From contig NQMI01000031.1 of the NCBI GenBank assembly GCA_002270565.1, positions 62,001-126,000 on the forward strand: DNA of 64,000 nucleotides. The letters run 5' to 3'. The position numbers were made by a program, and so were the translations under genes. Positions 1 to 64,000 of this stretch are shown in pieces. Numbering within the stretch: the stretch's first letter is position 1; each line of letters starts with the position of its first letter. Under the pieces are notes generated by a model. That model saw only the letters and a program-made list of their open reading frames with translations, ran no database searches and had not been told where the DNA came from. This stretch comes from Stenocarpella maydis (taxonomy: Eukaryota > Ascomycota > Sordariomycetes > Diaporthales > Diaporthaceae).

Positions 1-54
1 AATGCACTAAGTTATATACTTTTTGGGTAAGAAATAAGGGTAATGCAGAGGTCT
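1..54 (-). repeat. Fragment of a dispersed repeat (inverted copy at 59210-59263)
   Basis: The first 54 bases are the reverse complement of about 54 bases near 59210-59263 (shared words include AGTTATATACTTTTTGGG), with no difference that I can see. Homology stops next to a single N at position 55. The partner lies inside the LTR-like unit at 59040-59580, so this is probably the edge of another copy that runs off the left of the window. Confidence 0.75.
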
Positions 55-55
55 N

Positions 56-705
56 TGTGTGGGTTGTAATGCAGCGGTATGAGGAAAATAACGTTTGTAA
101 TCCCTGGGGAGTATTGAAGAGTATCCGTACCCCCTCCCTAGTCCTTGCGGAGGCCGGTAGACTGGACTCCTTATCTCCGGGGCTTCAGATCAGATAGATC
201 CTCCAGTCGGGGAATGTTGGCACATTCGCGGGGAAGGGCCCTTCTACACCTCTGCGAGCATCTCGAACGTTAAATCGCGTTGTACATTTTCTATTGGAAA
301 GCTTGGACCCACCAGGTCTCACTCCGCCAATTTTGTAAAAAAGCAACTTCAGGTGGAGAAGTAAAATCTAACGTCTGAGATGCTTGCAGAGGTGTAAACT
401 AATAATACCCGAGGCGTGCCCTCCCTCATTATTTCCCTTGGCCAGGTACTGGTACCTCCTGGGTAGGTGACTTGGTAGGTGACCTCCCGTGTTGCTGCTA
501 GACCCTTCAAGCGGAAGCCCGTAACCCTGCTTCCGGGGCCCTAGGAAACGCCGACGCCCGGCCTGTCGTACTTGATCTGTCGTCTCGCCTGTCTCGCCTG
601 CATGACCACCTCTTCTCCATCTCTCTGCCGTATACGTTGCGGGTCTGCTGCACAGCCGTGCAGAGTGCACCTGCTGGGACATGTTCTAAGTTGCAGCAAG
701 AATAC
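56..705. other. Upstream region of the MFS gene, no gene seen
   Basis: This is GC-balanced DNA with no convincing coding sequence. The short open frames on either strand here show no family resemblance. It presumably holds the promoter and 5' leader of the MFS gene that starts at 706. I see no clear TATA box. Confidence 0.5.
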
Positions 706-2832
706 ATGATGGAGAAGCATAATGACAAAGCCAAGACAGGCACCAGGCCGGAATCTAGTCCAGAATCGAGCGGCCTGCCCGTATCACTTACCGGGGCTAG
801 CATCGAAATGGACGAGAAGCACCACCAGCCTGGAGATGACCCCGAGCCAGGCGTATCAGAGGTCAAGAAAGCCATGCCAGCCCCGGGGGAGCTCAACGAG
901 GCTGCATCAACATACAGCACCGACTCCAGCCACTCGACAGAACAGGGCGGGTTAGACCTCGAGCCTGAAGACGCTGAGCAATTCGCTCTCGGCCGCGATC
1001 TTGACCGCCAACTAAGCAGGGTAGGTCATTCACACACTCGTGCAATCAAGGTTCATTCAAATAGACCAACGAGGTCCACGCATATGGCGAAGCTTGGCAC
1101 TGACAGATTACGTCCGCCGCCTTAGGTCAGGGACATCGAGAGCCTGCGGAGGATAGAGTCACGGGGCAGCATCAAGTCCAAGATCTCTCGAGTCCTCTCC
1201 GTCGTCTCGGGGCGCGGCGGCGCCAAGGACAGCGCAGGACTCAAGCACGATCCACTCCCGCAGACGAACCTGGATGAGGGCCTTGTAGGCTGGGATAGCC
1301 AGGACGACCCGCAGATGCCCCTCAATTTCCCGGCTTATCGCAAGTGGCTGCTCGTTGGCCTTCTATCCGCGATCACGCTCGTGACACCCTTTGCTTCATC
1401 TATATTGTCCCCCGGTATCTCGTCATTCATGCTCGAGTTCCGTGAGACGCAGCAGATCGTGGGCTCCATGACTGTCAGTATCTACCTCCTCGGCTACGTT
1501 GTCGGTCCGATGATCATAGCTCCAATGGGTGATATCTACGGGCGGAGACCGGTCTTGACTGTCGCCAACGTCTTCTTTTGCTGCTGGCAGATTGGATGCG
1601 CGCTGGCGCCGGATATCGGATCCATGATCGTGTTCCGCTTCTTGAGTGGTGTCGGAGGTGCCGGTTGTCTGACTCTTGGTGGCGCCGTCATTGGCGATTT
1701 GTTTTATCCAGAGCAGCGAGGCTTTGCGATGGGGGTATGGGTATTCGGGCCATTACTTGGTAAGAGCATCCGATGTTGCATACGCTTCTGCGAGATGTGA
1801 TCTGGTACAACCGAATCACAAGAGCGTCGCTAATACAAGTGCCGTGACAGGTCCGATACTTGGTCCGGTGATTGGAGGCTTCATCGCAGAATCCATTGGG
1901 TGGCGATGGGACTTTTGGCTAGTCCTTATCGTTGGTCTTCTGATCACCATTGCTCTCGCGATTTTCAGCCAAGAGACCAGCCACCGTATCATCATCCAGA
2001 ACAAGGTCAAGAGGTTGATGAAGGAGACCGGTCGGGATGACTTGCGAAGTTGTTACGACAGCAACCCAGGCTTGAAGCTTTCGCAGAAGCGTATCCTCAT
2101 CAACGGCCTGGTTAGGCCCCTGAAGATGCTTGTGCTGTCCCCAATTGTCCTTCTATTGAGCATCTACATCTCGTTCGCGTATGGCACGCTCTACCTCCTC
2201 TTTACCACGATACCCACAGTGTTTGAAGATACCTATGGCTTCAGCATAGGCCTCACAGGACTGGTGTACCTCGGCATTGGTACTGGCACGACGCTGGGGT
2301 GGATAATTATCACTCTTTATTCTGATAAGTCCGTCATTAAACTCGCAAAGGGGAACGATGGCGAGTTTGAACCAGAGATGAGGCTCGCTATGTCGATTTT
2401 CTTCTCATGGTTGCTTCCAATCACCTTCTTCTGGTACGGGTGGACAGCACAGTATAAGGTGCACTGGATCAGTCCGATCCTCAGTCTCATTCCTTACGGC
2501 TGTGGAATCATGGGTCTCTTCTTGCCCATCACAACGTACGCTTTTCATACCACGATGTTCAAAAACTGTTGCCGTGCATAACACTGACTCAACCTAGGTA
2601 CCTCGTCGATTGCTATCCAATGTACGCAGCTGCTGCGATGGCGGCAAACACGGAGATCAGAAGTCTTGTCGGGGCATTTCTGCCGCTTGCAGGTCCTCCC
2701 ATGTACCAGACGCTTGGCCTCGGCTGGGGTAACTCCTTGCTAGGGTTCCTTTGCATTCTAATGATACCCTTGCCAATACTGTTCTACAAATTCGGCAAGA
2801 AATTGCGCCAGATGGAGAAGCTTAGGCTTTAA
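706..2832 (+). CDS. MFS transporter, DHA1 (drug:H+ antiporter) type
   Basis: Four exons are inferred: 706-1020, 1126-1759, 1851-2535 and 2598-2832, with introns GTAGGT..TTAG, GTAAGA..ACAG and GTACGC..CTAG (the last with a CTGAC branch). They give 622 residues in one frame. The first ~190 residues are a polar, probably cytosolic tail rich in Ser, Glu and Pro. The membrane domain starts near RKWLLVGLL. MFS motif A appears as GDIYGRRP, followed by the GGAVIGDLF and GPILGPVIGG helices (motif C region), and the end carries the YLVDCYPMYAAAAMAANT segment typical of fungal DHA1 proteins (Tpo1/Flu1-like). Expected location is the plasma membrane, as a proton-coupled exporter of small molecules. ATGs at 706 and 709 are in tandem and I cannot choose between them; no earlier in-frame ATG exists. 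AT-rich repeat DNA starts about 110 bp after the stop. Substrate unknown. Confidence 0.9.
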
Positions 2833-4289
2833 ATTCGAAGCAGGATCTTGTATCGTGATGGCTGCTTAAAGAGCCTGAGAATAACGGCATGTGTGATGGC
2901 GGAGAGTAATCGGAATTCTAAGGTTTAGTGCGGGCACTTTAGTACTGCTATCTATAGCAACTAAAAACTCCGCCCCCCCTAATTAGTTACAGTTTAAATC
3001 CATACAGCTACATTTTATACTAAAATATAATTTTTTAACAATTTACTACAACTAATAATACTAATAATTAATAATATTAATATACCTAAGCTTAAAACTA
3101 TTTTAATATATTAATTAATATTTATAACTTTAAAATTAGTTTACACTTAATATATTTTATTAATCCCATTTCTAAATATACGAATTACTAAAAGCCTTAT
3201 TTATTCTTTTAAAACTATATTTTATTTGAACTATAGTTATTTATTAACTAAAGTATATATTAATTTGTAAGGTTTTAAATGTTTATTATTTAAAAAAAAG
3301 TTTTTTAAGAACTTATTTAGCCTTTTTATTTTGTATTAAACTTTAGCTTTCAGTTATGTATTTTAAGTAAAACACTTTTAAATATTCAATTTTACTTAAA
3401 TGGCTTATATAACTTTTTAGATTAGTAATATGTATATTAATTTACTTTAATTATTAATATTTACTTATTAATTTATGATATTTAAGGTTTAATATAGCTT
3501 TTTTTAAACTTAAACTTAATTACTATATAAGATATTTATTATATTATAATTGTATTATTAGCTTTATTAATTTATAAGAAAGTATAATTATTATATCTTA
3601 ATTATAGTATATCTTGACTTATAGCCATATAAACTTAATTAAATTAAACTATATTATAAGTCTTAAATGCTTAATACTTATATAAGTAGTATTAAAAGCT
3701 TAGAACAATAAATAATTATTTCAAGTATTTATATATTTTAAATAAAGAAGGTTTATATAATAATAATAATTTAAAAGATTATAGCTGTTTTGTATTAATA
3801 TAATTTATTAATATTTAAATAGTAAATATAACTAAGTAGTAGACTTTTAGTAGTTTTAATAACTTTAGCCAACCCTAGTACTACTATTTAACTATACCCT
3901 AAGGTAACTCCTATAAATAGTAGCTATAACTTTNNNNNNNNNNNNNNTTGTTATATAAATATTAAAGGAGATAAACTTTAAAGTAAATAAAGTATTAGGT
4001 TTAATAAAGATCTTAATTAAGGACTTAAGCTTAAATAGTAGTATTAAGACCCTATTTAACTTATACTTTAATATAAATATTAAGAACCTTTTTTCTAATT
4101 CTCTAATATTATATTCTTCTTTATCATTTAATATATTTCCATATAATAAAGATCCTCTTATTTAGTATTCAAATAATAAAAATAAACTATACATTATTTG
4201 TAAAACTATATATAAGTACCTTTAGTAATCTAATAATTCAATATTAAGATTATTCATATAGATAGAGTTAAGAATATAAGAGCAGATGC
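2833..4289. other. AT-rich RIP-type block, upstream part
   Basis: After about 110 bp of ordinary 3' flank the composition switches to extreme AT near 2945, dense in TTA/TAA/TAT. No reading frame survives. A 14-base gap (N) lies at 3934-3947. This is probably the mutated 5' LTR and gag/RT part of the Gypsy element recognised downstream, but I cannot identify domains here. Confidence 0.55.
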
Positions 4290-5418
4290 GCTTAGTTAAA
4301 GACCTAATCATCAGGATAAGGATTTACCTATAGAATGAATAGTATTTAAAACCCAAGAAGATAGAAGCCTTATTCTCAATCGCAAACTTAACACTATAAT
4401 TAGAGTCAACTTTTAAACTAGAAAAACCCCTACTAATCTAAAGGAATAAAATAAATTAATTATAGAAATATATAAAGTACTAATATATGGCTACTAAGGT
4501 GTTATAGTAATAATTAAAAGCATTTAGCAAAATTACTAGATCCCTCACCTTAAGAAGAAGGTTTAAGATATCATTAGTAAATATAACTTATGCAATAAAA
4601 ATAAGGCCTTTAGACATAAGCTATATGGATTATTAAAACCCTTACCAATACCCACGACTATATGGTTATCCATTAGCCTGGACTTCATCATTAAACTACC
4701 TCTCTTACAAGAACCCTTAACTAGAGTACTATACAATAGTATTCTAGTAGTAGTTTATAAACTAAGCAAGTATATATACTTCATACTATATAAGGAAGCC
4801 AGCACTATAGAAGAACTTATATATACATTCTTATGAATCATTATAAGTAATTACGGAATGCTATATAAAATCATCTTAAATAGAAATAAGCTCTTTACAT
4901 CCAACTTTTAGAAATTATTAATAAAGTAACTCAGAATAAAGCATAAGCTCTTAATAACGGCATATCCACAAACAAATAAACAAATAAAATAAGTCAACTA
5001 AATTATAAAATAATACCTCTAATACTATATCAACTAATTATAGGATAATTGGGTTGAATTGCTACTATTAGCACAGTTTGCCTACAATAGTGCAACTACT
5101 AGTACAACTAAACAGTCACCTTTNCTTTTAGATACTAACTATAAACTCTCACTACCTAAAGGGATAAAATAACACCCAGTCTTTTATATCTCACTCTTAG
5201 AACCAGCACCTAAAAATATAAAACTTAAAATATAAATTAAAACCCTTAATAAATATAATAAGAAATATAAAGTAGAAAACATTATAGACTTAAGATAGCA
5301 CTAAAGGATAATAGAGTACCTTATTAAATAGAAAGGCTATAATTCTAGTGAAGACATATAGGAACCAGCTTAAAACTTAACCCATTATTACAACAAACTC
5401 GAAAAGTACTATGTGTAA
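4290..5418 (+). mobile_element. Degenerate Ty3/Gypsy chromovirus: integrase and chromodomain remnant
   Basis: Reading the plus strand in the frame of position 4615 and ignoring stops gives an integrase. A zinc-finger tail (CNKN..RHKLYGLLKPLPIP) is followed by the DFI and FAYNSAT segments, the phase holding through the N at 5124. Many TAG/TAA codons sit where Trp or Gln is expected, and a GHxG-type His codon is TAC. At about 5266-5375 a chromodomain is clear (YKVENIIDL..EYLIKWKGY..EDIWEPA), ending at the natural stop 5416-5418. Chromodomains target integration of this clade to heterochromatin. The frame is intact apart from transition-type nonsense changes, so the damage is RIP-like rather than decay by indels. 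Upstream RT/RNase H is not recognisable. Confidence 0.85.
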
Positions 5419-5929
5419 ACCACTATAAAACAGCCCTAGAAGCTAGAAACGTAGCCTAAGAACCCCACATATAATAAACCATAATGAACTAACGTTACAA
5501 CAAGACCATATAACAAACCCCAGTCTTCGCAGCTAAAACAGGGAAAACAACTAATAAGAGACTAGTTACCATGGGAATAACTGGAAGCTAGTAACCAGTT
5601 AACCCCTCGGAAAAGCATACTAATACCAGTCACCCTATCCAACTAACAACCTGAATACCAATCACGCTAAAAATCTATCTAAATGAATACCAATATCCAT
5701 ACCCCGCACCCAGCGAATACTAGTCGCGGGAAAACAAGATCAGAATGACACAATATAACCAATAGACTAAGGACAGCCAGAAATCAGGACCAGTTAGATA
5801 ACAATTAAATAAATTCCATTCCCAATAACAAGAATCAGGCACTAAGACAAGCTACCTACAGGCGCATTTCCTTTACTACCCTTATTACTAGTACCCATAA
5901 ATCCAGACTAACTAGTACTATTACCTATT

Positions 5930-6504
5930 AGGGAACTCTAATTAAAAACTCCTACTTTACCCTTGGAACGCAACTATGCCTCCTGCGCCACTATCCCACC
6001 AGCCTTCTCAATAGAACTATAGCGAATAACCTTAGCGGACTGCTTAGCAATCCGCTTCCGCTCTGCTTTAGCCTCCTCCTTCTCCACCCGCTCCAACTCC
6101 TTTATATTATTAATGCCCCGATGAACCATATACATCATCTTCTCATACTATAACCGCTTCTACTTACAAAGGCGCAGAATTCTTACATTTAGCCGTTAAG
6201 CCTCCTCCTCTATAGCCTCCAACTCCTCCTCCAATTAATAATGTATTAGGGTAACCTTATTCAGCTAATCAGGAGTGAGACCTTAGATATCGCAATTGGA
6301 TAAATTAAGGCAAATACAGGTCCAATAGCGAACAGACTCTGAATCCACAACCTTGCAGTCCTTAGCCAGGTTGTGCTCTTCATAATAAGAATAAGGCATG
6401 GGTATAATACTCCCCTTTAAGACAATAGCAAAAAGAAGAGCGGCCTTATGCTCAGCAATAAAGAAAGATTTCGCAGGATAAGACTTAATAACCCTACCCA
6501 ACAT
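5930..6504 (-). pseudogene. Remnant of an antisense coding region downstream of the Gypsy chromodomain
   Basis: On the minus strand from 6504 (a 73-residue frame ending at 6283) and on to about 5940, codons rich in Glu, Lys and Arg appear (ELERVEKEEAKAERKR, IEKAGGIVAQEA), broken by a few TAA/TAG. Base composition is much less AT-rich than the flanks. It looks like a heptad-rich, coiled-coil protein encoded opposite to the pol gene, between the chromodomain and the presumed 3' LTR. Extra antisense ORFs are known in some LTR elements. Assignment is by position and composition only. Confidence 0.4.
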
Positions 6505-7725
6505 AATGAATTAGGAAGGAATAAATAAAAACATAAATGAGTGAAAATAACTTATAAAACACTTTTAAGGATAAAAGAAGCAGGGAGGGAGATAGTATTA
6601 TGAGCTAACACGCATTAGCGGCTGACTACTGCAGAAGACAACCCCGCAGGTCGGAAAATGGCCCCTAAAAGGAGTGCTTCACCTGATCCAATCAGTAACG
6701 CTACCTTATTAGGGTTAGGGTTAAAGACCCACTAAAATCAATAAGATCTATATTAATTCCATTAAGCAGCACCCAATCAATAGCATTACCATTAATTTCA
6801 TTGAGCTACTAAAGAGTCAGAATATATATATGGATATAGTTATTACTATAATAGATAGTTTTTATAGAATAGACTCTTCAGTCGTTAATCTAAGTATTTA
6901 ATCCTAGCATTAAATAGCCTTATAGCTAGTGATTATTATCAGCTAATAATATTGCTTAATAACCGCCTAATAATGTATTCCAAATATAAATCCTTGATCT
7001 TTCAGGTTTAATGCACTCGGAAACCCTCTGATCATTACAAGCAAATTTATTTGCATATAGTTCTTAATAGCATTAAACTAGGTTGAGATAGCTTTAAACT
7101 TAATGATATTAAGCTTAATGGCGCTAGCACGAATTACTGTAGTTTGAGACTAAGACTTATAGTATAGAATAGTAGTTTATAATTTAATATTAGCAAAAGT
7201 AATGACTAAATAGTTATTATTAAGAGTATATATTACGAACTAATCTAAACTAATTATTTTTATCCCTTAGTGGTAACTATTATTTATTCTGACTAAGAAG
7301 AGGCACTTAGAGAATATAACTGGTTTATAACTACTTTTATTAATAATAGCATTAAGTATATAAATATATTCATGCTATTAGGAAGATGCAGAAGCTGATT
7401 CATGTCTGTGCTTGGACTTTACTTCATTATTCTCCCTAATCAAACTATTCCTATTTGTTTTCTTGTGACATCATTAGATCTATTGGCCACAGCGCTAATT
7501 TATGATGCTGCAGTGTGTGAATGCAGATGGGTGTAAGCCATGAGTAACCAACAACCTAAGTAATCATTCACTATCCATAATGTTAAGCTTTTGCGCCCTA
7601 TGCTTGAGTTAGTGATATAGATGAAAGTAACTGAACATTTGCAAGCCTTGAGAACAAATTTGATAAAAGAAACCGGGCACTTCACTAAACAAGAACCAGC
7701 ATAGCCTTGGGGATCAGCCAAAATT
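6505..7725. other. Repeat tail (probable mutated 3' LTR) and 3' flank of the hydrolase gene
   Basis: Moderately AT-rich DNA with no gene. It plausibly contains the mutated 3' LTR of the Gypsy element, but no LTR boundary or duplicate copy could be confirmed. Two TTAGGG units occur at 6709-6720, too few to mean a telomere. From about 7480 the composition returns to normal. Confidence 0.4.
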
Positions 7726-8783
7726 TCACAGCTTCTTCCCCAGCTTGGCATTGAACCACTCGATAGCCTGGTCCTCGGCGTCTGCGGCCGACTTGGCCAC
7801 ATCATCGACTTTCAAATCGGCCCTGACACAAAAACCGTGTCCGACCTTCTCATACAGCCGTACCTCGCCCTTGGTAGCCTCCGGCCTCCCCTCCATGATG
7901 CTGTTGATGATATCTATATCACGCGGAATAGAAAACTGGTTATCTAGCTCGGGCACGGCAAAGGAGACTACAGCATTTAGAGTCAGCTTTCAGAGAACTA
8001 AGGGAGAGGATTCAAGGGAAGGCAGGGTGCAACAAGACACGGGGTGCCCATTGCTTTTAGAGCCTCTGAAAAGGGAACCATCATTCCCAGGCGGGTTAAA
8101 TCACGTCCGGAAGCTGCTTACCTGGGACGGCGATCCTCTGGATGTCCTTGGGTATCTTGAGGAAGCTCGGATGGCCGGTGAAGCCCGCGTCGTACATTGG
8201 TCGCCCGTCATCTGTCTTGTGCTGGGCGTCGGCGAGGGTGACGACGTGCTTGCCGCCCCAGCAGAAGCCAGCCGCACCGACGGGGGTGCCTGGGCCGGCT
8301 TCCCCGCGAAGATCCTCGAAGAACTTCTTCACAACAGGAAAGCTCCTCCCGGGGCGGTTGCGGAGGACCCAGGGGATGAAGCCCCACATGGTCCAGAAGA
8401 CGTGGTACGGCAGGGCGAGATAGCTGCCCTTCTTGAGGATGGCGCCCATGTGTCCCATGAGCCAGGTTGGGCACGAGTGGCCTGGCTTTGCGGTGAGCAT
8501 TCGACAGCCGGCCGTGGTACACAGCGTGGTGACGAGGAAACATACCCATCATGAAGTCCGGGAGAAGGACCCGGTAGTCTCCCTTGGCAGCATAGGTGTC
8601 GGCGAGGATCTTGTTGTTGATGAAGTCAATGCCAAACGCATCGGGGATTATCACAATGATGCCCCTTGCGGGCCTGCCCTCCAGGGGCTCCGCGACGTAG
8701 GTGTCCAATCCGTGCATCTTGATGGTTTGCCCCTTCGGAGTACCATCGTGCTCGAAGCCCGAAAAGCAGTCTGGGCACGACAT
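7726..8783 (-). CDS. Dienelactone hydrolase family protein
   Basis: Three exons on the minus strand are inferred: 8783-8546, 8481-8122 and 7967-7726, with introns 8482-8545 (GTATGT..CCAG) and 7968-8121 (GTAAGC..GTAG). They join in frame to give 279 residues. The N-terminus MSCPDCFSGFEHDGTPKG is typical of fungal members. The nucleophile elbow reads GFCWGG (Cys), the acidic residue is likely the Asp of PELDNQF, and the His is in GHGF, giving the Cys-Asp-His triad of an alpha/beta hydrolase. Family members hydrolyse dienelactone-like or other small ester substrates; the native substrate is unknown. No signal peptide, so probably cytosolic. The Met codon at 8783 is the first in frame. It is transcribed divergently from the DUF885 gene. 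Confidence 0.88.
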
Positions 8784-9499
8784 TCCGGACGACAATTTCC
8801 AGCCCTATTACAGCAAAGAGGTAGAGGATCTGCTGGGTCTGTTGCTTTGAGTGCTTGTTTTTATTATTGTTTTTGTCCAAGTGCAGGCAGAGAGACACTC
8901 TTGAGTTCGATGCCTAGGACGCAGAGCCGGAGCTAAACTAGCCTGATATCCCGGATTTAGTGTTAAGCCCGGTGTTAAGGCCCAATGTTGTAGTGTGCTC
9001 AAGTGAGCAAGAGAGACTATTGATACTCCATAGCCGTCGAGCTCCTCTGGCACCGCGCGGCCTGCACCTTGTGGCACAAACATGGCCTGATCTGGAAACG
9101 CCAGTGGAGCTTTCAAACGGGATGCGCAGTGTGCTCTGACGCAGACAGAGGTGGGCCGCAGAGGCAGAGACGCGCACGTTATGGCCCCGGTGACTGTCAG
9201 GTAGGAATCCTAATGATGTTTTTGGTTTGCTGCCTGGCCTTTGCGCGCCATGACGATGATTGCCAGCGGCCCACCCTCCAATCCTGTCGTGTTCACTCCT
9301 CATCGCGACATAGGCCGTGGGAAACAGGACCAGGGCTGAGTCTCCACACCGGCCGGCCGAGGACCTGCCGAGGGGCTTGCCTGATAAGCAATGTTCCGGC
9401 GAGTGTTGCCGGCATGTGCTTCCCTTCTACCTCGCCTCCAAGCCGGCCGTGTCTCTCGCCGTGCCCATCCGCGCGACAGATTCAAAGCAGTGCAGGTGC
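8784..9499. other. Intergenic region between divergent hydrolase and DUF885 genes
   Basis: About 0.7 kb of GC-balanced DNA that should carry both promoters. Long GC-rich open frames crossing it on both strands look like chance frames and match no family. No clear TATA box was found. An unrecognised 5' exon of the DUF885 gene could lie here. Confidence 0.5.
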
Positions 9500-11416
9500 A
9501 TGCTATTGTCCGGCATGGCGTGTCGTTGGACGTCAAACTCGGTGGCCCCCGGGCGGCAGACATGCCCATTCGCCTCGTGCGAACTGCACGCGGGCCTGGG
9601 CTCAAGCCCGGGAGGTCTCAACGGTTGCAGCACATCAGACCGGGACGGCGCCTCGACCTCGGACGGCGAGCAGCCCACTCCGCCCGAGTCGCCTGGCCCA
9701 TGTGCCACTGAGCCCGAGACGGAAACCATCCAGGACCGCATTGTCCGCGTCACAGCCGACGAGCAGGACATCAAGGCATTCTGGGCCATCTCCTTTTCCA
9801 GCAGGCGGCATGAATCCCTGATGAGCTTCTACACGGAGGAGCTCGAGTCCCTGGGGCGAGCAGATTTCGACGCTTGTGACCAGGACGCCCGCGTCGACCA
9901 CCTCCTCCTCCGTGGCTACCTGAACAGGCGGGTCCGGCAGCTGAAGCTGGACAGGAAGAGAAACCAAGATGCCTCCCCGCTCTTGCCCTTTGGACCTCAG
10001 CTGGTCGTCCTTTGGGAGCTCCGCCAGGCCGCGAGGATTGAAGAGTTGGAGCCACAGCGGGTTGCCAGCGAGATGCACGATGCAACAGCGGGGGTGAACA
10101 ACACAGCGGTGCTTGTCACGTCCGGTAGGCTCAAGGCCACCAAGGAGGCGGCGCACCGGGCTCTCGAGAACATCGACGAACTTGCCCGGTACCTCGCTGA
10201 GTTTGATCGGTTTCTGAGCGGATATGACCCCCTGTATGACTGGTGGGTCAGATCCCCGTATTCAGCACTGAAGGGGGCTCTTCAGGCCCTGGTGCCTGTC
10301 ATCCAGACCACATTAGCAGGCATGCATCCGGACGAGGAGGACGAGATCGTCGGTGAGCCGATTGGGCGGGATGGCCTCCTCGTCGAGCTCGAGGCTGAGA
10401 TGATTCCCTACACGCCCGAGGAGCTCCTGAGAATCGCCGACGACAAGTACGCATGGTGTGACAAGGAGATGAGGAAAGCCTCGGCTGAGCTTGGCTACGG
10501 AGACGACTGGAAGGCTGCGTTACGACACGTGCAAGCCATCTACGTCGAGCCGGGAAAACAACCCGCCTTGGTCAGGCAGCTCATTGTCGAGGCGACCGAG
10601 TATGTCAAGCACAACGACCTGGTCACGGTGCCCAAAACGGCAGAAGAGACCTGGCGCATGTTCATGATGAGCCCCAGAGACCAGAAGACCAACCCATTCT
10701 TCCTGGGTGGGCCGTCCATAACCGTCTCGTACCCGACGGCGGCCATGTCTCACGAGGACAAGCTGATGAGCATGCGCGGCAATGGCCCACACCTGAGCCA
10801 TGCGACCGCCTTCCACGAGATGATCCCCGGCCACCACCTGCAGATCTTCATGGCGCAGAGGCATAGGCCGTACCGAGGGCTGTTCGACACGCCCTTCTAC
10901 GTCGAGGGCTGGGCCATGTACTGGGAGCTGGTGCTCTGGGACCGGGGCTTCTTTTCCGCGTCGGCCGAAGACAAGGTTGGGACGCTGTTCTGGAGGATGC
11001 ATCGCTGCGCGCGCATCCTCTTCAGCCTCAAGTTTCACCTTGGCCAATTGTCGCCACAAGAGTGCATCGACCTGCTGGTCGACATGGTCGGCCACGAACG
11101 GGCTACAGCGGAAGGTGAGGTCAGGCGATCTCTCAATGGGAATTATAGCCCTCTGTACCAGGCCGGGTACTTCCTCGGTGCCATGCAGCTCTATGCTCTG
11201 AGGCAAGAGGTGTTGGGCTCCAGGGCGCTGGGGGAGAAGGAGTTCCACGACCGCGTGTTGAAGGCGAACCAGATGCCAATCGAGCTGCTTAGAGCGTTAT
11301 TGTTGAACAAGGACCTGAGTCGCCATTACAAGACCCAGTGGAGGTTTTATGATAGTGCCGATGGCGAAAACGAGCAATCGCTGCCTATGAGGCTCATGGG
11401 GACATGTCGATACTAA
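9500..11416 (+). CDS. DUF885 family protein (HExxPGHH motif, putative metallopeptidase)
   Basis: A single open exon. The first in-frame ATG is at 9500 (638 residues), although the frame is open further upstream and the first ~70 residues are low-complexity, so the start is uncertain and a 5' intron is possible. Conserved DUF885 signatures are visible: an N-terminal FWAISFSSRRHESL segment, AFHEMIPGHHLQ at about residues 436-447, FYVEGWAMYWE some 25 residues later, and RMHRCARILFSLKFHLGQ. The HExxPGHH motif followed by the EGWA glutamate resembles zinc-metallopeptidase active sites. Members are annotated as uncharacterised or as putative dipeptidyl-peptidase-like proteins; the true activity is unknown. 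No signal peptide is evident. It is divergent from the dienelactone hydrolase gene and its 3' side runs into repeat DNA. Confidence 0.82.
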   Translation: MLLSGMACRWTSNSVAPGRQTCPFASCELHAGLGSSPGGLNGCSTSDRDGASTSDGEQPTPPESPGPCATEPETETIQDRIVRVTADEQDIKAFWAISFSSRRHESLMSFYTEELESLGRADFDACDQDARVDHLLLRGYLNRRVRQLKLDRKRNQDASPLLPFGPQLVVLWELRQAARIEELEPQRVASEMHDATAGVNNTAVLVTSGRLKATKEAAHRALENIDELARYLAEFDRFLSGYDPLYDWWVRSPYSALKGALQALVPVIQTTLAGMHPDEEDEIVGEPIGRDGLLVELEAEMIPYTPEELLRIADDKYAWCDKEMRKASAELGYGDDWKAALRHVQAIYVEPGKQPALVRQLIVEATEYVKHNDLVTVPKTAEETWRMFMMSPRDQKTNPFFLGGPSITVSYPTAAMSHEDKLMSMRGNGPHLSHATAFHEMIPGHHLQIFMAQRHRPYRGLFDTPFYVEGWAMYWELVLWDRGFFSASAEDKVGTLFWRMHRCARILFSLKFHLGQLSPQECIDLLVDMVGHERATAEGEVRRSLNGNYSPLYQAGYFLGAMQLYALRQEVLGSRALGEKEFHDRVLKANQMPIELLRALLLNKDLSRHYKTQWRFYDSADGENEQSLPMRLMGTCRY

Positions 11417-11910
11417 CTGCCATGAACCATCCGATCATTGATGCGCATATACATTTGTATAACTATCTAGGGAAGTGCCATAGTCACCTAGGTATGTAGT
11501 TAGCAGCCTCAAAGTCGTACAAATTCAACCGTAAACATAGCAACTGATGTTTTTTTTTCCCCCCGAGGGGGAGGGATGATCGCCCACGCCCGTGGACCCA
11601 TCGAAGTCGAGTAGACTGGTCTTCTGTCAAAGCCTCGCATACTAGACCTAGTATTCAACGTATCATGATTCATCCCAGTCGTTACCCTCCACACTGAGCA
11701 TAGTATCAGGATGCTAACGTACCTACACCCGATTCTGCACACCCCTGATTCTGCGCGGCCCGCAGTGATATCTTCACGTGTATACATCTATACTTACACT
11801 ATGTATTCTCTATAATATCTTTATAAGGGATTTTTTTCTAATGACTAAATTTCTCTTAAATATTTACCTTATTGTTAAAAAGTTTAAATTGAAGATTTTA
11901 TTAAAATCAA
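11417..11910. other. 3' flank of DUF885 gene grading into AT-rich DNA
   Basis: A T/C homopolymer tract (T run then C run) lies near 11550-11565. Composition turns AT-rich from about 11800. No gene. Confidence 0.5.
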
Positions 11911-11912
11911 TA

Positions 11913-12359
11913 ACATGGTTTACCAGTGAGTGGACTGTATCAATGAGTAGATCAATTTTTCAACTTCTATCTTCTTTAATTTAAATAGAAATATTAATAA
12001 TAATCAATGTATATATAAAGATAAATATTATTTTAAAGGTAATTGAAATCTTGATATCATTTCGTAATAGTATTATTATTTTTATTAATTTAACATATAA
12101 AGAATTCGAGTTAAAAATATAAATTTAAAGTATAGCTATATAAAAAGAAAAATAATTTAAAAAACTCATTTTCTAGTCCGTGAACGTTATTTAATAATTA
12201 CTAAAAATAATTATAGATTTAACATCATATTTATATTTTTATTAAGGAATAATAGTGCAGTCCCTAATATTCCCTAATGTATCCTTTTATTAGTATTCCT
12301 AGCAAAAAAGTACCTACTGATCCACTTACTGATACGGTCCACTCACTAGTAAACCACGT
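11913..12359. mobile_element. 447-bp MITE with ~42-bp terminal inverted repeats and TA target duplication
   Basis: The left end begins ACATGGTTTACCAGTGAGTG and the right end, read on the minus strand, begins ACGTGGTTTACTAGTGAGTG. The two ~42-bp ends differ at about 6 sites, all transitions. Both ends abut the dinucleotide TA (11911-11912 and 12360-12361), the target duplication of Tc1/mariner-type transposons. The interior is AT-rich and encodes nothing, so this is a non-autonomous element. A related, truncated copy is at 21778-22077. Confidence 0.85.
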
Positions 12360-12361
12360 TA

Positions 12362-13012
12362 TATATTTTTTCCAAATAGTAAGATTTATTTAATTTTAAA
12401 GTAGTTTCCAAAATTAATATATTTATTAACTTATTAATTTTATATATTTGTAAAAAAGATTGAATTTTTAAAAATAAGAAATAATATATATTATTAATTA
12501 ATTAATTATATTTAATCTTTCTATTAAGTCTTAGATTAACTATTTACTTATGATACCTATAAGATTTTAAAATTTTAAAAACTTTACTAGTTTACTATAT
12601 TTATACAAAGTATTTAAGCCTTATATAATAGATACTATTAAAACTAATTCAATAAACTAAAGTTAAAAAGACTTTTAATTAATAATAGCTTTTAAAAGCC
12701 TAATTAAAAGCTATATAGAGAGTTAATAAAAAGTATTTAAATTACTTTAAATAAAGCTTTTACTAATATTAAGATAATTAGGAAAGTAATAATTAAGTAT
12801 AGTAAGATATTACAAAATATTTATAATTTAGATGAAATTCAAATACCAATGAAAGAGGGATCGTGTATTGTGGTGGGCGAGTGATAAGGGTGAGAAGTAT
12901 GGGGGTGTTGGTGGCGGAGGGCGCGCACAATCAGGGGTGCGCAGAATCGGGTGTAGGGACGTTAGTTAATGACGTTGCTAAAGTCCGATGCTTAAGTCCT
13001 ACCAACATTACC
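12362..13012. other. AT-rich block and proximal upstream region of the MDR gene
   Basis: AT-rich and gene-free to about 12835, then GC-balanced DNA leading to the MDR gene promoter. Confidence 0.5.
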
Positions 13013-13020
13013 TCTATATA
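13013..13020 (+). promoter_or_regulatory. TATA-like box of the MDR gene
   Basis: TCTATATA lies 78 bp upstream of the start codon at 13098, a plausible distance for a fungal TATA element. No other element was recognised. Confidence 0.4.
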
Positions 13021-13097
13021 GGCCGTTTTGCATGAAGTACGGAGAGTAGGAAATACAATGATCAGCTGAATGCAGGTTACCCCACCTCCTCTGGGTC

Positions 13098-14245
13098 ATG
13101 GCATCAAATCAAGCAGCATGGTTAGACGGCAAAAATGCCCATCCACTCGCAGTCCGTGAGGCGGGCATGCCCAAACCAGGACCTCATGAGGTCATTGTCA
13201 AAAACCATGCGGTCGCTATTAATCCCCTTGACTGGAAGATGCAGGCCGGGTCATATGTCGAGAAATTCCCAGCCGTCATCGGCACCGATGTCGCCGGTGA
13301 GATCCACGAGGTGGGAAGCCAAGTCACAGGCTTCAAAATAGGCGAACGGGTACTGGCGTAAGTGTGACGCTACATCTCCAGCCTACAATACGAGTATTCC
13401 CGCCACAAATGATGTGCTAACGAGGCCAGGTACTTAGTCACTGCACCGGTGTAATGGACCAGAAGCCCCAGTCCGGCGCATTCCAGCTCTACAGCGCTGC
13501 CCATCCGGCCCTGACAGCTAGGATCCCCACGGGGATGAGCTTCGTCGACGCCGCCGTCCTGCCCCTGGCCATCTCAACCGCGGCGCAGGGCCTGTACGGG
13601 AGGGAATATCTCGCCCTGCCAGTTCCAAATGCCCAGTCTGCCCGGGATAGCAAAAAGTGCATCCTGGTCTGGGGGGGCTCGTCCTCGGTCGGCGCCACGG
13701 CGATCCAGCTCGCGAAAGCGAGCGGGGTGACCGTCCTCGCGACGTCGTCGGCACGGAACCACGCCATACTGACGTCCGAGCTGGGGGCGGACCACGTTTT
13801 CGACTACAGGTCCGCCTCTGTGGTGGAGGACATCGTAGGGGCTGTTAAAAACCTCCACATGACCCAGGGGACGGAGTTCGTAGGCATCTACGATGCCATC
13901 TCAGAGCCCCGGACGTTCAAGGAGGCTCTGGGGTTGGTATTCGACAGGCTCGAGTCCGAGAAGCTCATCTCGACGAAGCGACTGGCCATGGTGCTCTATC
14001 CCTCGGACCTGCCGGATGACGTCCAGGTCAAGACGGTTTTCGCCGGGATGCTATTGCCTGGCCACGGGCATGAGCAAGTTGCACGTCTCGTCTGGCAAGG
14101 GTTTGTACCAGAGGCGCTGGAGACGGGCATGCTGAAGCCACTGCCCCCGCCGTTTTTGGTTGGGAAGGGTCTGAAGGCTATTCAAGATGGGATAGACCTC
14201 AATAAGAAGGGCGTTAGTTTCCGAAAGGTGGTCGTGGAGCTTTAA
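13098..14245 (+). CDS. MDR-family oxidoreductase (ToxD / trans-enoyl-reductase-like)
   Basis: Two exons, 13098-13357 and 13438-14245, joined across an 80-bp intron (GTAAGT..TTAG, GCTAAC upstream), give 355 residues. The nearer CAG at 13429 was rejected because it brings an immediate stop. The N-terminal GroES-like half has the AINPLDWKMQ and GTDVAGEIHEVG segments; the Rossmann half has WGGSSSVGATAIQLAK and FDYR. The four-Cys structural zinc site and catalytic zinc ligands of classical alcohol dehydrogenases are missing, so this is a zinc-independent NADP(H) reductase. Close relatives include stand-alone enoyl reductases that partner polyketide synthases, but also many orphan genes. The neighbouring AflR-type regulator on the opposite strand is suggestive. 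No core synthase is visible in the window. Confidence 0.88.
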
Positions 14246-15665
14246 CTAACTAGTCCATGCATGTTGGCACGGTCTTGAACTGGCTGGCTATCCCATTCTT
14301 TTGAACCACTTCTGGGCCCAATTCCTCTGGGCAGATATTAACGTCCGTCATTTGCTCGAAACTGACAAGTGACTATTTTACTGCTGTGGCCTGTTTGATT
14401 TGTGTCCCCGGATCGAATGACAATAACGGCAAACGTCACGGCCGGGAACGGTGTGCCGCAAAGAAGACGGCAGAGAGATGGCGCGATCAGACACGCCATG
14501 CCGACTAGTTCATAGCCTGTTAGTATTTATACTGCGCATTTATTTCTCCGCAGATGCAAATTTACCGTCATGATCGACCCAAAGTCACTGCGTGACTTAG
14601 GCGTGAGCGACCTCACATGAACGATGGGCCTCGTCTCTTGGTCGAGTGCCTGTGGCCGACATCTGAAGACATTTGAGACTCGTGTTCCCTTTTCAACATG
14701 CGCCTAGTTCGGTGAGAGTCGGTGCATTTGGTCGCCCGACGGCCGGTCCAACAACTGCCGAGGTGGGTGATGCGGGACAGGCAGGGATGGCGGAGGCGGC
14801 AAGGCAGGACAAACTCGGTCACTTGAGCAAAAATCATCTTGCACCGAGCCTGAGGACGACTCTACGAGGACGACTCCACGAGGACGACGCCACACGAGGC
14901 AGGACACCACCCAACGTCATCGTGCTCAGGGCCGTCAACGTCAACTGCTTGATATAGCACATTGCAAGTAGCGCAACTCATTTGTTCATGCGCAAGCCAA
15001 CCGTTCTGTGTCTCATTGACGCTGTTGAACAAGGCCAGCACGGTTCAGGCTCGCCTCCACGAAGATCAGGCTCAGCAGTTGAGGCTGCAGCTTGTCTCTT
15101 CTCACCTCGCACTCGCCACTCACATCAACCCTCGGAGGAAGCTCTTTACAAAACACAAGATGTACACTAGACAGTGCCATCGCCTCGCCCTTGACCAACA
15201 CGGCCGAGGTTCCCCGGGATCTGTGGCAAGAACACTCCCAGGGAGCGTCACATGAACACCCGCCCTCGGCCAGCAGACATCGCAGCATCGTGCGTGGGCC
15301 AACTCTCGAAATACAAGAAAGAGCCGCCGTCCAAATACCGACTATACACGGACGCGGCCAAAACAGCAATACACGCCGCCCGTACGAAAGTCCACCCGCT
15401 CCGTTCGTATTTCACCCATTGCCCGTCAGCCGGAGGAGCCCTAGCATGGTTCTTTGCGGCCGCATATTCCCCAATGCCCGATCGCTTGAAAGCGAGCACG
15501 CAGGGATCAGCCATAAAAGGAAACACGCACAAAAGCCGCCGCGCCAAACGCCGTCGACTTGGTTTATAGAAAAGCCATTGGACCTCATACCAGAAAGAAA
15601 GAAAAAAAAAAAAAAAGAAGATTCGAGAATGGGCCGGCAGGCTGCACAACACACCCCGGCAGTTA
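14246..15665. other. Intergenic, no gene seen
   Basis: GC-balanced DNA between two converging genes. A 14-base A run lies near 15603. Open frames on both strands look like chance. Nothing recognised. Confidence 0.5.
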
Positions 15666-17129
15666 TCATGTCTGAAGCAACCCAACGGTCCTGTTGAGCT
15701 CGCTCTTGAGCCACGCGCCTAGTGTCGAGTAAATGTCGTTTACCTCTCCGGGGACACCGGCCGCCACGGCCTCGCCGGCGCGGCCCCCCGTGCCCTGCAC
15801 GCACAGGAGGTCGATCAGGTGGCCGGCCTTCCTGAGCTCGCTGAGGAGCAGCTGCGTCCTGAGGGCCTCCTGCGCGGCCTCGTCGTCGACGCTGAAGGCG
15901 CCTGCCGAGAACTGCATCGGCGTGACGACGAACCCCCCGCCCTCGCCCCTGTGGTTCGCCTGCGAGGGGGTTGCGGTGGCGGTAGTGCCCACGGGGCTCG
16001 CCGCGGGGGTCACGGAGATTGCCGCGGGGGACGAGGACGCACTCAGCGGCGGCGTCGGCTGGTGGCTGCCCAGTGGGGGGAAGCTGTCCCACGTCGGCGT
16101 CGCGGTGGCTGCTGGCTTGGCGCAGCCGGCGGCGAGCTGGTACCACATGAGGATCTTGGAGGTGATGCTCGCATAGAGCATGGCCAGGTGCGGGGACCGC
16201 GAGCAGGGGCAGGCGAGGAGCTGCCTCATGTTCTCGACGGCCTGCTTGTTGCGATTGAGCACCTTGTCCATGGTCTGGACGAGGTGCTCGCCGCCGCCTG
16301 CGCCGTCCTGCTTGAGGCTGAGGCTGTCGAGCGTGGCGTAGGCCAGCTTCTGGCAGTGGTGCGAATCCGTCTGCAGCAGGCTGGCGTCCAGGAAGGAGTC
16401 GGCCGAGGAGAAGGAGGTGGGCAGGCGGTGTGACGGGGCCATGCAGCCCGAGTCAGCGTCGCTGGCGGGCTGGCTTTCCGGGGTGTGCATCAGCTCATCC
16501 GGCGGCTGGATCCATTCGGCGAAGCCTGAGTAACCAGACCCCGAGAAAGTCAGGTCCAGCGGGTCCACGGTTCCGTGCGGTCGTGAGTCGACCCGGAGTA
16601 TTGTGTTGTGGCCATGCGGCGCGTCGGCAAACGAGAAGGGGTCGTTGAAGTTTTCCATGCTATCCGGCGACGGCATGAATATGTCGTGGCCCGCGTGGCT
16701 GGTAAATATGAGGCTGTCATCGAGGCCAAAGCTTGGCGAGGTGGCTGAAGTGGGCTCGTACTTGACGGGCCTTGCTGTGCCACCGGACAAGGGCCGATAG
16801 TCTGGAAAGCTCGAGAGACTCTTCTGTTGGGTGCTCTGGGCCAGGGGCTTGGACGCAGCATCTCCCGACACGCTTGTCTCAGACGGAGCCTTCTTCCTCG
16901 GAGCCTTTCCGAATTTCCTCGAGAGTCCATACACGCAGGCGATGCCGCCAGCTGCACAGCGGCCACATCGCGGCTGAGTCTTGTCGCAGCGCACCTTGGC
17001 CGCCCCACACGCATCACAAGACGACCGAAGCTTGGGCGGACGTCGTGCTGCTCCCCTTGCGTTGCTTGACGGGGTGGACGCAGCAGGCTGTGAACTTGAG
17101 ACTGGCATGGCCAGCGGGGACTGTGTTGC

Positions 17130-17161
<32 letters not shown>

Positions 17162-17180
17162 GCGGACCCGGCGAGTTCAT
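15666..17180 (-). CDS. Zn2Cys6 transcription factor with AflR-type regulatory region
   Basis: A single exon encoding 504 residues from the ATG at 17180. The binuclear zinc cluster C-x2-C-x6-C-x6-C-x2-C-x6-C is complete at residues 55, 58, 65, 72, 75 and 82 (CDACGAAKVRCD..CGRCAAGGIAC), preceded by a basic RRPPKLRSS stretch and followed by a basic RKFGKAPRKK linker. The middle is Ser/Pro-rich. A helical C-terminal block with LACPCSRSPHLAMLYASI and ILMWYQLA matches the AflR regulatory domain found in regulators of secondary-metabolite clusters. The N-terminus holds a Ser-Ala-Pro triplet repeat that corresponds to a GGCGCAGAC-type DNA repeat at 17135-17160. Nuclear and DNA-binding by family. It probably controls nearby accessory genes, but no target site was identified. 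Confidence 0.88.
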
Positions 17181-18600
17181 GCTTCTTCCTCTGTCTGGGG
17201 CCCCCGGGGGGAGGGGGGGGTTGGTTAATGGGAGAGTGGAGTTCCGGACAGGAAAAGCGCCCACGTAAGGCGATGGCAGCTAAGCAACAGGTCGAAGTCG
17301 TAAAATTTCAGGGAGGAGAGATAGCACCGAGGGCCTGAGGTCGCGGGAGGTGAAGGCTGGCCGATACTTGTATCTGGACGGAGCAAGACATGGAGAGGGG
17401 AGGAGGTCTGACAAGGCTTCGGTCCGAACGCCCTGGACGCATGTGTTTTCTACGAGAGATCTTGATAAGGAGCGCCGTGAGCACTCGCAGCAGATCACTG
17501 CTCAAACGGCCGGTGTACAAGAGGGCTGACATGGCCTACGCCGAACCATCAGCACCCGCCACCCACGTTTGTTAACGACTGATGCGTAGGCTGTCACCCA
17601 GGGAAAGACTAAGGGACGCCGCCGGTTACAAGAAGTTAGCCAGAGTTTAAATGTTCCGTGAACTGGGGTGTCATGGTTGTGGGCGGTTGGGGGGGGGGGG
17701 CTGGTTTGCAGACACCCCGGGGAGAAGGCGGACGGGGCAGGAATCGCGGAAGGACGTGACAAGATTCTCTGGAGGGGTAAAGGAACGTACCTCAGGGTCT
17801 TTGGTTCTTTTTGCCCGCGTTGGGCCTGACGGTAGCTCACGGGGGGGTGTCAGACTTGAGAGGGCGCGGGGGGTCCGGATTGCTCAGGCACTGGCCATCC
17901 GAGCAGAAGGTGTAGGCGGCCTGTCCCGCATATGGCTTGCGGCATGGATGGGCGAGTATACCTGGTGCCAGCCCGACACACAACGTGGAGATGGCCGCAG
18001 CCGTGTGCTCGTGCTGGGGTCGAGACTCCGACCAAGGTGGCCACCATCGGCGACAGACGCGAGTCTTGACCTAATCTGAGGTCAACTGCAACCTTCCATG
18101 TGTCCTCCGCCCAGGGCGGGAGCCGAATACTGCTAAATACCACGACTCAGGAGCCGAGCGTGCTGTACAACACGATTCAGGATCCCGCCGGCGCCTATCC
18201 AGGGGCAAGCTATAGCGCAGCCGTGCGGAGGGGACCGCTGCTGCAGGTATAAGGTTATGACTGATGCGCAATAAATTTAGACTTTATTTAAGATTTAGGA
18301 CTATATGTTATATTAGTAGTAAATATTTTCAAGAATGAGTAAAATTAGCTTTTAATATTACTATTATACATAAAATTTAACTTAAATATAACATAAAAAT
18401 CTATAGTTAACTTGACTATAGTTTATAATTAGTTATAACCTATAAATATAAAATATTATAAAATAATTATATCTGATTATAGAAATTAATATAATTAATA
18501 TAATTAAAGCTTGAATCTTTATGATTTCACTTTAAACTATGCTCTTATAATCTGAACCTAGTCTGAATAAGAATAAACTAAAAACTTATAATAATAGGTT
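17181..18600. other. Upstream region of the regulator gene, then AT-rich segment
   Basis: GC-balanced and gene-free to about 18270, with an 11-base G run near 17690 and polypyrimidine/polypurine tracts. From 18271 to 18600 the DNA is AT-rich and RIP-like, with no recognisable element. Confidence 0.5.
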
Positions 18601-18660
18601 ATAAGTGTCTCCTTCTACCCTACTTCCCTCTCTAGGTCTTCCCCTGCTCTTCCTCCTAGG

Positions 18661-18730
18661 GACCTCCCTCCTCTCCGAGGACCTCCCTCCTCTCCGAGGA
18701 CCTCCCTCCTCTCCGAGGACCTCCCTCTCC
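18661..18730. repeat. Tandem repeat, 19-bp unit, about 3.6 copies
   Basis: The unit GACCTCCCTCCTCTCCGAG is repeated perfectly at 18661, 18680 and 18699, then partly at 18718. It lies inside a 200-bp pyrimidine-rich stretch with looser GGACCTCC motifs up to about 18835. Confidence 0.9.
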
Positions 18731-21071
18731 AGACCCCCTTCCTCCTGGAGGGACCTCCATCCCCCCGGGGGGACCTCCTTTCGGAACCTTCTACTTTCGG
18801 AACATCCTCTCTTTTAGGGACCTCCTTCTTCTTTCAGAGCCATGGGGTATTCGTCGTGAGTGCTTCGGGTCCCTTCATTTATCCTTACCCCTGGGTATAC
18901 CTGTTTAGAGGGCCCCGGCAGGCAATTAAACCACGCCCTCCTTGGAGAGAAAGCAATGAGCCAGGGCAAAACTGGTGTCCTTCCCAGAGCTCACGGAGGG
19001 CCGGAGGGTTTCTTGTCAAGGGCATCCGGCAACGGAGCCGAGCTGCAGGCTTGCGTCTGCACCTCAGACTTGTCCCCTCTCGGCATGGCAGCGGCGTAAT
19101 GCAGAACTCCGCCCTACGCAGAAATGCGCCGACCGACTTGGTGCCGTGGGGGGCAAAATGGCCATAGCAAGCAAGGCACACGGAGGAGCCCCAGCACGTG
19201 TTGCCCCAATCCTTCCGGTCGGGAAGAAGGATCGTGAGGAAAAGAGTACCACGCACAGGGTCTATGGTGGCTTTTGCCGACACGGGGACCAGTGCGCGTA
19301 GACCTGCGGTGGCTTGCCAGGCGAGCTGTCAGTAAGTCCGGGTCTCGTGTGTTGTTCCATAGCTGGTGGTGAGCCGTGACGCTGTGGGATGAAGGGCATG
19401 AGTGTCACTCGGTAAGCCGGCGGGCGGGCCCTTACGAGTCGCCGACGGGGGGGGGGGTGAAGGACTCGGCTGTTTGTGGTGGACTAGCGCTCACCAGCAG
19501 GCCCAGCAGAGTCAGCTTATTATGCTGCCAATACAATGGTAAGGATTCAGGTGAGGATAAGGACCTGGTGCAGGGCACTGGTAGATGGAACGGACTGCCG
19601 GTCGTCCACATAGCCCCCAAATCTCACTCCCATCGCACGACGCGAATCCAAAAGAGGGCACTGCCGCACCAATGGTGAAGCGCAGAACCGGCAACGGATT
19701 GCGCCATCTTTCGATGCGCAACTCATGCCTGGCTACGTAACGGCTCCGGCAGCCCCCAGTTGAAAGAGAGGGGAGGACTGTGGGCGGGGGGGTGAATGTC
19801 CGCCCTCCGACACTGCATGTAGATTGGTTACTGCAGCGCTACCGGCTCTCACCTTACGTACCTAAGTACTTGCTCAATAACTTCCCAATATCGGACAGCG
19901 ACGTGACAAATACTATGTACTGTGTATGGGGCGAACAGCTCCAAGCTACCAGCCATCTGGCAAGGGAGGATACAGACTAGACTCTACTAAGCGAGTGGTC
20001 TTCCTACCCAGATATTCGATGCCCTGATTTGCCATGTTCCGAACAAGGCCTAGCACATGTCAGCAACTGACTGAGCGCCATACAACCCATTCAACAAACA
20101 CCCTCTGCACTGCTTCACGCCTCCGCCACTCTGGCAGCTCCCAGCGCACAAGGCCTGTGACTGCATAATCACTGCCGCCCACACGCGGACCCGCGGGAGA
20201 TGGGTAGTATTCCCCAATTCGGCCGATACCTCTTTCGACCAGCGACCAGAAGGGAGGGCATCCCCTTGGGTGCTAAAAGGCGTACGTAGTAAAGTTAATG
20301 TCGGCCCACTTCCCCACCACACTATTAGCCCCAGTTAGCTAATACAACTATGAATCGCAGGCTGAGCGTGCCGCGGCTGGTTGTGTCAGTTTAACAACTT
20401 TAAACAACTTCCTCGACAGGGTTGAGAGTCCACTGAAGAAGCAAGCACGGCAGGCATGAAGCGTGCAACAACGCCTCATAGCGACCAAGTCTGCCTACCT
20501 GCTACTACCAAGTATCTAACCCCGACGACCTTGAAACAGATACCATCTCGGCTGTAGTTGGCAGCGAGATGGACCAGATAACCCACCAAGGGAGGCTGAC
20601 TGTCCCGCAAAGCGTGACAGACCCCTCGTCAGTCTGACAGACCCCTTGCCAGCCCTGACAGACCCCTCCCCCCAACAACAAGTCATACACAAATGCAATG
20701 CGCAGCAGTGAGTCAGTCCAGCTACGTGTCTTACTGGTCTCAGGGCTCCCGCCTGTCAGCTCAGATTCGAAGTGTGCACTTTCCCGTCATGTTGGTGAAA
20801 CAGTGAGAATGAATGGTGGCATACTGAAAATACTGGGCCGGGGCCGACCAACGCTGACCGCTCTTCGGCAGCCAACATTGAGCTCCCCAGACGCGAACAG
20901 ACGACATGATTTCATCAACAACATAGGCTCTAAGTCTGGGAAACTTCCCACACAAGCCTCCTTCTCAACATTGTTGCTGACGTGAAGAATTGAGACAGGC
21001 AGACCTTCGGGAATTAGTCAGTGTCGTTTTTGTCTTGTACAACATTGAGTCCCCGTACCAGTCTAGAACCT
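18731..21071. other. Gene-free GC-balanced region
   Basis: More than 2 kb of normal composition without a convincing coding region on either strand. Small features: a 12-base G run near 19450, a cluster of CAGACCCCT-type repeats at 20610-20670, and a single N at 21072 exactly where the sequence changes to AT-rich DNA. A non-coding RNA or decayed gene cannot be ruled out. Confidence 0.45.
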
Positions 21072-21072
21072 N

Positions 21073-21777
21073 TTTATATATGTTTCAATTTAAAGGGCGC
21101 CTATAACGAAAAGAATATTAGCTACTATTATTTGATTAAGAAAAATATTATAACTAAGTGATAATACTATAATAACTATAAAGGTAATTAGTTTCTAAAT
21201 TATACGTGAAGTATAATTAGTAGTAAAATAAGTTAGGCTTATTTATAAAGAAGGTCCTTAGTTTAGTCCTTTAAGACTAATAACAGTTAAACTTATAATT
21301 CTATACTTAGCTATTATATATAATTAAGAAAAGGTACTAAACTACTACAGTATAATACTAAGATTAAAACTTAAAATATAAAAGAATAATTTCTGGTTTT
21401 ATATAAATAAATATAATTGAATAATCATTATTTAAAGTATATATTCTAAACTAATTATCAATAATTTAGATGAATTTCTTTATTATCTTTAAGGTAGTTC
21501 TTACATATTTTAAATGATATCAGGAACTTAAATAATATCATTAATATTAAGGCTATGAGCTAATAAGCCTATTAGATTAATTAATTTATCCTGATATACT
21601 GGTTGCTGTATTAATATAAAGCCTTCATACTAAATATAATAAGATTATAGCTTTATTACTTTCTTTACATTAGTCGTTATATATTTATTGCTTTAAATTA
21701 AAAATCTTTTATAAATAAGTTATATTACTTTTATTGTAAGTTTTAATAATTATTAAAAGAAGTTTATGAATAAATAA
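21073..21777. other. AT-rich RIP-type block
   Basis: Extreme AT, no surviving frame, no domain recognised. It adjoins the truncated MITE copy. Confidence 0.5.
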
Positions 21778-22077
21778 ACCATTTTACTAGTAAGTAAACT
21801 ATATTTGTAAGTAGATTAAAATTTTAAATTCTGTCTTCTTTAACTTAAATATAAATATTGATGTATTATGTAAAGAATTTAAGTTAAAAACATAAATTTA
21901 ATATATAGTTATACAAAATAAAATAAAAACTTTAAAAGATTTATTTTCAACTTTATATACCTTACTTAAAAATCAAAAAAGTTAATTATAAATTTAATCT
22001 TATATTTACAACTTTATATAAAATAGTATATATTAAAAGTTCTTTATTATATAAATCTTCAAATTATATATATATAT
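21778..22077. mobile_element. Truncated, RIP-mutated copy of the MITE at 11913-12359
   Basis: It begins with a mutated TIR (ACCATTTTACTAGTAAGTAA) preceded by TA-rich DNA. Its interior follows the first MITE in order: a TCTTCTTTAA segment, then AGAATTTAAGTTAAAAACAT, then ATATAGTTATACAAA. The right TIR is missing because the copia LTR begins at 22078. The changes are mostly towards A and T. Confidence 0.65.
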
Positions 22078-22288
22078 TGTTGGCTGGGTCACGTATTGCA
22101 ATACAATTGGGGGTTATGGTTAAAATTCTCTGTCTAGGAGTAGTGGGTGTAGTGGGCGTAGCCCGCCAGCTATCTCGTGCTTATATAGAGGGTAGTGGTT
22201 GCTGAGTAAGCAACTACGTCCTCTGGCTACAGTATGGTGGCTGTAGCGCTAGCCCACCAGTGTGCTATTGCACACTGCTATTGCCACA
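22078..22288 (-). repeat. 3' LTR of the copia element
   Basis: Starts TGTTGG and ends GCCACA on the plus strand. It shares the TGGGT.ACGTATTGCAATAC, GGGCGTAGCCCGCCAGC and AAGCAACTACG..CCTCTGGCTACAG segments with the copy at 30566-30781. Similarity ends at 22288, which fixes this boundary. Confidence 0.85.
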
Positions 22289-22295
22289 CTGGCAG

Positions 22296-22308
22296 TCTTT
22301 TTCTTTTG
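22296..22308 (-). other. Polypurine tract of the copia element
   Basis: The minus strand reads CAAAAGAAAAAGA just before the 3' LTR, separated by a few bases. This is the expected place for plus-strand priming and supports minus-strand orientation. Confidence 0.6.
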
Positions 22309-23265
22309 CCAGCGACTATCTCCTCCAAAAACATAAAAAAAGTCCCAGGCGTGGGGTTAAACCCACGCTCTCGCCATTTCAAGGAAAAACAAAAGAAATT
22401 ACCGCATTCATCACCAAATCCCTATACCACTGCTGCTTTTAGCTGTGCCAGTCCCTTTATCAAGTTCATCGCGTATACCATTATACCAAGTGCCCATAAA
22501 ATACAGGCACCCGGAAAGACCTAATATATTATAGCGGTCTCTGCTCCCTCTGGAAGCTGAGAGTATACAATTATACGGTCCAGCATAATATAGTGCTATT
22601 CCCATATAAAATATCCGCTCCCAACAATTTATACTGCTTATTTATTATCTCTAGTACTTAAGGGTTGTAAAAGAAATATGCAATAAGGACTTATAATTCC
22701 TTCGCCTATAGGCTACAGGTTGAATAAGGATTTGCCCGGAATTAGAATAATAATTATCCGGATACCCTAGAACTAGAATAATAACTATCCGGCCTCCTGG
22801 ACCCGGATCTCTAGACCCCCTCTCCCCCTAACTAAGTATTAATAATTAGCTAAATTAGATATAATGCAGATTAATTATCTTCTGGCGGCAGACATTAGTA
22901 ATAGAGTTTAATAATAACTTAATCAGTAAAAGCCCTCTCCATCAGAGGCTAATATTAAGAGTTAGTGGGGGCAGAGGAAGCAATAGTTGGGTTAGATAGG
23001 GATTATAATAAATAGTAATAAATGGTATATTGGAGCCAACTTCTTAGCAAATGTATAGTAGAGCGTGTACTATCCAATACTGCTCTGGGTAAGTATGTAA
23101 AACATACATTAAGCAGGAGTTGAGACCGCGAAATCTCAACTGGGGACACTTAATACAATATAGCTAGCAACTTAAGTGCCTATAGGATAGTGGTAACCCT
23201 TATTACCTAAACCCTCAGTATATAGGCACTACTATAAAAATCTTAGCTATAAGGTCTTGCTCTTA

Positions 23266-24066
23266 GGATGGATTTAAACTATAGATTGGCCAACTATGTA
23301 GCTCCTTAGGGTAAGATGCAGGTAACTAATCGATGGGGATCTGAAGTTTTGCTGGTTGCTAGTACTGTGTGATCCCTTTTTATGTCTTAGGGTACTTGCT
23401 AACTGCCATCCGGGGCTCAGGGTGGTGATAGTTAGTGGTCCTCCCCCTTGGGGTAGGGCAGCATTAATATGCGTGGCTTTTGCCAACTAAGTTACATTGG
23501 TCAGTCAACTGCCATAGGTTGTATTCTTGCTGGGCAAGTTAACATGGAGCTATTCTTACAGCAATTATTGTGATCCTTCATATGGTATTTAGGTAGAGGA
23601 AGGGGTTATTACCAGCTGGCTATAATCCATATATCCTTTTACCTTAATGATAAGGGTATTATTGTTAATAAGGCGCCCTAGCGCCTTGTTTAGAGTACTC
23701 TTTGTGAAGGCATCTATTGTGTTACAGTCCCTAGTAATCCACTGGATCTTATGGATCTTATGCTTCTTGTATAACTGCCTTAATACCATCACGTTGATTA
23801 TAAGGCGCTTCTCTTTTATCATCCCTAGCTTAACCAGATACTTATATAAAGAGTAGGAATCTATATAGATAACAAGAGGGATCTCTGGCAGGTTTAAGTG
23901 CGTAGTAATTTAGCGGAGAGTAGCAGCTATTATAATCCCCATATTAAAGCTATTAACTATACTATAGATCTTGGAAGCAAGTATACTATATGTAACCCTC
24001 TTGCACTTAATTAACAACTAATAGAGGATATTCCCAGTGATCTCCCATATAGATAGTTATTTGGTT
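23266..24066. repeat. First copy of an ~800-bp duplicated segment (partner 24075-24879)
   Basis: The segment begins GGATGGATTTAAACTATAGA and repeats after an 8-base gap of N at 24067-24074, with many transition differences in both directions. It covers the RNase H end of the polyprotein; this copy keeps a shorter open piece (YKKHKIHKIQW at 23822-23589). The two copies probably come from different elements joined at the gap. Confidence 0.85.
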
Positions 24067-24074
24067 NNNNNNNN

Positions 24075-24879
24075 GGATGGATTTGAACTATAGATTGGCT
24101 AATTGTGCAGCTCTTTAGGGTAAGATGCAGGTAACTAATTGATGGGGATATGAAGTTTTGCTGGTTGCTGGTACTGTGTGATCCCTTTTTGTGTCTTAGG
24201 GTACTTGTTGACTGCCATCTGGGGCTTAGGGTGGTGATGATTGGTGGTCCTCCCCTATGGGGTAGGGCGGCGTTGGTGTGCGTGGCTTTGCTGACCAAGT
24301 TGCGTTGGTTAGTTAACTGCTGTAGGTTGTGGTCTTTGCTGGGCAAGTCAGTGTATAGCTGTTCTTGCAGCAATTGTTGTGATCCCTTGCATGGTGTTTA
24401 GGTAGAGGAAGGGGTTGTCGTTGCCAGCTGGCTACGGTTTATATATCCTTCTACCTTGATGATGAGGGTATTGTTGTTGATAAGGCGTTCCAATGCCTTA
24501 TTTGGGGTACTCTTCGTGAAGGCATTTGCTGGGTTATAGTCCCTAGCAATCCACTGGATCTCGTGGATCTTATGCTTCTTGTATGACTGCCTTAATGCTA
24601 TTACGTTAATTATAAGGTGCTTCTCTTTTGTTGTCCCTAGCTTGACTAGATACTCATATAAAGAGTAGGAATCTGTATAGATAATAAGAGGGATCTCTGG
24701 TAGGTTTAAGCGTGTGGTAATTTGGCGGAGAGTAGCAGCTATTATGATCCCTATATTAAAGCTATTGACCATGCTGTAGATCTTGGAAGCAAGTATGCTA
24801 TATATAACCCTCTTGCACTTGGTTAATAACTAATGGAGGACATTCCCGGTGATCTCTTATATAGATGGTTGCTTGGCTT
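24075..24879. repeat. Second copy of the ~800-bp duplicated segment
   Basis: Matches 23266-24066 from its first base after the gap, with less A/T enrichment. It is contiguous with the RT region and keeps the longer RNase H frame, so it is the likelier natural 3' end of this copy. Confidence 0.85.
24398..24772 (-). pseudogene. Copia RNase H domain remnant
   Basis: An open 124-residue piece contains LIIYTDSYSLYEYLVKLGTT, the KHKIHEIQWIARDYNPANAFTKS segment and a final INRSQLA, all standard for copia RNase H (TDS..YE.L, EI.WI, NPAD..TK). The usual NPAD reads NPAN (Asp to Asn). It is cut off upstream by a stop codon where the polyprotein should continue. Confidence 0.85.
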
Positions 24880-25027
24880 GCGCTTCATTTACTAGGGCAA
24901 TTATATAGCTAATCTGAGAACTAAGGTCCTTATTATTAGTAAAAGATCCGTTTATAAAGATTATCAACTTAGCTGCTGTGAGGTCTAGAGGAATGTAGTT
25001 AAGACTATGGCTAAGGTAATCTGCTTG

Positions 25028-25925
25028 CTACTTTAGCTGCTTGTTTAACTTGGTGCAGTCCTCTTCTTTGGGGTCTTGGATTTGAGTTGCAATAGAGAGG
25101 TTAAATGCTGCTTCTGGGTGGCAAATAGAAGCTAGATATGCTCCTCTTGCGCGCTGCTCCATGTACTGTTGAGCGCGGTCCTTAGCCGTACAGTTAACTG
25201 GCTGTATTTTTGCCCCTTGGCCCTTCTGTCTGAGATGTATGATGCTGTTGTGTGATATCGTGATCTTCGTGCTATTGAAGTCCAGTAATTTCTCAGGAGT
25301 TAGCCTATCCTTTGGCTTGCAGTGGATCTCCTCCTCCTTAATCTTCTGTTCTTTAAGCTCTGAAAAGGCTGGGGTATAGAGGGTGAGAGTATCATTAGTC
25401 TGCATGGCGGTAATATTAAAGATGTCCTTACTGCTATGGTTAGCTATTAAGAGGTATGGGTCGTATGCAGACACAATCATCCCCAGCTTCTTGATGTGGT
25501 GCTTGTGGTATGTGGCCTATTAGTGTACACCGGCTTCTGCAACGCCATATAAGGGCTTGATTACCCTTATGATTGTGCCGGCCGGGTATTTGCCCCTTAT
25601 TTTAGGGGGAAGGTAGTATAGAATGGGCCTCTTGAGTGTGGATTTTGATTGTGGATAGGCCTGAGTAATATTATGGAGCTTAAGATGTAGTCCCTTAGTT
25701 ATTAATGTAGGCGTAAGAGCAATGAGAAGTTGATGACTTATATGTTGTACTGTTGGTGATTGTGTGAGGATCTTATGCTTTATAAGGTTACTAAATCCGG
25801 TAATAATGAGGCGGGACTTCTCATATAGCTTCTTAGTTTTACCCTTAATCTCCCTAATAATGTAAGATTTAAAGATTTGGATTCCTCCGTGCTTCCGCTT
25901 ATCGAACCGCTTGAACTAGAACACT
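25028..25925 (-). pseudogene. Copia reverse transcriptase domain remnant
   Basis: The minus strand reads YEKSRLIITGFSN, then ILTQSPTVQ, LKLHNITQAYPQS, KPLYGVAEAGVHW, a stop, then a 150-residue open piece from 25480 with YDPYLLIA, MQTNDTLTL and QRARGAYLASICHPEAAFNLS. This is the copia RT core. The catalytic pair, normally QTDD in this clade, reads QTND, and the DITQAY aspartate reads Asn. Both are G-to-A type changes, so the enzyme cannot be active. Confidence 0.88.
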
Positions 25926-26393
25926 TTTTAGCTGATTAGCTTGGATACTTCCTTATTATCTGACTCTTTAAAGGGGTTGCCTGGGGTGGTAATGATGCTG
26001 TCCTGGCGGAGCTTTAGAGCAAGCTTGTAGTTCTCGACTTTGCGTGGGGTGAGGAATATGTGAGCGGTAATCTTGTCTTCTATATTATTAGCAGTAGTAG
26101 CGCTGTTGTTATCGTTATCCGTGATGATAACCGCCCTCTTCCTGCTTTTGGCTCCCTGTGGCCGTCCTTGTTGTTGAGGGACTACTGGGTTAGGAATAGT
26201 TGGTATGGGGTCTGGCTTGAAGCGTACTGGCTCCTCTAGGGTATTGTTAGGGTCTGGTAGATTAAGAGGTTCTTCTTTGTTATGATAGTACGGCTGTATA
26301 AGGGTTGACTGGAAGATGACTAGTTTATTAGGAAGGTTGATTGTTATATTGTGGTTATTAATAGAGAGCAGTTTGTATGGGCCTTGCCACCCA

Positions 26394-26682
26394 GTCTTTT
26401 CTCTCTATACCTGAACTTCGCTCTGGAGTGGTAGGCTTAAGACTTCTGATGTAACTGGGCCGTTCCTTATATGCAATGCTTTGCTGATTTTGTGTGTAGC
26501 GTTGATTTTCCTGACCTCCTTTATTGCCTTCTGTACCGCTTTGGCTCTCTTTAGAGTAGATGGCGTAGGGGCTGAGTCCTTTGTTATATGCGGGTATGCT
26601 CTAAATATAAGGAGAGTTGGCATGAGACTGTCCGGGCTAACTGTGTTGTTGACCGCACTCAAGCTTGCCTGTAGTATAGCTT
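26394..26682. repeat. 289-bp duplication, copy 1 (partner 26691-26979)
   Basis: Almost identical (two T/C differences near its start) to 26691-26979, offset 297 bp, with a single N at 26683 between them. It encodes the SAVNNTVSPDSLMPTLL..QSEV segment twice in a row. The position at an N suggests an assembly join of overlapping reads rather than a real tandem duplication. Confidence 0.9.
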
Positions 26683-26690
26683 NCTACTTA

Positions 26691-26979
26691 GTCTTTTCTC
26701 TCCATACCCGAACTTCGCTCTGGAGTGGTAGGCTTAAGACTTCTGATGTAACTGGGCCGTTCCTTATATGCAATGCTTTGCTGATTTTGTGTGTAGCGTT
26801 GATTTTCCTGACCTCCTTTATTGCCTTCTGTACCGCTTTGGCTCTCTTTAGAGTAGATGGCGTAGGGGCTGAGTCCTTTGTTATATGCGGGTATGCTCTA
26901 AATATAAGGAGAGTTGGCATGAGACTGTCCGGGCTAACTGTGTTGTTGACCGCACTCAAGCTTGCCTGTAGTATAGCTT
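26691..26979. repeat. 289-bp duplication, copy 2
   Basis: Near-identical partner of 26394-26682. Unlike copy 1, it continues without interruption into the integrase upstream on the minus strand. Confidence 0.9.
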
Positions 26980-27360
26980 CTTTGGTAAATGTGGTTGATA
27001 ACTCGGCGTATAATATGTTAAAAGCCTTGCGTAAAGGAGCGTGATATTGCTTTACTTTGCTGATTGATTAGTGTGCTTCTGCGGGTATTTGTTTATATGT
27101 AATCCCTATGATATGTGTAGTACTCTTGAACTTGCTGGAAGCAAAGTTAGTCCCTGCATTGAATATAAGATGGTCTGGGGGACCTATGTATGTATTGATC
27201 CAGCAGCTCTGTAGGGCTTCCTATGTATCTTTGGTGGAGAGAGAAGCTAAGAATCGTTTGGCTTGGAAGGAGGTGGCTAAGTCAATAATGTATAGTATAG
27301 GGAGCCCTATCAAGTATATCACATCCATGATAACTTCGTAGTTGAAATTAATATCATTAT
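26694..27360 (-). pseudogene. Copia integrase domain remnant
   Basis: The minus strand, with stops, reads MDVIYLIG..ILYIIDLATSFQAKRF, WINTYIGPPDHLIFNAGTNF and PAEAHQSISKVKQYHAPLRKAF, then an open frame with SAVNNTVSPDSLMPTLLIFR and RNGPVTSE..QSEVRVWREK. This is the copia integrase core (expected DAG; VEAH-SIG). The second catalytic Asp reads Asn (NAG), while the Glu of PAEAH is kept. Confidence 0.85.
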
Positions 27361-28119
27361 GGAGGTTAAACTTGAATCTCTGGGGCGCGGGAGAGTGCAT
27401 TTAGTAATGGTAGCAGAACTTAGTAATAGCCTCTAGTGCTAAGGAATCAATATTATAGCTAGCGCCTGCTAGTAGCCGAGAGAGCCTCTCAACTGATGGG
27501 TGCCTAAATCATCTGTATAGTCGCTGTAACTCGGTCTCTGTAAGGAAGAGAATGGGGGCATTGCTGCCCTTGTTGATATCTGTGAGGAACCATGGATGTC
27601 CCTACTTCCAAGTGATAGGAAACATCCTCTTATGCTGCCAATTTGGCTTATGTTATATGACTTCATTAGTTGTATTCCGCATGAAGAGCGAGTGTGTATT
27701 CATGTCTTGTATATATAAGAGGAAGGGGGTTGGCGTCTTCATCACGTGGAACATTAAGTTGCTGGCTATTGTATTAACTATAGTTGCCCTTATTAACTAT
27801 AGTAGTTTTCCTGGCCTAAAGCAAACTGTTGCTTCTCCTGCACGGGATATATTAAGAGTAATAGGCACAAGTTGCTGCAGCATAGTATATTGGTCGTGCC
27901 TAATAGTGGAGTAGTTAGCTGCACTAGTATCTGGGAGAATCCCTTGGAAATGCTAACGCGAGTAGTTATCTATTGTGAAGACCTTCTTAATACCGCTGGC
28001 TCCTTTGCTGGTCTTGGTGTTGCTGGTGTTGATGTTGTTCCCGCTAGTCATAGGGCCGGGGTCGTTCTGGTCCTCCTTGTTGTTGTTGATGCTAAAAGTA
28101 TGGAGGAAGGCTTGGTTTA

Positions 28120-28651
28120 CTAACTACGTATAGTTTTCGCGGCTTTTAGCACTGCTGATAAATATACTGGTGCTTTCTTGATTGTTGCTCTTATAGTTAA
28201 TGCCCTTATAGTTAATAAGAAATGAGTAGAATTCTTTATCCGAGCTGCTGTATATATATATATATGTGCCCTTGGCCCTCTGGCGCTCTTGGAAGGAGTG
28301 ATTTGATGACTAATACCCCTCCTTCTGGCAGATATAGCACCTTTTCTTATCTGGGGGGTTGTCTCTCCTGCGCCTTCCGTATGGGTAGTTGTCTCCTCTA
28401 GGGGGTGGTTGGAAGTTGCCCTGGGGGCGATAGTTGCTTTGGGGATGGTAGTTGCCTTGTCCCGGGGGGTATTGCCCACGTGCAGAGCCTCGTGAGTAGT
28501 TGCCTCTATACCGCTGGTTATTATTATACTGGCGGTCCAGGTAGTACTGGTTATTATTAGGGTGCTTAGAGTGATAAAAGTGGTTATAATTAGGGTAGTT
28601 AAAGTGCTTGTTATTACCCTGGTCTTCCTTATTATTATAGTTGCCATCTAG
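28120..28651 (-). pseudogene. Copia gag tail with mutated zinc knuckle
   Basis: Directly downstream of the gag core, the minus strand is rich in Asn, Tyr, Gly and Arg codons (QYPPGQGNYHPQSNY) and then reads RCYICQKEG followed by Tyr, stop and SSNHS. The expected CxxC-x4-CWS..H zinc knuckle has its third Cys changed to Tyr and the Trp to TAG, both G-to-A. Confidence 0.75.
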
Positions 28652-29308
28652 CTAATTGTTATTACCTTGCCCTGTAGTGTATTGCTGGGAGGGGCGCTGA
28701 GGTCCTGATGATGCAGCATAATGATGGAGCATGTCACATGCTTCGTTGGTAGTAGCCGGGGCCGTTACCTCAATGTAGTAGAACTCGGGTATACTATATA
28801 TTGCGCATATGAGGTTGTCATGTAGTGGTTTGTCTTTAAGTGCTCCTTTATAGCTAAGTATTCGGGTGTATTGCTTTATGTTTTTGATTAGAATCTCTAC
28901 TACTTCTGATGGGGTTTTATTTTTGTTTCTTTGCTGTATTGATGTAAAAGTAGTGGTGTTCCATACGGTTAAATACACTTATTGTCTGCTGTCTATATTA
29001 AATTGTTGCTTGAGTTTGGTATATGCTGTAGCGAAGGTGTCTCTATCTGTAATTGACTGGATATAAAAGTCCTTGGCCTCACCCTTTAATATTATAGGTA
29101 ATGCTGCCCGGAAGTGGGTAGGGTATAGGTGATTGTTCTTACAGATATTATAAAAAAGATGAATCTTATTATTAAGCACTTTATCCGTTGCCCCGGTGAA
29201 CTTCTCGTTGTCCGAGTAGTATTTAGCTAAGTTGGCGGACATCCCTTTCTCTAATGATATGCTATTTAGTGGTACTGGAGGGATTGTTGCATACTTCTTA
29301 TAGGACAC
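28652..29308 (-). pseudogene. Copia gag core, interrupted by one stop
   Basis: Two open pieces (29308-28979 and 28978-28652) lie in one frame with a single stop between them. The first contains FTGATDKVLNNKIHLFYNICK and LILKGEAKDFY-like gag features; the second contains VWNTTTFTSI and NDLICAIYSIPEFYY-like features. This is the ordinary copia gag layout. The plus-strand frames here are shadows. Confidence 0.75.
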
Positions 29309-30565
29309 TTGGAATTCTTCCCACTTGGGTGATGACTTGTAGCCGTTAGAGGTCTCAAAGGTATAGATGCTGCGTGGCTGATGGGATGGTGGTTAAGGTT
29401 CGGGTACGGCTGGTGCAGTGGGTTGCAGTATGGGTCCCTGAGTACTTAGGCCTATTCTCTGGTTGTTGCTTAGTACTAGTGTATATCCTTTAAACGATCT
29501 GTTGTTATTAAAAGGGATATAATTATAATATCTCTTTAATTAAATCATCTGTTGATACTAGTGTTGTACAGATGCCGGGGCTCTTGGCAGGGATTCTGAC
29601 TCTAATAGTTCTATAAAGGCCTTTATATTGTTGTTGACCTGTAGGCGTATCCCTTTGCATTATAGCATCTTCTTGAGGGCCGAGAGGATATCGTGATGGA
29701 CTGCCTTGAATGCTGGTTCTTCCTAACCCTGGAAGTCGTTCTTAAACTCTTTGTAGATATCTTGGCTAGTGAGTCTTGTGTATGCTTGATGGCGCCATTG
29801 CACGTAGGTACTCAGGTGCATTATATGTTGTCTTGGGTTACTTAGGGCCTCTGGATCTGGGTCTATTCCCCATAGGTTGGCGTTGAGACCTGATTTAGCG
29901 GTGGCTTCCTTAAGTGATGTTTCCTTAATTATATCCCACAAGTTGATCGGGCTAAGACCGGTGGCACCTGCTGGTGCAGTTGTTGATGCTGATGGCGTAG
30001 GGGTGTTGTCTTCGCTAGCTATTGTGATGTATGGGTTGTGTGGTTGATAATAGGGGTGTGCTAGGGCAAAGTAGGGGTCAAATAAATGGTGATAAGGGGT
30101 AGTGAGTGTGTAGGGGTAAGCTTGTTAGCAGGGGGTAGTGAAGATGTGCTGGCTGGTAAGGTTAACCTCAGCTAGTATAGCTGATTACCAAGGGGATTGC
30201 CGGGGTAGTTACCAATGGGTGCTGAAGTAGTAATATCTCCAGCATTATCTTCAAGAGGTATGCTATGGTTAGCAACATTTGAGCCCACGGCATTCCATGG
30301 TTGCTTTCTAATGATACTTAAGGCATAATAAATACACATAGGAAAGAAGGTGGAGTATAGCGTTATGTATGTAGAGCCCTCTTCTTCTCCCACGATAGGT
30401 AGCTAAATAATTCGCTAAAAAGCCCATCGGAGTTATCTTCAGTTTGAGTATGCGTTCAGCTACGTGAGCACACGCCCTACTATTCAAAGCAGTTAATTAA
30501 TATCTATTCTCTTTATCCTTAGCTTAAATCTCTATAATTCGCCCCTTGCAATCCACTAATCGAAT

Positions 30566-30781
30566 TGTTGGATGGGTTACGTATTGCAATACGAGTAGGG
30601 TATTATTCTTATATTTCTCTCTGTCTCGGTAGGTAGTGGGTGGAGTGGGCGTAGCCCGCCAGCTATCTCGGGTCTATATAGTGGGTGGTAGTTGCTTAGT
30701 AAGCAACTACGCCCTCTGGCTACAGTACGGTGGCTGTAGCGATAGCCCACCAATGTGCTGTTGCACACTACTATTGCCACA
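30566..30781 (-). repeat. 5' LTR of the copia element
   Basis: TGTTGG to CCACA on the plus strand, 216 bp, similar over its whole length to 22078-22288. The primer-binding site should follow on the left (minus strand ATTCGATTAGTGG from 30565); I could not match it to a tRNA. Confidence 0.85.
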
Positions 30782-32043
30782 GCGAGTATACTTAGCTAGA
30801 GGGCTTACTATTCTAAGGGATGTGTAAGGCGGATTTATTAAGCGTGATTTCAAGTATGCAGAAGGGAAGTTAATGCTGTGCGGGCGTACTTATAAAAACG
30901 TGTTTTTAAGCGTTTTTTAAGCGTGATTAACTGACTCACAATACTAATTGGGGGGGGGGGGCAAGTTTTGTTTTCCACAGATAGCGCCTGCCTGCGCCAG
31001 AACTCGAGGCACCGATCATTATGGTCGGAGACAGCACGGGCCTGGGACCCTCCCGAGGCTTTATCCAAGAACGCGCCTTGTTCATCGGGGACAAGGAGAT
31101 GGGGAGAGACCAGATCTCGCCTGCCCTGCTGTTCTTTGGTTGTCGATGTCCGCGATTTGATGGTCTTTACCGAGCGAGCTGGATGCGATGGAGAAGGACG
31201 GTGTCATGAGTTTACGGGGGGGATACAGCCGGGAACATGACAGCCTTGGAAGGGTGGCTGTCGGTGTGTTGCGGACATGGTGAAGGGTCATTTGGAGGTC
31301 ATTTAACTTTGGAGCCGAGGAGCCCGCATCCACATATGCAAAGCTAAGGGAATATAAAATGGAGTCTATTCGGTGCCTACTCTAGCCCTGTTTGAGCAGG
31401 ACTGGATCACTTGAAGGGAGGATGAGGCGTCCGTTGGTGGTTGGTTGATAGCCATGGCGCGAGGTCGATATCGGAGATATGTAACTAAGAGAAGGCAGTA
31501 TTGGCCTGGAAATTTCGGAACGAGTACAGGTGAAAGACTTCCTTCATGCTCGAATCGGAAATGACACACACAAGTGTGTGTGTGTGTGTGTCGGACTTGT
31601 TGTAAACACAAAACTAGTCACGGCTTCGCTGGACGACAAGATAACGCTGACTGAAAATTCCACTTTCTGTACTAATCACTTCACCCTCGTTGACTAACGT
31701 AGACTGATATTTGCCTGCTATTTAAAGGCAATTGTTGTTTTTGCAAATTTTCCTGAAGATTAAGGGAGGAAGTGCCAAGTTTCCGGGTTGTCAGGCTGAA
31801 ATTGGCATTATTTCAAAGGTCTCTAGAATCAGGCCTGTCTTTCTTGGGATTCTCATTTTAATGGAATCAGTGATAGAATCGGTTTTTGTGTGAGAGTCCT
31901 GGCATCCGGTTGGATCTCCACAGCAACATAAAGGACCTCCCAGTGCACCGCAGACGGAATCATAACGGGCATTACCAAACTACCACACTACTTCCGAAAG
32001 CACCCACACAGAGCCACATACTGCACTACAGCAGGCCGTCAAT
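30782..32043. other. Gene-free region between copia element and island
   Basis: Holds two direct TTAAGCGTGATT words (about 30838 and 30918), a 12-base G run at 30950-30961, and an (AC)n next to (GT)n microsatellite at 31564-31591. No coding region recognised. The 3' part presumably carries the promoter of the gene at 32044. Confidence 0.5.
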
Positions 32044-32846
32044 ATGCCTGGCGATGAGAACAGCGGCACTCTCATCCTCGGCTTCACTCATCATGAGATT
32101 GAGCTAACCCTGATGTCCATTCAGTGCATAAAACCGAGCAAGCGGTACAGTGCCGGTTGGGAAGTAAGTCACGCTGCCATGTTCCAATTCATACGAGAGA
32201 ACAAGGCAGTTGATGACCCTGCCAACTTGCAGATTTCGATGGAGAAATTCTCTGAGCTCACAAACACCGAAACCCACCAAGCCCGAGCACAGTGGAAGAG
32301 TCTGAGCAGCAGGCTGATGCGGCTGAAACGGCTGGCCAACGAGGCCCCCTCCCCGCAGCATCATGACGGTCGCGTGGGGGCCGCAGAGGATTGTATCATT
32401 GTCAGAGGAGACATGAGCGATGATGGTGATGCTGCTGATGCCGCCGATTCAGACGAGCGCGAGCAGCAGCAGCAGAAGGGGCGCACTCCCACGCGCAAGG
32501 CCAGGGCGATGGGAAAGGGAAAGAAAATCGCCAAGCCCTCCATCCTCGACAGCATCGAAGCTGGGTCCGACGAGGAACGACATAACATCGCAGCCACGGG
32601 CGAGGGTGACTTGCAGAACAATAGGGACGAGATTGCCGAGCCATCTACCAGCGATGACCGTATCAAACAAGCGTGGGCTGATATTGGCGATGGCAGTAAG
32701 CACCACTCTTCTCACTGCACAATTGCCCAATTGTGACGCTTTTGCGTCTCTCCGGATACATTGCTTCAGGCTACACAGTTGATGGCTAACATGTACTAGT
32801 GACTGAGGACAAGTGGAATGAGATGGGAGACAGGCTTGCTCTGTGA
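32044..32846 (+). CDS. Hypothetical protein, acidic/basic, probably nuclear
   Basis: Two exons, 32044-32695 and 32800-32846, joined across an intron with GTAAGC donor, GCTAAC branch and CTAG acceptor, give 232 residues ending TEDKWNEMGDRLAL. The N-terminal ~100 residues look helical and contain a W..FIRENKA..LQISMEKFSELTNT segment ending in QARAQWKSLSSRL, similar in layout to small fungal proteins with a Myb/SANT-like helix bundle, though I cannot place it in a family. The rest is charged and low in complexity: an acidic DDGDAADAADSDE run, a Gln run and a basic KARAMGKGKKIAKP patch that could act as a nuclear signal. The final exon is short but follows good splice signals. Function unknown. 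Confidence 0.7.
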
Positions 32847-33716
32847 ACGAGTTTGCAATTACTACCAGCATCGAGCGTCAGCCACCCGAAAACGACCCCC
32901 CCATCGCTGAGGTTCAAGCCATAAGCCTGAGTTTCCGCCCAGCCATGGCGTTGTGGTATGTAAGTCGCTGAGCCGGCCCGTACCTGCCAGGCAGGTATCT
33001 TGGTTGCGAGTCATCGAAAATAGCCATACATTGGTCACATAGTTCAGTTGCCCGACGAAGATCGTACAGCTCCTGAGCCGACCAGTTGCTAGGGGTTTGT
33101 TGAGCGTTGTTGTCTCTCAAGTTGTTTGTTCCTTCAATGGCGCACTTCGAACTCAAAATGATCGTTTCCGGGCCAGAACTGGCGTTCAGAATGGTAACTC
33201 TTCTTCCTCATTACGGGTGGTCAGCACACAGCTTTATGGCATTCAGCTGGTGTGTCTCCCCTGGGGCTGCATATGGAGCTAAACTATTGTGGCAGGGTCT
33301 GAGGTGGCTGCCGCAACTTTTTCCCACTTGCCATCCCTACATTAGTATCATTTCTTCCGCCAGGCGTTGGGATTCGCTAGGCTATCAGAGTCCGTAATTA
33401 CGCATAGAGGATCAAAAATGGCCGTCTGTTGCATCGGACATTAGGCTTTCAACACTGCGGAGCTTCCTCGCAATAGGGAATTGAGCACACCTTCGGTATC
33501 TTAGCGTGGCGACGTGAGGCGAATGGAACATTCAGATACTGAGCTTCCCTGGCGGAGCACATCTTGTCAGGCAAAGGACGTAGTCACAGGACACGAACCA
33601 GCCTAGCTTCGGTCGTGCAAAGGTGTTCTAGACCGGGCTTTACCGGCTCTGTTCTCATTCGACCTATACCACTAAAATCCACCTCTTTGCACCCTCCAAA
33701 CCCCACGACACCCACC
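32847..33716. other. Intergenic, no gene seen
   Basis: Convergent 3' ends of the genes on either side. GC-balanced, short chance frames only. Confidence 0.5.
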
Positions 33717-35484
33717 TTACGGAGTCAGCCGGCTCGGCGTTCGCGGGTAGTAGGCGGCGAGCTGCACATTGGGCAGGTTCAGGAAGAAGGCGACTACGCG
33801 GTCGAGGCCGATGCCGCCGCCGCCGTGGGGCGGGCACCCAGCCTGCCTGAAGAAGTCGACGTACTCCTTGAGCCCGGGGCTGTTGGGGTCGACGCCCTTG
33901 GTGCGCATGCGTTTCTCGAGTTCGGTGGGGGTGTTGATACGCTGGCCGCCCGACATGATCTCCTGCCCGCGCATGAAGAAGTCGTAGGCGTTGGTCACCT
34001 TGTTGTTCTCCGGGTCCTCCTTGGCGTAGAAGGGCCGGGCCGACTCGGGGAACTTGTCTAGCACGTAGAAGTCTGTGCCGTACTTCTTGCGGATGATGGC
34101 GCCGAGCGCCTTCTCCTGCGCAGTGGACATGTCCTCGTCGTCGGTGACGTTGCGGAAGGCCTCCGGGCCCTCCTCCCGCAGGAGCTGCTGGCCCTCGGCG
34201 AAGGTGAGGCGCACCTCCTTGCCGTCCTCGGGGAGGGCGAAGGGCTCGGACGGGTAGATGGAGCGCACGATGGCGATCTGCTCCTTGCAGCGCTCCTCAA
34301 GATTGCGGAAGATGTAGAGGAAGAGGCCCTCGAGCATGAAGATGACCTCGCGGTAGTCCTCCTCAATCTCCATTTCCATATCGAGGCCGGTGAACTTTGT
34401 GGTTTCGTCAGTATCATGGTGAGCGAGCCCGACCCAGCTGATGAGGTGGTCATCTTACCTCGGTCATGTGTCTTGGGGTGTTTGAGTTCTCGGCACGGAA
34501 GACGGGCCCAACGCAGTACACCCTCTTCCTTCCACCAGCAATCTCCAGCTGCTTGTAGAACTGTGGGGACTGTGCGAGGAAGGCCTTCTTGTCAAAGTAC
34601 GGCAGGCCAAAGACGTTGGCACCACCCTCGGAGGCGGCACCGATCAGGCAGGGCGGCTCGAACGAGTGGAAGCCGTTCTTCTTGAGGTACTCAACAAACA
34701 GGTCGCGCGTGGCCTCGCGGACCGTCTGGATTGCCTGCTGTAGCGGGGAGCGCTTGTGCATGACGATGTTATTGAGGTGGGTGTCGAGGGTCGCGGACAG
34801 GCCTGGGGCCGCGTCCCCGATGTTGAGCTCCTGCATCTTGCCGTCGACGTCGAAGCTGCTGATGGCGGCGTTGGAGGCGGCGAGGGTCATGCCCAGCATC
34901 TCAGGCCCACGGGCTATGCAGTAGATCCTGGTGATGTGGAGCTCGTAGTTGGAGACCTTGCAGCTCTTGACGGGCTCGAGGGGCTTCGCGACGGTGCCCT
35001 CGACGGCGACGTAGCTCTCGAGGCTGATGGAGCCGACCCACTTGGCCATCTGCTTGGAGACGGGCGTGCCCTCGGGCGACGCGGTGGCAATGCCCTGGAT
35101 GCTCCAGTCCTCGACCTCGCGCAGCTCGACGAAGCACATCTTGGCGCCCTGCATCCGGCTCTGCTGGATCCACGCGCGCAGCTTGACCGTCTTGCCGAGG
35201 TGCTCGTCGCCATAGTCCCTCAGTGCCACCTTCTCGCCGCCCAGCTTTATCATGTCGCGGTCGCCGTAGTTGTCCTTTGCCTTGTCATCGGCGGCCTCCT
35301 TGGCAGCGTCGGCTGCCTTCTTGGCCTCGGCCTCAGCTGCGCGCTTCGCCTTTTCCGCCTCCTTCTTTGCCTTTGCCTCAGCCTTCTTCAGGGCCTTCTT
35401 GGAGGGGCCAGCCTCGCCTTCGGCACCTGCCTCAGCGGCAGGGTCGGCGGCGGGCGTGGGCTTCTGCTCGGGGTTGTCAGCCAT
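33717..35484 (-). CDS. DPS1: Aspartyl-tRNA synthetase, cytosolic
   Basis: Two exons, 35484-34459 and 34394-33717, with a 64-bp phase-0 intron (GTAAGA..AAAG, CTGAC branch) that falls inside motif 2, give 567 residues. The first ~70 residues are a Lys/Ala/Glu-rich helical extension typical of eukaryotic cytosolic AspRS. An OB-fold anticodon-binding domain follows (VKLRAWIQQSRMQGAKMCFVELRE), then the class II catalytic core: the SEGGANVFGL and QSPQFYKQL segments, motif 2 around VFRAENSNTPRHMTE|FTGLDMEME, and motif 3 GGGIGLDRVV near the C-terminus. It charges tRNA-Asp in the cytosol. The protein is complete and normal in length. The divergent region upstream ends in gene-free DNA. Confidence 0.96.
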
Positions 35485-36918
35485 GTTGGGTGGTGGTGTG
35501 ATATTGTCCCGTGTGTCGTAGACTGTGTGACTCAGGCGGGGGTTGGAGTAGACAGGCGGGCTACAGAGGAGAAAGTCAGTAATTATGAAAAGTCAATAAT
35601 TTAGAGATCCCACACCCTGACTGCCCCTTCAAAAGCACAATTGATACGGCACGGTTTGGGCTGGCCCTACTTGTGACCTTGTACGATAGCTGTGCCTCAG
35701 GACCACTGGGTGCTGGAGGCTGGGTGATGTATTCCAAACTAGGTGCTTGGGCAGTGCAAGTGTAGAAAGGAACCAGGACGTGAGGGGGCAAAGGCAAATG
35801 GAGTCATATAATACCTTTCACGGAACCTAAGATGGTCTGACTTAATCGGCCAAGTGCTCGTGGTGATGAGGTAGTGACAGAAACCGCGTGCCTTTTTTAT
35901 TAGAGGGGTAAATTTTAAGGCCAGGGTCTGAGTCTCAAGGTCGAGGTGGTGGGGTTGAAGCGGGAGCTGAGCCCACCTCAGCCCATACGTCAGTCCTCCA
36001 TGCTCTATACGGAGGAAAGGCTACTTCGGATTTCTACAAATTCATTTACATCAAGGGAATCGACCGTCCCTCTGCGAAAGACATATCACATACAAGTGTT
36101 GAACAGTTATACAGTTATACGGAACAATCGCTAGGACTCACGTCTCCTAGGCCGCAGCAACCCAGCCATGTGCTGTGCTCGTCATCTAACCCAGCTCCAG
36201 GACCCAAGTCATGAGATTCGTATATTTAAGAGTCATCCCGAACGATGCCCCGTGTCGCTGACCTTTCGACCTCTAGTGGGATGATTGGCTATCCCAGTTG
36301 CATCTGGACCTCGGCCGAATTCAATGGGGAGCCGGGGGGGGGGGGGTTGATTGGGTCGTTTATTTACCTACCTAATTTTTGCAATTTTCAGGTAGGTAAT
36401 CCGCCAGGGTCTTTAACTGCTGGGGTCGGTATTTATTTAGTGTTCACTAGGAACATGCATGCATGCCTCAGGTGAGAGCTGTCAGCAACCTGGGGCTTGA
36501 GGCTTGAGGCGCGGCTTGAGAACTGTTTTGGCTGGTTGAAAGCTCATAGTGGCTTTGGCAGAGCGCTTGGAAAGCTGCCAGTACAAGTCAATTCAAAGCA
36601 ATTGTAGTGCTGAAAAAGAGTCGACGCAGAGGAGTTCAGAGAAAATCATGTCTAAAGGCGGCCTCGGTTGAAGATCGGCACCGGCCTAATAGGCCCCGAG
36701 ACGCGACGAACAGTTAACCGCTTCCCCACCGGAACAACTGTGGTGTAACTTACTTAGTGGCAGTCCAACGTTGATACAAGACTTCACCGGAGATCGATGA
36801 ATCACAGTCTCATCGGACAGAGCCCGACACTTGTCTCCTGGAGCCCCTTGATTAGCAGTTGTGACCCCATAGCCTGTAGCCTCTGGCCAGTGTTGCACTC
36901 TCCGCCTAACAGTCCAAG
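35485..36918. other. Intergenic region between divergent AspRS and SDR genes
   Basis: No gene seen. Contains a 12-base G run at about 36335-36346 and a 10-bp perfect inverted repeat, TTACCTACCT (36364-36373) and AGGTAGGTAA (36390-36399), with a 16-base AT-rich loop. Confidence 0.5.
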
Positions 36919-37846
36919 ATGTCTATGACGATCGAAGAAGTGGCGGCCGCGCCACGTGACCCGAAGCCGGTTCCCGATATTCCATCCAATGTGTTCGAAC
37001 AGTTCAGCCTCAAAGGCCGTGTAGTGGTTGTCAACGGTGCCTCAGATGGAATTGGATACGCAGCAACCGAAGCCATGGCAGAGGCAGGCGCTGACGTCGC
37101 CCTCTGGTACAACAGCAACGACGCCGCGATATCCAAAGGGGAGGCCCTGTCCAAGGCACTCGGCGTCAGGGCCAAGGCATACAAGGTGGATGTTTCAGAC
37201 CCAGAAGCAGTGCGGAAGGCCATAGACTCCGTGGTGGACGACTTTGGCAAGTTGGACGTGTTCGTGGCGAACGCGGGCATGGCCATCTCCAAGCCGATCA
37301 CCGAGCAAACGATAGAGGAGTACAAGAAGCAGTACTCGGTCAACGTCGACGGGGTGTTCTTCTGCGCCAAGTACGCCGGCGAGGTTTTCAAAAGGCAGGG
37401 TTTCGGCAACCTCATCATCACATCCAGTATCTCGGCTCGTATAGTTAATGTACCCGTTGACCAGCCCGTGTAGTGAGTTCTCCTGCCACAGCCCCCTGAT
37501 TCTTTTGTGACTTGCAATGTTCTAGACCATGTGTCACTTGAGATCCCTTTCCAGGTCGTTAACATGTACCAGCAACTCTACCAAGGCGGCCGTAACTCAA
37601 CTTGGGAAAAGCCTGGCCAGGGAGTGGCGCGAGTTCGCAAGGGTCAACATTGTCTCGCCGGGCTTCTTCGACACCAAGATGGGCGCATCCCCAAAGGTTA
37701 TCAATGAGGGTATTCGCATGACACCGCTGGGCCGCCAGGGCGACGTGAAGGAGATCAAGGCGCTGTATCTATATCTCGCGGGTGATGCCTCGACTTACAT
37801 GACAGGCAGTGACATAGTGATCGACGGAGGCTACACTTTGCCCTAG
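36919..37846 (+). CDS. Short-chain dehydrogenase/reductase (sugar-alcohol type SDR)
   Basis: Two exons, 36919-37472 and 37573-37846, intron GTGAGT..CCAG, give 275 residues. The cofactor loop is NGASDGIG (TGxxxGIG type), the NAG motif appears as VANAGMA, the catalytic Ser is in IITSSIS, and the YxxxK pair YNSTK is created across the splice junction (TA|C). The end SDIVIDGGYTLP is the usual SDR C-terminus. Overall layout matches fungal NADP-dependent mannitol/sorbitol/L-xylulose reductase-like SDRs. The exact polyol or ketone substrate cannot be told. The choice of donor is forced, since the upstream GTGTAG option would lose the catalytic Tyr. Confidence 0.92.
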
Positions 37847-38654
37847 TTTGTACCGACAATGTTATCGGACCAGAACACATACTCAAAGAATACTAAGATC
37901 TTCTGTTGTCTCTCCAGCCTGTTCTAGCACGAGCCCTTCGGTTTGGCGCGTGCACTTGGCTCAACCTCAGGCTCGTGGCAAGAACCAAGCCCTCCCTATC
38001 CCGGAACCAACAGTAACCCTGAAGCCAAGTTCAAGCCCACGTGCGAGAACTCAACAGCCGCCCTTGCCCGGGCATTCAGCTCAGTACAACGCCTCTACAT
38101 TCTCCGTCGGGAATCTCATAGTAGCCGTAATAGTTATAGATATCGATGAATTGCCGCGGGGTTTGGCGAGTGAGGCGGACATCGTCCGGCTCGATGGAGT
38201 GGGGTCAAGCAGTTGTAACGGTGGCTCCAGGGTTTCCAAACAGAATATATCACTAAGGAATTACGACACAGGTCAGCATAAGTACTTTACTGCCCATGAT
38301 AAGAATTAACGGCAGGTGGAGAGTCCAATCAGTGGAATGCAGGAACAAGACCTAACTTACTTGTAGAAGCTTTGCTGCCAACCTTACAGATTTCTCGCAT
38401 CCACACGTATCGAATTCCTGCCGGGGGTTCAAAAACCAATTCAACTCCGTCACGCCGAAAATGCTGTGCAGGACACCGCCCAGGCAGTAAATTACCCCGC
38501 GTATTACCATTTTAGGCTAGCCCAACGTCGCGGAACGGTTCTAGGTGATGACTGGCATCGCGTAAATACTTGGTAACCTGGACGTAGAAAGCATCTGCAG
38601 ATGCTGCTTTCTGCAACCACTTTAGCCATTCAAGATCTTTTATCATGTGGCACG
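37847..38654. other. Intergenic, no gene seen
   Basis: GC-balanced DNA between two plus-strand genes. A 153-residue open frame at 37848-38309 has no recognisable features and starts right after the SDR stop. It probably holds the terminator of the SDR gene and the promoter of the HET gene. Confidence 0.5.
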
Positions 38655-40604
38655 ATGGACAACCATGCCGGCTTATACGAGCATCTTCAATCCTCATCTG
38701 CACAGATCCGTCTCATCAGGTTAAGACAGTCTGACAACCATCGGAGCGGACAGGTGAGCGGGGATCTAATGACTTTTTCGCTTACTGATCCGTGTTGTCC
38801 GCCGTTCAAGACAGTTTCTTACACTTGGGGCGACGGCAAAGAGTACTGCGACGAGTCCATCCAGCTGAATGGCCATCCAAAGTTTGTGTTGAAGAACGTG
38901 TTGGCCTTTCTTCGCATGCTCTGTTCTGGTGCACCCGAAGCTTTCAATCTTGCCGAGGACTGGTTTTGGATAGACTCGATTTGCATCAACCAGGCCAATC
39001 TCAGTGAGCGCACATCACAAGTCAAGCTCATGGGTCAGATTTACCGTCAGGCGACGTCCACCATTGTCTGGCTCTCAGAAGAATCTGAGGATACAAACTC
39101 AGCCATTGAGTTTTTGTCGCATCTCGCCCAACGAAGACACGAACTCCGACGTGATTACAAAAAGCGAGGGAAGCTGATGCCTGCGGATCTGCAAAGTCAC
39201 CACGGTTGGAAACCGTTGGAAAGAATCCTCGACCATCCTTGGTGGCGCAGAGTGTGGACGCTCCAAGAGTACATACTGGCAAAAGACTTAACATTCTACT
39301 GTGGTCCCCAGTCCATTTCCCGCGGCGAGTTCCGCAGAGCTTTACACGCACTCGAGTTATGCGGCCCTCTGGAGGGCTACATCAGAACTGCCGCGTGGAC
39401 AACGGCATGGAACCGCAGGAGGCTCAGCCAATGGTACGAACATGATCAGAACCGCTACAAGATGAGCCTGGTTTCTCTGCTGGCGTTTTGTGGAGACTAT
39501 GAAACAACAGACCCGAGGGATAGAATCTGGGCCGTACACGGCCTTGCTCGTGAGGAGGACCGACAATTAATTGGCCGTCCAACGTATTGCTATGATGCGC
39601 GGACGCTCTACACCGGTCTCGTTCAAGCATTCCTGCGCCAGTACAGGAGCCTGGACATTATCTGCTTTTCACAACTGTTCCATAGCGGTGACGATGAATG
39701 GCCGAGCTGGGTGCCCGACTGGCGTGTCCTCAGTCCACCGTACGTGGTGCCTCTAATGATCAGCCAGAGTGCGAACGAGGCCCTGGCTAACTTCAGACCT
39801 ATTACCGGTCCACCGAGAACAAGCAAGAAGGTGAAAAAGGTGTCGGCCTACAGGGCGTCTGGTGCTGAACTAGCAGCCATTGACTCGTGGGATGCGTTTG
39901 ATCATCTCAAATGCCGAGGCATCGCAATCGACTCTATCGACGGCCTTGCAGGTATACCAGCACAGGAGGACCGTCAGGTACCATCAGTTCAGTCCACGTC
40001 CCCTGTGAATAATACAATCACGAGCGCAGGAATCGAAGGGGATACATTTCAAAGCCTGATCCGCTCATTGGTCCTCAGCCGACAAGACAAATACTTAGAG
40101 TTCCAAGCGCCTATTTCTCGGTACAGAAAGGAATTGATACAGCTTGTGAAATTCGCAACTGAAGGTGGCGATGGTGGACGATTAGTGCCTGCTTGGTTCC
40201 CCACATGGTGGGCACTGAACAAGGAGCTTCAAATACGGGGCCTATCCGTCGGCGAGATCTGTCACTTGGAGACTGAGCGTCTTCATTCCCCTGTCGCTGG
40301 AGGAGACATCCCGAAGCATTCGAAGAGCGTCTTTTCTCGGATCCGGAGCGTAATGGGAGGAAAGATCCGTCGACTCATGGTCAGTGAAGCAGGCTACATT
40401 GGAGTAGCCCCGAGACGAGCACATAAGGGAGATATCGTCTGTATACTCTATGGCTGCAGCGTCCCTGTGGTCTTACGCAAGTGTGGCACTGCCGATGAGC
40501 TGAGAGGTCTGTACAGACTAATTGGAGAGTGCTACGTGGATGGAATGATGGATGGGGAAGCCCTGAGCCTAGGCAAGGAAACTCAAGATTTCATTATACG
40601 GTGA
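38655..40604 (+). CDS. HET-domain protein (heterokaryon incompatibility type)
   Basis: A single exon. The frame has ATGs at 38601 and 38655; I prefer 38655 (649 residues), where MDNHAGLYEHL leads into the domain. The HET signature blocks are in order: FKTVSYTWGD, then IQLNGHPKFVLKNVLAFL, then WFWIDSICINQANLSERTSQVKLMGQIYRQA followed by VWLSE. The C-terminal half shows the GDIVCILYGCSVPVVLR block common at the end of these proteins. HET proteins trigger cell death upon fusion of unlike individuals and belong to large, fast-changing families; most members have no known partner. No NACHT, ankyrin or WD repeats are fused to it. Its stop lies 113 bp from that of the convergent peroxidase gene. Confidence 0.93.
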   Translation: MDNHAGLYEHLQSSSAQIRLIRLRQSDNHRSGQVSGDLMTFSLTDPCCPPFKTVSYTWGDGKEYCDESIQLNGHPKFVLKNVLAFLRMLCSGAPEAFNLAEDWFWIDSICINQANLSERTSQVKLMGQIYRQATSTIVWLSEESEDTNSAIEFLSHLAQRRHELRRDYKKRGKLMPADLQSHHGWKPLERILDHPWWRRVWTLQEYILAKDLTFYCGPQSISRGEFRRALHALELCGPLEGYIRTAAWTTAWNRRRLSQWYEHDQNRYKMSLVSLLAFCGDYETTDPRDRIWAVHGLAREEDRQLIGRPTYCYDARTLYTGLVQAFLRQYRSLDIICFSQLFHSGDDEWPSWVPDWRVLSPPYVVPLMISQSANEALANFRPITGPPRTSKKVKKVSAYRASGAELAAIDSWDAFDHLKCRGIAIDSIDGLAGIPAQEDRQVPSVQSTSPVNNTITSAGIEGDTFQSLIRSLVLSRQDKYLEFQAPISRYRKELIQLVKFATEGGDGGRLVPAWFPTWWALNKELQIRGLSVGEICHLETERLHSPVAGGDIPKHSKSVFSRIRSVMGGKIRRLMVSEAGYIGVAPRRAHKGDIVCILYGCSVPVVLRKCGTADELRGLYRLIGECYVDGMMDGEALSLGKETQDFIIR

Positions 40605-40717
40605 AACTTAGAGCTAGAATGTTCTGAAGTACATGAACAACTGTACAATCTCTGCCATGTACATCATCCAGCTTTCCAGGACGGTAACCCAACGCTGAGC
40701 TCCACATTCGACCCAAC

Positions 40718-42453
40718 TCACAACTCATGTTCGTCCTTCTTCGCAAAGGTGTCGCGAAGGGTCGAAATAGAGGGCGAGAAGAAGTATTCACCACCCTTAG
40801 GAACAACCCAGACCTGGAAGCCCAAATCGAGGGAAGAGGCAACATTCTGTGGATCTGCTCCAGTCATGTTCCGCGGGCCCTCGTTGTGGACCGTGTTGTC
40901 GACCTGGCCGATGAGAGGGTCAAAGCCGGGCGTCTGGCCTTCGGGTGCGTTAGGAGGGAAGGCAATATTGTTGGCCCAACCTGTTTGTTGAAGATGAGGT
41001 TAGCATAACCGCCATTGCGGGCCGGCGATGAGAAGTGGCATCTACTCACTCTTTTGCAGGAACTGGAATCCATCGAGGAGGCTGCTCTGATAGCTGACAA
41101 ATAGCAGACCCCTATCCTTCTCCGTCTTGTGCTGCTCCCTCTCCCGATCATCGACTTCAGGTCCGTACTGGATACCGCGGCGCATGACCTTGTGCTGGTT
41201 GATAGCATCAATGGAGATGTCGCCCCTCGGGTTCATCTTGCGGACATGAGATGCGAAAGGGCACTTCTCCTGGTTACCTGCATCAAACGTGAAGACATTG
41301 TTCCTCTTGGGGTCTGCCGCCAGTTCGGGATCATCCCGGTAAGGAGTGACCTGGATAGGTGCACCCGATTTCCAGCGGCCAGTGAAGCGAGCACCGAGAA
41401 TCTCGGGAGTGTTCACGGCCGGATCGTTGACCTGTGGGGCATTCAGCTCCAAAAACCTGTCGAACTCTGGCACGAGCTGCTTCAGGTAACGGAAGGCCAG
41501 GAAGCTTCCATCCCTGGCCCAGCCTGGCCGTTCCCCCTGCTTCGGATCATTCTCGCGGCCGAGCAGGATGACTCCTGGCTTGACTGGCCCCTGGGTTGAC
41601 AGGTCTTCGCTGATGCCTTCGACGGCTGGGTTTGAGACACCATCCAGGAATCCGAAGCTGGTTACCAAGTTAGAAGAAGGTTACCATCGGCGTGCGCATA
41701 GCTGTCTCGGATCTGCCACAAATTGATACGTACTGTTCGTGGCCGCTCTCCTTTCCAGGACGGCTGTGTCCGAATACACTGACGACTTTATGGACTGTGT
41801 GGTGGAGAGCTGCGAGCACCTCATCCAGCTTTTTGTTTATACTGTGCTCGCAGTCTCCAGCAACGATGATGACACCGTCGATGGTACCCTTCTTGAACTC
41901 AGGCATCCACCTGGGATCGAAAGGCTTGCCATCCACTGCTGTTCCTGCATCGCCGAGCTCTTTCGCATCGGACAGCATACCGGCTGTGAAGCCATCGTCC
42001 TTGGCCTCAGCTGGATTGATTCCAATCTGGCCGCAAGACATAAGTTGTCAGCAAGCAGTCTATCTGCTGGAATATTGGGGCCGGCGCAGGGTCCTGGAAA
42101 GTCAGGTCCTTACCTTCTGAAGACCTTTAGAGGAGAAGGAAATATTTGCGAAAGCAGCAGACAGAAACCCCGAGTGATGCTTGCGGTGGTCGGAGATCTT
42201 CTGTCGCGCCGACGCAACGGACTTATCCGAGGCAATCAAAGGCACGACTTTGTGAAGTCGAGCACGAAAAGACGCGACATTCTTGTCTATCTCGAAGAAG
42301 TAGAATGCCTCAGCTTTCTTTGGGAGTCCAGACCTTCACGGAGCCTGATTAGTCCTCCATAACATTGTCTCGTATCCCAATGGACAATCTATTTGATAGG
42401 ACTCACAGGATATCTCCTTGAATGTTGCTAAGATCAATGGTAGATGAAGCCAT
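40718..42453 (-). CDS. Dye-decolorizing peroxidase (DyP-type, heme)
   Basis: Five exons on the minus strand: 42453-42407, 42333-42114, 42026-41734, 41657-41050 and 40980-40718. All introns are GT-AG, 69-87 bp, and all phases agree, giving 476 residues. The N-terminus MASSTIDLSNIQGDIL is family-typical and lacks a signal peptide. The GxxDG motif is restored across intron 3 (GHEHFGFLDGVSNPAVEG; catalytic Asp). The proximal heme His lies in FASHVRKMNPRGD, and the distal Arg in HKVMRRGIQYGPE. The C-terminus has FLQKSWANNI and a GLGFQVWVVPKGGEYFF-like end. DyPs oxidise bulky aromatics and dyes with H2O2 at low pH. The absence of a secretion signal suggests an intracellular role here. Complete and of normal fungal length. 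Confidence 0.93.
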
Positions 42454-45116
42454 GTTGCTTGGTGTTGTCTTTGAGAATACCCGAATCTTGTGTAGTAGGA
42501 ATCGGTTTGGAGTCAGTTGCCATCATGAAAAGGAGAGGGCAGACCGAAGAACCCTCTTTTATTTCCCACGGCCTTCTTATCATTTTGTTCAAAGCATAGC
42601 CTGCTGGAATGGCAGAGATTGTGTACGGCAAATTTCATGTGACCCATTCCAACAGCTGATGCCAAACTTCCAGCTGCCTGATGAGGTCGAAATGAGGCCC
42701 GTTATGCCAACGAAAATCCAAGCTCGACCGATGGCGAATCATGTTCATTTGACGATGCTGACCAACACGCCAACTATACTTGGCCTCACTAGTCCTACAC
42801 TGCCATTCGGATGGATGTTTAGGGCTGACTGCGGCTGACTGCTTTCAAAGCTGTGACGGAACACATGTGCACTCGGCCAGCCCTCGGCCAGCCCTCAGCT
42901 AGGGCTGGAGTGAAGCTACCCTGGAAGATTTGCTTACACCGACTCTCAGCTTAAAGGCCATAGGCTGTAGCACGAGCCGGAGAGTACATGTCAGAGTTAT
43001 GCCCAGATGTAATTACGCGAATTAAAACAAGGGTACCGCTCGTATCCAAGGCAGAATCAGTAAGCCCACTATATCACCCGACTGGAGAGATATCTGCTTC
43101 ACCGCAATGAATTCTTTGTTACACAATAGAAAACTATCCTTCCTGTCGCCAAGATTGTACCGACCTACTTGTCCGTCATATTCTTGAACCCATGACAGAC
43201 GCTTAGTGAGGCCTCCAGATGTCAGAAGCCACACCGGCGGTCTTCCGCCCAGCTGGTGAGTAATGATTTCTGGAGCTCTGCTTTTGTTCGATAAGATGCG
43301 TGTGGCGTTGTGAGGCACGCTTCTCGTATGCCAAGCTAGATATTATGATTCAGCTCGACTATTTCAGCACGGTACACCGCATGTCTCGAGATCAAGCCGC
43401 AGGAAGCCGCTTTATGTGGCTTCGGACTCATCTGCTTGTCTTGCGTGTATGCCGATCTTGCTGATTCAGCCCAGCATTGGGATTCAAGACGGCAGAATCA
43501 GTGGGGTCTTTATCCTTCGGCCGCTTACATCTGCGCATGAGAGATGGCTTTGGCCGTTTTACTCCCCCGACTGGCCGGAAATCCGGCCCTGAATCCGGGC
43601 ATCAACCTTGAAACGGAAACACGTACTAGCATTCGCCGGGTGCTTATTCCTCTTGCCACTCTCCAGCAGGATTTTAGAGCATGCCAATGGATGCTTTCAG
43701 GTGAAAGCCACGCGCAAGTAGATGTCAGCATGCGCTCCTGTGAGGGATCCTACTTCCCAAGTATCGCATAGGTGGGCAAGGCTAGGATGGGCCTGTTGCT
43801 GCTTTTTCTAAAGTTCAATCCTGGAGTCCACGTAATACAACAGGAGCATGATGTGCAGGGTATGATCTAGCTACCAATGCCTCAAATGATGTATCGCGTG
43901 CGGCTTCAACTCGCGGAGAGTAAGTGGTCACCTGGTACAAGCTGGATGCGCCACACGAATATGTACCCCCCCCCCATTTCGGAGGCTAAGTACGATAACT
44001 GAAGCTCAGTTCCAACTCCGGGAGGTCAGTGGCCAACTGGTAGGACGTAGCTTGCCTCATTGGGGTCCGAGAGCTCGTGTCTCAAAGCCAGCCAGCACCA
44101 TGTTAAGTCAATCTATGTATCACTTTGGGGGCCTTACTCCAGACTTTCTGACCATCGACCAGAAGAGGAAAAACAAAATCAGCTGCGTTGATGGAGCCTT
44201 ACTAAGTAGGCACCAGACAGGATATCCACGTATGTAAGTAGACATGAGTGGTGGCCGTCGGCACCTCCAGGGCGTGCATATGTAAACTAGTAGTACCCAC
44301 CATAGGTATCCTGACCTAGAACAAAAGTAAGGTAACCAGATAAATTACATGTTATTCAAAGCTCAAGGCGGCCCAATACAGAAATCCATACGCCAATTAG
44401 ACCAGGAAACAGTGCCGTGGAATATCATTGGGGAGCACACATACTAGTTAAAACATGCAAAATTCGTTTGCGGTGTAAGATAGGAAAACGAAATGGAAGA
44501 CCGAGTTTGTTCATTACCGAAAAAAAACCAAAAGACGGATTAACTTTATAGAATTTAAATTTCTGAGGAATGGAGGCGGTTTGTTATTTTATATGGCCAT
44601 TCAATAACAAACTTGAGATCCGGCAGTAGACAATGTACCTCCTTGAAGCCCGTTTCTGTTCCTGCTTGGAGCCCACATTCCAATTTTCAGCACTGAGGAA
44701 CCTTGGCAGGCTCAAAATCAGGTGAAAACTAAAGATGAGGTCAATGAACCCATGAGAGCTGTCTATGGTATGGAGCCTGCCAGCTCTGTAGATGGTCCCC
44801 TTCGTTCTCAAACGGAAATCTATTGGGGGTCTCGCTGCGCAGTGGTTGGATTGATCTCAAAGCCACTGTAAAATCAAGTTTTGTTCTCACCAAACATCTC
44901 ACGCAGCATCAGCGTTCTGGGAAAACAACACCGATCCGTCTTCTGACACCGACTAGACTTTTGACCCTGAAATCTATTAAACGTCTCGCCGCTCCCCAAC
45001 CAAACCATCGCGCATATACCCAGTTTCGACCACCGCCATCGTGTTGGTCGTACCTTTCAACCTACATATGGAAACACATTCGTTGATCACTTGATTCTGT
45101 CCAACACTGTCTGAGA
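42454..45116. other. Gene-free GC-balanced region
   Basis: About 2.7 kb with only short chance frames on both strands. Contains GGCTGACTGC and CGGCCAGCCCTC repeats near 42820-42900 and a C run near 43965. It should include the DyP promoter and the promoter of the gene at 45117. A non-coding RNA cannot be excluded. Confidence 0.45.
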
Positions 45117-46079
45117 ATGGCCTCCAGCAACCACCGAGACGCTGCCTTCTCAGGCTACGACCTGTCTGTCTCGACATCCCCTTCCAAGAACTACCCTCAA
45201 CCTAGCGACAACGACACGGCTCCTCCTATTCAGAACAAGCCATCGCCATCTCAGCCCCGCTCCAACACGTCCAGCTCCGACCGCATATCCTGGTTCAGCT
45301 ACCCATCTCGACACACGCTACCAGACAGCACGGCCATGGCACCGCCATTCGAAGTCCCCAAGCTGTGGCGGGAGGCGATGCAATGCGTCAGCATCAACGC
45401 GGGCCTGTACCCGAAGCAGATACTGCAGAAGTACTACGAGCTTTATCCTCCCCAAGCCTCCATCCACCCTGGCTACGTCGAGCTCGACGTCTGGCGTTCC
45501 AAGAGAGCGACCGTCCGCGGCATCAAGTGCGTGCACGTCCGATACCTGGACAACGAACCAGGAAAGATCTACCTGATGGTCATATTTGTCGACGAGATCG
45601 ACCAGGCCACCAAAAAGCCCATCGTCCGCCTCATCACCAACACCTCGATCCGCCATGTCCTGGAGGAGCCCTGCGAGAACTGCCCCCTCTGGCTCAAGGT
45701 CCAGTCCGGCGGCGGACCGCACCCCGGCTCGCCCTACCAGATTGTTCCCTGCTGCGAGCGGTGGGTTGAGTGCGCCGACTTTGAGGCGCCCATCTCCAAC
45801 GAGGAGAAGCAGGTGCCCGAGATGGTGTCGAGGCTGACCCAGGAGCTGCAGCGCAAGAACCTGCTCCTGCACGCCAAGGAGCGCGAGATCGAGGCCAAGG
45901 ACGACCAGCTTCGGCGTCTTCGCGAGATGACGGGCCGTGGAACGGACCGTGGCGCGGCCCAAGCGACAGCCACTGGCCGCCTGTTTCCTGACTACAGAGT
46001 CGAGTTGGGAAACCTGGAGCAGTACTGCTGGGTTGCACTTGTTGTGAGCGTCTTCATGTTGCTTTGGGCTCTGAGGTGA
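45117..46079 (+). CDS. Hypothetical protein, coiled coil with C-terminal membrane anchor
   Basis: A single exon of 320 residues from the ATG at 45117. Residues 1-75 are Ser/Pro/Asn-rich and likely disordered. A folded middle part (about 80-230) contains VPKLWREAMQCVSINAG, YVELDVWRSKRATVRG, YLMVIFVDEIDQ and two Cys-rich spots (CENCPLW, CCERWVECADF). A charged coiled coil follows (LTQELQRKNLLLHAKEREIEAKDDQLRRLRE, about 240-270), and the last ~20 residues (YCWVALVVSVFMLLWAL) form a single hydrophobic helix with one residue after it. This is the layout of a tail-anchored protein facing the cytosol. I do not recognise the family. It is convergent with the MDR gene at 46367-47698. A GC-rich 293-residue frame on the other strand is a shadow. 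Confidence 0.8.
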   Translation: MASSNHRDAAFSGYDLSVSTSPSKNYPQPSDNDTAPPIQNKPSPSQPRSNTSSSDRISWFSYPSRHTLPDSTAMAPPFEVPKLWREAMQCVSINAGLYPKQILQKYYELYPPQASIHPGYVELDVWRSKRATVRGIKCVHVRYLDNEPGKIYLMVIFVDEIDQATKKPIVRLITNTSIRHVLEEPCENCPLWLKVQSGGGPHPGSPYQIVPCCERWVECADFEAPISNEEKQVPEMVSRLTQELQRKNLLLHAKEREIEAKDDQLRRLREMTGRGTDRGAAQATATGRLFPDYRVELGNLEQYCWVALVVSVFMLLWALR

Positions 46080-46366
46080 GGCGAGATTTATCCAACTTGC
46101 AGAGATGAAGACGTGGAAAGGGAGCTGGACATAGTTGCCAAGATTATTAGAGAGCGAGGGCTTGGAAAGAGATTTGCTGTGGGGGGTTGCCAGTGTCACA
46201 ATTCGACATCTCTGGTTTCACTCATTGCTCATGAAAGGCTGGAGAAAGTGCGCGCGCACGAGCGGTTTTGATCAGCGTATTCGTTACTCGCTGAGGTACA
46301 AAGAATCCAAAGGAATCCCCACCGCTATCATCATGAGCCAAGTTTCAAACCGTGGACTGAGGGCAC

Positions 46367-47698
46367 TCAGGCAATGTGGCCTTCGCCAACGCTGCCTCTC
46401 CTCTCCGTCTCGATCTTGTATACAAGCTTCTCGCCACTGATCGGTCTCATATAAGGCTCCACCCTGGTATGGACGCGGCTTGTCACACCAGTCCCCAGCA
46501 CAGTGAAGCCATCGGGGACGACGTTCTCGAGCCCACCGGGCATCACGCGGACCGGGTTTGGCTGCAAGAGGCCCCCATCGGACAGCCACTTATAAAAGGC
46601 TGCGGCGAAGGACCTCTTGGCTGGGGATGTGCGCACCACGAGATTGTGGTACTCGACATCCTCTCCGAGGCCCTCCCATACCGCCCCGTAGATTGGCTCT
46701 GTGGCCACGCCCTCGGTCTCCCACGCGCCAGCCTCCTTTGACCTGACGACCGCCAGCTTCCCACCCTCCCTCAAGGTCGAGCTGACATCCCTGACCGTCG
46801 GGCCCTCGGATATGGCGTCGTATGCGAAGTGGACACCACCCGACGACGCCTTGCGCACCTGCTCCGGCCAGTTCCGGTCCCTGTAGTCCACCAGGTGGTC
46901 GTAGGCGTACGGCTCCTCCCTCAGCATGTCCCAGTTCCTCGGGCTCGCGGACCCGATGAGCCGTATCCTCCGGCCCGTGTGCTCCGAGCTCCGCCGCACG
47001 AGCTGCGCGGCGTACAAGCCCACGGACGTCGACGCGCCCGCCACCAGGACCAGCAGGGCGCCCCGCCGGCGGTCCTCGTCCGCGGCGGCGGCGCCGACGC
47101 CGTCGACGTCCGAGCCCTCGGTGCGCACGCGCCTCAGCACGACGGCCTCCGAGTCGTCGTCCCACCTGAACGGCGCGTCCAGGCCCAGGCGGTAGAAGAG
47201 CCCCTGGGCGGCCGTCAGCCCGCACAGGCTGACGGCGGCGGCCTCCTCGTACGGCACGCGGCCGGGGATGCGCCAGACGAGGTCGGCGGGGCAGACGACG
47301 TACTCGGCGAAGGCGCCCGGCCGGTCGTTGGCGCTGCACGCGCCCTGCAGGAAGCCCGCGACCCTGTCGCCGCGGTTGATGATGCGCGAGAGCGCCGTGC
47401 TGGAGCGGCGGAGAAGCCTCCTGCTGCCGAAGCTCGGGGACCCGCCTCCGCCGGCGCCCTCGGCCGGTGAGCCAGGTGGGCTGTTGGGGGCTGGGCCGCG
47501 GGCGACCACCAGCCCTGCAAAGTCGCTGCCTACGACACGGCCGGAGCTGCCCAGGGGATGGGATGTGTAGAGGGCGTCGACTGGGTTGAGGGCGATGGCC
47601 TTGACGGCGATGAGGAGCTCGTTGGGCCCGGGTGAGGGGATGGGGACGTCCTGGACGGTGGCGGTCTTGTTGACCGCATCGAGGACGAGTGCTTTCAT
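46367..47698 (-). CDS. MDR-family oxidoreductase (zinc-independent alcohol dehydrogenase-like)
   Basis: A single exon of 443 residues from the ATG at 47698. The N-terminal GroES-like domain shows MKALVLDAVNKTATVQDV, IALNPVDALY and VVGSDFAGLVV; the domain core continues with GDRVAGFLQGAC, GAFAEYVV and AAAVSLCGLTAAQGLFY; the Rossmann part has LLVLVAGASTSVGLYAAQLV and HFAYDAISEGPTV. No zinc ligands are present. The protein is some 80-90 residues longer than its relatives because of two low-complexity inserts: a Gly/Pro/Ser/Arg-rich one around residues 72-108 and an Asp/Arg/Ala-rich one around residues 185-212. Both fall in surface loops. Substrate unknown. It is convergent with the tail-anchored gene 287 bp away. 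Confidence 0.88.
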   Translation of the reverse strand: MKALVLDAVNKTATVQDVPIPSPGPNELLIAVKAIALNPVDALYTSHPLGSSGRVVGSDFAGLVVARGPAPNSPPGSPAEGAGGGGSPSFGSRRLLRRSSTALSRIINRGDRVAGFLQGACSANDRPGAFAEYVVCPADLVWRIPGRVPYEEAAAVSLCGLTAAQGLFYRLGLDAPFRWDDDSEAVVLRRVRTEGSDVDGVGAAAADEDRRRGALLVLVAGASTSVGLYAAQLVRRSSEHTGRRIRLIGSASPRNWDMLREEPYAYDHLVDYRDRNWPEQVRKASSGGVHFAYDAISEGPTVRDVSSTLREGGKLAVVRSKEAGAWETEGVATEPIYGAVWEGLGEDVEYHNLVVRTSPAKRSFAAAFYKWLSDGGLLQPNPVRVMPGGLENVVPDGFTVLGTGVTSRVHTRVEPYMRPISGEKLVYKIETERRGSVGEGHIA

Positions 47699-49310
47699 TT
47701 TGGGAGTGGTGGCATGTGAGTTGGATCAAGGTTGGTGAGTCGTGGGCTGGGTCGAGTCTGGATATCAAGAGCACATGGCCGCGAGGCTTATCGCACGGAC
47801 GGCTGCGGTAAGGTTGGTGCCGGATTGGCGCTGGACTTGTGTCAATGAGGAAAGAGGCGGCGTGGAGGTGTGTACGGAGTTTACCTGAGTACGGAGTATT
47901 TATGCCAGGTATGATGACGGGTGTCACGGAATGTGCTTTGTCCTGCCTCGAGTGCCCTCCGTTTGGACGGCCTGGGTGCGATGCCTAAATATGTTTGCTG
48001 TCGCCCAGGGGCAAGAGTGCCATTGGCCAGTCCATCACTCTTCCTGAACGTTCTGCTGGAGGGGCGGAGCGCCCTGTCTGGGGGGCATGACGGATGAGTA
48101 ATTTAGGCGTGCGTCGATGGCTGCATCAGGACGCCTCCAACGAGACCCTCGGGCAATCTGCCTGCCTTGTTCCCCCCAGTCACCGTCCCCAACCTCTTGC
48201 AGGATGTGTGCCACAGGCAGGCCCTGTGTCACCTGTGCATATCTGTGCATATGCAGGAAGACGGTTCTAGATCTTGCACGACTCCTCAACATGCCTTGAT
48301 CTGCACTTTCATCCCGCCTCGTTCACATGCGTGCATCCCTCCATCTCGTGGGGGCGACTGGACGCCAGTTGCGCTGCTTACCCGAACGGAGGCTCGAGAA
48401 CCCGCCTTAGCCATGCAATTGTCAAGGCCATTCCTTTCACTCCGTATCGTATGTATTCATCAATCAATGGGGCGCCGTTTGAACTTTGCATCACCGTGAC
48501 GAGTCCTCTGTGGCCCATACTGGCTGGGCTTGCAGCGGCTGTTGACTAACGTCTCTTCTTTGGTATACCCAAGATGACATATCCTTGGTCACAGCCTGGT
48601 TTATCCCGGCTCATCCAAACATTTCATCTCGAGTTATCAGCCCATATGTTGGCATTTGTCGACTCCTGTATTGTTAGGTAAGAGCTCGCCGTCTAAAACA
48701 ACCCCATCCCGGCAAAGCTGTCTCGTATGGGTACCCCTGTGCTTCATATGACCCTGTCCCGTGGCTACGAGCTGAGCCTCACAAATTCTCCGAAAATGAG
48801 GTACGTGGTTGATTGACGGACAGCGTGCCACATATTCAAGGCTGTGCGGAAAAATGACAGTCAAAAGACGCAAGGGAAAATCCCAAGGGAGTCGATGATG
48901 AGAACTTATAGTCTCTACATACCTCTCTTGCTATTGTTCCATCCGACATTTGATATCTTATTTTGCTGGCCATCCCATCAGCCGATTGCGCCGGCTCGCG
49001 CTCTGGGAGATCCAGGCGCAGCTGAGGCCGGCCCGGTTGTCGATTGTCTTTTCGGGAATGCAGATCGCGCCGCTGGGGCTGACCTCTCCCTGAAGCCGGG
49101 GGCCAGCCGAGTTATCTCCAAGGTAGAGGATAGCCCAATCGAAACGAACACCGTACAGTGTCATGACAAAAAGAGGTGGACCCTATAAAAGATTGTGGGC
49201 TGTAAGGACCAGCTCTGCTGGGAGTCGGGTGCCGTCGAAACCACGTTGGAATCAGGGGGTCCAAGGCGTGCTGTTGGCCGGCATCTTGGTGTTGTATCGT
49301 GTGAGGAATA
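47699..49310. other. Intergenic, no gene seen
   Basis: GC-balanced. The MDR gene promoter should lie just right of 47698. Short frames on both strands show no features. Confidence 0.5.
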
Positions 49311-50102
49311 TCACGCCTCTGCATCAGCCAGCCTCCTCAATGCTTGGACCCTCTCGTCTAGTAACCACATAGCATAAGCCCTGTGAAGCCTTGAAACCCA
49401 CTCCGGGATGGTCTTCTGATTCCTGCCCTCGCCGTCAACCCACTCGTAGTCGTGGGCGGACGCGAACCGCACCTCGGCCATGCCTAGTTGGTGGTCCACA
49501 TCACCGAGACTGAACTCGTGGCGGCCACCGCTCATGAAACGGAAAGGATACCCCCAGTCCGCCGCGGCCTTTCGACAGAATGCCACAAGATGGGGTGGGA
49601 ACACCCACTGGACGAGGAGGGGCTCGGGACGGGTGAGCGGGCGAAACAGGGACGGCGGAGGACGCGAGGGGACCCTCAGAACCTCGAAGACGCCGTTGAG
49701 GAGCTGCTGGCCCCTGTGGAAGCCGCGGTCTCCTACGTCACCTGTTCCCCTGGTGAAGGCACCAAAGAGCTTGCCCTCGAGTTGGAGCACGGGAGACTGG
49801 AGGAAGAGGCGGGCCCAAGCCTCCTCCGGGCTCAACCTGCGGCCCGTGTTCGGGTCATGTTGCTCGTACAGAACTTTGGCAGGGACCCTGGCGCCGTAGA
49901 TGTCGACATGAGGGGTGTGATGCCTCCCAGGATGAGAGTAGGTCGACAAATCGTCTGGTGTGGCCCCGAGTGCAGAGGTCGACGCCGATTCGGGGTGGAG
50001 ACGCGGGTATGTAGCCTCGAGTCGAGTGACGGTCGAGTATACGTACGAGGCCGGCCCGCCGACGACCACGGATGTGATGACCAGACGGCGCAACAATGGC
50101 AT
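49311..50102 (-). CDS. Hypothetical fungal protein with N-terminal membrane segment
   Basis: A single exon of 263 residues from the ATG at 50102. Residues 5-23 (RRLVITSVVVGGPASYVYS) form a hydrophobic helix after a short basic start, so it is either a signal anchor or a mitochondrial presequence-like anchor. The rest is soluble, with YGARVPAKVLYEQHDPNTG, SPEEAWARLFLQSPVLQLEGKLFG, WGYPFRFMSGGRHEFSLG and HDYEWVDGEGRNQK segments, which read like a conserved single-domain protein with many His, Trp and Tyr. I do not recognise the family, but reading-frame quality and residue pattern argue that it is real. A plus-strand 207-residue frame here is a shadow. Confidence 0.72.
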   Translation of the reverse strand: MPLLRRLVITSVVVGGPASYVYSTVTRLEATYPRLHPESASTSALGATPDDLSTYSHPGRHHTPHVDIYGARVPAKVLYEQHDPNTGRRLSPEEAWARLFLQSPVLQLEGKLFGAFTRGTGDVGDRGFHRGQQLLNGVFEVLRVPSRPPPSLFRPLTRPEPLLVQWVFPPHLVAFCRKAAADWGYPFRFMSGGRHEFSLGDVDHQLGMAEVRFASAHDYEWVDGEGRNQKTIPEWVSRLHRAYAMWLLDERVQALRRLADAEA

Positions 50103-51492
50103 TCTGCGTAGTGGAGGTGTACAGACTGAGTCGGCTGTTGATGTCCGGTCCGAGAGGCGCTACCGTACGTACGAGACTGCTCAGCCGAGGCTGGGGGGGA
50201 GCCGCGTGGTAGGGGGAGGATGAGCCAGGCCTCGGTACAGAACGGCAGAGGAGAGGCTATTAGTAGGCTAGGTATGGACCAACTGTCCCGGTAGTACCCG
50301 AGACGAGAATGCCATGTCCTGGTCCACCGTCTGGCTGCTGCTGCACCCCGGATTCTCAACACTGAAGGCCACCTTCAGAGGGTTTGAGCCCCCACCTTGA
50401 CCCCTCCAGCCCTTTCTCAGCGCTGCATCGCATTCAAGGGTTCCCCGCAAGACTCCCTCCAGCGCGGAACGGCTGGGACCACAAGCTCGGCTTGCGGTCG
50501 GCTAATAACCCCAGAATGGCGACGTCACTCGCCTGCTTGACCGACCGACTACACACGATTATTATCACATGGCAATGACTGACTGACTGACTGACTGCCT
50601 GCCTTGGGCGAGTCTTGATCAGCACATCATGCAACTGAGCAAGCAATCCAGATCAAGGAACAGGCCTGGTTGCACCGGCAGGGCCCGGGCTCAGTCAATT
50701 GGCTTTCTCATCTGCCTAAACAACAATGCACATGTCGGAGCCTGAGTGGGCATCACACAGCCAAAAAATTGGAGCCGGTTGTTGCTCCGCTGCGCCGAAG
50801 CCATCCCCAACTCCATGCCTCCTTTGCCCCCCCAGCCAAGGCCCTGCGCCCGAACGCCCTGCAACTGGCTCGACACTCGCACTGCCTGCTACTAGTCCAA
50901 TGCCTCGGATTATTACATGTCGTCAGGTACCTCGAGCCCCTCCCATATCGTGGATGGACGGCGGCTTGTCGCCCTCACGCGTCACAAGCTGTACCTCGCT
51001 CCCCTCCCAAGCTTTTTATCTCCTACAGCCGCGGACCAAGGGCATTTCCTCCTTGAGCCGCCATCCTGAGCGCTCTCCCCTTTGGCCACGCTGCCCGTGC
51101 TGTCGGCTCGGTCCTATCATTTCCTTTCTGGTTATGGTTTTGATTGCCATGCCTTGTCACTTGTCCCTTTGTCACTTGTCACTTGTCCGCTCTGGTCTGG
51201 TCTCGAATATAGAACGTGCCGTCCCTGCCCTCTTCTCTTCCAAGGTGAAGGTTCTCTGTCACATGCTTTACTTTTTGGCTCTTGATACCCTTTTCCTACT
51301 CTTCGTCTTCATCATTGCTCCCCCTAATATCTCAGCTCGGGCCTTCCACTCTCCTCACCTATGCTGAGTACTACTCTTACCAAATACTTGGGACACTAGA
51401 ACGGCCTTGTTCGTGTGAGGGTGAGTAGATACGGGCGCGAGCCGCAAGGATTACGGTCAAGCCGGAAACACCGTGACAGACACGCGACCGTC
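50103..51492. other. Intergenic region with (TGAC)n microsatellite
   Basis: No gene seen. A (TGAC)5-type tract sits at 50577-50598. Pyrimidine-rich DNA from about 51060 to 51370 looks like a fungal promoter/leader CT-rich region before the carrier gene at 51493. Confidence 0.5.
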
Positions 51493-52624
51493 ATGGCGAC
51501 CAAGGTGCAAGGCAAAGATGGCAAGGCGCCACCAGGCGCGGCTGTGAACCTCATAGCAGGCGGAGGAGCAGGCATGATGGAGGCATTGGTCTGCCATCCG
51601 CTCGGTACGTATACCAAACCGAACGGCTTCCTCCCTCCCCGCCGGCCAGACCGAACCGGTGCTGACACCCTCTTTCCCGGCCACGACAGATACCATCAAG
51701 GTCCGTATGCAGCTCTCCCGCCGCGGGCGGACACCGGGGAGCCCCAAGCGCGGGTTCCTGCTCACCGGCGCCCACATAGTCAAGCGCGAGACGCCGCTGG
51801 GCCTGTACAAGGGCCTCGGCGCCGTCATGACGGGCATCATCCCCAAGATGGCGATCCGGTTCACCTCGTTCGAGGCCTACAAGCAGATGCTGGCGGACAA
51901 GTCGACGGGCGCGGTGACGGGGCGCGCGACCTTCCTGGCGGGCCTGGCGGCCGGCGTGACCGAGGCGGTGGCGGTCGTGACCCCGATGGAGGTGATCAAG
52001 ATCCGGCTGCAGGCGCAGCACCACAGCCTGGCAGACCCGCTCGACATCCCCAAGTACCGCAACGCCGCCCACGCGCTCTACACCGTCATCAAGGAGGAGG
52101 GCGTCGGCGCCCTGTACCGCGGCGTCAGCCTGACCGCCCTGCGCCAGGGCTCCAACCAGGCCGTCAACTTCACCGCCTACACCTACTTCAAGGAGGCCCT
52201 CATGGCCCACCAGCCGAACCTCGAGGGCAACGGCCTGCCGGGGTGGCAGACCACCCTGATCGGGCTCGTCAGCGGCGCCATGGGGCCCCTGAGTAACGCC
52301 CCCATCGATACCATCAAGACGCGCCTGCAGAAGACCCCGGCCGAGGAAGGCGTCAGCGCCATGAAGAGGATAACCGCCATCGCCGGGGACATGTTCAGGT
52401 GAGTCTCGGTCCACCGCGCCGCTGCTGCTTTGATCGCGGTCCACAGCTGACACGCTGTTGGCTAAAACAGGCAAGAGGGTGTCCACGCATTCTACAAAGG
52501 CATAACCCCACGGATAATGCGGGTCGCCCCAGGCCAGGCTGTCACGTTCACCGTGTACGAGTACCTCAAGGACAAGATCGAGGGTAGTAAATGGACGTCT
52601 GACGGTGGCAAGTTCGAGGAGTAA
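51493..52624 (+). CDS. SFC1: Mitochondrial succinate/fumarate antiporter (SFC1/ACR1 type)
   Basis: Three exons, 51493-51604, 51690-52398 and 52471-52624, introns GTACGT..ACAG (GCTGAC branch) and GTGAGT..ACAG (GCTAAA near the end), give 324 residues. Three tandem carrier repeats each carry the Px[D/E]xx[K/R] signature: PLDTIKVR (completed across intron 1), PMEVIKIR and PIDTIKTR. The N-terminal GGGAGMMEALVCHPLDTIKVRMQL and IPKMAIRFTSFEAYKQ segments are characteristic of the yeast Sfc1/Acr1 and Aspergillus AcuL group. It exchanges cytosolic succinate for mitochondrial fumarate across the inner membrane and is needed for growth on acetate or ethanol through the glyoxylate cycle, so carbon-catabolite control is expected, though I see no defined site. 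Complete. Confidence 0.93.
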
Positions 52625-52969
52625 GGGCGGGCGTGTGCTTTTGTTGGCTGATACCACGGCACGCAAACCAAGACAAGACCAGGGCAAAGGCTGGGTGGGC
52701 ATTTTTCTGTATACCTCGGGAACTCGGCGCTCAGAGCAGCAGCATATAGCCTGTATTTCGGCATCTCTAAACTTGAACGTGCATCATTTGAGGCTTGCCC
52801 GTTCTTCGCGAGGAATGTGCGTGTCCAAACACTTGACTTGTTCTGGCCTGCCCGCAACACTTGACCATACGCCGGCATCCGGTTCCTGACCAACCGCGTG
52901 TGCACGCATCGACCCATGTATTGTAAACAGCTTCCTATTTCTGCTCCCCGGCCGTCCAGATCGGCGCAT
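52625..52969. other. Short intergenic region between convergent genes
   Basis: 345 bp holding both 3' ends (carrier and twinfilin). No gene seen. Confidence 0.6.
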
Positions 52970-54150
52970 CTACCGGCCGGGCCTCTTCGGCCTGCTGAAG
53001 CCCTTGCGCGCCTCGACCTTGGGGTGCAGCTCGGAGATGACGCCGTCCTCGGTGATCTCGCTGGGCTCCTCTACCTCGAACTTCTTGTCCACCTCAAGCC
53101 CGCACTCGCTGGCGGCCGCGTCCAGCACCGCGCGCTTCATGAGCGGGTACAGCATGCGGTCCTTGATGGCCCTGCGCCCGGGGGTGACGGGGCACGTGTA
53201 GAAGAAGAGGAGCGGCGCGCCCTTGTACCCGGCGTACTCGTGCTCGTAGCGGAAGAAGGTGAAGCGCGGCTCGGTGGTCGAGATGCCTGAGGTAAGCTCG
53301 GATATCGAGGTCGGCGTGGTCGAGTCCGGGATGAGCTCGACCTTTTCGGTTTCTGGGTTGATTTTCTGTGCGGGACGGACAGGAGTGGTTAGTATATCCA
53401 TTATAATGCTGGCCCCTGCCGGCCGGCTCAGGGTGCCAGTAGCAACATACCAGTGTGACTAGTCCCCTGCCCCCGTCGGGCTTGAGCTCCTTGAGGGCCG
53501 CCAGCGCATCGTCGACTATGTGCATGGCCATGCGCTGGCCGAGGTGGATCTCCCTGGACGCGGTGCCCCTGGCGCCCTCGATGGCCTCTGCCTGCTTGAC
53601 GCCCTCAAGGCTCCTCTCCTCCTCGGTCAGGGGCGCCTCGAGCCGCTCGTGCTTGTCGTGCTTCTCGAAGCCCTCCGGGGTGAGCTCGTCGCGGGTGGTG
53701 GCGTAGATGGTCTCGCGGAAGTGCTCGCGGCCCAGCTCGCGCACCAGGGTCAGCCTCGTCGAGGCGAAGAGCATCTTCTGGCGGACCTTGGCCGTATCCG
53801 GGATGTAGCTGACGGCGACGAGCCGAGGCGCCGAGTCGTAGCGCTTCAGGAGGAGGTACAGCGGCTCCGAGTCGGCGAGGGCGGGGAGGACGAGGGAGTT
53901 GATGTTGTCGGCGAAGGAGGCGGATGGTGATGAGGCGGTCAGCAGGGAGATGGGGGTGAGGGATTCATTCTCGATTGTGGCCAGGAGGCCGAAGTTTGCT
54001 TCGGACTGGAGGAGCTCGGTGAACTTGGAGGTCAGCTCCTGGGAAGCTGTTGTAGAGGAGGAATAGGAACAGGATTAGCACGAGACAGGGTGTTGGGGAG
54101 GGGGCCTGGTTGGCATGGTATCTTGGCATACCTGATATTCCTGACTGCAT
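52970..54150 (-). CDS. TWF1: Twinfilin (two ADF-homology domains)
   Basis: Three exons on the minus strand: 54150-54132 (19 bp), 54046-53451 and 53365-52970, with two 85-bp introns (GTATGC..ACAG and GTATGT..ACAG), give 336 residues. The tiny first exon encodes MQSGIS and splices into ASQELTSKFTELLQSE, the standard twinfilin start. The first ADF-H domain covers about residues 5-135 (SANF-GLLATIE, LLLKRYDS, KMLFASTRLTLVRELG); the linker is Glu-rich; the second ADF-H domain covers about 170-300 (RFTFFRYEHEY, LLFFYTCP, KDRMLYPLMKRAVLDAA), followed by a basic tail KGFSRPKRPGR. It binds ADP-actin monomers and caps filament ends, regulating actin turnover in the cytosol and at hyphal tips. Complete and of normal length. 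Confidence 0.94.
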
Positions 54151-55999
54151 CTTGGACAGTCTGGCGTTATTGTGAAGCGCAGGCTGGCTCGTTGGTGATT
54201 TTCTGCCTGGGTAGCAGATCAAAGGTGCTCTTGGTCTGGGACTGGGAGAGGGAGGATGAGCATCCAGCAGGCCAATGGAGCATCGTGCGACGTATGTACG
54301 GAGTGTGTACGCCTCCACTAGCTCTCAGGGGCTCCAGTTTGGCGGGGTATTGACCTGCACCCGACAACACACAATGACGTGAGCAGGTTGGCCGAGCAGC
54401 AGTAGCCACAGCACCTCTGAAGCGCCTAGCCCTGCAACCCACAGGCACTTACAGCGGGAGGAGGCATTCAGCCGCTCTCATGGCAGTCGAATCTCATGCT
54501 GAAGCGACACGATGGTTGCGTCGCTCTTCTGCCAATTCAATGCCGTGGAAGTATGGATGGATAGATGGTTCAATCACACGAATGCACCCTCCTGGCTGGG
54601 ACATGTTGTCTTTCCGTCGCAATAACCCACCACCCACCTTGCTCCTCACTTCTGAGCCTGGCCGGTATCCTGATCGACCCGTTGGATATTCGCAGAGCGT
54701 GTCAGGCGTCAAGGGCAAACAATTCACATGTCGTCTCAGGTACTCGGCTCCAGATGCTGAATCGAGCAGCACTGGTGCCTCTTTGGTGCATCTCCGCCGG
54801 CCGTCTTTCATCATCGCAGGAATAATCAATGCCATATAGCGTACGGGGCCGGCTAAGAGTAGTTCCTTCAGTACCCACTCAGAGATGGTGCTTCCCCGTC
54901 TGAGGCAACATGCCCCCGCGCCTGTTTCACCCAGACTGTGACAGCAAGACTAAATGTGGTTTCCCGCAATCGTGGCTCGTGCCAAGACGCGTCCAGCAAA
55001 CAGCCAGAGCGCGTCTGGACTGAGATTCAACAGGCGCGTGCCCCCTGATGGATGCCGTGATGGATGCTTCAAGATTAGCTTGGTCAGCTGCCGAAGTGCC
55101 GGCTTAAGGTTCATGAGGAAACTGTCAGCGCTTGCTGAAACAACGACTCAGGCACCTTGTGTCAAGCTGGAAATCGGTCGAACTCGTACTGAAGAGATGA
55201 CAGTTCACGACCCGAGAATTTTCATTGACGCCGGCGGCCTCGAGGCTTCCCCAGTTGAGTCAGCCCCCCAGCCCATTACTCCCAGGCTTCTCACAACCTT
55301 GCTAACTTGTAATTGCCCGATGCTAGCTCTCTTGGGATCGTCACCTTGGTTGGGCTGTCTCGCATAATCAGTCATCTCAGTCTGTCAGTCTGTCGACATG
55401 AGTGCCCTGCACGATGCCCACATTTGGACATGGTCGACGGCGGTGACATTGACCTTGCGAGGGTGACATGTTCGACCCTGACCGAACACCAATTGCTGTC
55501 ATCCCAACGGCCCTGCCTTCGAGGCCTCCATATTATGTACAACAAAGAAAGACTCGACGAGTGGCGCCGCGACGAGGCTTGCTCTATCTAGATGGTCATG
55601 TGCTAGTCTACATCGTAGCTCAACAGGCCGGCTGTTTTGTTTCAGCTCGCACAGCCTGAATGAGCGATCCTTCAGGGATTCTGGGATCCAGGGATCACGG
55701 CCTAGCACACTTTCCCAAAGGAGTAATCACCCTTGCTCTCTTGTCAGGGTTTGATTCAAGGGGCAATACGAACCCACTCCCTTGGCTATCGCCAAATAGT
55801 GGAGGCCCAGGACGATCCAGAACCGAGAAGGCCTTCAGAGACTCGAGACAGCTGAGGTTGACGTAAGGCCTTAAGGCTTCATCACTTGATCAAGTCCCTC
55901 TCAGGATATGACAGGCGCCTTTTCCTTCGATACTGCATACAACCTCACTGCCAATACACCACACAACCCTCACACATCGAGCGCATATCGCAACCCAAC
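54151..55999. other. Intergenic region between divergent twinfilin and enoyl-CoA hydratase-like genes
   Basis: 1.8 kb, GC-balanced, no recognised gene. Several frames of 60-140 codons occur on both strands without features. The promoters of both neighbours should be here. Confidence 0.5.
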
Positions 56000-57105
56000 A
56001 TGACAGGACCTCAAGAGTTGACCCCCGACTCATCTTCCGGACGTGTCAATAAGGATTTGCCACCCTCGCCACCAAAGTCCGCAACCGTCGAGACCTTCTC
56101 ACAGGCCCAATTCCAGAAGCAGATACAGGGCCAGCACCAACAGAGTTCCGGCGCCCTCATAGAAATAGTGGATCTGCCTGCACCCCACAGCGGACACATC
56201 AGGATCCTGCAAATAAGTCGACCATCGGCCTCAAATGCCATCTCATACGCACTGCTGTCCGCCTTGCGGAAGGAGATCCAGACGATCCAATCACAGTACA
56301 GTCAATTCACCGGCGCAGAGATGCCCTGGACCGAGGGTGATATCAAGGGTCCAACCAGAGCCTTGATCATTGCCTCAGCGGTGGACTCGTGCTTCTCTGC
56401 AGGCGCAGACTTGAAGGAATTGATGAGCTTTACACAGGAGCAGTGAGTCCCTATTCACAACCACGAAGCAGCAGGCATTTCAGCAAGGCCAGCCCTCGAT
56501 TCGGTGGCTGACCATGTTGTAATAGGATATATGGCTTCTTCTCCGCATTAAGAGACACACTAAAAGCCCTTTCTAACCTCCCCATACCCACCATTTCGGC
56601 AATCAGCTCAAGCGCATTTGGCAGCGGCTTCGAGCTAGCCCTCGCCTGCCACTTCAGGATCATGTCATCAAGTTCCTACGTCGCACTTCCCGAGACTGGC
56701 CTCGGCATCATCCCCGCCGCAGGTGGCACCCACCGCCTGTCCGCCCTCATCGGCGTGTCCCGAGCGCGAGACATCATACTGACCGGCCGGCGGGTCACAG
56801 CACCGGAGGCCATCTCCATGGGCATCGCAAACAGGATGGTGGAGGTCCGCCCCGACGACCCCGGGCTCGATGAGCTGAGCTTGGAGGGGATCGCGCGGCG
56901 GAAGGTACTGGTCGAGGCAATCCGGCTGAGCGAGGAGATCTGCGAGGGCGGCCCCGTCGCCGTCAGGGCTACGATACAGGCGCTCAAGGAGCCGGGCGAG
57001 AAGACGGAGAAGGCTATGGTGGAGAGAGTGGTGAGTAGTGAGGACTGGGTTGAGGCGCTGAGGGCATTTGGCGACAAGCGGAAACCAGTCTTCAAGGGTA
57101 GATGA
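56000..57105 (+). CDS. Enoyl-CoA hydratase/isomerase (crotonase) family protein
   Basis: Two exons, 56000-56442 and 56526-57105, intron GTGAGT..ATAG, give 340 residues from the first in-frame ATG. Residues 1-60 are polar and variable. The crotonase fold starts at HIRILQISRPSASNAISYALLSAL. The first oxyanion-hole loop is FSAGADLKEL; the second domain has IPTISAISSSAFGSGFELALACHFRI and the LPETGLGIIPAAGGTHRLSALIG active-site block containing the conserved Glu, followed by ARDIILTGRRVTAPEA. Overall closest in layout to methylglutaconyl-CoA hydratase (AUH) proteins, which act in leucine breakdown in mitochondria. No cleavable presequence is clear from this start, but the reading frame stays open upstream without an ATG, so an upstream exon is possible. 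The substrate is not certain. Confidence 0.9.
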
Positions 57106-59039
57106 GTGTGAACGAAGGGACTTCTGAAATTGTGTGTACATAGTCATACCATACCCAGTTCACCATGATCTTGTAGTGCTTGCACACATATAGTGCTCCT
57201 AATATCAGGCGCAACCACGGGGTTTGGAGTATCTGGGTTCTGATATCCTCAATCTAGGGTTTCTTTAACAATTAACTAAAGTATACTTCTTAAGAAGAAG
57301 TAGGTAGTTTCATTTTCAATCTGGTTATAATTCTCCTTTAAAAAAAGAAAGAGCTATAACAATCCCTTTATATGGTTATAAATACTTAAAAACCTAATAT
57401 TTAATAAAAGTATATTTAGTAATTATTTATAAAATAATATTAGTCTTATAATAAAGCTAATTAAGTTCATTTTAAGATGTATATAACTAAATTATAATAA
57501 AGAAAAATCTTATTAGATTTTTTAAGTAAATATTCAGCTTAAAAATATTAAAATTTAAATCTTAAAGTAGGATCTTAGCTCCTTTAAATATAGCTTTAAT
57601 ATTATCTTCTATAAAGCTATTCTTATAAGCTACTTTAAATATGATAAGAATTTAAACTTAATAATATAATTAATAAAGGTTTAAAAAGGCTTATTAATTT
57701 ACTTATAAAAATATATATTTAGGTAGTAAATATAATATAACATGATATTTGATAATTAAACTAAATAGGAAAAATATAACAATATATAAATAATAATAAT
57801 CTTATTTTCCTTAAAATATTAATTAAACTTAGCTAATATATAAGTTTTATAATTATTTATAATTAATATTTAATAATTTACATGTTTTGAAAAGTTTTAT
57901 ATATTTATTAGAGTATTAAACTTATTTTAAGTTAGCTTTATTATTTATTTATTAAGTTAAAGTAAAATAAATCACCTAAAAGCTAGAAAATATTTAATCT
58001 ATATTTTAACTTAAAAGGTAATAAGTAGCTTAAATAATAATAAACAATAAAATATGTTAGCATATTATATTAATATATTTAACAGTTACTATCTTTTTTT
58101 AATAATTAAGCTAATGGATTTAGCTTTTTCAAGATCATTAATATATATAAGTATTATTAATATAATAATTATACTTATTATAAGGCCAGTTTTATTAAAG
58201 TTATAAAAGTTATTATTAATAATCTTATGTTTCGCCATTATATTCTAAAGAAGCTTAAATTAAATTTTAATAATCTTTTAATATTTATAAAAAGCCGTTT
58301 AATAATTATAAAGATACTTGAATTTAGTTTTTAGGTTACATTATATATTTATAAAGTATTAAGCTTGATGACTACTTATAAATTAATATTCTATAATGCT
58401 AATAAGAAGTTAGGTATATATTTTATATTAGAAAGTTTTTAGGGAAATCTTTAAGTATTTTAATCAATAATATATTTAATAAATATTTATTTGTTAATTT
58501 AATTAAATTTGTAAGTATTAATACACAAATTTCTATAACTTTAATATTGACTTATTTTTCACTATAATATAAGAGATTAAGAATTTAAGTAGCTTTATAT
58601 ATTATTACAGGTTTTATATTAATTTATTTAGATTTATAAATAGGTTAAACTGCTAAAAATATTCTTTTCTTTTAAAATATAGGATATATATTATTATTAT
58701 AAAATGTTACTATATTGGATACTTAAATTAATAAGTTAGTACAATAATAATATAAAAATTAGAAATGAAATTGGTACTAAAAAAGAACTATTTTATTAAA
58801 ACCCTAATACTTATAAGCCTGCCTATACTATCCTAACTTATTCAAATTAATAAATTTAATTAGAAATAAGTAAGTAAGTATAGTTTATATTAATTAATGC
58901 TAATTTTTATTAATTATTTAGCCCTAGGTAGGTGCTAGGTATAATGATTATAGCTGGTTCTTGGCTAATAAAACCTAGTAAGCGGGTTTATATTTAAGAA
59001 GCGTTTAAGGAAAAATTATTCTATGTAATATAATAATAG
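57106..59039. other. AT-rich RIP-type block
   Basis: Normal composition for about 150 bp after the gene, then extreme AT to about 58915. No domain could be recognised. Probably a heavily mutated retrotransposon. Confidence 0.5.
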
Positions 59040-59580
59040 TGTTAAACGGAACCGCTCAGCAAGGAGTTACCCTAGACTTCTTGCAAGGAGTTACCCTAGA
59101 CTTGCGAGTCAGGCGATTTTCGCTAAGTACGCCCAGTGCATGCGTGACGCAAGATGAGTTTGGTGGCCGTGAGTCGATTATTTTGGCCTGCATTTGCACC
59201 TTAATTCAGACCTCTGCATTACCCTTATTTCTTACCCAAAAAGTATATAACTTAGTGCATTAGATAGCTTGATTTCTAAAGTTTATATGTACTTAATTTG
59301 GGTATTACTAGGGCTATAGTTGGCTGGTTGCTTAGAACCAAAGATGGTGTGTTGGAAGGGCGAATTTTCCGGCATTTGCAAATTTGCACCAGAGCCTACC
59401 GCAGCGTGCCCAGGGGTGAGACGACGTCGGAGGGTATATAAGGAGGGCTTACAGAAGCCCAACTTAATTCAATACAAAGTTGTCCAGACCATTGTCAATC
59501 GTCCCAATTCGCCTCAGAGCACCATATTACGACCCTGCTGAAATACACACACGCTGAACTGAATGCTATTCTATAGCACA
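59040..59580 (+). mobile_element. LTR-like repeat unit with its own promoter
   Basis: A sharply bounded GC-balanced unit inside AT-rich DNA. It starts TGTTAAACGG, carries a 21-bp direct repeat (GCAAGGAGTTACCCTAGACTT at 59061 and 59084), a TATATAA box at 59435-59441 and a CT/AC-rich leader, and fades into AT-rich DNA after about 59575. Part of it (59210-59263) is present in inverted orientation at 1-54. TG start, internal TATA box and copy number above one fit an LTR. The right boundary and any target duplication were not found. Confidence 0.5.
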
Positions 59581-59589
59581 AATTCATCA

Positions 59590-60593
59590 GAATAACGAAT
59601 TTGATTATAATATTTCTTTAAATATAATATTTATTATTTAGCTAAAGGCTTAATACTCTTTAGCCATAGTAGTATTAATAATGAAGTAAGAATTTTTATA
59701 AATACTTTAATATTAGTATTACCTAAGTATATAGGTATTCTCTTATAGAGAAATATCCTCTTAAGGGAAGTTTTTATATTATAATAGAGTTTCTTAAATA
59801 TTATCTTTATTTATTCCTTAAAATTAATATAAAACTTATTATATTTTTCTTTATTAAAAGTCTTATATATGTCCAATATTATAACTATACATATATATAT
59901 ATTTATATACTTTATTATAATTATAATAGTTATAAGTAAACCCTTATATTATAAATAATGGCTAAAATATTTAACTATACTCTTAATAAGTAAAGTATTC
60001 TTGATTATATTCTATATATTAATTAGGTTAATATCTATAGAAAGTATACTATTATTACCTTATTAAGGAGCTATTATAATGCTTAAATAGCTTAGTATAT
60101 AGAGTAGTAATATAGATTAGGGGTAAAAAGAAGTGCTTAAGTAAGATCCGAGTAAATAAATAATAATAAAGGGTAATGAGTAAATATAAATAAAGTAGTA
60201 ATAATGCATATACTAGCTAATAGGTTAACCTTAGTTATATATAGCTTATACTGAAGTAATTACTAAGATAATTGCTAAGGGGAATATTAAGATAGTAATA
60301 TTGTTAATCTTAACTCAAGAGTATTAATAAGTTATATAGCTAAAGGCAATTCTTAAGCAGTTGCTATTTCTTATAAAGCTTAAGGTATAATAGATATATA
60401 TATAAATATAATAAGTTATAGCCTATAGTATATAATTATCTCTTATATCTTATAATGGGTGATAAGGGTATTACTAAACGTAATCTTTAAGTAATAATCT
60501 CTTTAAAACTATTAATATAGCCGCTATTAAGTAATAAAAAGTCTATCTCTATAACTTTACTAATCTATAATTGCTCTTATGCCTACTAATTAG
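59590..60593 (-). mobile_element. Heavily RIP-mutated second copy of the copia element, 5' part
   Basis: The AT-rich DNA left of the LTR at 60594 follows the leader/gag-upstream region of the 22-31 kb element. Aligned words include AGGTTAACCT (60204-60235 against 30140-30170) and the stretch just before the LTR (TCTATAATT..CTACTAAT against TCTATAATTCGCCCC..CCACTAAT). Homology is traceable from about 60180 to the LTR; left of this it is too mutated to prove. Confidence 0.55.
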
Positions 60594-60815
60594 TATTGGA
60601 TGGGTTATATATTATAATATAAATAGTAGTAGTTATTATATCGATTTGTTTAAGAAGTAGTGGTGTGGCGGGTGTAGCCTATATAGCTAGGTCAGGCGTA
60701 TATAGTACAGGGTGGTTGCTTAGTTATCCGACTTAGTTAGCAACCACTCATTGATACTACAGTACTAACTGTAGTAGTAGCCCACTGGTGTGCCGTGCGT
60801 ACTACTGTTGCTATA
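60594..60815 (-). repeat. RIP-mutated copia LTR (third copy)
   Basis: Starts TATTGGATGGGTTA (TGTTGG with G-to-A) and ends TTGCTATA (TTGCCACA with two C-to-T). It keeps GTGGCGGGTGTAGCC, GGTGGTTGCTTAGT and TAGCCCACTGGTGTG in order. Its limits agree with the two LTRs of the larger element. Confidence 0.75.
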
Positions 60816-61323
60816 TAAATACAATAAAATTATATTACTTATTAATATATTTTACTAATTAATAAAATATATTATTAAACTTTTTCATATAAAAGATTTT
60901 AAATAAATATTTAAATAATTCCAATAAAAATAATTAATGATGAAAAATAAAAACTATTATATATAAAATAATAATAAATAATAATAATTTTACTTATTTA
61001 AATATTAAATAAATTAGAAAACCTTTAAAATAATACTCTTAAAAACCTTATAAGAAACTTAAATAGGAATATTAAAAAATACTTAAAATATAACATTTTA
61101 ATTATATTAAATGTTAATATTATTAAAAGTATTATTATAAAACTATTTATAATTTAAACTATTAAAGAACTTTATTAAGCTTAAATACTTTAAAAGATTA
61201 AAGATAAATTACAATTCTAATTCCTAATATAACTCTCAATTCCTATTTAATAATTCTCTTATCAGCTTGGGGCTGTAAACTGTAAGGGAATAAAACCGAG
61301 AAAGAGAAACATAACATACCATC
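60816..61323. other. AT-rich block reaching the EVE gene remnant
   Basis: Extreme AT to about 61255, then a short normal stretch leading directly to the truncated gene. No gene or domain seen. Confidence 0.5.
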
Positions 61324-61794
61324 CTACAGCTCAGGCTCGCTGTTAGCAGCCAGGTCGTCGATCAAGAACCGCACGTCCACCCCGTTCTCGATGTGCGACT
61401 CGGGCTCCGCCTTCATGAGCCAGTACTGCCTACCCGATTGCTCTGCTTTCTTTACCTGCTCGTTGGGGCCAGCCTTGGTCACCGTGGTGGGCTTTGCTTC
61501 CGCCGCCTCGATGCCGCCTTTGCCGCCGGCCTTGGGGGTCTTCTTGGTGGCGGCTGCTGCTTGCTGATCGCTGGTGCCATCCTCGGCATCTTCTTCTCCC
61601 TTGGCCTTTGGCTTCTTTGCCGTTGTGGCGAGTTTCTTCTTCCCGGGAGGAGTGGGCTCCTTCTTTGGCGTGGCTGCTGCTGGCGGTGCAGGCTCACGGG
61701 CTGCTGCGGTTGACGTGCGCTGACGCGTGGACCGGCGCGGCTGCACCTCGTCCGCGGGGCTGTCTGGCTGGCCTGACTTCCTCTTTGGTGGCAT
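61324..61794 (-). pseudogene. Truncated EVE-domain (THYN1-like) gene
   Basis: The open frame of 156 codons from the ATG at 61794 has a Lys/Pro/Ala-rich basic N-terminus typical of fungal THYN1-like nuclear proteins (KKEPTPPGKKKLATTAKKPK). It then enters the EVE domain with RQYWLMKAEPESHIENGVDVRFLIDDLAANSEPE. In the family this is followed by a Trp-Asp-Gly-Val-Arg-Asn block. Here the codons are CTG, TAG, GAT, GGT, so the Trp is a stop codon (TGG to TAG, RIP-type), and no further EVE coding sequence is found: within about 60 bp the DNA turns into AT-rich repeat. Only about 25 of some 150 EVE residues remain. The EVE domain binds modified nucleic-acid bases; this copy should not be functional. 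Confidence 0.75.
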
Positions 61795-61843
61795 CCTGAT
61801 TTGCGAACAAGGCTTCTTTGTCTACGGGTGTTCTGGGGGTCCA

Positions 61844-61850
61844 ATATATA
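61844..61850 (-). promoter_or_regulatory. TATA-like box of the EVE-domain gene
   Basis: The minus strand reads TATATAT about 50 bp upstream of the start codon. It shows that the promoter side of the truncated gene is preserved. Confidence 0.4.
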
Positions 61851-61994
61851 CCTGATGGCACAGGCCCCCCCTGCTTTGAAGGGTCCTTGTGATTGTGTTG
61901 TTCACAAGGCGTCATTGTTAAATTGACAGGTATGTGACACTGCAAGGGATTCTGCCAGTCATGAGATCATTAATTAGGAGATTCATTCAGCATT

Positions 61995-62135
61995 GGCGCT
62001 TTGGCGGAGTGGTTAACGCGATGGCCGTAAGTTGTGCTCAGAGGAATATATTAACCCACCAAGCTGTTGCTAACATTAATTTCCAGTGCTAAGCCATTTC
62101 CTTCGGGAGCGCAGGTTCGAATCCTGCAGGCGTCG
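61995..62135 (+). tRNA. tRNA-Ser (anticodon GCT) split by an mRNA-type intron
   Basis: Exons are 61995-62026 and 62087-62135. Acceptor arms GGCGCTT and AGGCGTC pair (with two G.T), discriminator G at 62135. The D-arm is GCG/CGC with a GTGGTTAA loop; the anticodon stem is ATGGC/GCCAT, and the loop after joining reads C-T-GCT-A-A, with T33 and the GCT anticodon at 62088-62090. The variable arm is 13 nt (TTCC/GGGA hairpin), as in class II serine tRNAs, and the T-arm is GCAGG TTCGAAT CCTGC. The A box (TGGCGGAGTGG) and B box (GGTTCGAATCC) match Pol III consensus. The 60-bp insert lies between positions 32 and 33, 5' of the anticodon, unlike normal nuclear tRNA introns (37/38). Without its removal the anticodon loop cannot form. 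Confidence 0.88.
62027..62086 (+). other. 60-bp spliceosomal-type intron inside the tRNA gene
   Basis: Begins GTAAGT, has GCTAAC at 62069-62074 and ends TTCCAG, with about 12 nt between branch A and AG. Length and all three signals match the mRNA introns of the protein genes in this window (60-154 bp). The GT-AG junction is unambiguous, since no alternative boundary gives a 7-nt anticodon loop with T33. Confidence 0.8.
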
Positions 62136-62148
62136 TTTGATTGTCTGA

Positions 62149-62152
62149 TTTT
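62149..62152 (+). terminator. Pol III terminator T-run of the tRNA gene
   Basis: TTTT 14 bases after the tRNA 3' end, followed by a TTTTT at about 62158. This is normal for a Pol III gene. Confidence 0.6.
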
Positions 62153-63515
62153 AGAACTTTTTAATAGTTATTCGGCTTTTAATTTATTCCTTATCAATTT
62201 CCTAGTACGTCTTTTCTCCTTTAACTTCTTTGCTGTTCTCCTTAATATAAGGTACTAAAAAGTAACAAGAATTAAAAAATAATTAGTTTTAAATAAATTT
62301 ACTAGTTTTAAGTTATTATATTATTTTTAAAGCTTAATATTTAGTAAAATTTAATATTAATCAATATTAATTATTCTTAATTTTATAAATTTAAAATGAT
62401 TAAAATAAATATATTTTTATTTATTAAGAAGTAACTAGGTATTATATATAGTTATCTTACTTTTAAATATAAAAAACGTTTATACTTATTATACTAAACC
62501 CATTAAACTAAGGTTAAAATAAATGTAAATTTTAGGGTAGCTTAATATATATAAAGTTTAGCTATATTGTTTTAATTTAATTCATAGATTTTTCTTATAT
62601 AAGCTATATTAGAAATATAAAATTATAAGTGTATAAAATTAAATTTCTTAAGTAATTAAATGAAGAAAATTTATGGAAATCCTGAAAACAAAACCGTAAC
62701 TTATTTATAAAGTTATAATCATACCCTGAAAATTTCGTCCGTTTTAGGCCTAATCTGAGGGTTTTAGCAGGGTATATACAGACATTTTTTATATAAGAAA
62801 GCAAGGTAGCTACTTCCTAGTCCTGGCTACTTCCTAGTATCCTATATTAATATTAATTTAAAAGAAACAAATTTTAAAAAGAATAGCTTTTAAATAAAAC
62901 TACTTTTTATTACATAATATTAACTTTACTTTTAAATTTTGAATTTATTATAAATTATCAATATATATATATCTATTAATGAATATTAATTAAGCTAATA
63001 TAAACTATTAAAAAGTAGCTAAATTTAAGCTACTTTAGTATTTATTATATTTTAGTATATTAATTTAGGTTACGGTACTTAAAGGCCTTATAAGGATATT
63101 ATAAAGAAGTAAGTAGTATATAGTAAGCAGCCTAAATAGTACTAAAAAGAATTATATATTAAAGGGGCTTCTTATAAAGACATAAGTTATAAGTAGCTTT
63201 AAAGTAATAAAGTAGTAAAAAGGGATTTTATAAAAGTAAGAGAAAAAGAGTAAAAAAAAAGAAGGGTAAGTTTAATTATATTTATCTTCTTAAGAATATA
63301 GTATTTATATATTACTATCTTACTACTTAACTATTATATATATTTATTTACTTTATTTATATTTCTAACTTTTATAATTTAAAATTTTAAATACTTTAAA
63401 GATAATGAATTATTTAAAATATTAATATAGTTCTTATACTTTAGCTAACTTTATTATATTATAATATTATTATACCTAAGTAGGGTAAATCTGAAGTATA
63501 ATCTATTAATTATTA
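62153..63515. other. AT-rich block, likely mutated LTR
   Basis: Extreme AT with no surviving frame. It includes a repeated CTACTTCCTAGT at 62810-62838. Its right end adjoins the leader of a retroelement at 63516, so part of it is probably that element's 5' LTR. Confidence 0.45.
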
Positions 63516-64000
63516 CAGGGTGAAACCCTAGGTGTTGGCGCAGTCCGGCTCCCTCCGGACCCACTGGGGATTCCGCATACAAGAGCGCGAATCCCGAACT
63601 TATAGGATTTTCCTTCTACTTTTTCTTTTCTTATCAAACCTAGCTTAGCTATAACTAATATATAGCGTTAGCTTATATGCATCCGTTATATTAAGTTTAA
63701 TCTCTTATAGTTTCTTTATAATTTTCTAGCAAATTAGAACTCTAAATAAAATATTAAGAAACACACCTTAGTAAGGTGCTAGAGATAGCAGTAAGGCAGG
63801 GTCTTTAAGAGCCGCTTGTATTCTAGCGAAAAATGAGTTTATATGCACAATAGCTAACCACCTAGAGTTTAACTAAGCAATCTTTACGGCACTATAAAAC
63901 CAGGGCGTCTTAGAGGGTATTATAAGGCAGGCGGCCCAGAATGCCACTTAGGTGGCTATAGGGATAATACAGGAAACCATATAGAAGATATGAAATGCCG
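63516..64000 (+). mobile_element. 5' end of an LTR retroelement with RIP-mutated gag, running off the window
   Basis: A short GC-rich leader (63516-63600) contains a stable hairpin, GTCCGG and CCGGAC around a CTCCCT loop. From about 63880 the plus strand, read through stops, gives a polar helical frame (NQGVLEGIIRQAAQNAT, stop, VAIGIIQETI, stop, KI, stop, NA), with TAG/TGA where Trp is likely. This fits the start of gag. The order leader then gag shows plus-strand orientation. Family not determined. Confidence 0.45.

Follow-up and report, generated by a model that had tools for sequence, protein, structure and literature searches.

Five tRNA genes of one fungal genome are interrupted in the anticodon loop by short insertions with the signals of mRNA introns, and these insertions are very probably U2-type spliceosomal introns in Pol III tRNA genes, which are removed by the spliceosome. 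One of the five is a tRNA-Ser(GCU) gene, the other four encode tRNA-Lys(CUU). The Ser gene is located in the window, i.e., the whole stretch of 64,000 nucleotides that was analyzed (G000:C226:62001-126000), which is part of a genome of 53.5 Mb in 312 contigs. Judged from a single protein of the window, the fungus probably belongs to the Diaporthales and is close to Diaporthe. If the interpretation is correct, five tRNA genes with exact mRNA-type introns break the rule that tRNAs bypass the spliceosome, the spliceosome processes a second class of Pol III transcripts, and the decoding of particular codons is linked to splicing. In addition, the shared boundary shifts described below offer a natural experiment in which the sliding and the gain of introns can be studied in a non-coding gene.

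The original prediction had claimed that a tRNA-Ser(GCT) gene is split between nucleotides 32 and 33 by 60 bp. Rfam and ARAGORN analyses confirmed the claim and showed that the gene is complete. The tRNA model RF00005 covers positions 61995-62135 (+) end to end (1-71 of 71, 42.5 bits, gathering score 29). This was the sole Rfam match of the window at gathering scores, and its alignment contains 66 nt at the anticodon loop where the consensus has 6. With default settings ARAGORN did not report a gene at this locus. When introns of 0-200 nt were allowed, a tRNA-Ser(gct) with a 60-nt intron was found, with 62027 as the first intron base, and after removal of the 60 bp an intronless tRNA-Ser(gct) was found. 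The tRNA has the full fold, the GCU anticodon and a long variable arm. All stems pair, as judged by reading the sequence, and the acceptor stem has two G-T wobbles. The presumed A box, which was assigned from its likeness to the consensus, and the other features are listed in Table 1.

Table 1. Features of the tRNA-Ser(GCU) gene, in positions of the window, and of two U6 loci of the same genome.
Feature	Position	Strand	Basis or remark
Exon 1 of tRNA-Ser(GCU), nucleotides 1-32: acceptor 5' strand, D arm, anticodon stem 5' strand, C32	61995..62026	+	RF00005 alignment; ARAGORN
Presumed A box TGGCGGAGTGG of the internal Pol III promoter	62002..62012	+	read from sequence
60-bp spliceosomal-type intron, tRNA position 32/33	62027..62086	+	rebuilt tRNA; ARAGORN; signal scan
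5' splice site GTAAGT	62027..62032	+	sequence
Branch-point box GCTAAC	62069..62074	+	sequence; branch A at 62073, 13 nt before intron end (computed)
3' splice site CAG	62084..62086	+	sequence
Exon 2 of tRNA-Ser(GCU): T33, anticodon GCT, A37 A38, anticodon stem 3' strand, long variable arm, T arm, acceptor 3' strand, discriminator G	62087..62135	+	RF00005 alignment; ARAGORN on joined exons
B box GGTTCGAATCC of the internal Pol III promoter	62114..62124 (C226:124114-124124)	+	pattern search
First four-T run 3' of the Ser gene, likely Pol III terminator; five-T run next	62149..62152	+	
U6 snRNA gene with 56-nt mRNA-type intron	G000:C167:53947-54101 (L110 1501-1655)	-	Rfam, 53.9 bits
Weaker U6-like copy	G000:C301:645429-645585 (L112 about 230-386)		39.4 bits, below cut-off

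The insertions start with GT and end with AG at the exact boundaries that restore the exons in all five genes. Besides the final AG, all five also contain GTNNGT and GCTAAC, with the branch A 9-13 nt before the intron end. The donors are GTAAGT (twice), GTATGT, GTACGT and GTTAGT. The lengths of 55-60 nt fit the typical fungal spliceosomal intron of 50-80 nt. A coding intron of the window, which was read by eye, has GTAAGA, ACTGAC and a terminal AG. For a random 60-mer of the local composition, the probability of a GTRNGT start and a YAG end together with CTRAC close to that end is about 1.6e-6. Free-floating strings of the type GTNNGT...CTRAC...YAG occur seven times per strand in the window, and a Markov control had a mean of 5.7 and a maximum of 14. 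Because such loose intron-like strings are common, the weight rests on the exact tRNA register and on the four further genes.

These four tRNA-Lys(CUU) genes (C278, C258, C123 and C276) have GT...GCTAAC...AG introns of 55-57 bp. C278 and C258 were found by reading tRNA loci detected with Rfam, C123 with a pattern derived from the introns of these two, and C276 with a pattern that combines the branch box and the B box. The introns are located in the anticodon or directly 3' of it, i.e., at 34/35, twice at 35/36, and at 36/37. The respective junctions are CTC/TTA (C258), CTCT/TA (C278 and C123) and CTCTT/A (C276). All four restore CUCUUA, that is C32 U33 C34 U35 U36 A37, and donor and acceptor are shifted together. 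In each of the four genes, an additional intron of 20-22 nt, which is an ordinary one, follows at 37/38. The only intron of a fifth Lys(CUU) gene, C292 (L071 434-572), is also located at 37/38 and is unusually long with 66 nt. The mature sequence is identical in all five Lys(CUU) genes, C292 included.

Among the four genes the mean pairwise identity was 74% for the spliceosomal-type introns (range 69-81%), 100% for the mature tRNA and 92% for the 37/38 intron. The flanks are 57% identical in the upstream 60 bp, 67% in the downstream 60 bp and 44% in the downstream 61-120 bp. An intron interior that drifts, boundaries that slide and a product that stays exact form a pattern that would be expected under selection for exact GT-AG removal. 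Consensus folding of the four precursors did not reveal a strong conserved intron structure. The shared shifts in the four Lys genes strongly support the view, put forward for the Ser gene in the original prediction, that a spliceosomal-type intron at a non-canonical position is the best reading. Removal of the Lys introns need not be essential for life, since C292 encodes the same tRNA and has no intron of this kind.

After removal of the spliceosomal-type introns ARAGORN recognized Lys(ctt) with an intron of 20-22 nt at 37/38 in 4/4 cases, and the 37/38 junctions were then in the same register as 6/9 control introns. The unaltered genes were called His, Gln, Gln and Lys. It had been anticipated that standard tRNA finders would miscall such genes. 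This applies to three of the four Lys genes, which received His or Gln labels, so that tRNA annotation can mislabel such genes; it does not apply to the Ser gene, which ARAGORN reads correctly with introns allowed.

Other tRNA loci of the genome were analyzed as well, and the spliceosomal signals were present in 0/27 of them (matches of 79-139 nt). The Rfam tRNA search of the genome gave 57 matches from 63 scored of 1343 candidates, and it missed the Ser gene itself. The wider search for further cases used patterns of branch box and B box, which miss other branch boxes and introns outside of the anticodon arm. The first pattern had 22 matches, and five of these were the genes described above. 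In C124, C251 and C288, CTAACA reads like the anticodon loop of Val(AAC), and the tRNA matches indicate ordinary introns. On inspection by eye, C156, C188 and C307 resemble Glu(CTC) genes that have the string within the D arm, and the remaining matches apart from C236 look like chance. The second pattern (27 matches) detected two Arg genes and no additional case by eye; its match in C54 had no Rfam match. The third pattern (86 matches) detected no case by eye. The C236 match (L093 about 225-370) consists of a T-arm-like hairpin, GTAGGTTCGAACCCTAC, with a perfect B box, a T run after it and CTAAC...CAG upstream. It had no Rfam match at E 0.1 and is possibly an unrecognised Pol III gene.

Whether intact Ser-GCT genes exist elsewhere in the genome had been named as a check of the prediction, and whole-genome searches found none. 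A similarity search with the Ser gene and its flanks matched only the gene itself. The pattern of an intact Ser anticodon arm, with up to 2 mismatches, was present at one place, which had no tRNA match. The Ser 5' half with up to 3 mismatches and the exact Ser T arm each have a single occurrence in the genome. Within these searches, which are blind to copies with more than 3 mismatches in the 5' half or in assembly gaps, the gene is the only predicted Ser-GCU gene. In eukaryotes the decoding of AGC and AGU requires tRNA-Ser(GCU). Because no other gene was found, AGC/AGU decoding would depend on this one, and for the same reason the gene is likely to be functional, and its expression is predicted. 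Partial decay is possible, because the acceptor stem has two wobbles and the adjoining DNA is very AT-rich (downstream GC 0.18-0.26). Searches with exact 5'-half patterns of the Lys and the Ser genes found nothing in viral contigs, and the Lys pattern found nothing in genome contigs; these collections are non-fungal, and therefore the results say nothing about conservation.

The following maturation route is the best explanation of the sequences. The Ser-GCU precursor would be transcribed by Pol III from the internal A and B boxes. The spliceosome would recognize GUAAGU, GCUAAC and CAG by intron definition and would join C32 to U33. The splicing would yield the full anticodon loop CUGCUAA, and end trimming and CCA addition would take place as usual. 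In the case of the four Lys-CUU genes, the spliceosome would first take out the intron of 55-57 nt and thereby rebuild CUU. The geometry of the anticodon arm would then suit the tRNA endonuclease, which would remove the remaining 20-22 nt at 37/38. This order is proposed because the 37/38 site does not adjoin the anticodon stem until the first step has taken place. The A box, the B box and the downstream T run of the Ser gene point to Pol III. A four-T run is absent from all five introns and is present within 30 bp downstream of each gene; introns without such a run would suit Pol III, as weak evidence. The Ser and the four Lys tRNAs probably need the spliceosome. From the sequences we infer that Pol III transcribes the genes, that the spliceosome removes the introns, that in the Lys genes it acts before the endonuclease, and that growth depends on this removal.

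A more far-reaching scenario is conceivable, to which we give somewhat less than even chances. In this lineage tRNA maturation would have been placed under the spliceosome, with the single-copy tRNA-Ser(GCU) maturing only via the spliceosome and the tRNA-Lys(CUU) genes via two unrelated machines in series. The Lys series, which starts with C276 as a gene open to processing by either route, would show how the endonuclease hands an intron over to the spliceosome. Reverse splicing into the exposed anticodon loop may have carried the intron from one tRNA gene to another, and AGY decoding would be coupled to the splicing capacity.

Removal of an intron from a tRNA by the spliceosome is plausible because the same genome has a U6 gene with an mRNA-type intron. 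The genome has two U6 matches above the Rfam cut-off, C167 with an intron (53.9 bits) and C1 without (54.2 bits). The C167 intron has the structure GT...ACTGAC...AG and lies directly 5' of the AGC triad, and its removal restores GAGAGGAT/TAGCATGG. Its donor, GTAGTA, is not the usual one, and the B-box-like sequence GAGTTCAACTC is located within the intron. The weaker copy in C301 has a 48-nt GTAAGT...AG insertion at the same place, which contains GGTCCGATCC. The intronless copy (C1:1422323-1422421) departs from conserved U6 positions. The C167 intron is not a clean Pol III precedent within this genome, as the higher-scoring intronless copy exists. Introns of the mRNA type are found in U6 genes of other fungi as well. 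The U6 intron of fission yeast is spliced, showing that a Pol III transcript can be spliced, and it is thought to have originated by reverse splicing (PMC10484740). The present introns share with it that a spliceosomal intron resides in a short gene for a Pol III RNA and lies close to nucleotides that are critical for function. However, U6 is a component of the spliceosome, whereas tRNA is not, and the introns described here are located in the anticodon loop of five tRNA genes.

Another related case is found in lichen-forming fungi, whose nuclear rDNA contains spliceosomal introns (57 bp long in the case described), one of which yeast removes from a Pol I rRNA transcript (PMC8527467). These are likewise short and spliceosomal and are located in a structural, non-Pol II RNA, but the host is a Pol I rRNA and not a tRNA. 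The canonical 37/38 intron that is removed by the Sen endonuclease also interrupts the anticodon loop, and the Lys genes carry one additionally; in contrast, the present introns are at 32/33, 34/35, 35/36 and 36/37 and are defined by GT-branch-AG signals. tRNA splicing has been described as independent of the spliceosome (PMC13149111), and archaeal-type introns are those that one source names for nuclear tRNA. The string "spliceosom" is absent from the main texts of PMC4090602 and PMC4033280. In agreement with the expectation that the arrangement has no described equivalent, none was found among the papers listed by searches of the open-licence PubMed Central literature, and an earlier description is possible. 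The type of intron is known, and the tRNA gene as its home would be new.

One proposal for the origin of the introns is compatible with removal by the spliceosome, namely that a mobile introner-like element was copied into the tRNA genes. Introner-like elements of fungi are short, complete spliceosomal introns that were gained at new places. The introns described here share these properties, but no high-copy family was found, and we regard this origin as unlikely. In the Ser intron and in two of the Lys introns, GCTAAC is preceded by AACCCACCA at a distance of 0-10 nt, and the combination of AACCCACCA and GCTAAC is confined genome-wide to these three tRNA introns (3/9 matches of a wider pattern, for which a reversed-pattern control had 4 matches; AACCCACCA was chosen after it had been seen). 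However, a 27-base Lys motif, with up to 3 mismatches, was present at only three places, all of them Lys tRNA genes (the fourth Lys gene escaped this search), and a query of the Ser gene including its intron matched only itself, so that the many near-identical copies of an introner family were not observed. The similarity between Ser and Lys introns is also weak, with P values of 0.02 (best) and 0.105 (sum) for a dinucleotide-preserving shuffle and of 0.0024 (best) and 0.0088 (sum) for a single-base shuffle. In the series C276, C278/C123, C258 of the Lys genes, the intron is first located at the edge of the 37/38 intron and then successively deeper in the anticodon. On one reading, this series would represent an intron that was handed over by the endonuclease to the spliceosome. 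That the introns were gained when they reverse-spliced into an exposed loop is a suggestion only.

The original prediction had also considered that the tRNA is made inside a Pol II transcript, and this option was retained as a rival, albeit as a rather improbable one. The tRNAs would be part of a host lncRNA or mRNA, the introns would be removed by ordinary mRNA splicing, and the tRNA would be processed out later. This would explain the access of the spliceosome without any alteration of the spliceosome. However, the Ser gene has an A box, a B box and downstream T runs, the Lys flanks are little alike (57% upstream, 67% and then 44% downstream), and U6 of S. pombe is a Pol III transcript that is spliced (PMC10484740). 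A Pol II host transcript, if true, would leave the claim of splicing unchanged.

It is highly improbable that, as in archaea, nucleomorphs and Cyanidioschyzon, the Sen tRNA endonuclease cuts at positions other than the usual one and that the likeness to splice signals is accidental. Non-canonical positions and several introns per tRNA gene are known in such lineages, where they are discussed as the work of the tRNA endonuclease (PMC4090602). The introns described here share these two properties, and only the second Lys intron is located at the usual position 37/38. For C276, a single 75-nt intron at 37/38 leaves the anticodon intact and is called Lys ctt by ARAGORN; if one long intron at 37/38 were removed from C278, C123 and C258, the Lys body would, by reading, be left with the anticodons CUG, CUG and CGU, respectively. 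In the predicted fold of the unspliced C258 precursor the anticodon stem is extended, and one setting of the first junction of this precursor has 6 outer and 4 inner pairs, but 1/4 central pairs. At offsets 2,2 of a simple bulge-helix-bulge scan, the outer helix had 5 pairs at 37/38 in 4/4 Lys genes and 4-5 pairs in 6/9 controls. The Ser junction had an outer helix of only 1-3 pairs and a central helix of 2/4, compared with 1-3/4 in the controls; the scan separates poorly from controls, and one of the nine controls (Gln) had misplaced boundaries. Above all, cleavage by the endonuclease leaves unexplained that GT and AG are found at the tRNA-rebuilding boundaries in 5/5 genes, and that the full signals are absent from the 27 other loci.

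A similarly small probability is given to the view that the five genes are dead copies, i.e., pseudogenes with accidental or captured mRNA-type insertions, and that a working Ser-GCU gene is unassembled or too divergent. The AT-rich surroundings and the two acceptor wobbles of the Ser gene would fit this view, as would the existence of C292 and the distribution of the assembly over 312 contigs. However, the arms and both promoter boxes of the Ser gene are intact, and no other place lies within 3 mismatches of its 5' half. Mature-sequence drift, which marks pseudogenes, was not observed in the four Lys genes: they are identical to each other and to C292 while introns and flanks have diverged, and the boundaries shifted on both sides without damage to the anticodon. 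A recent insertion confined to one gene, another option of the original prediction, fits less well because five genes carry such introns. Removal by the spliceosome is the preferred reading for all five genes.

Some further observations concern the genome and the surroundings of the Ser gene. The sequence GGTTCGAANCC matches 71 places genome-wide, compared with 123 for a reversed control, and many tRNA genes have long introns. From these observations, tRNA genes may be scarce in the nuclear genome. In the window, positions 58001-61500 and 62001-63500 are very AT-rich blocks with a GC content of 0.15-0.33 and one stretch of 0.43. They flank a GC-rich segment of 500 bp and the tRNA-Ser gene on both sides, and resemble tracts of repeat-induced point mutation. 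An open frame on the minus strand (61501-61794, probably longer, with a start near 61794) is located about 200 bp from the tRNA-Ser gene in divergent orientation, and by eye its product is rich in Lys, Pro and Ala. One protein of the window is 96% identical to a metagenome protein, 95% to a protein of Diaporthe eres and 91% to one of Cytospora.
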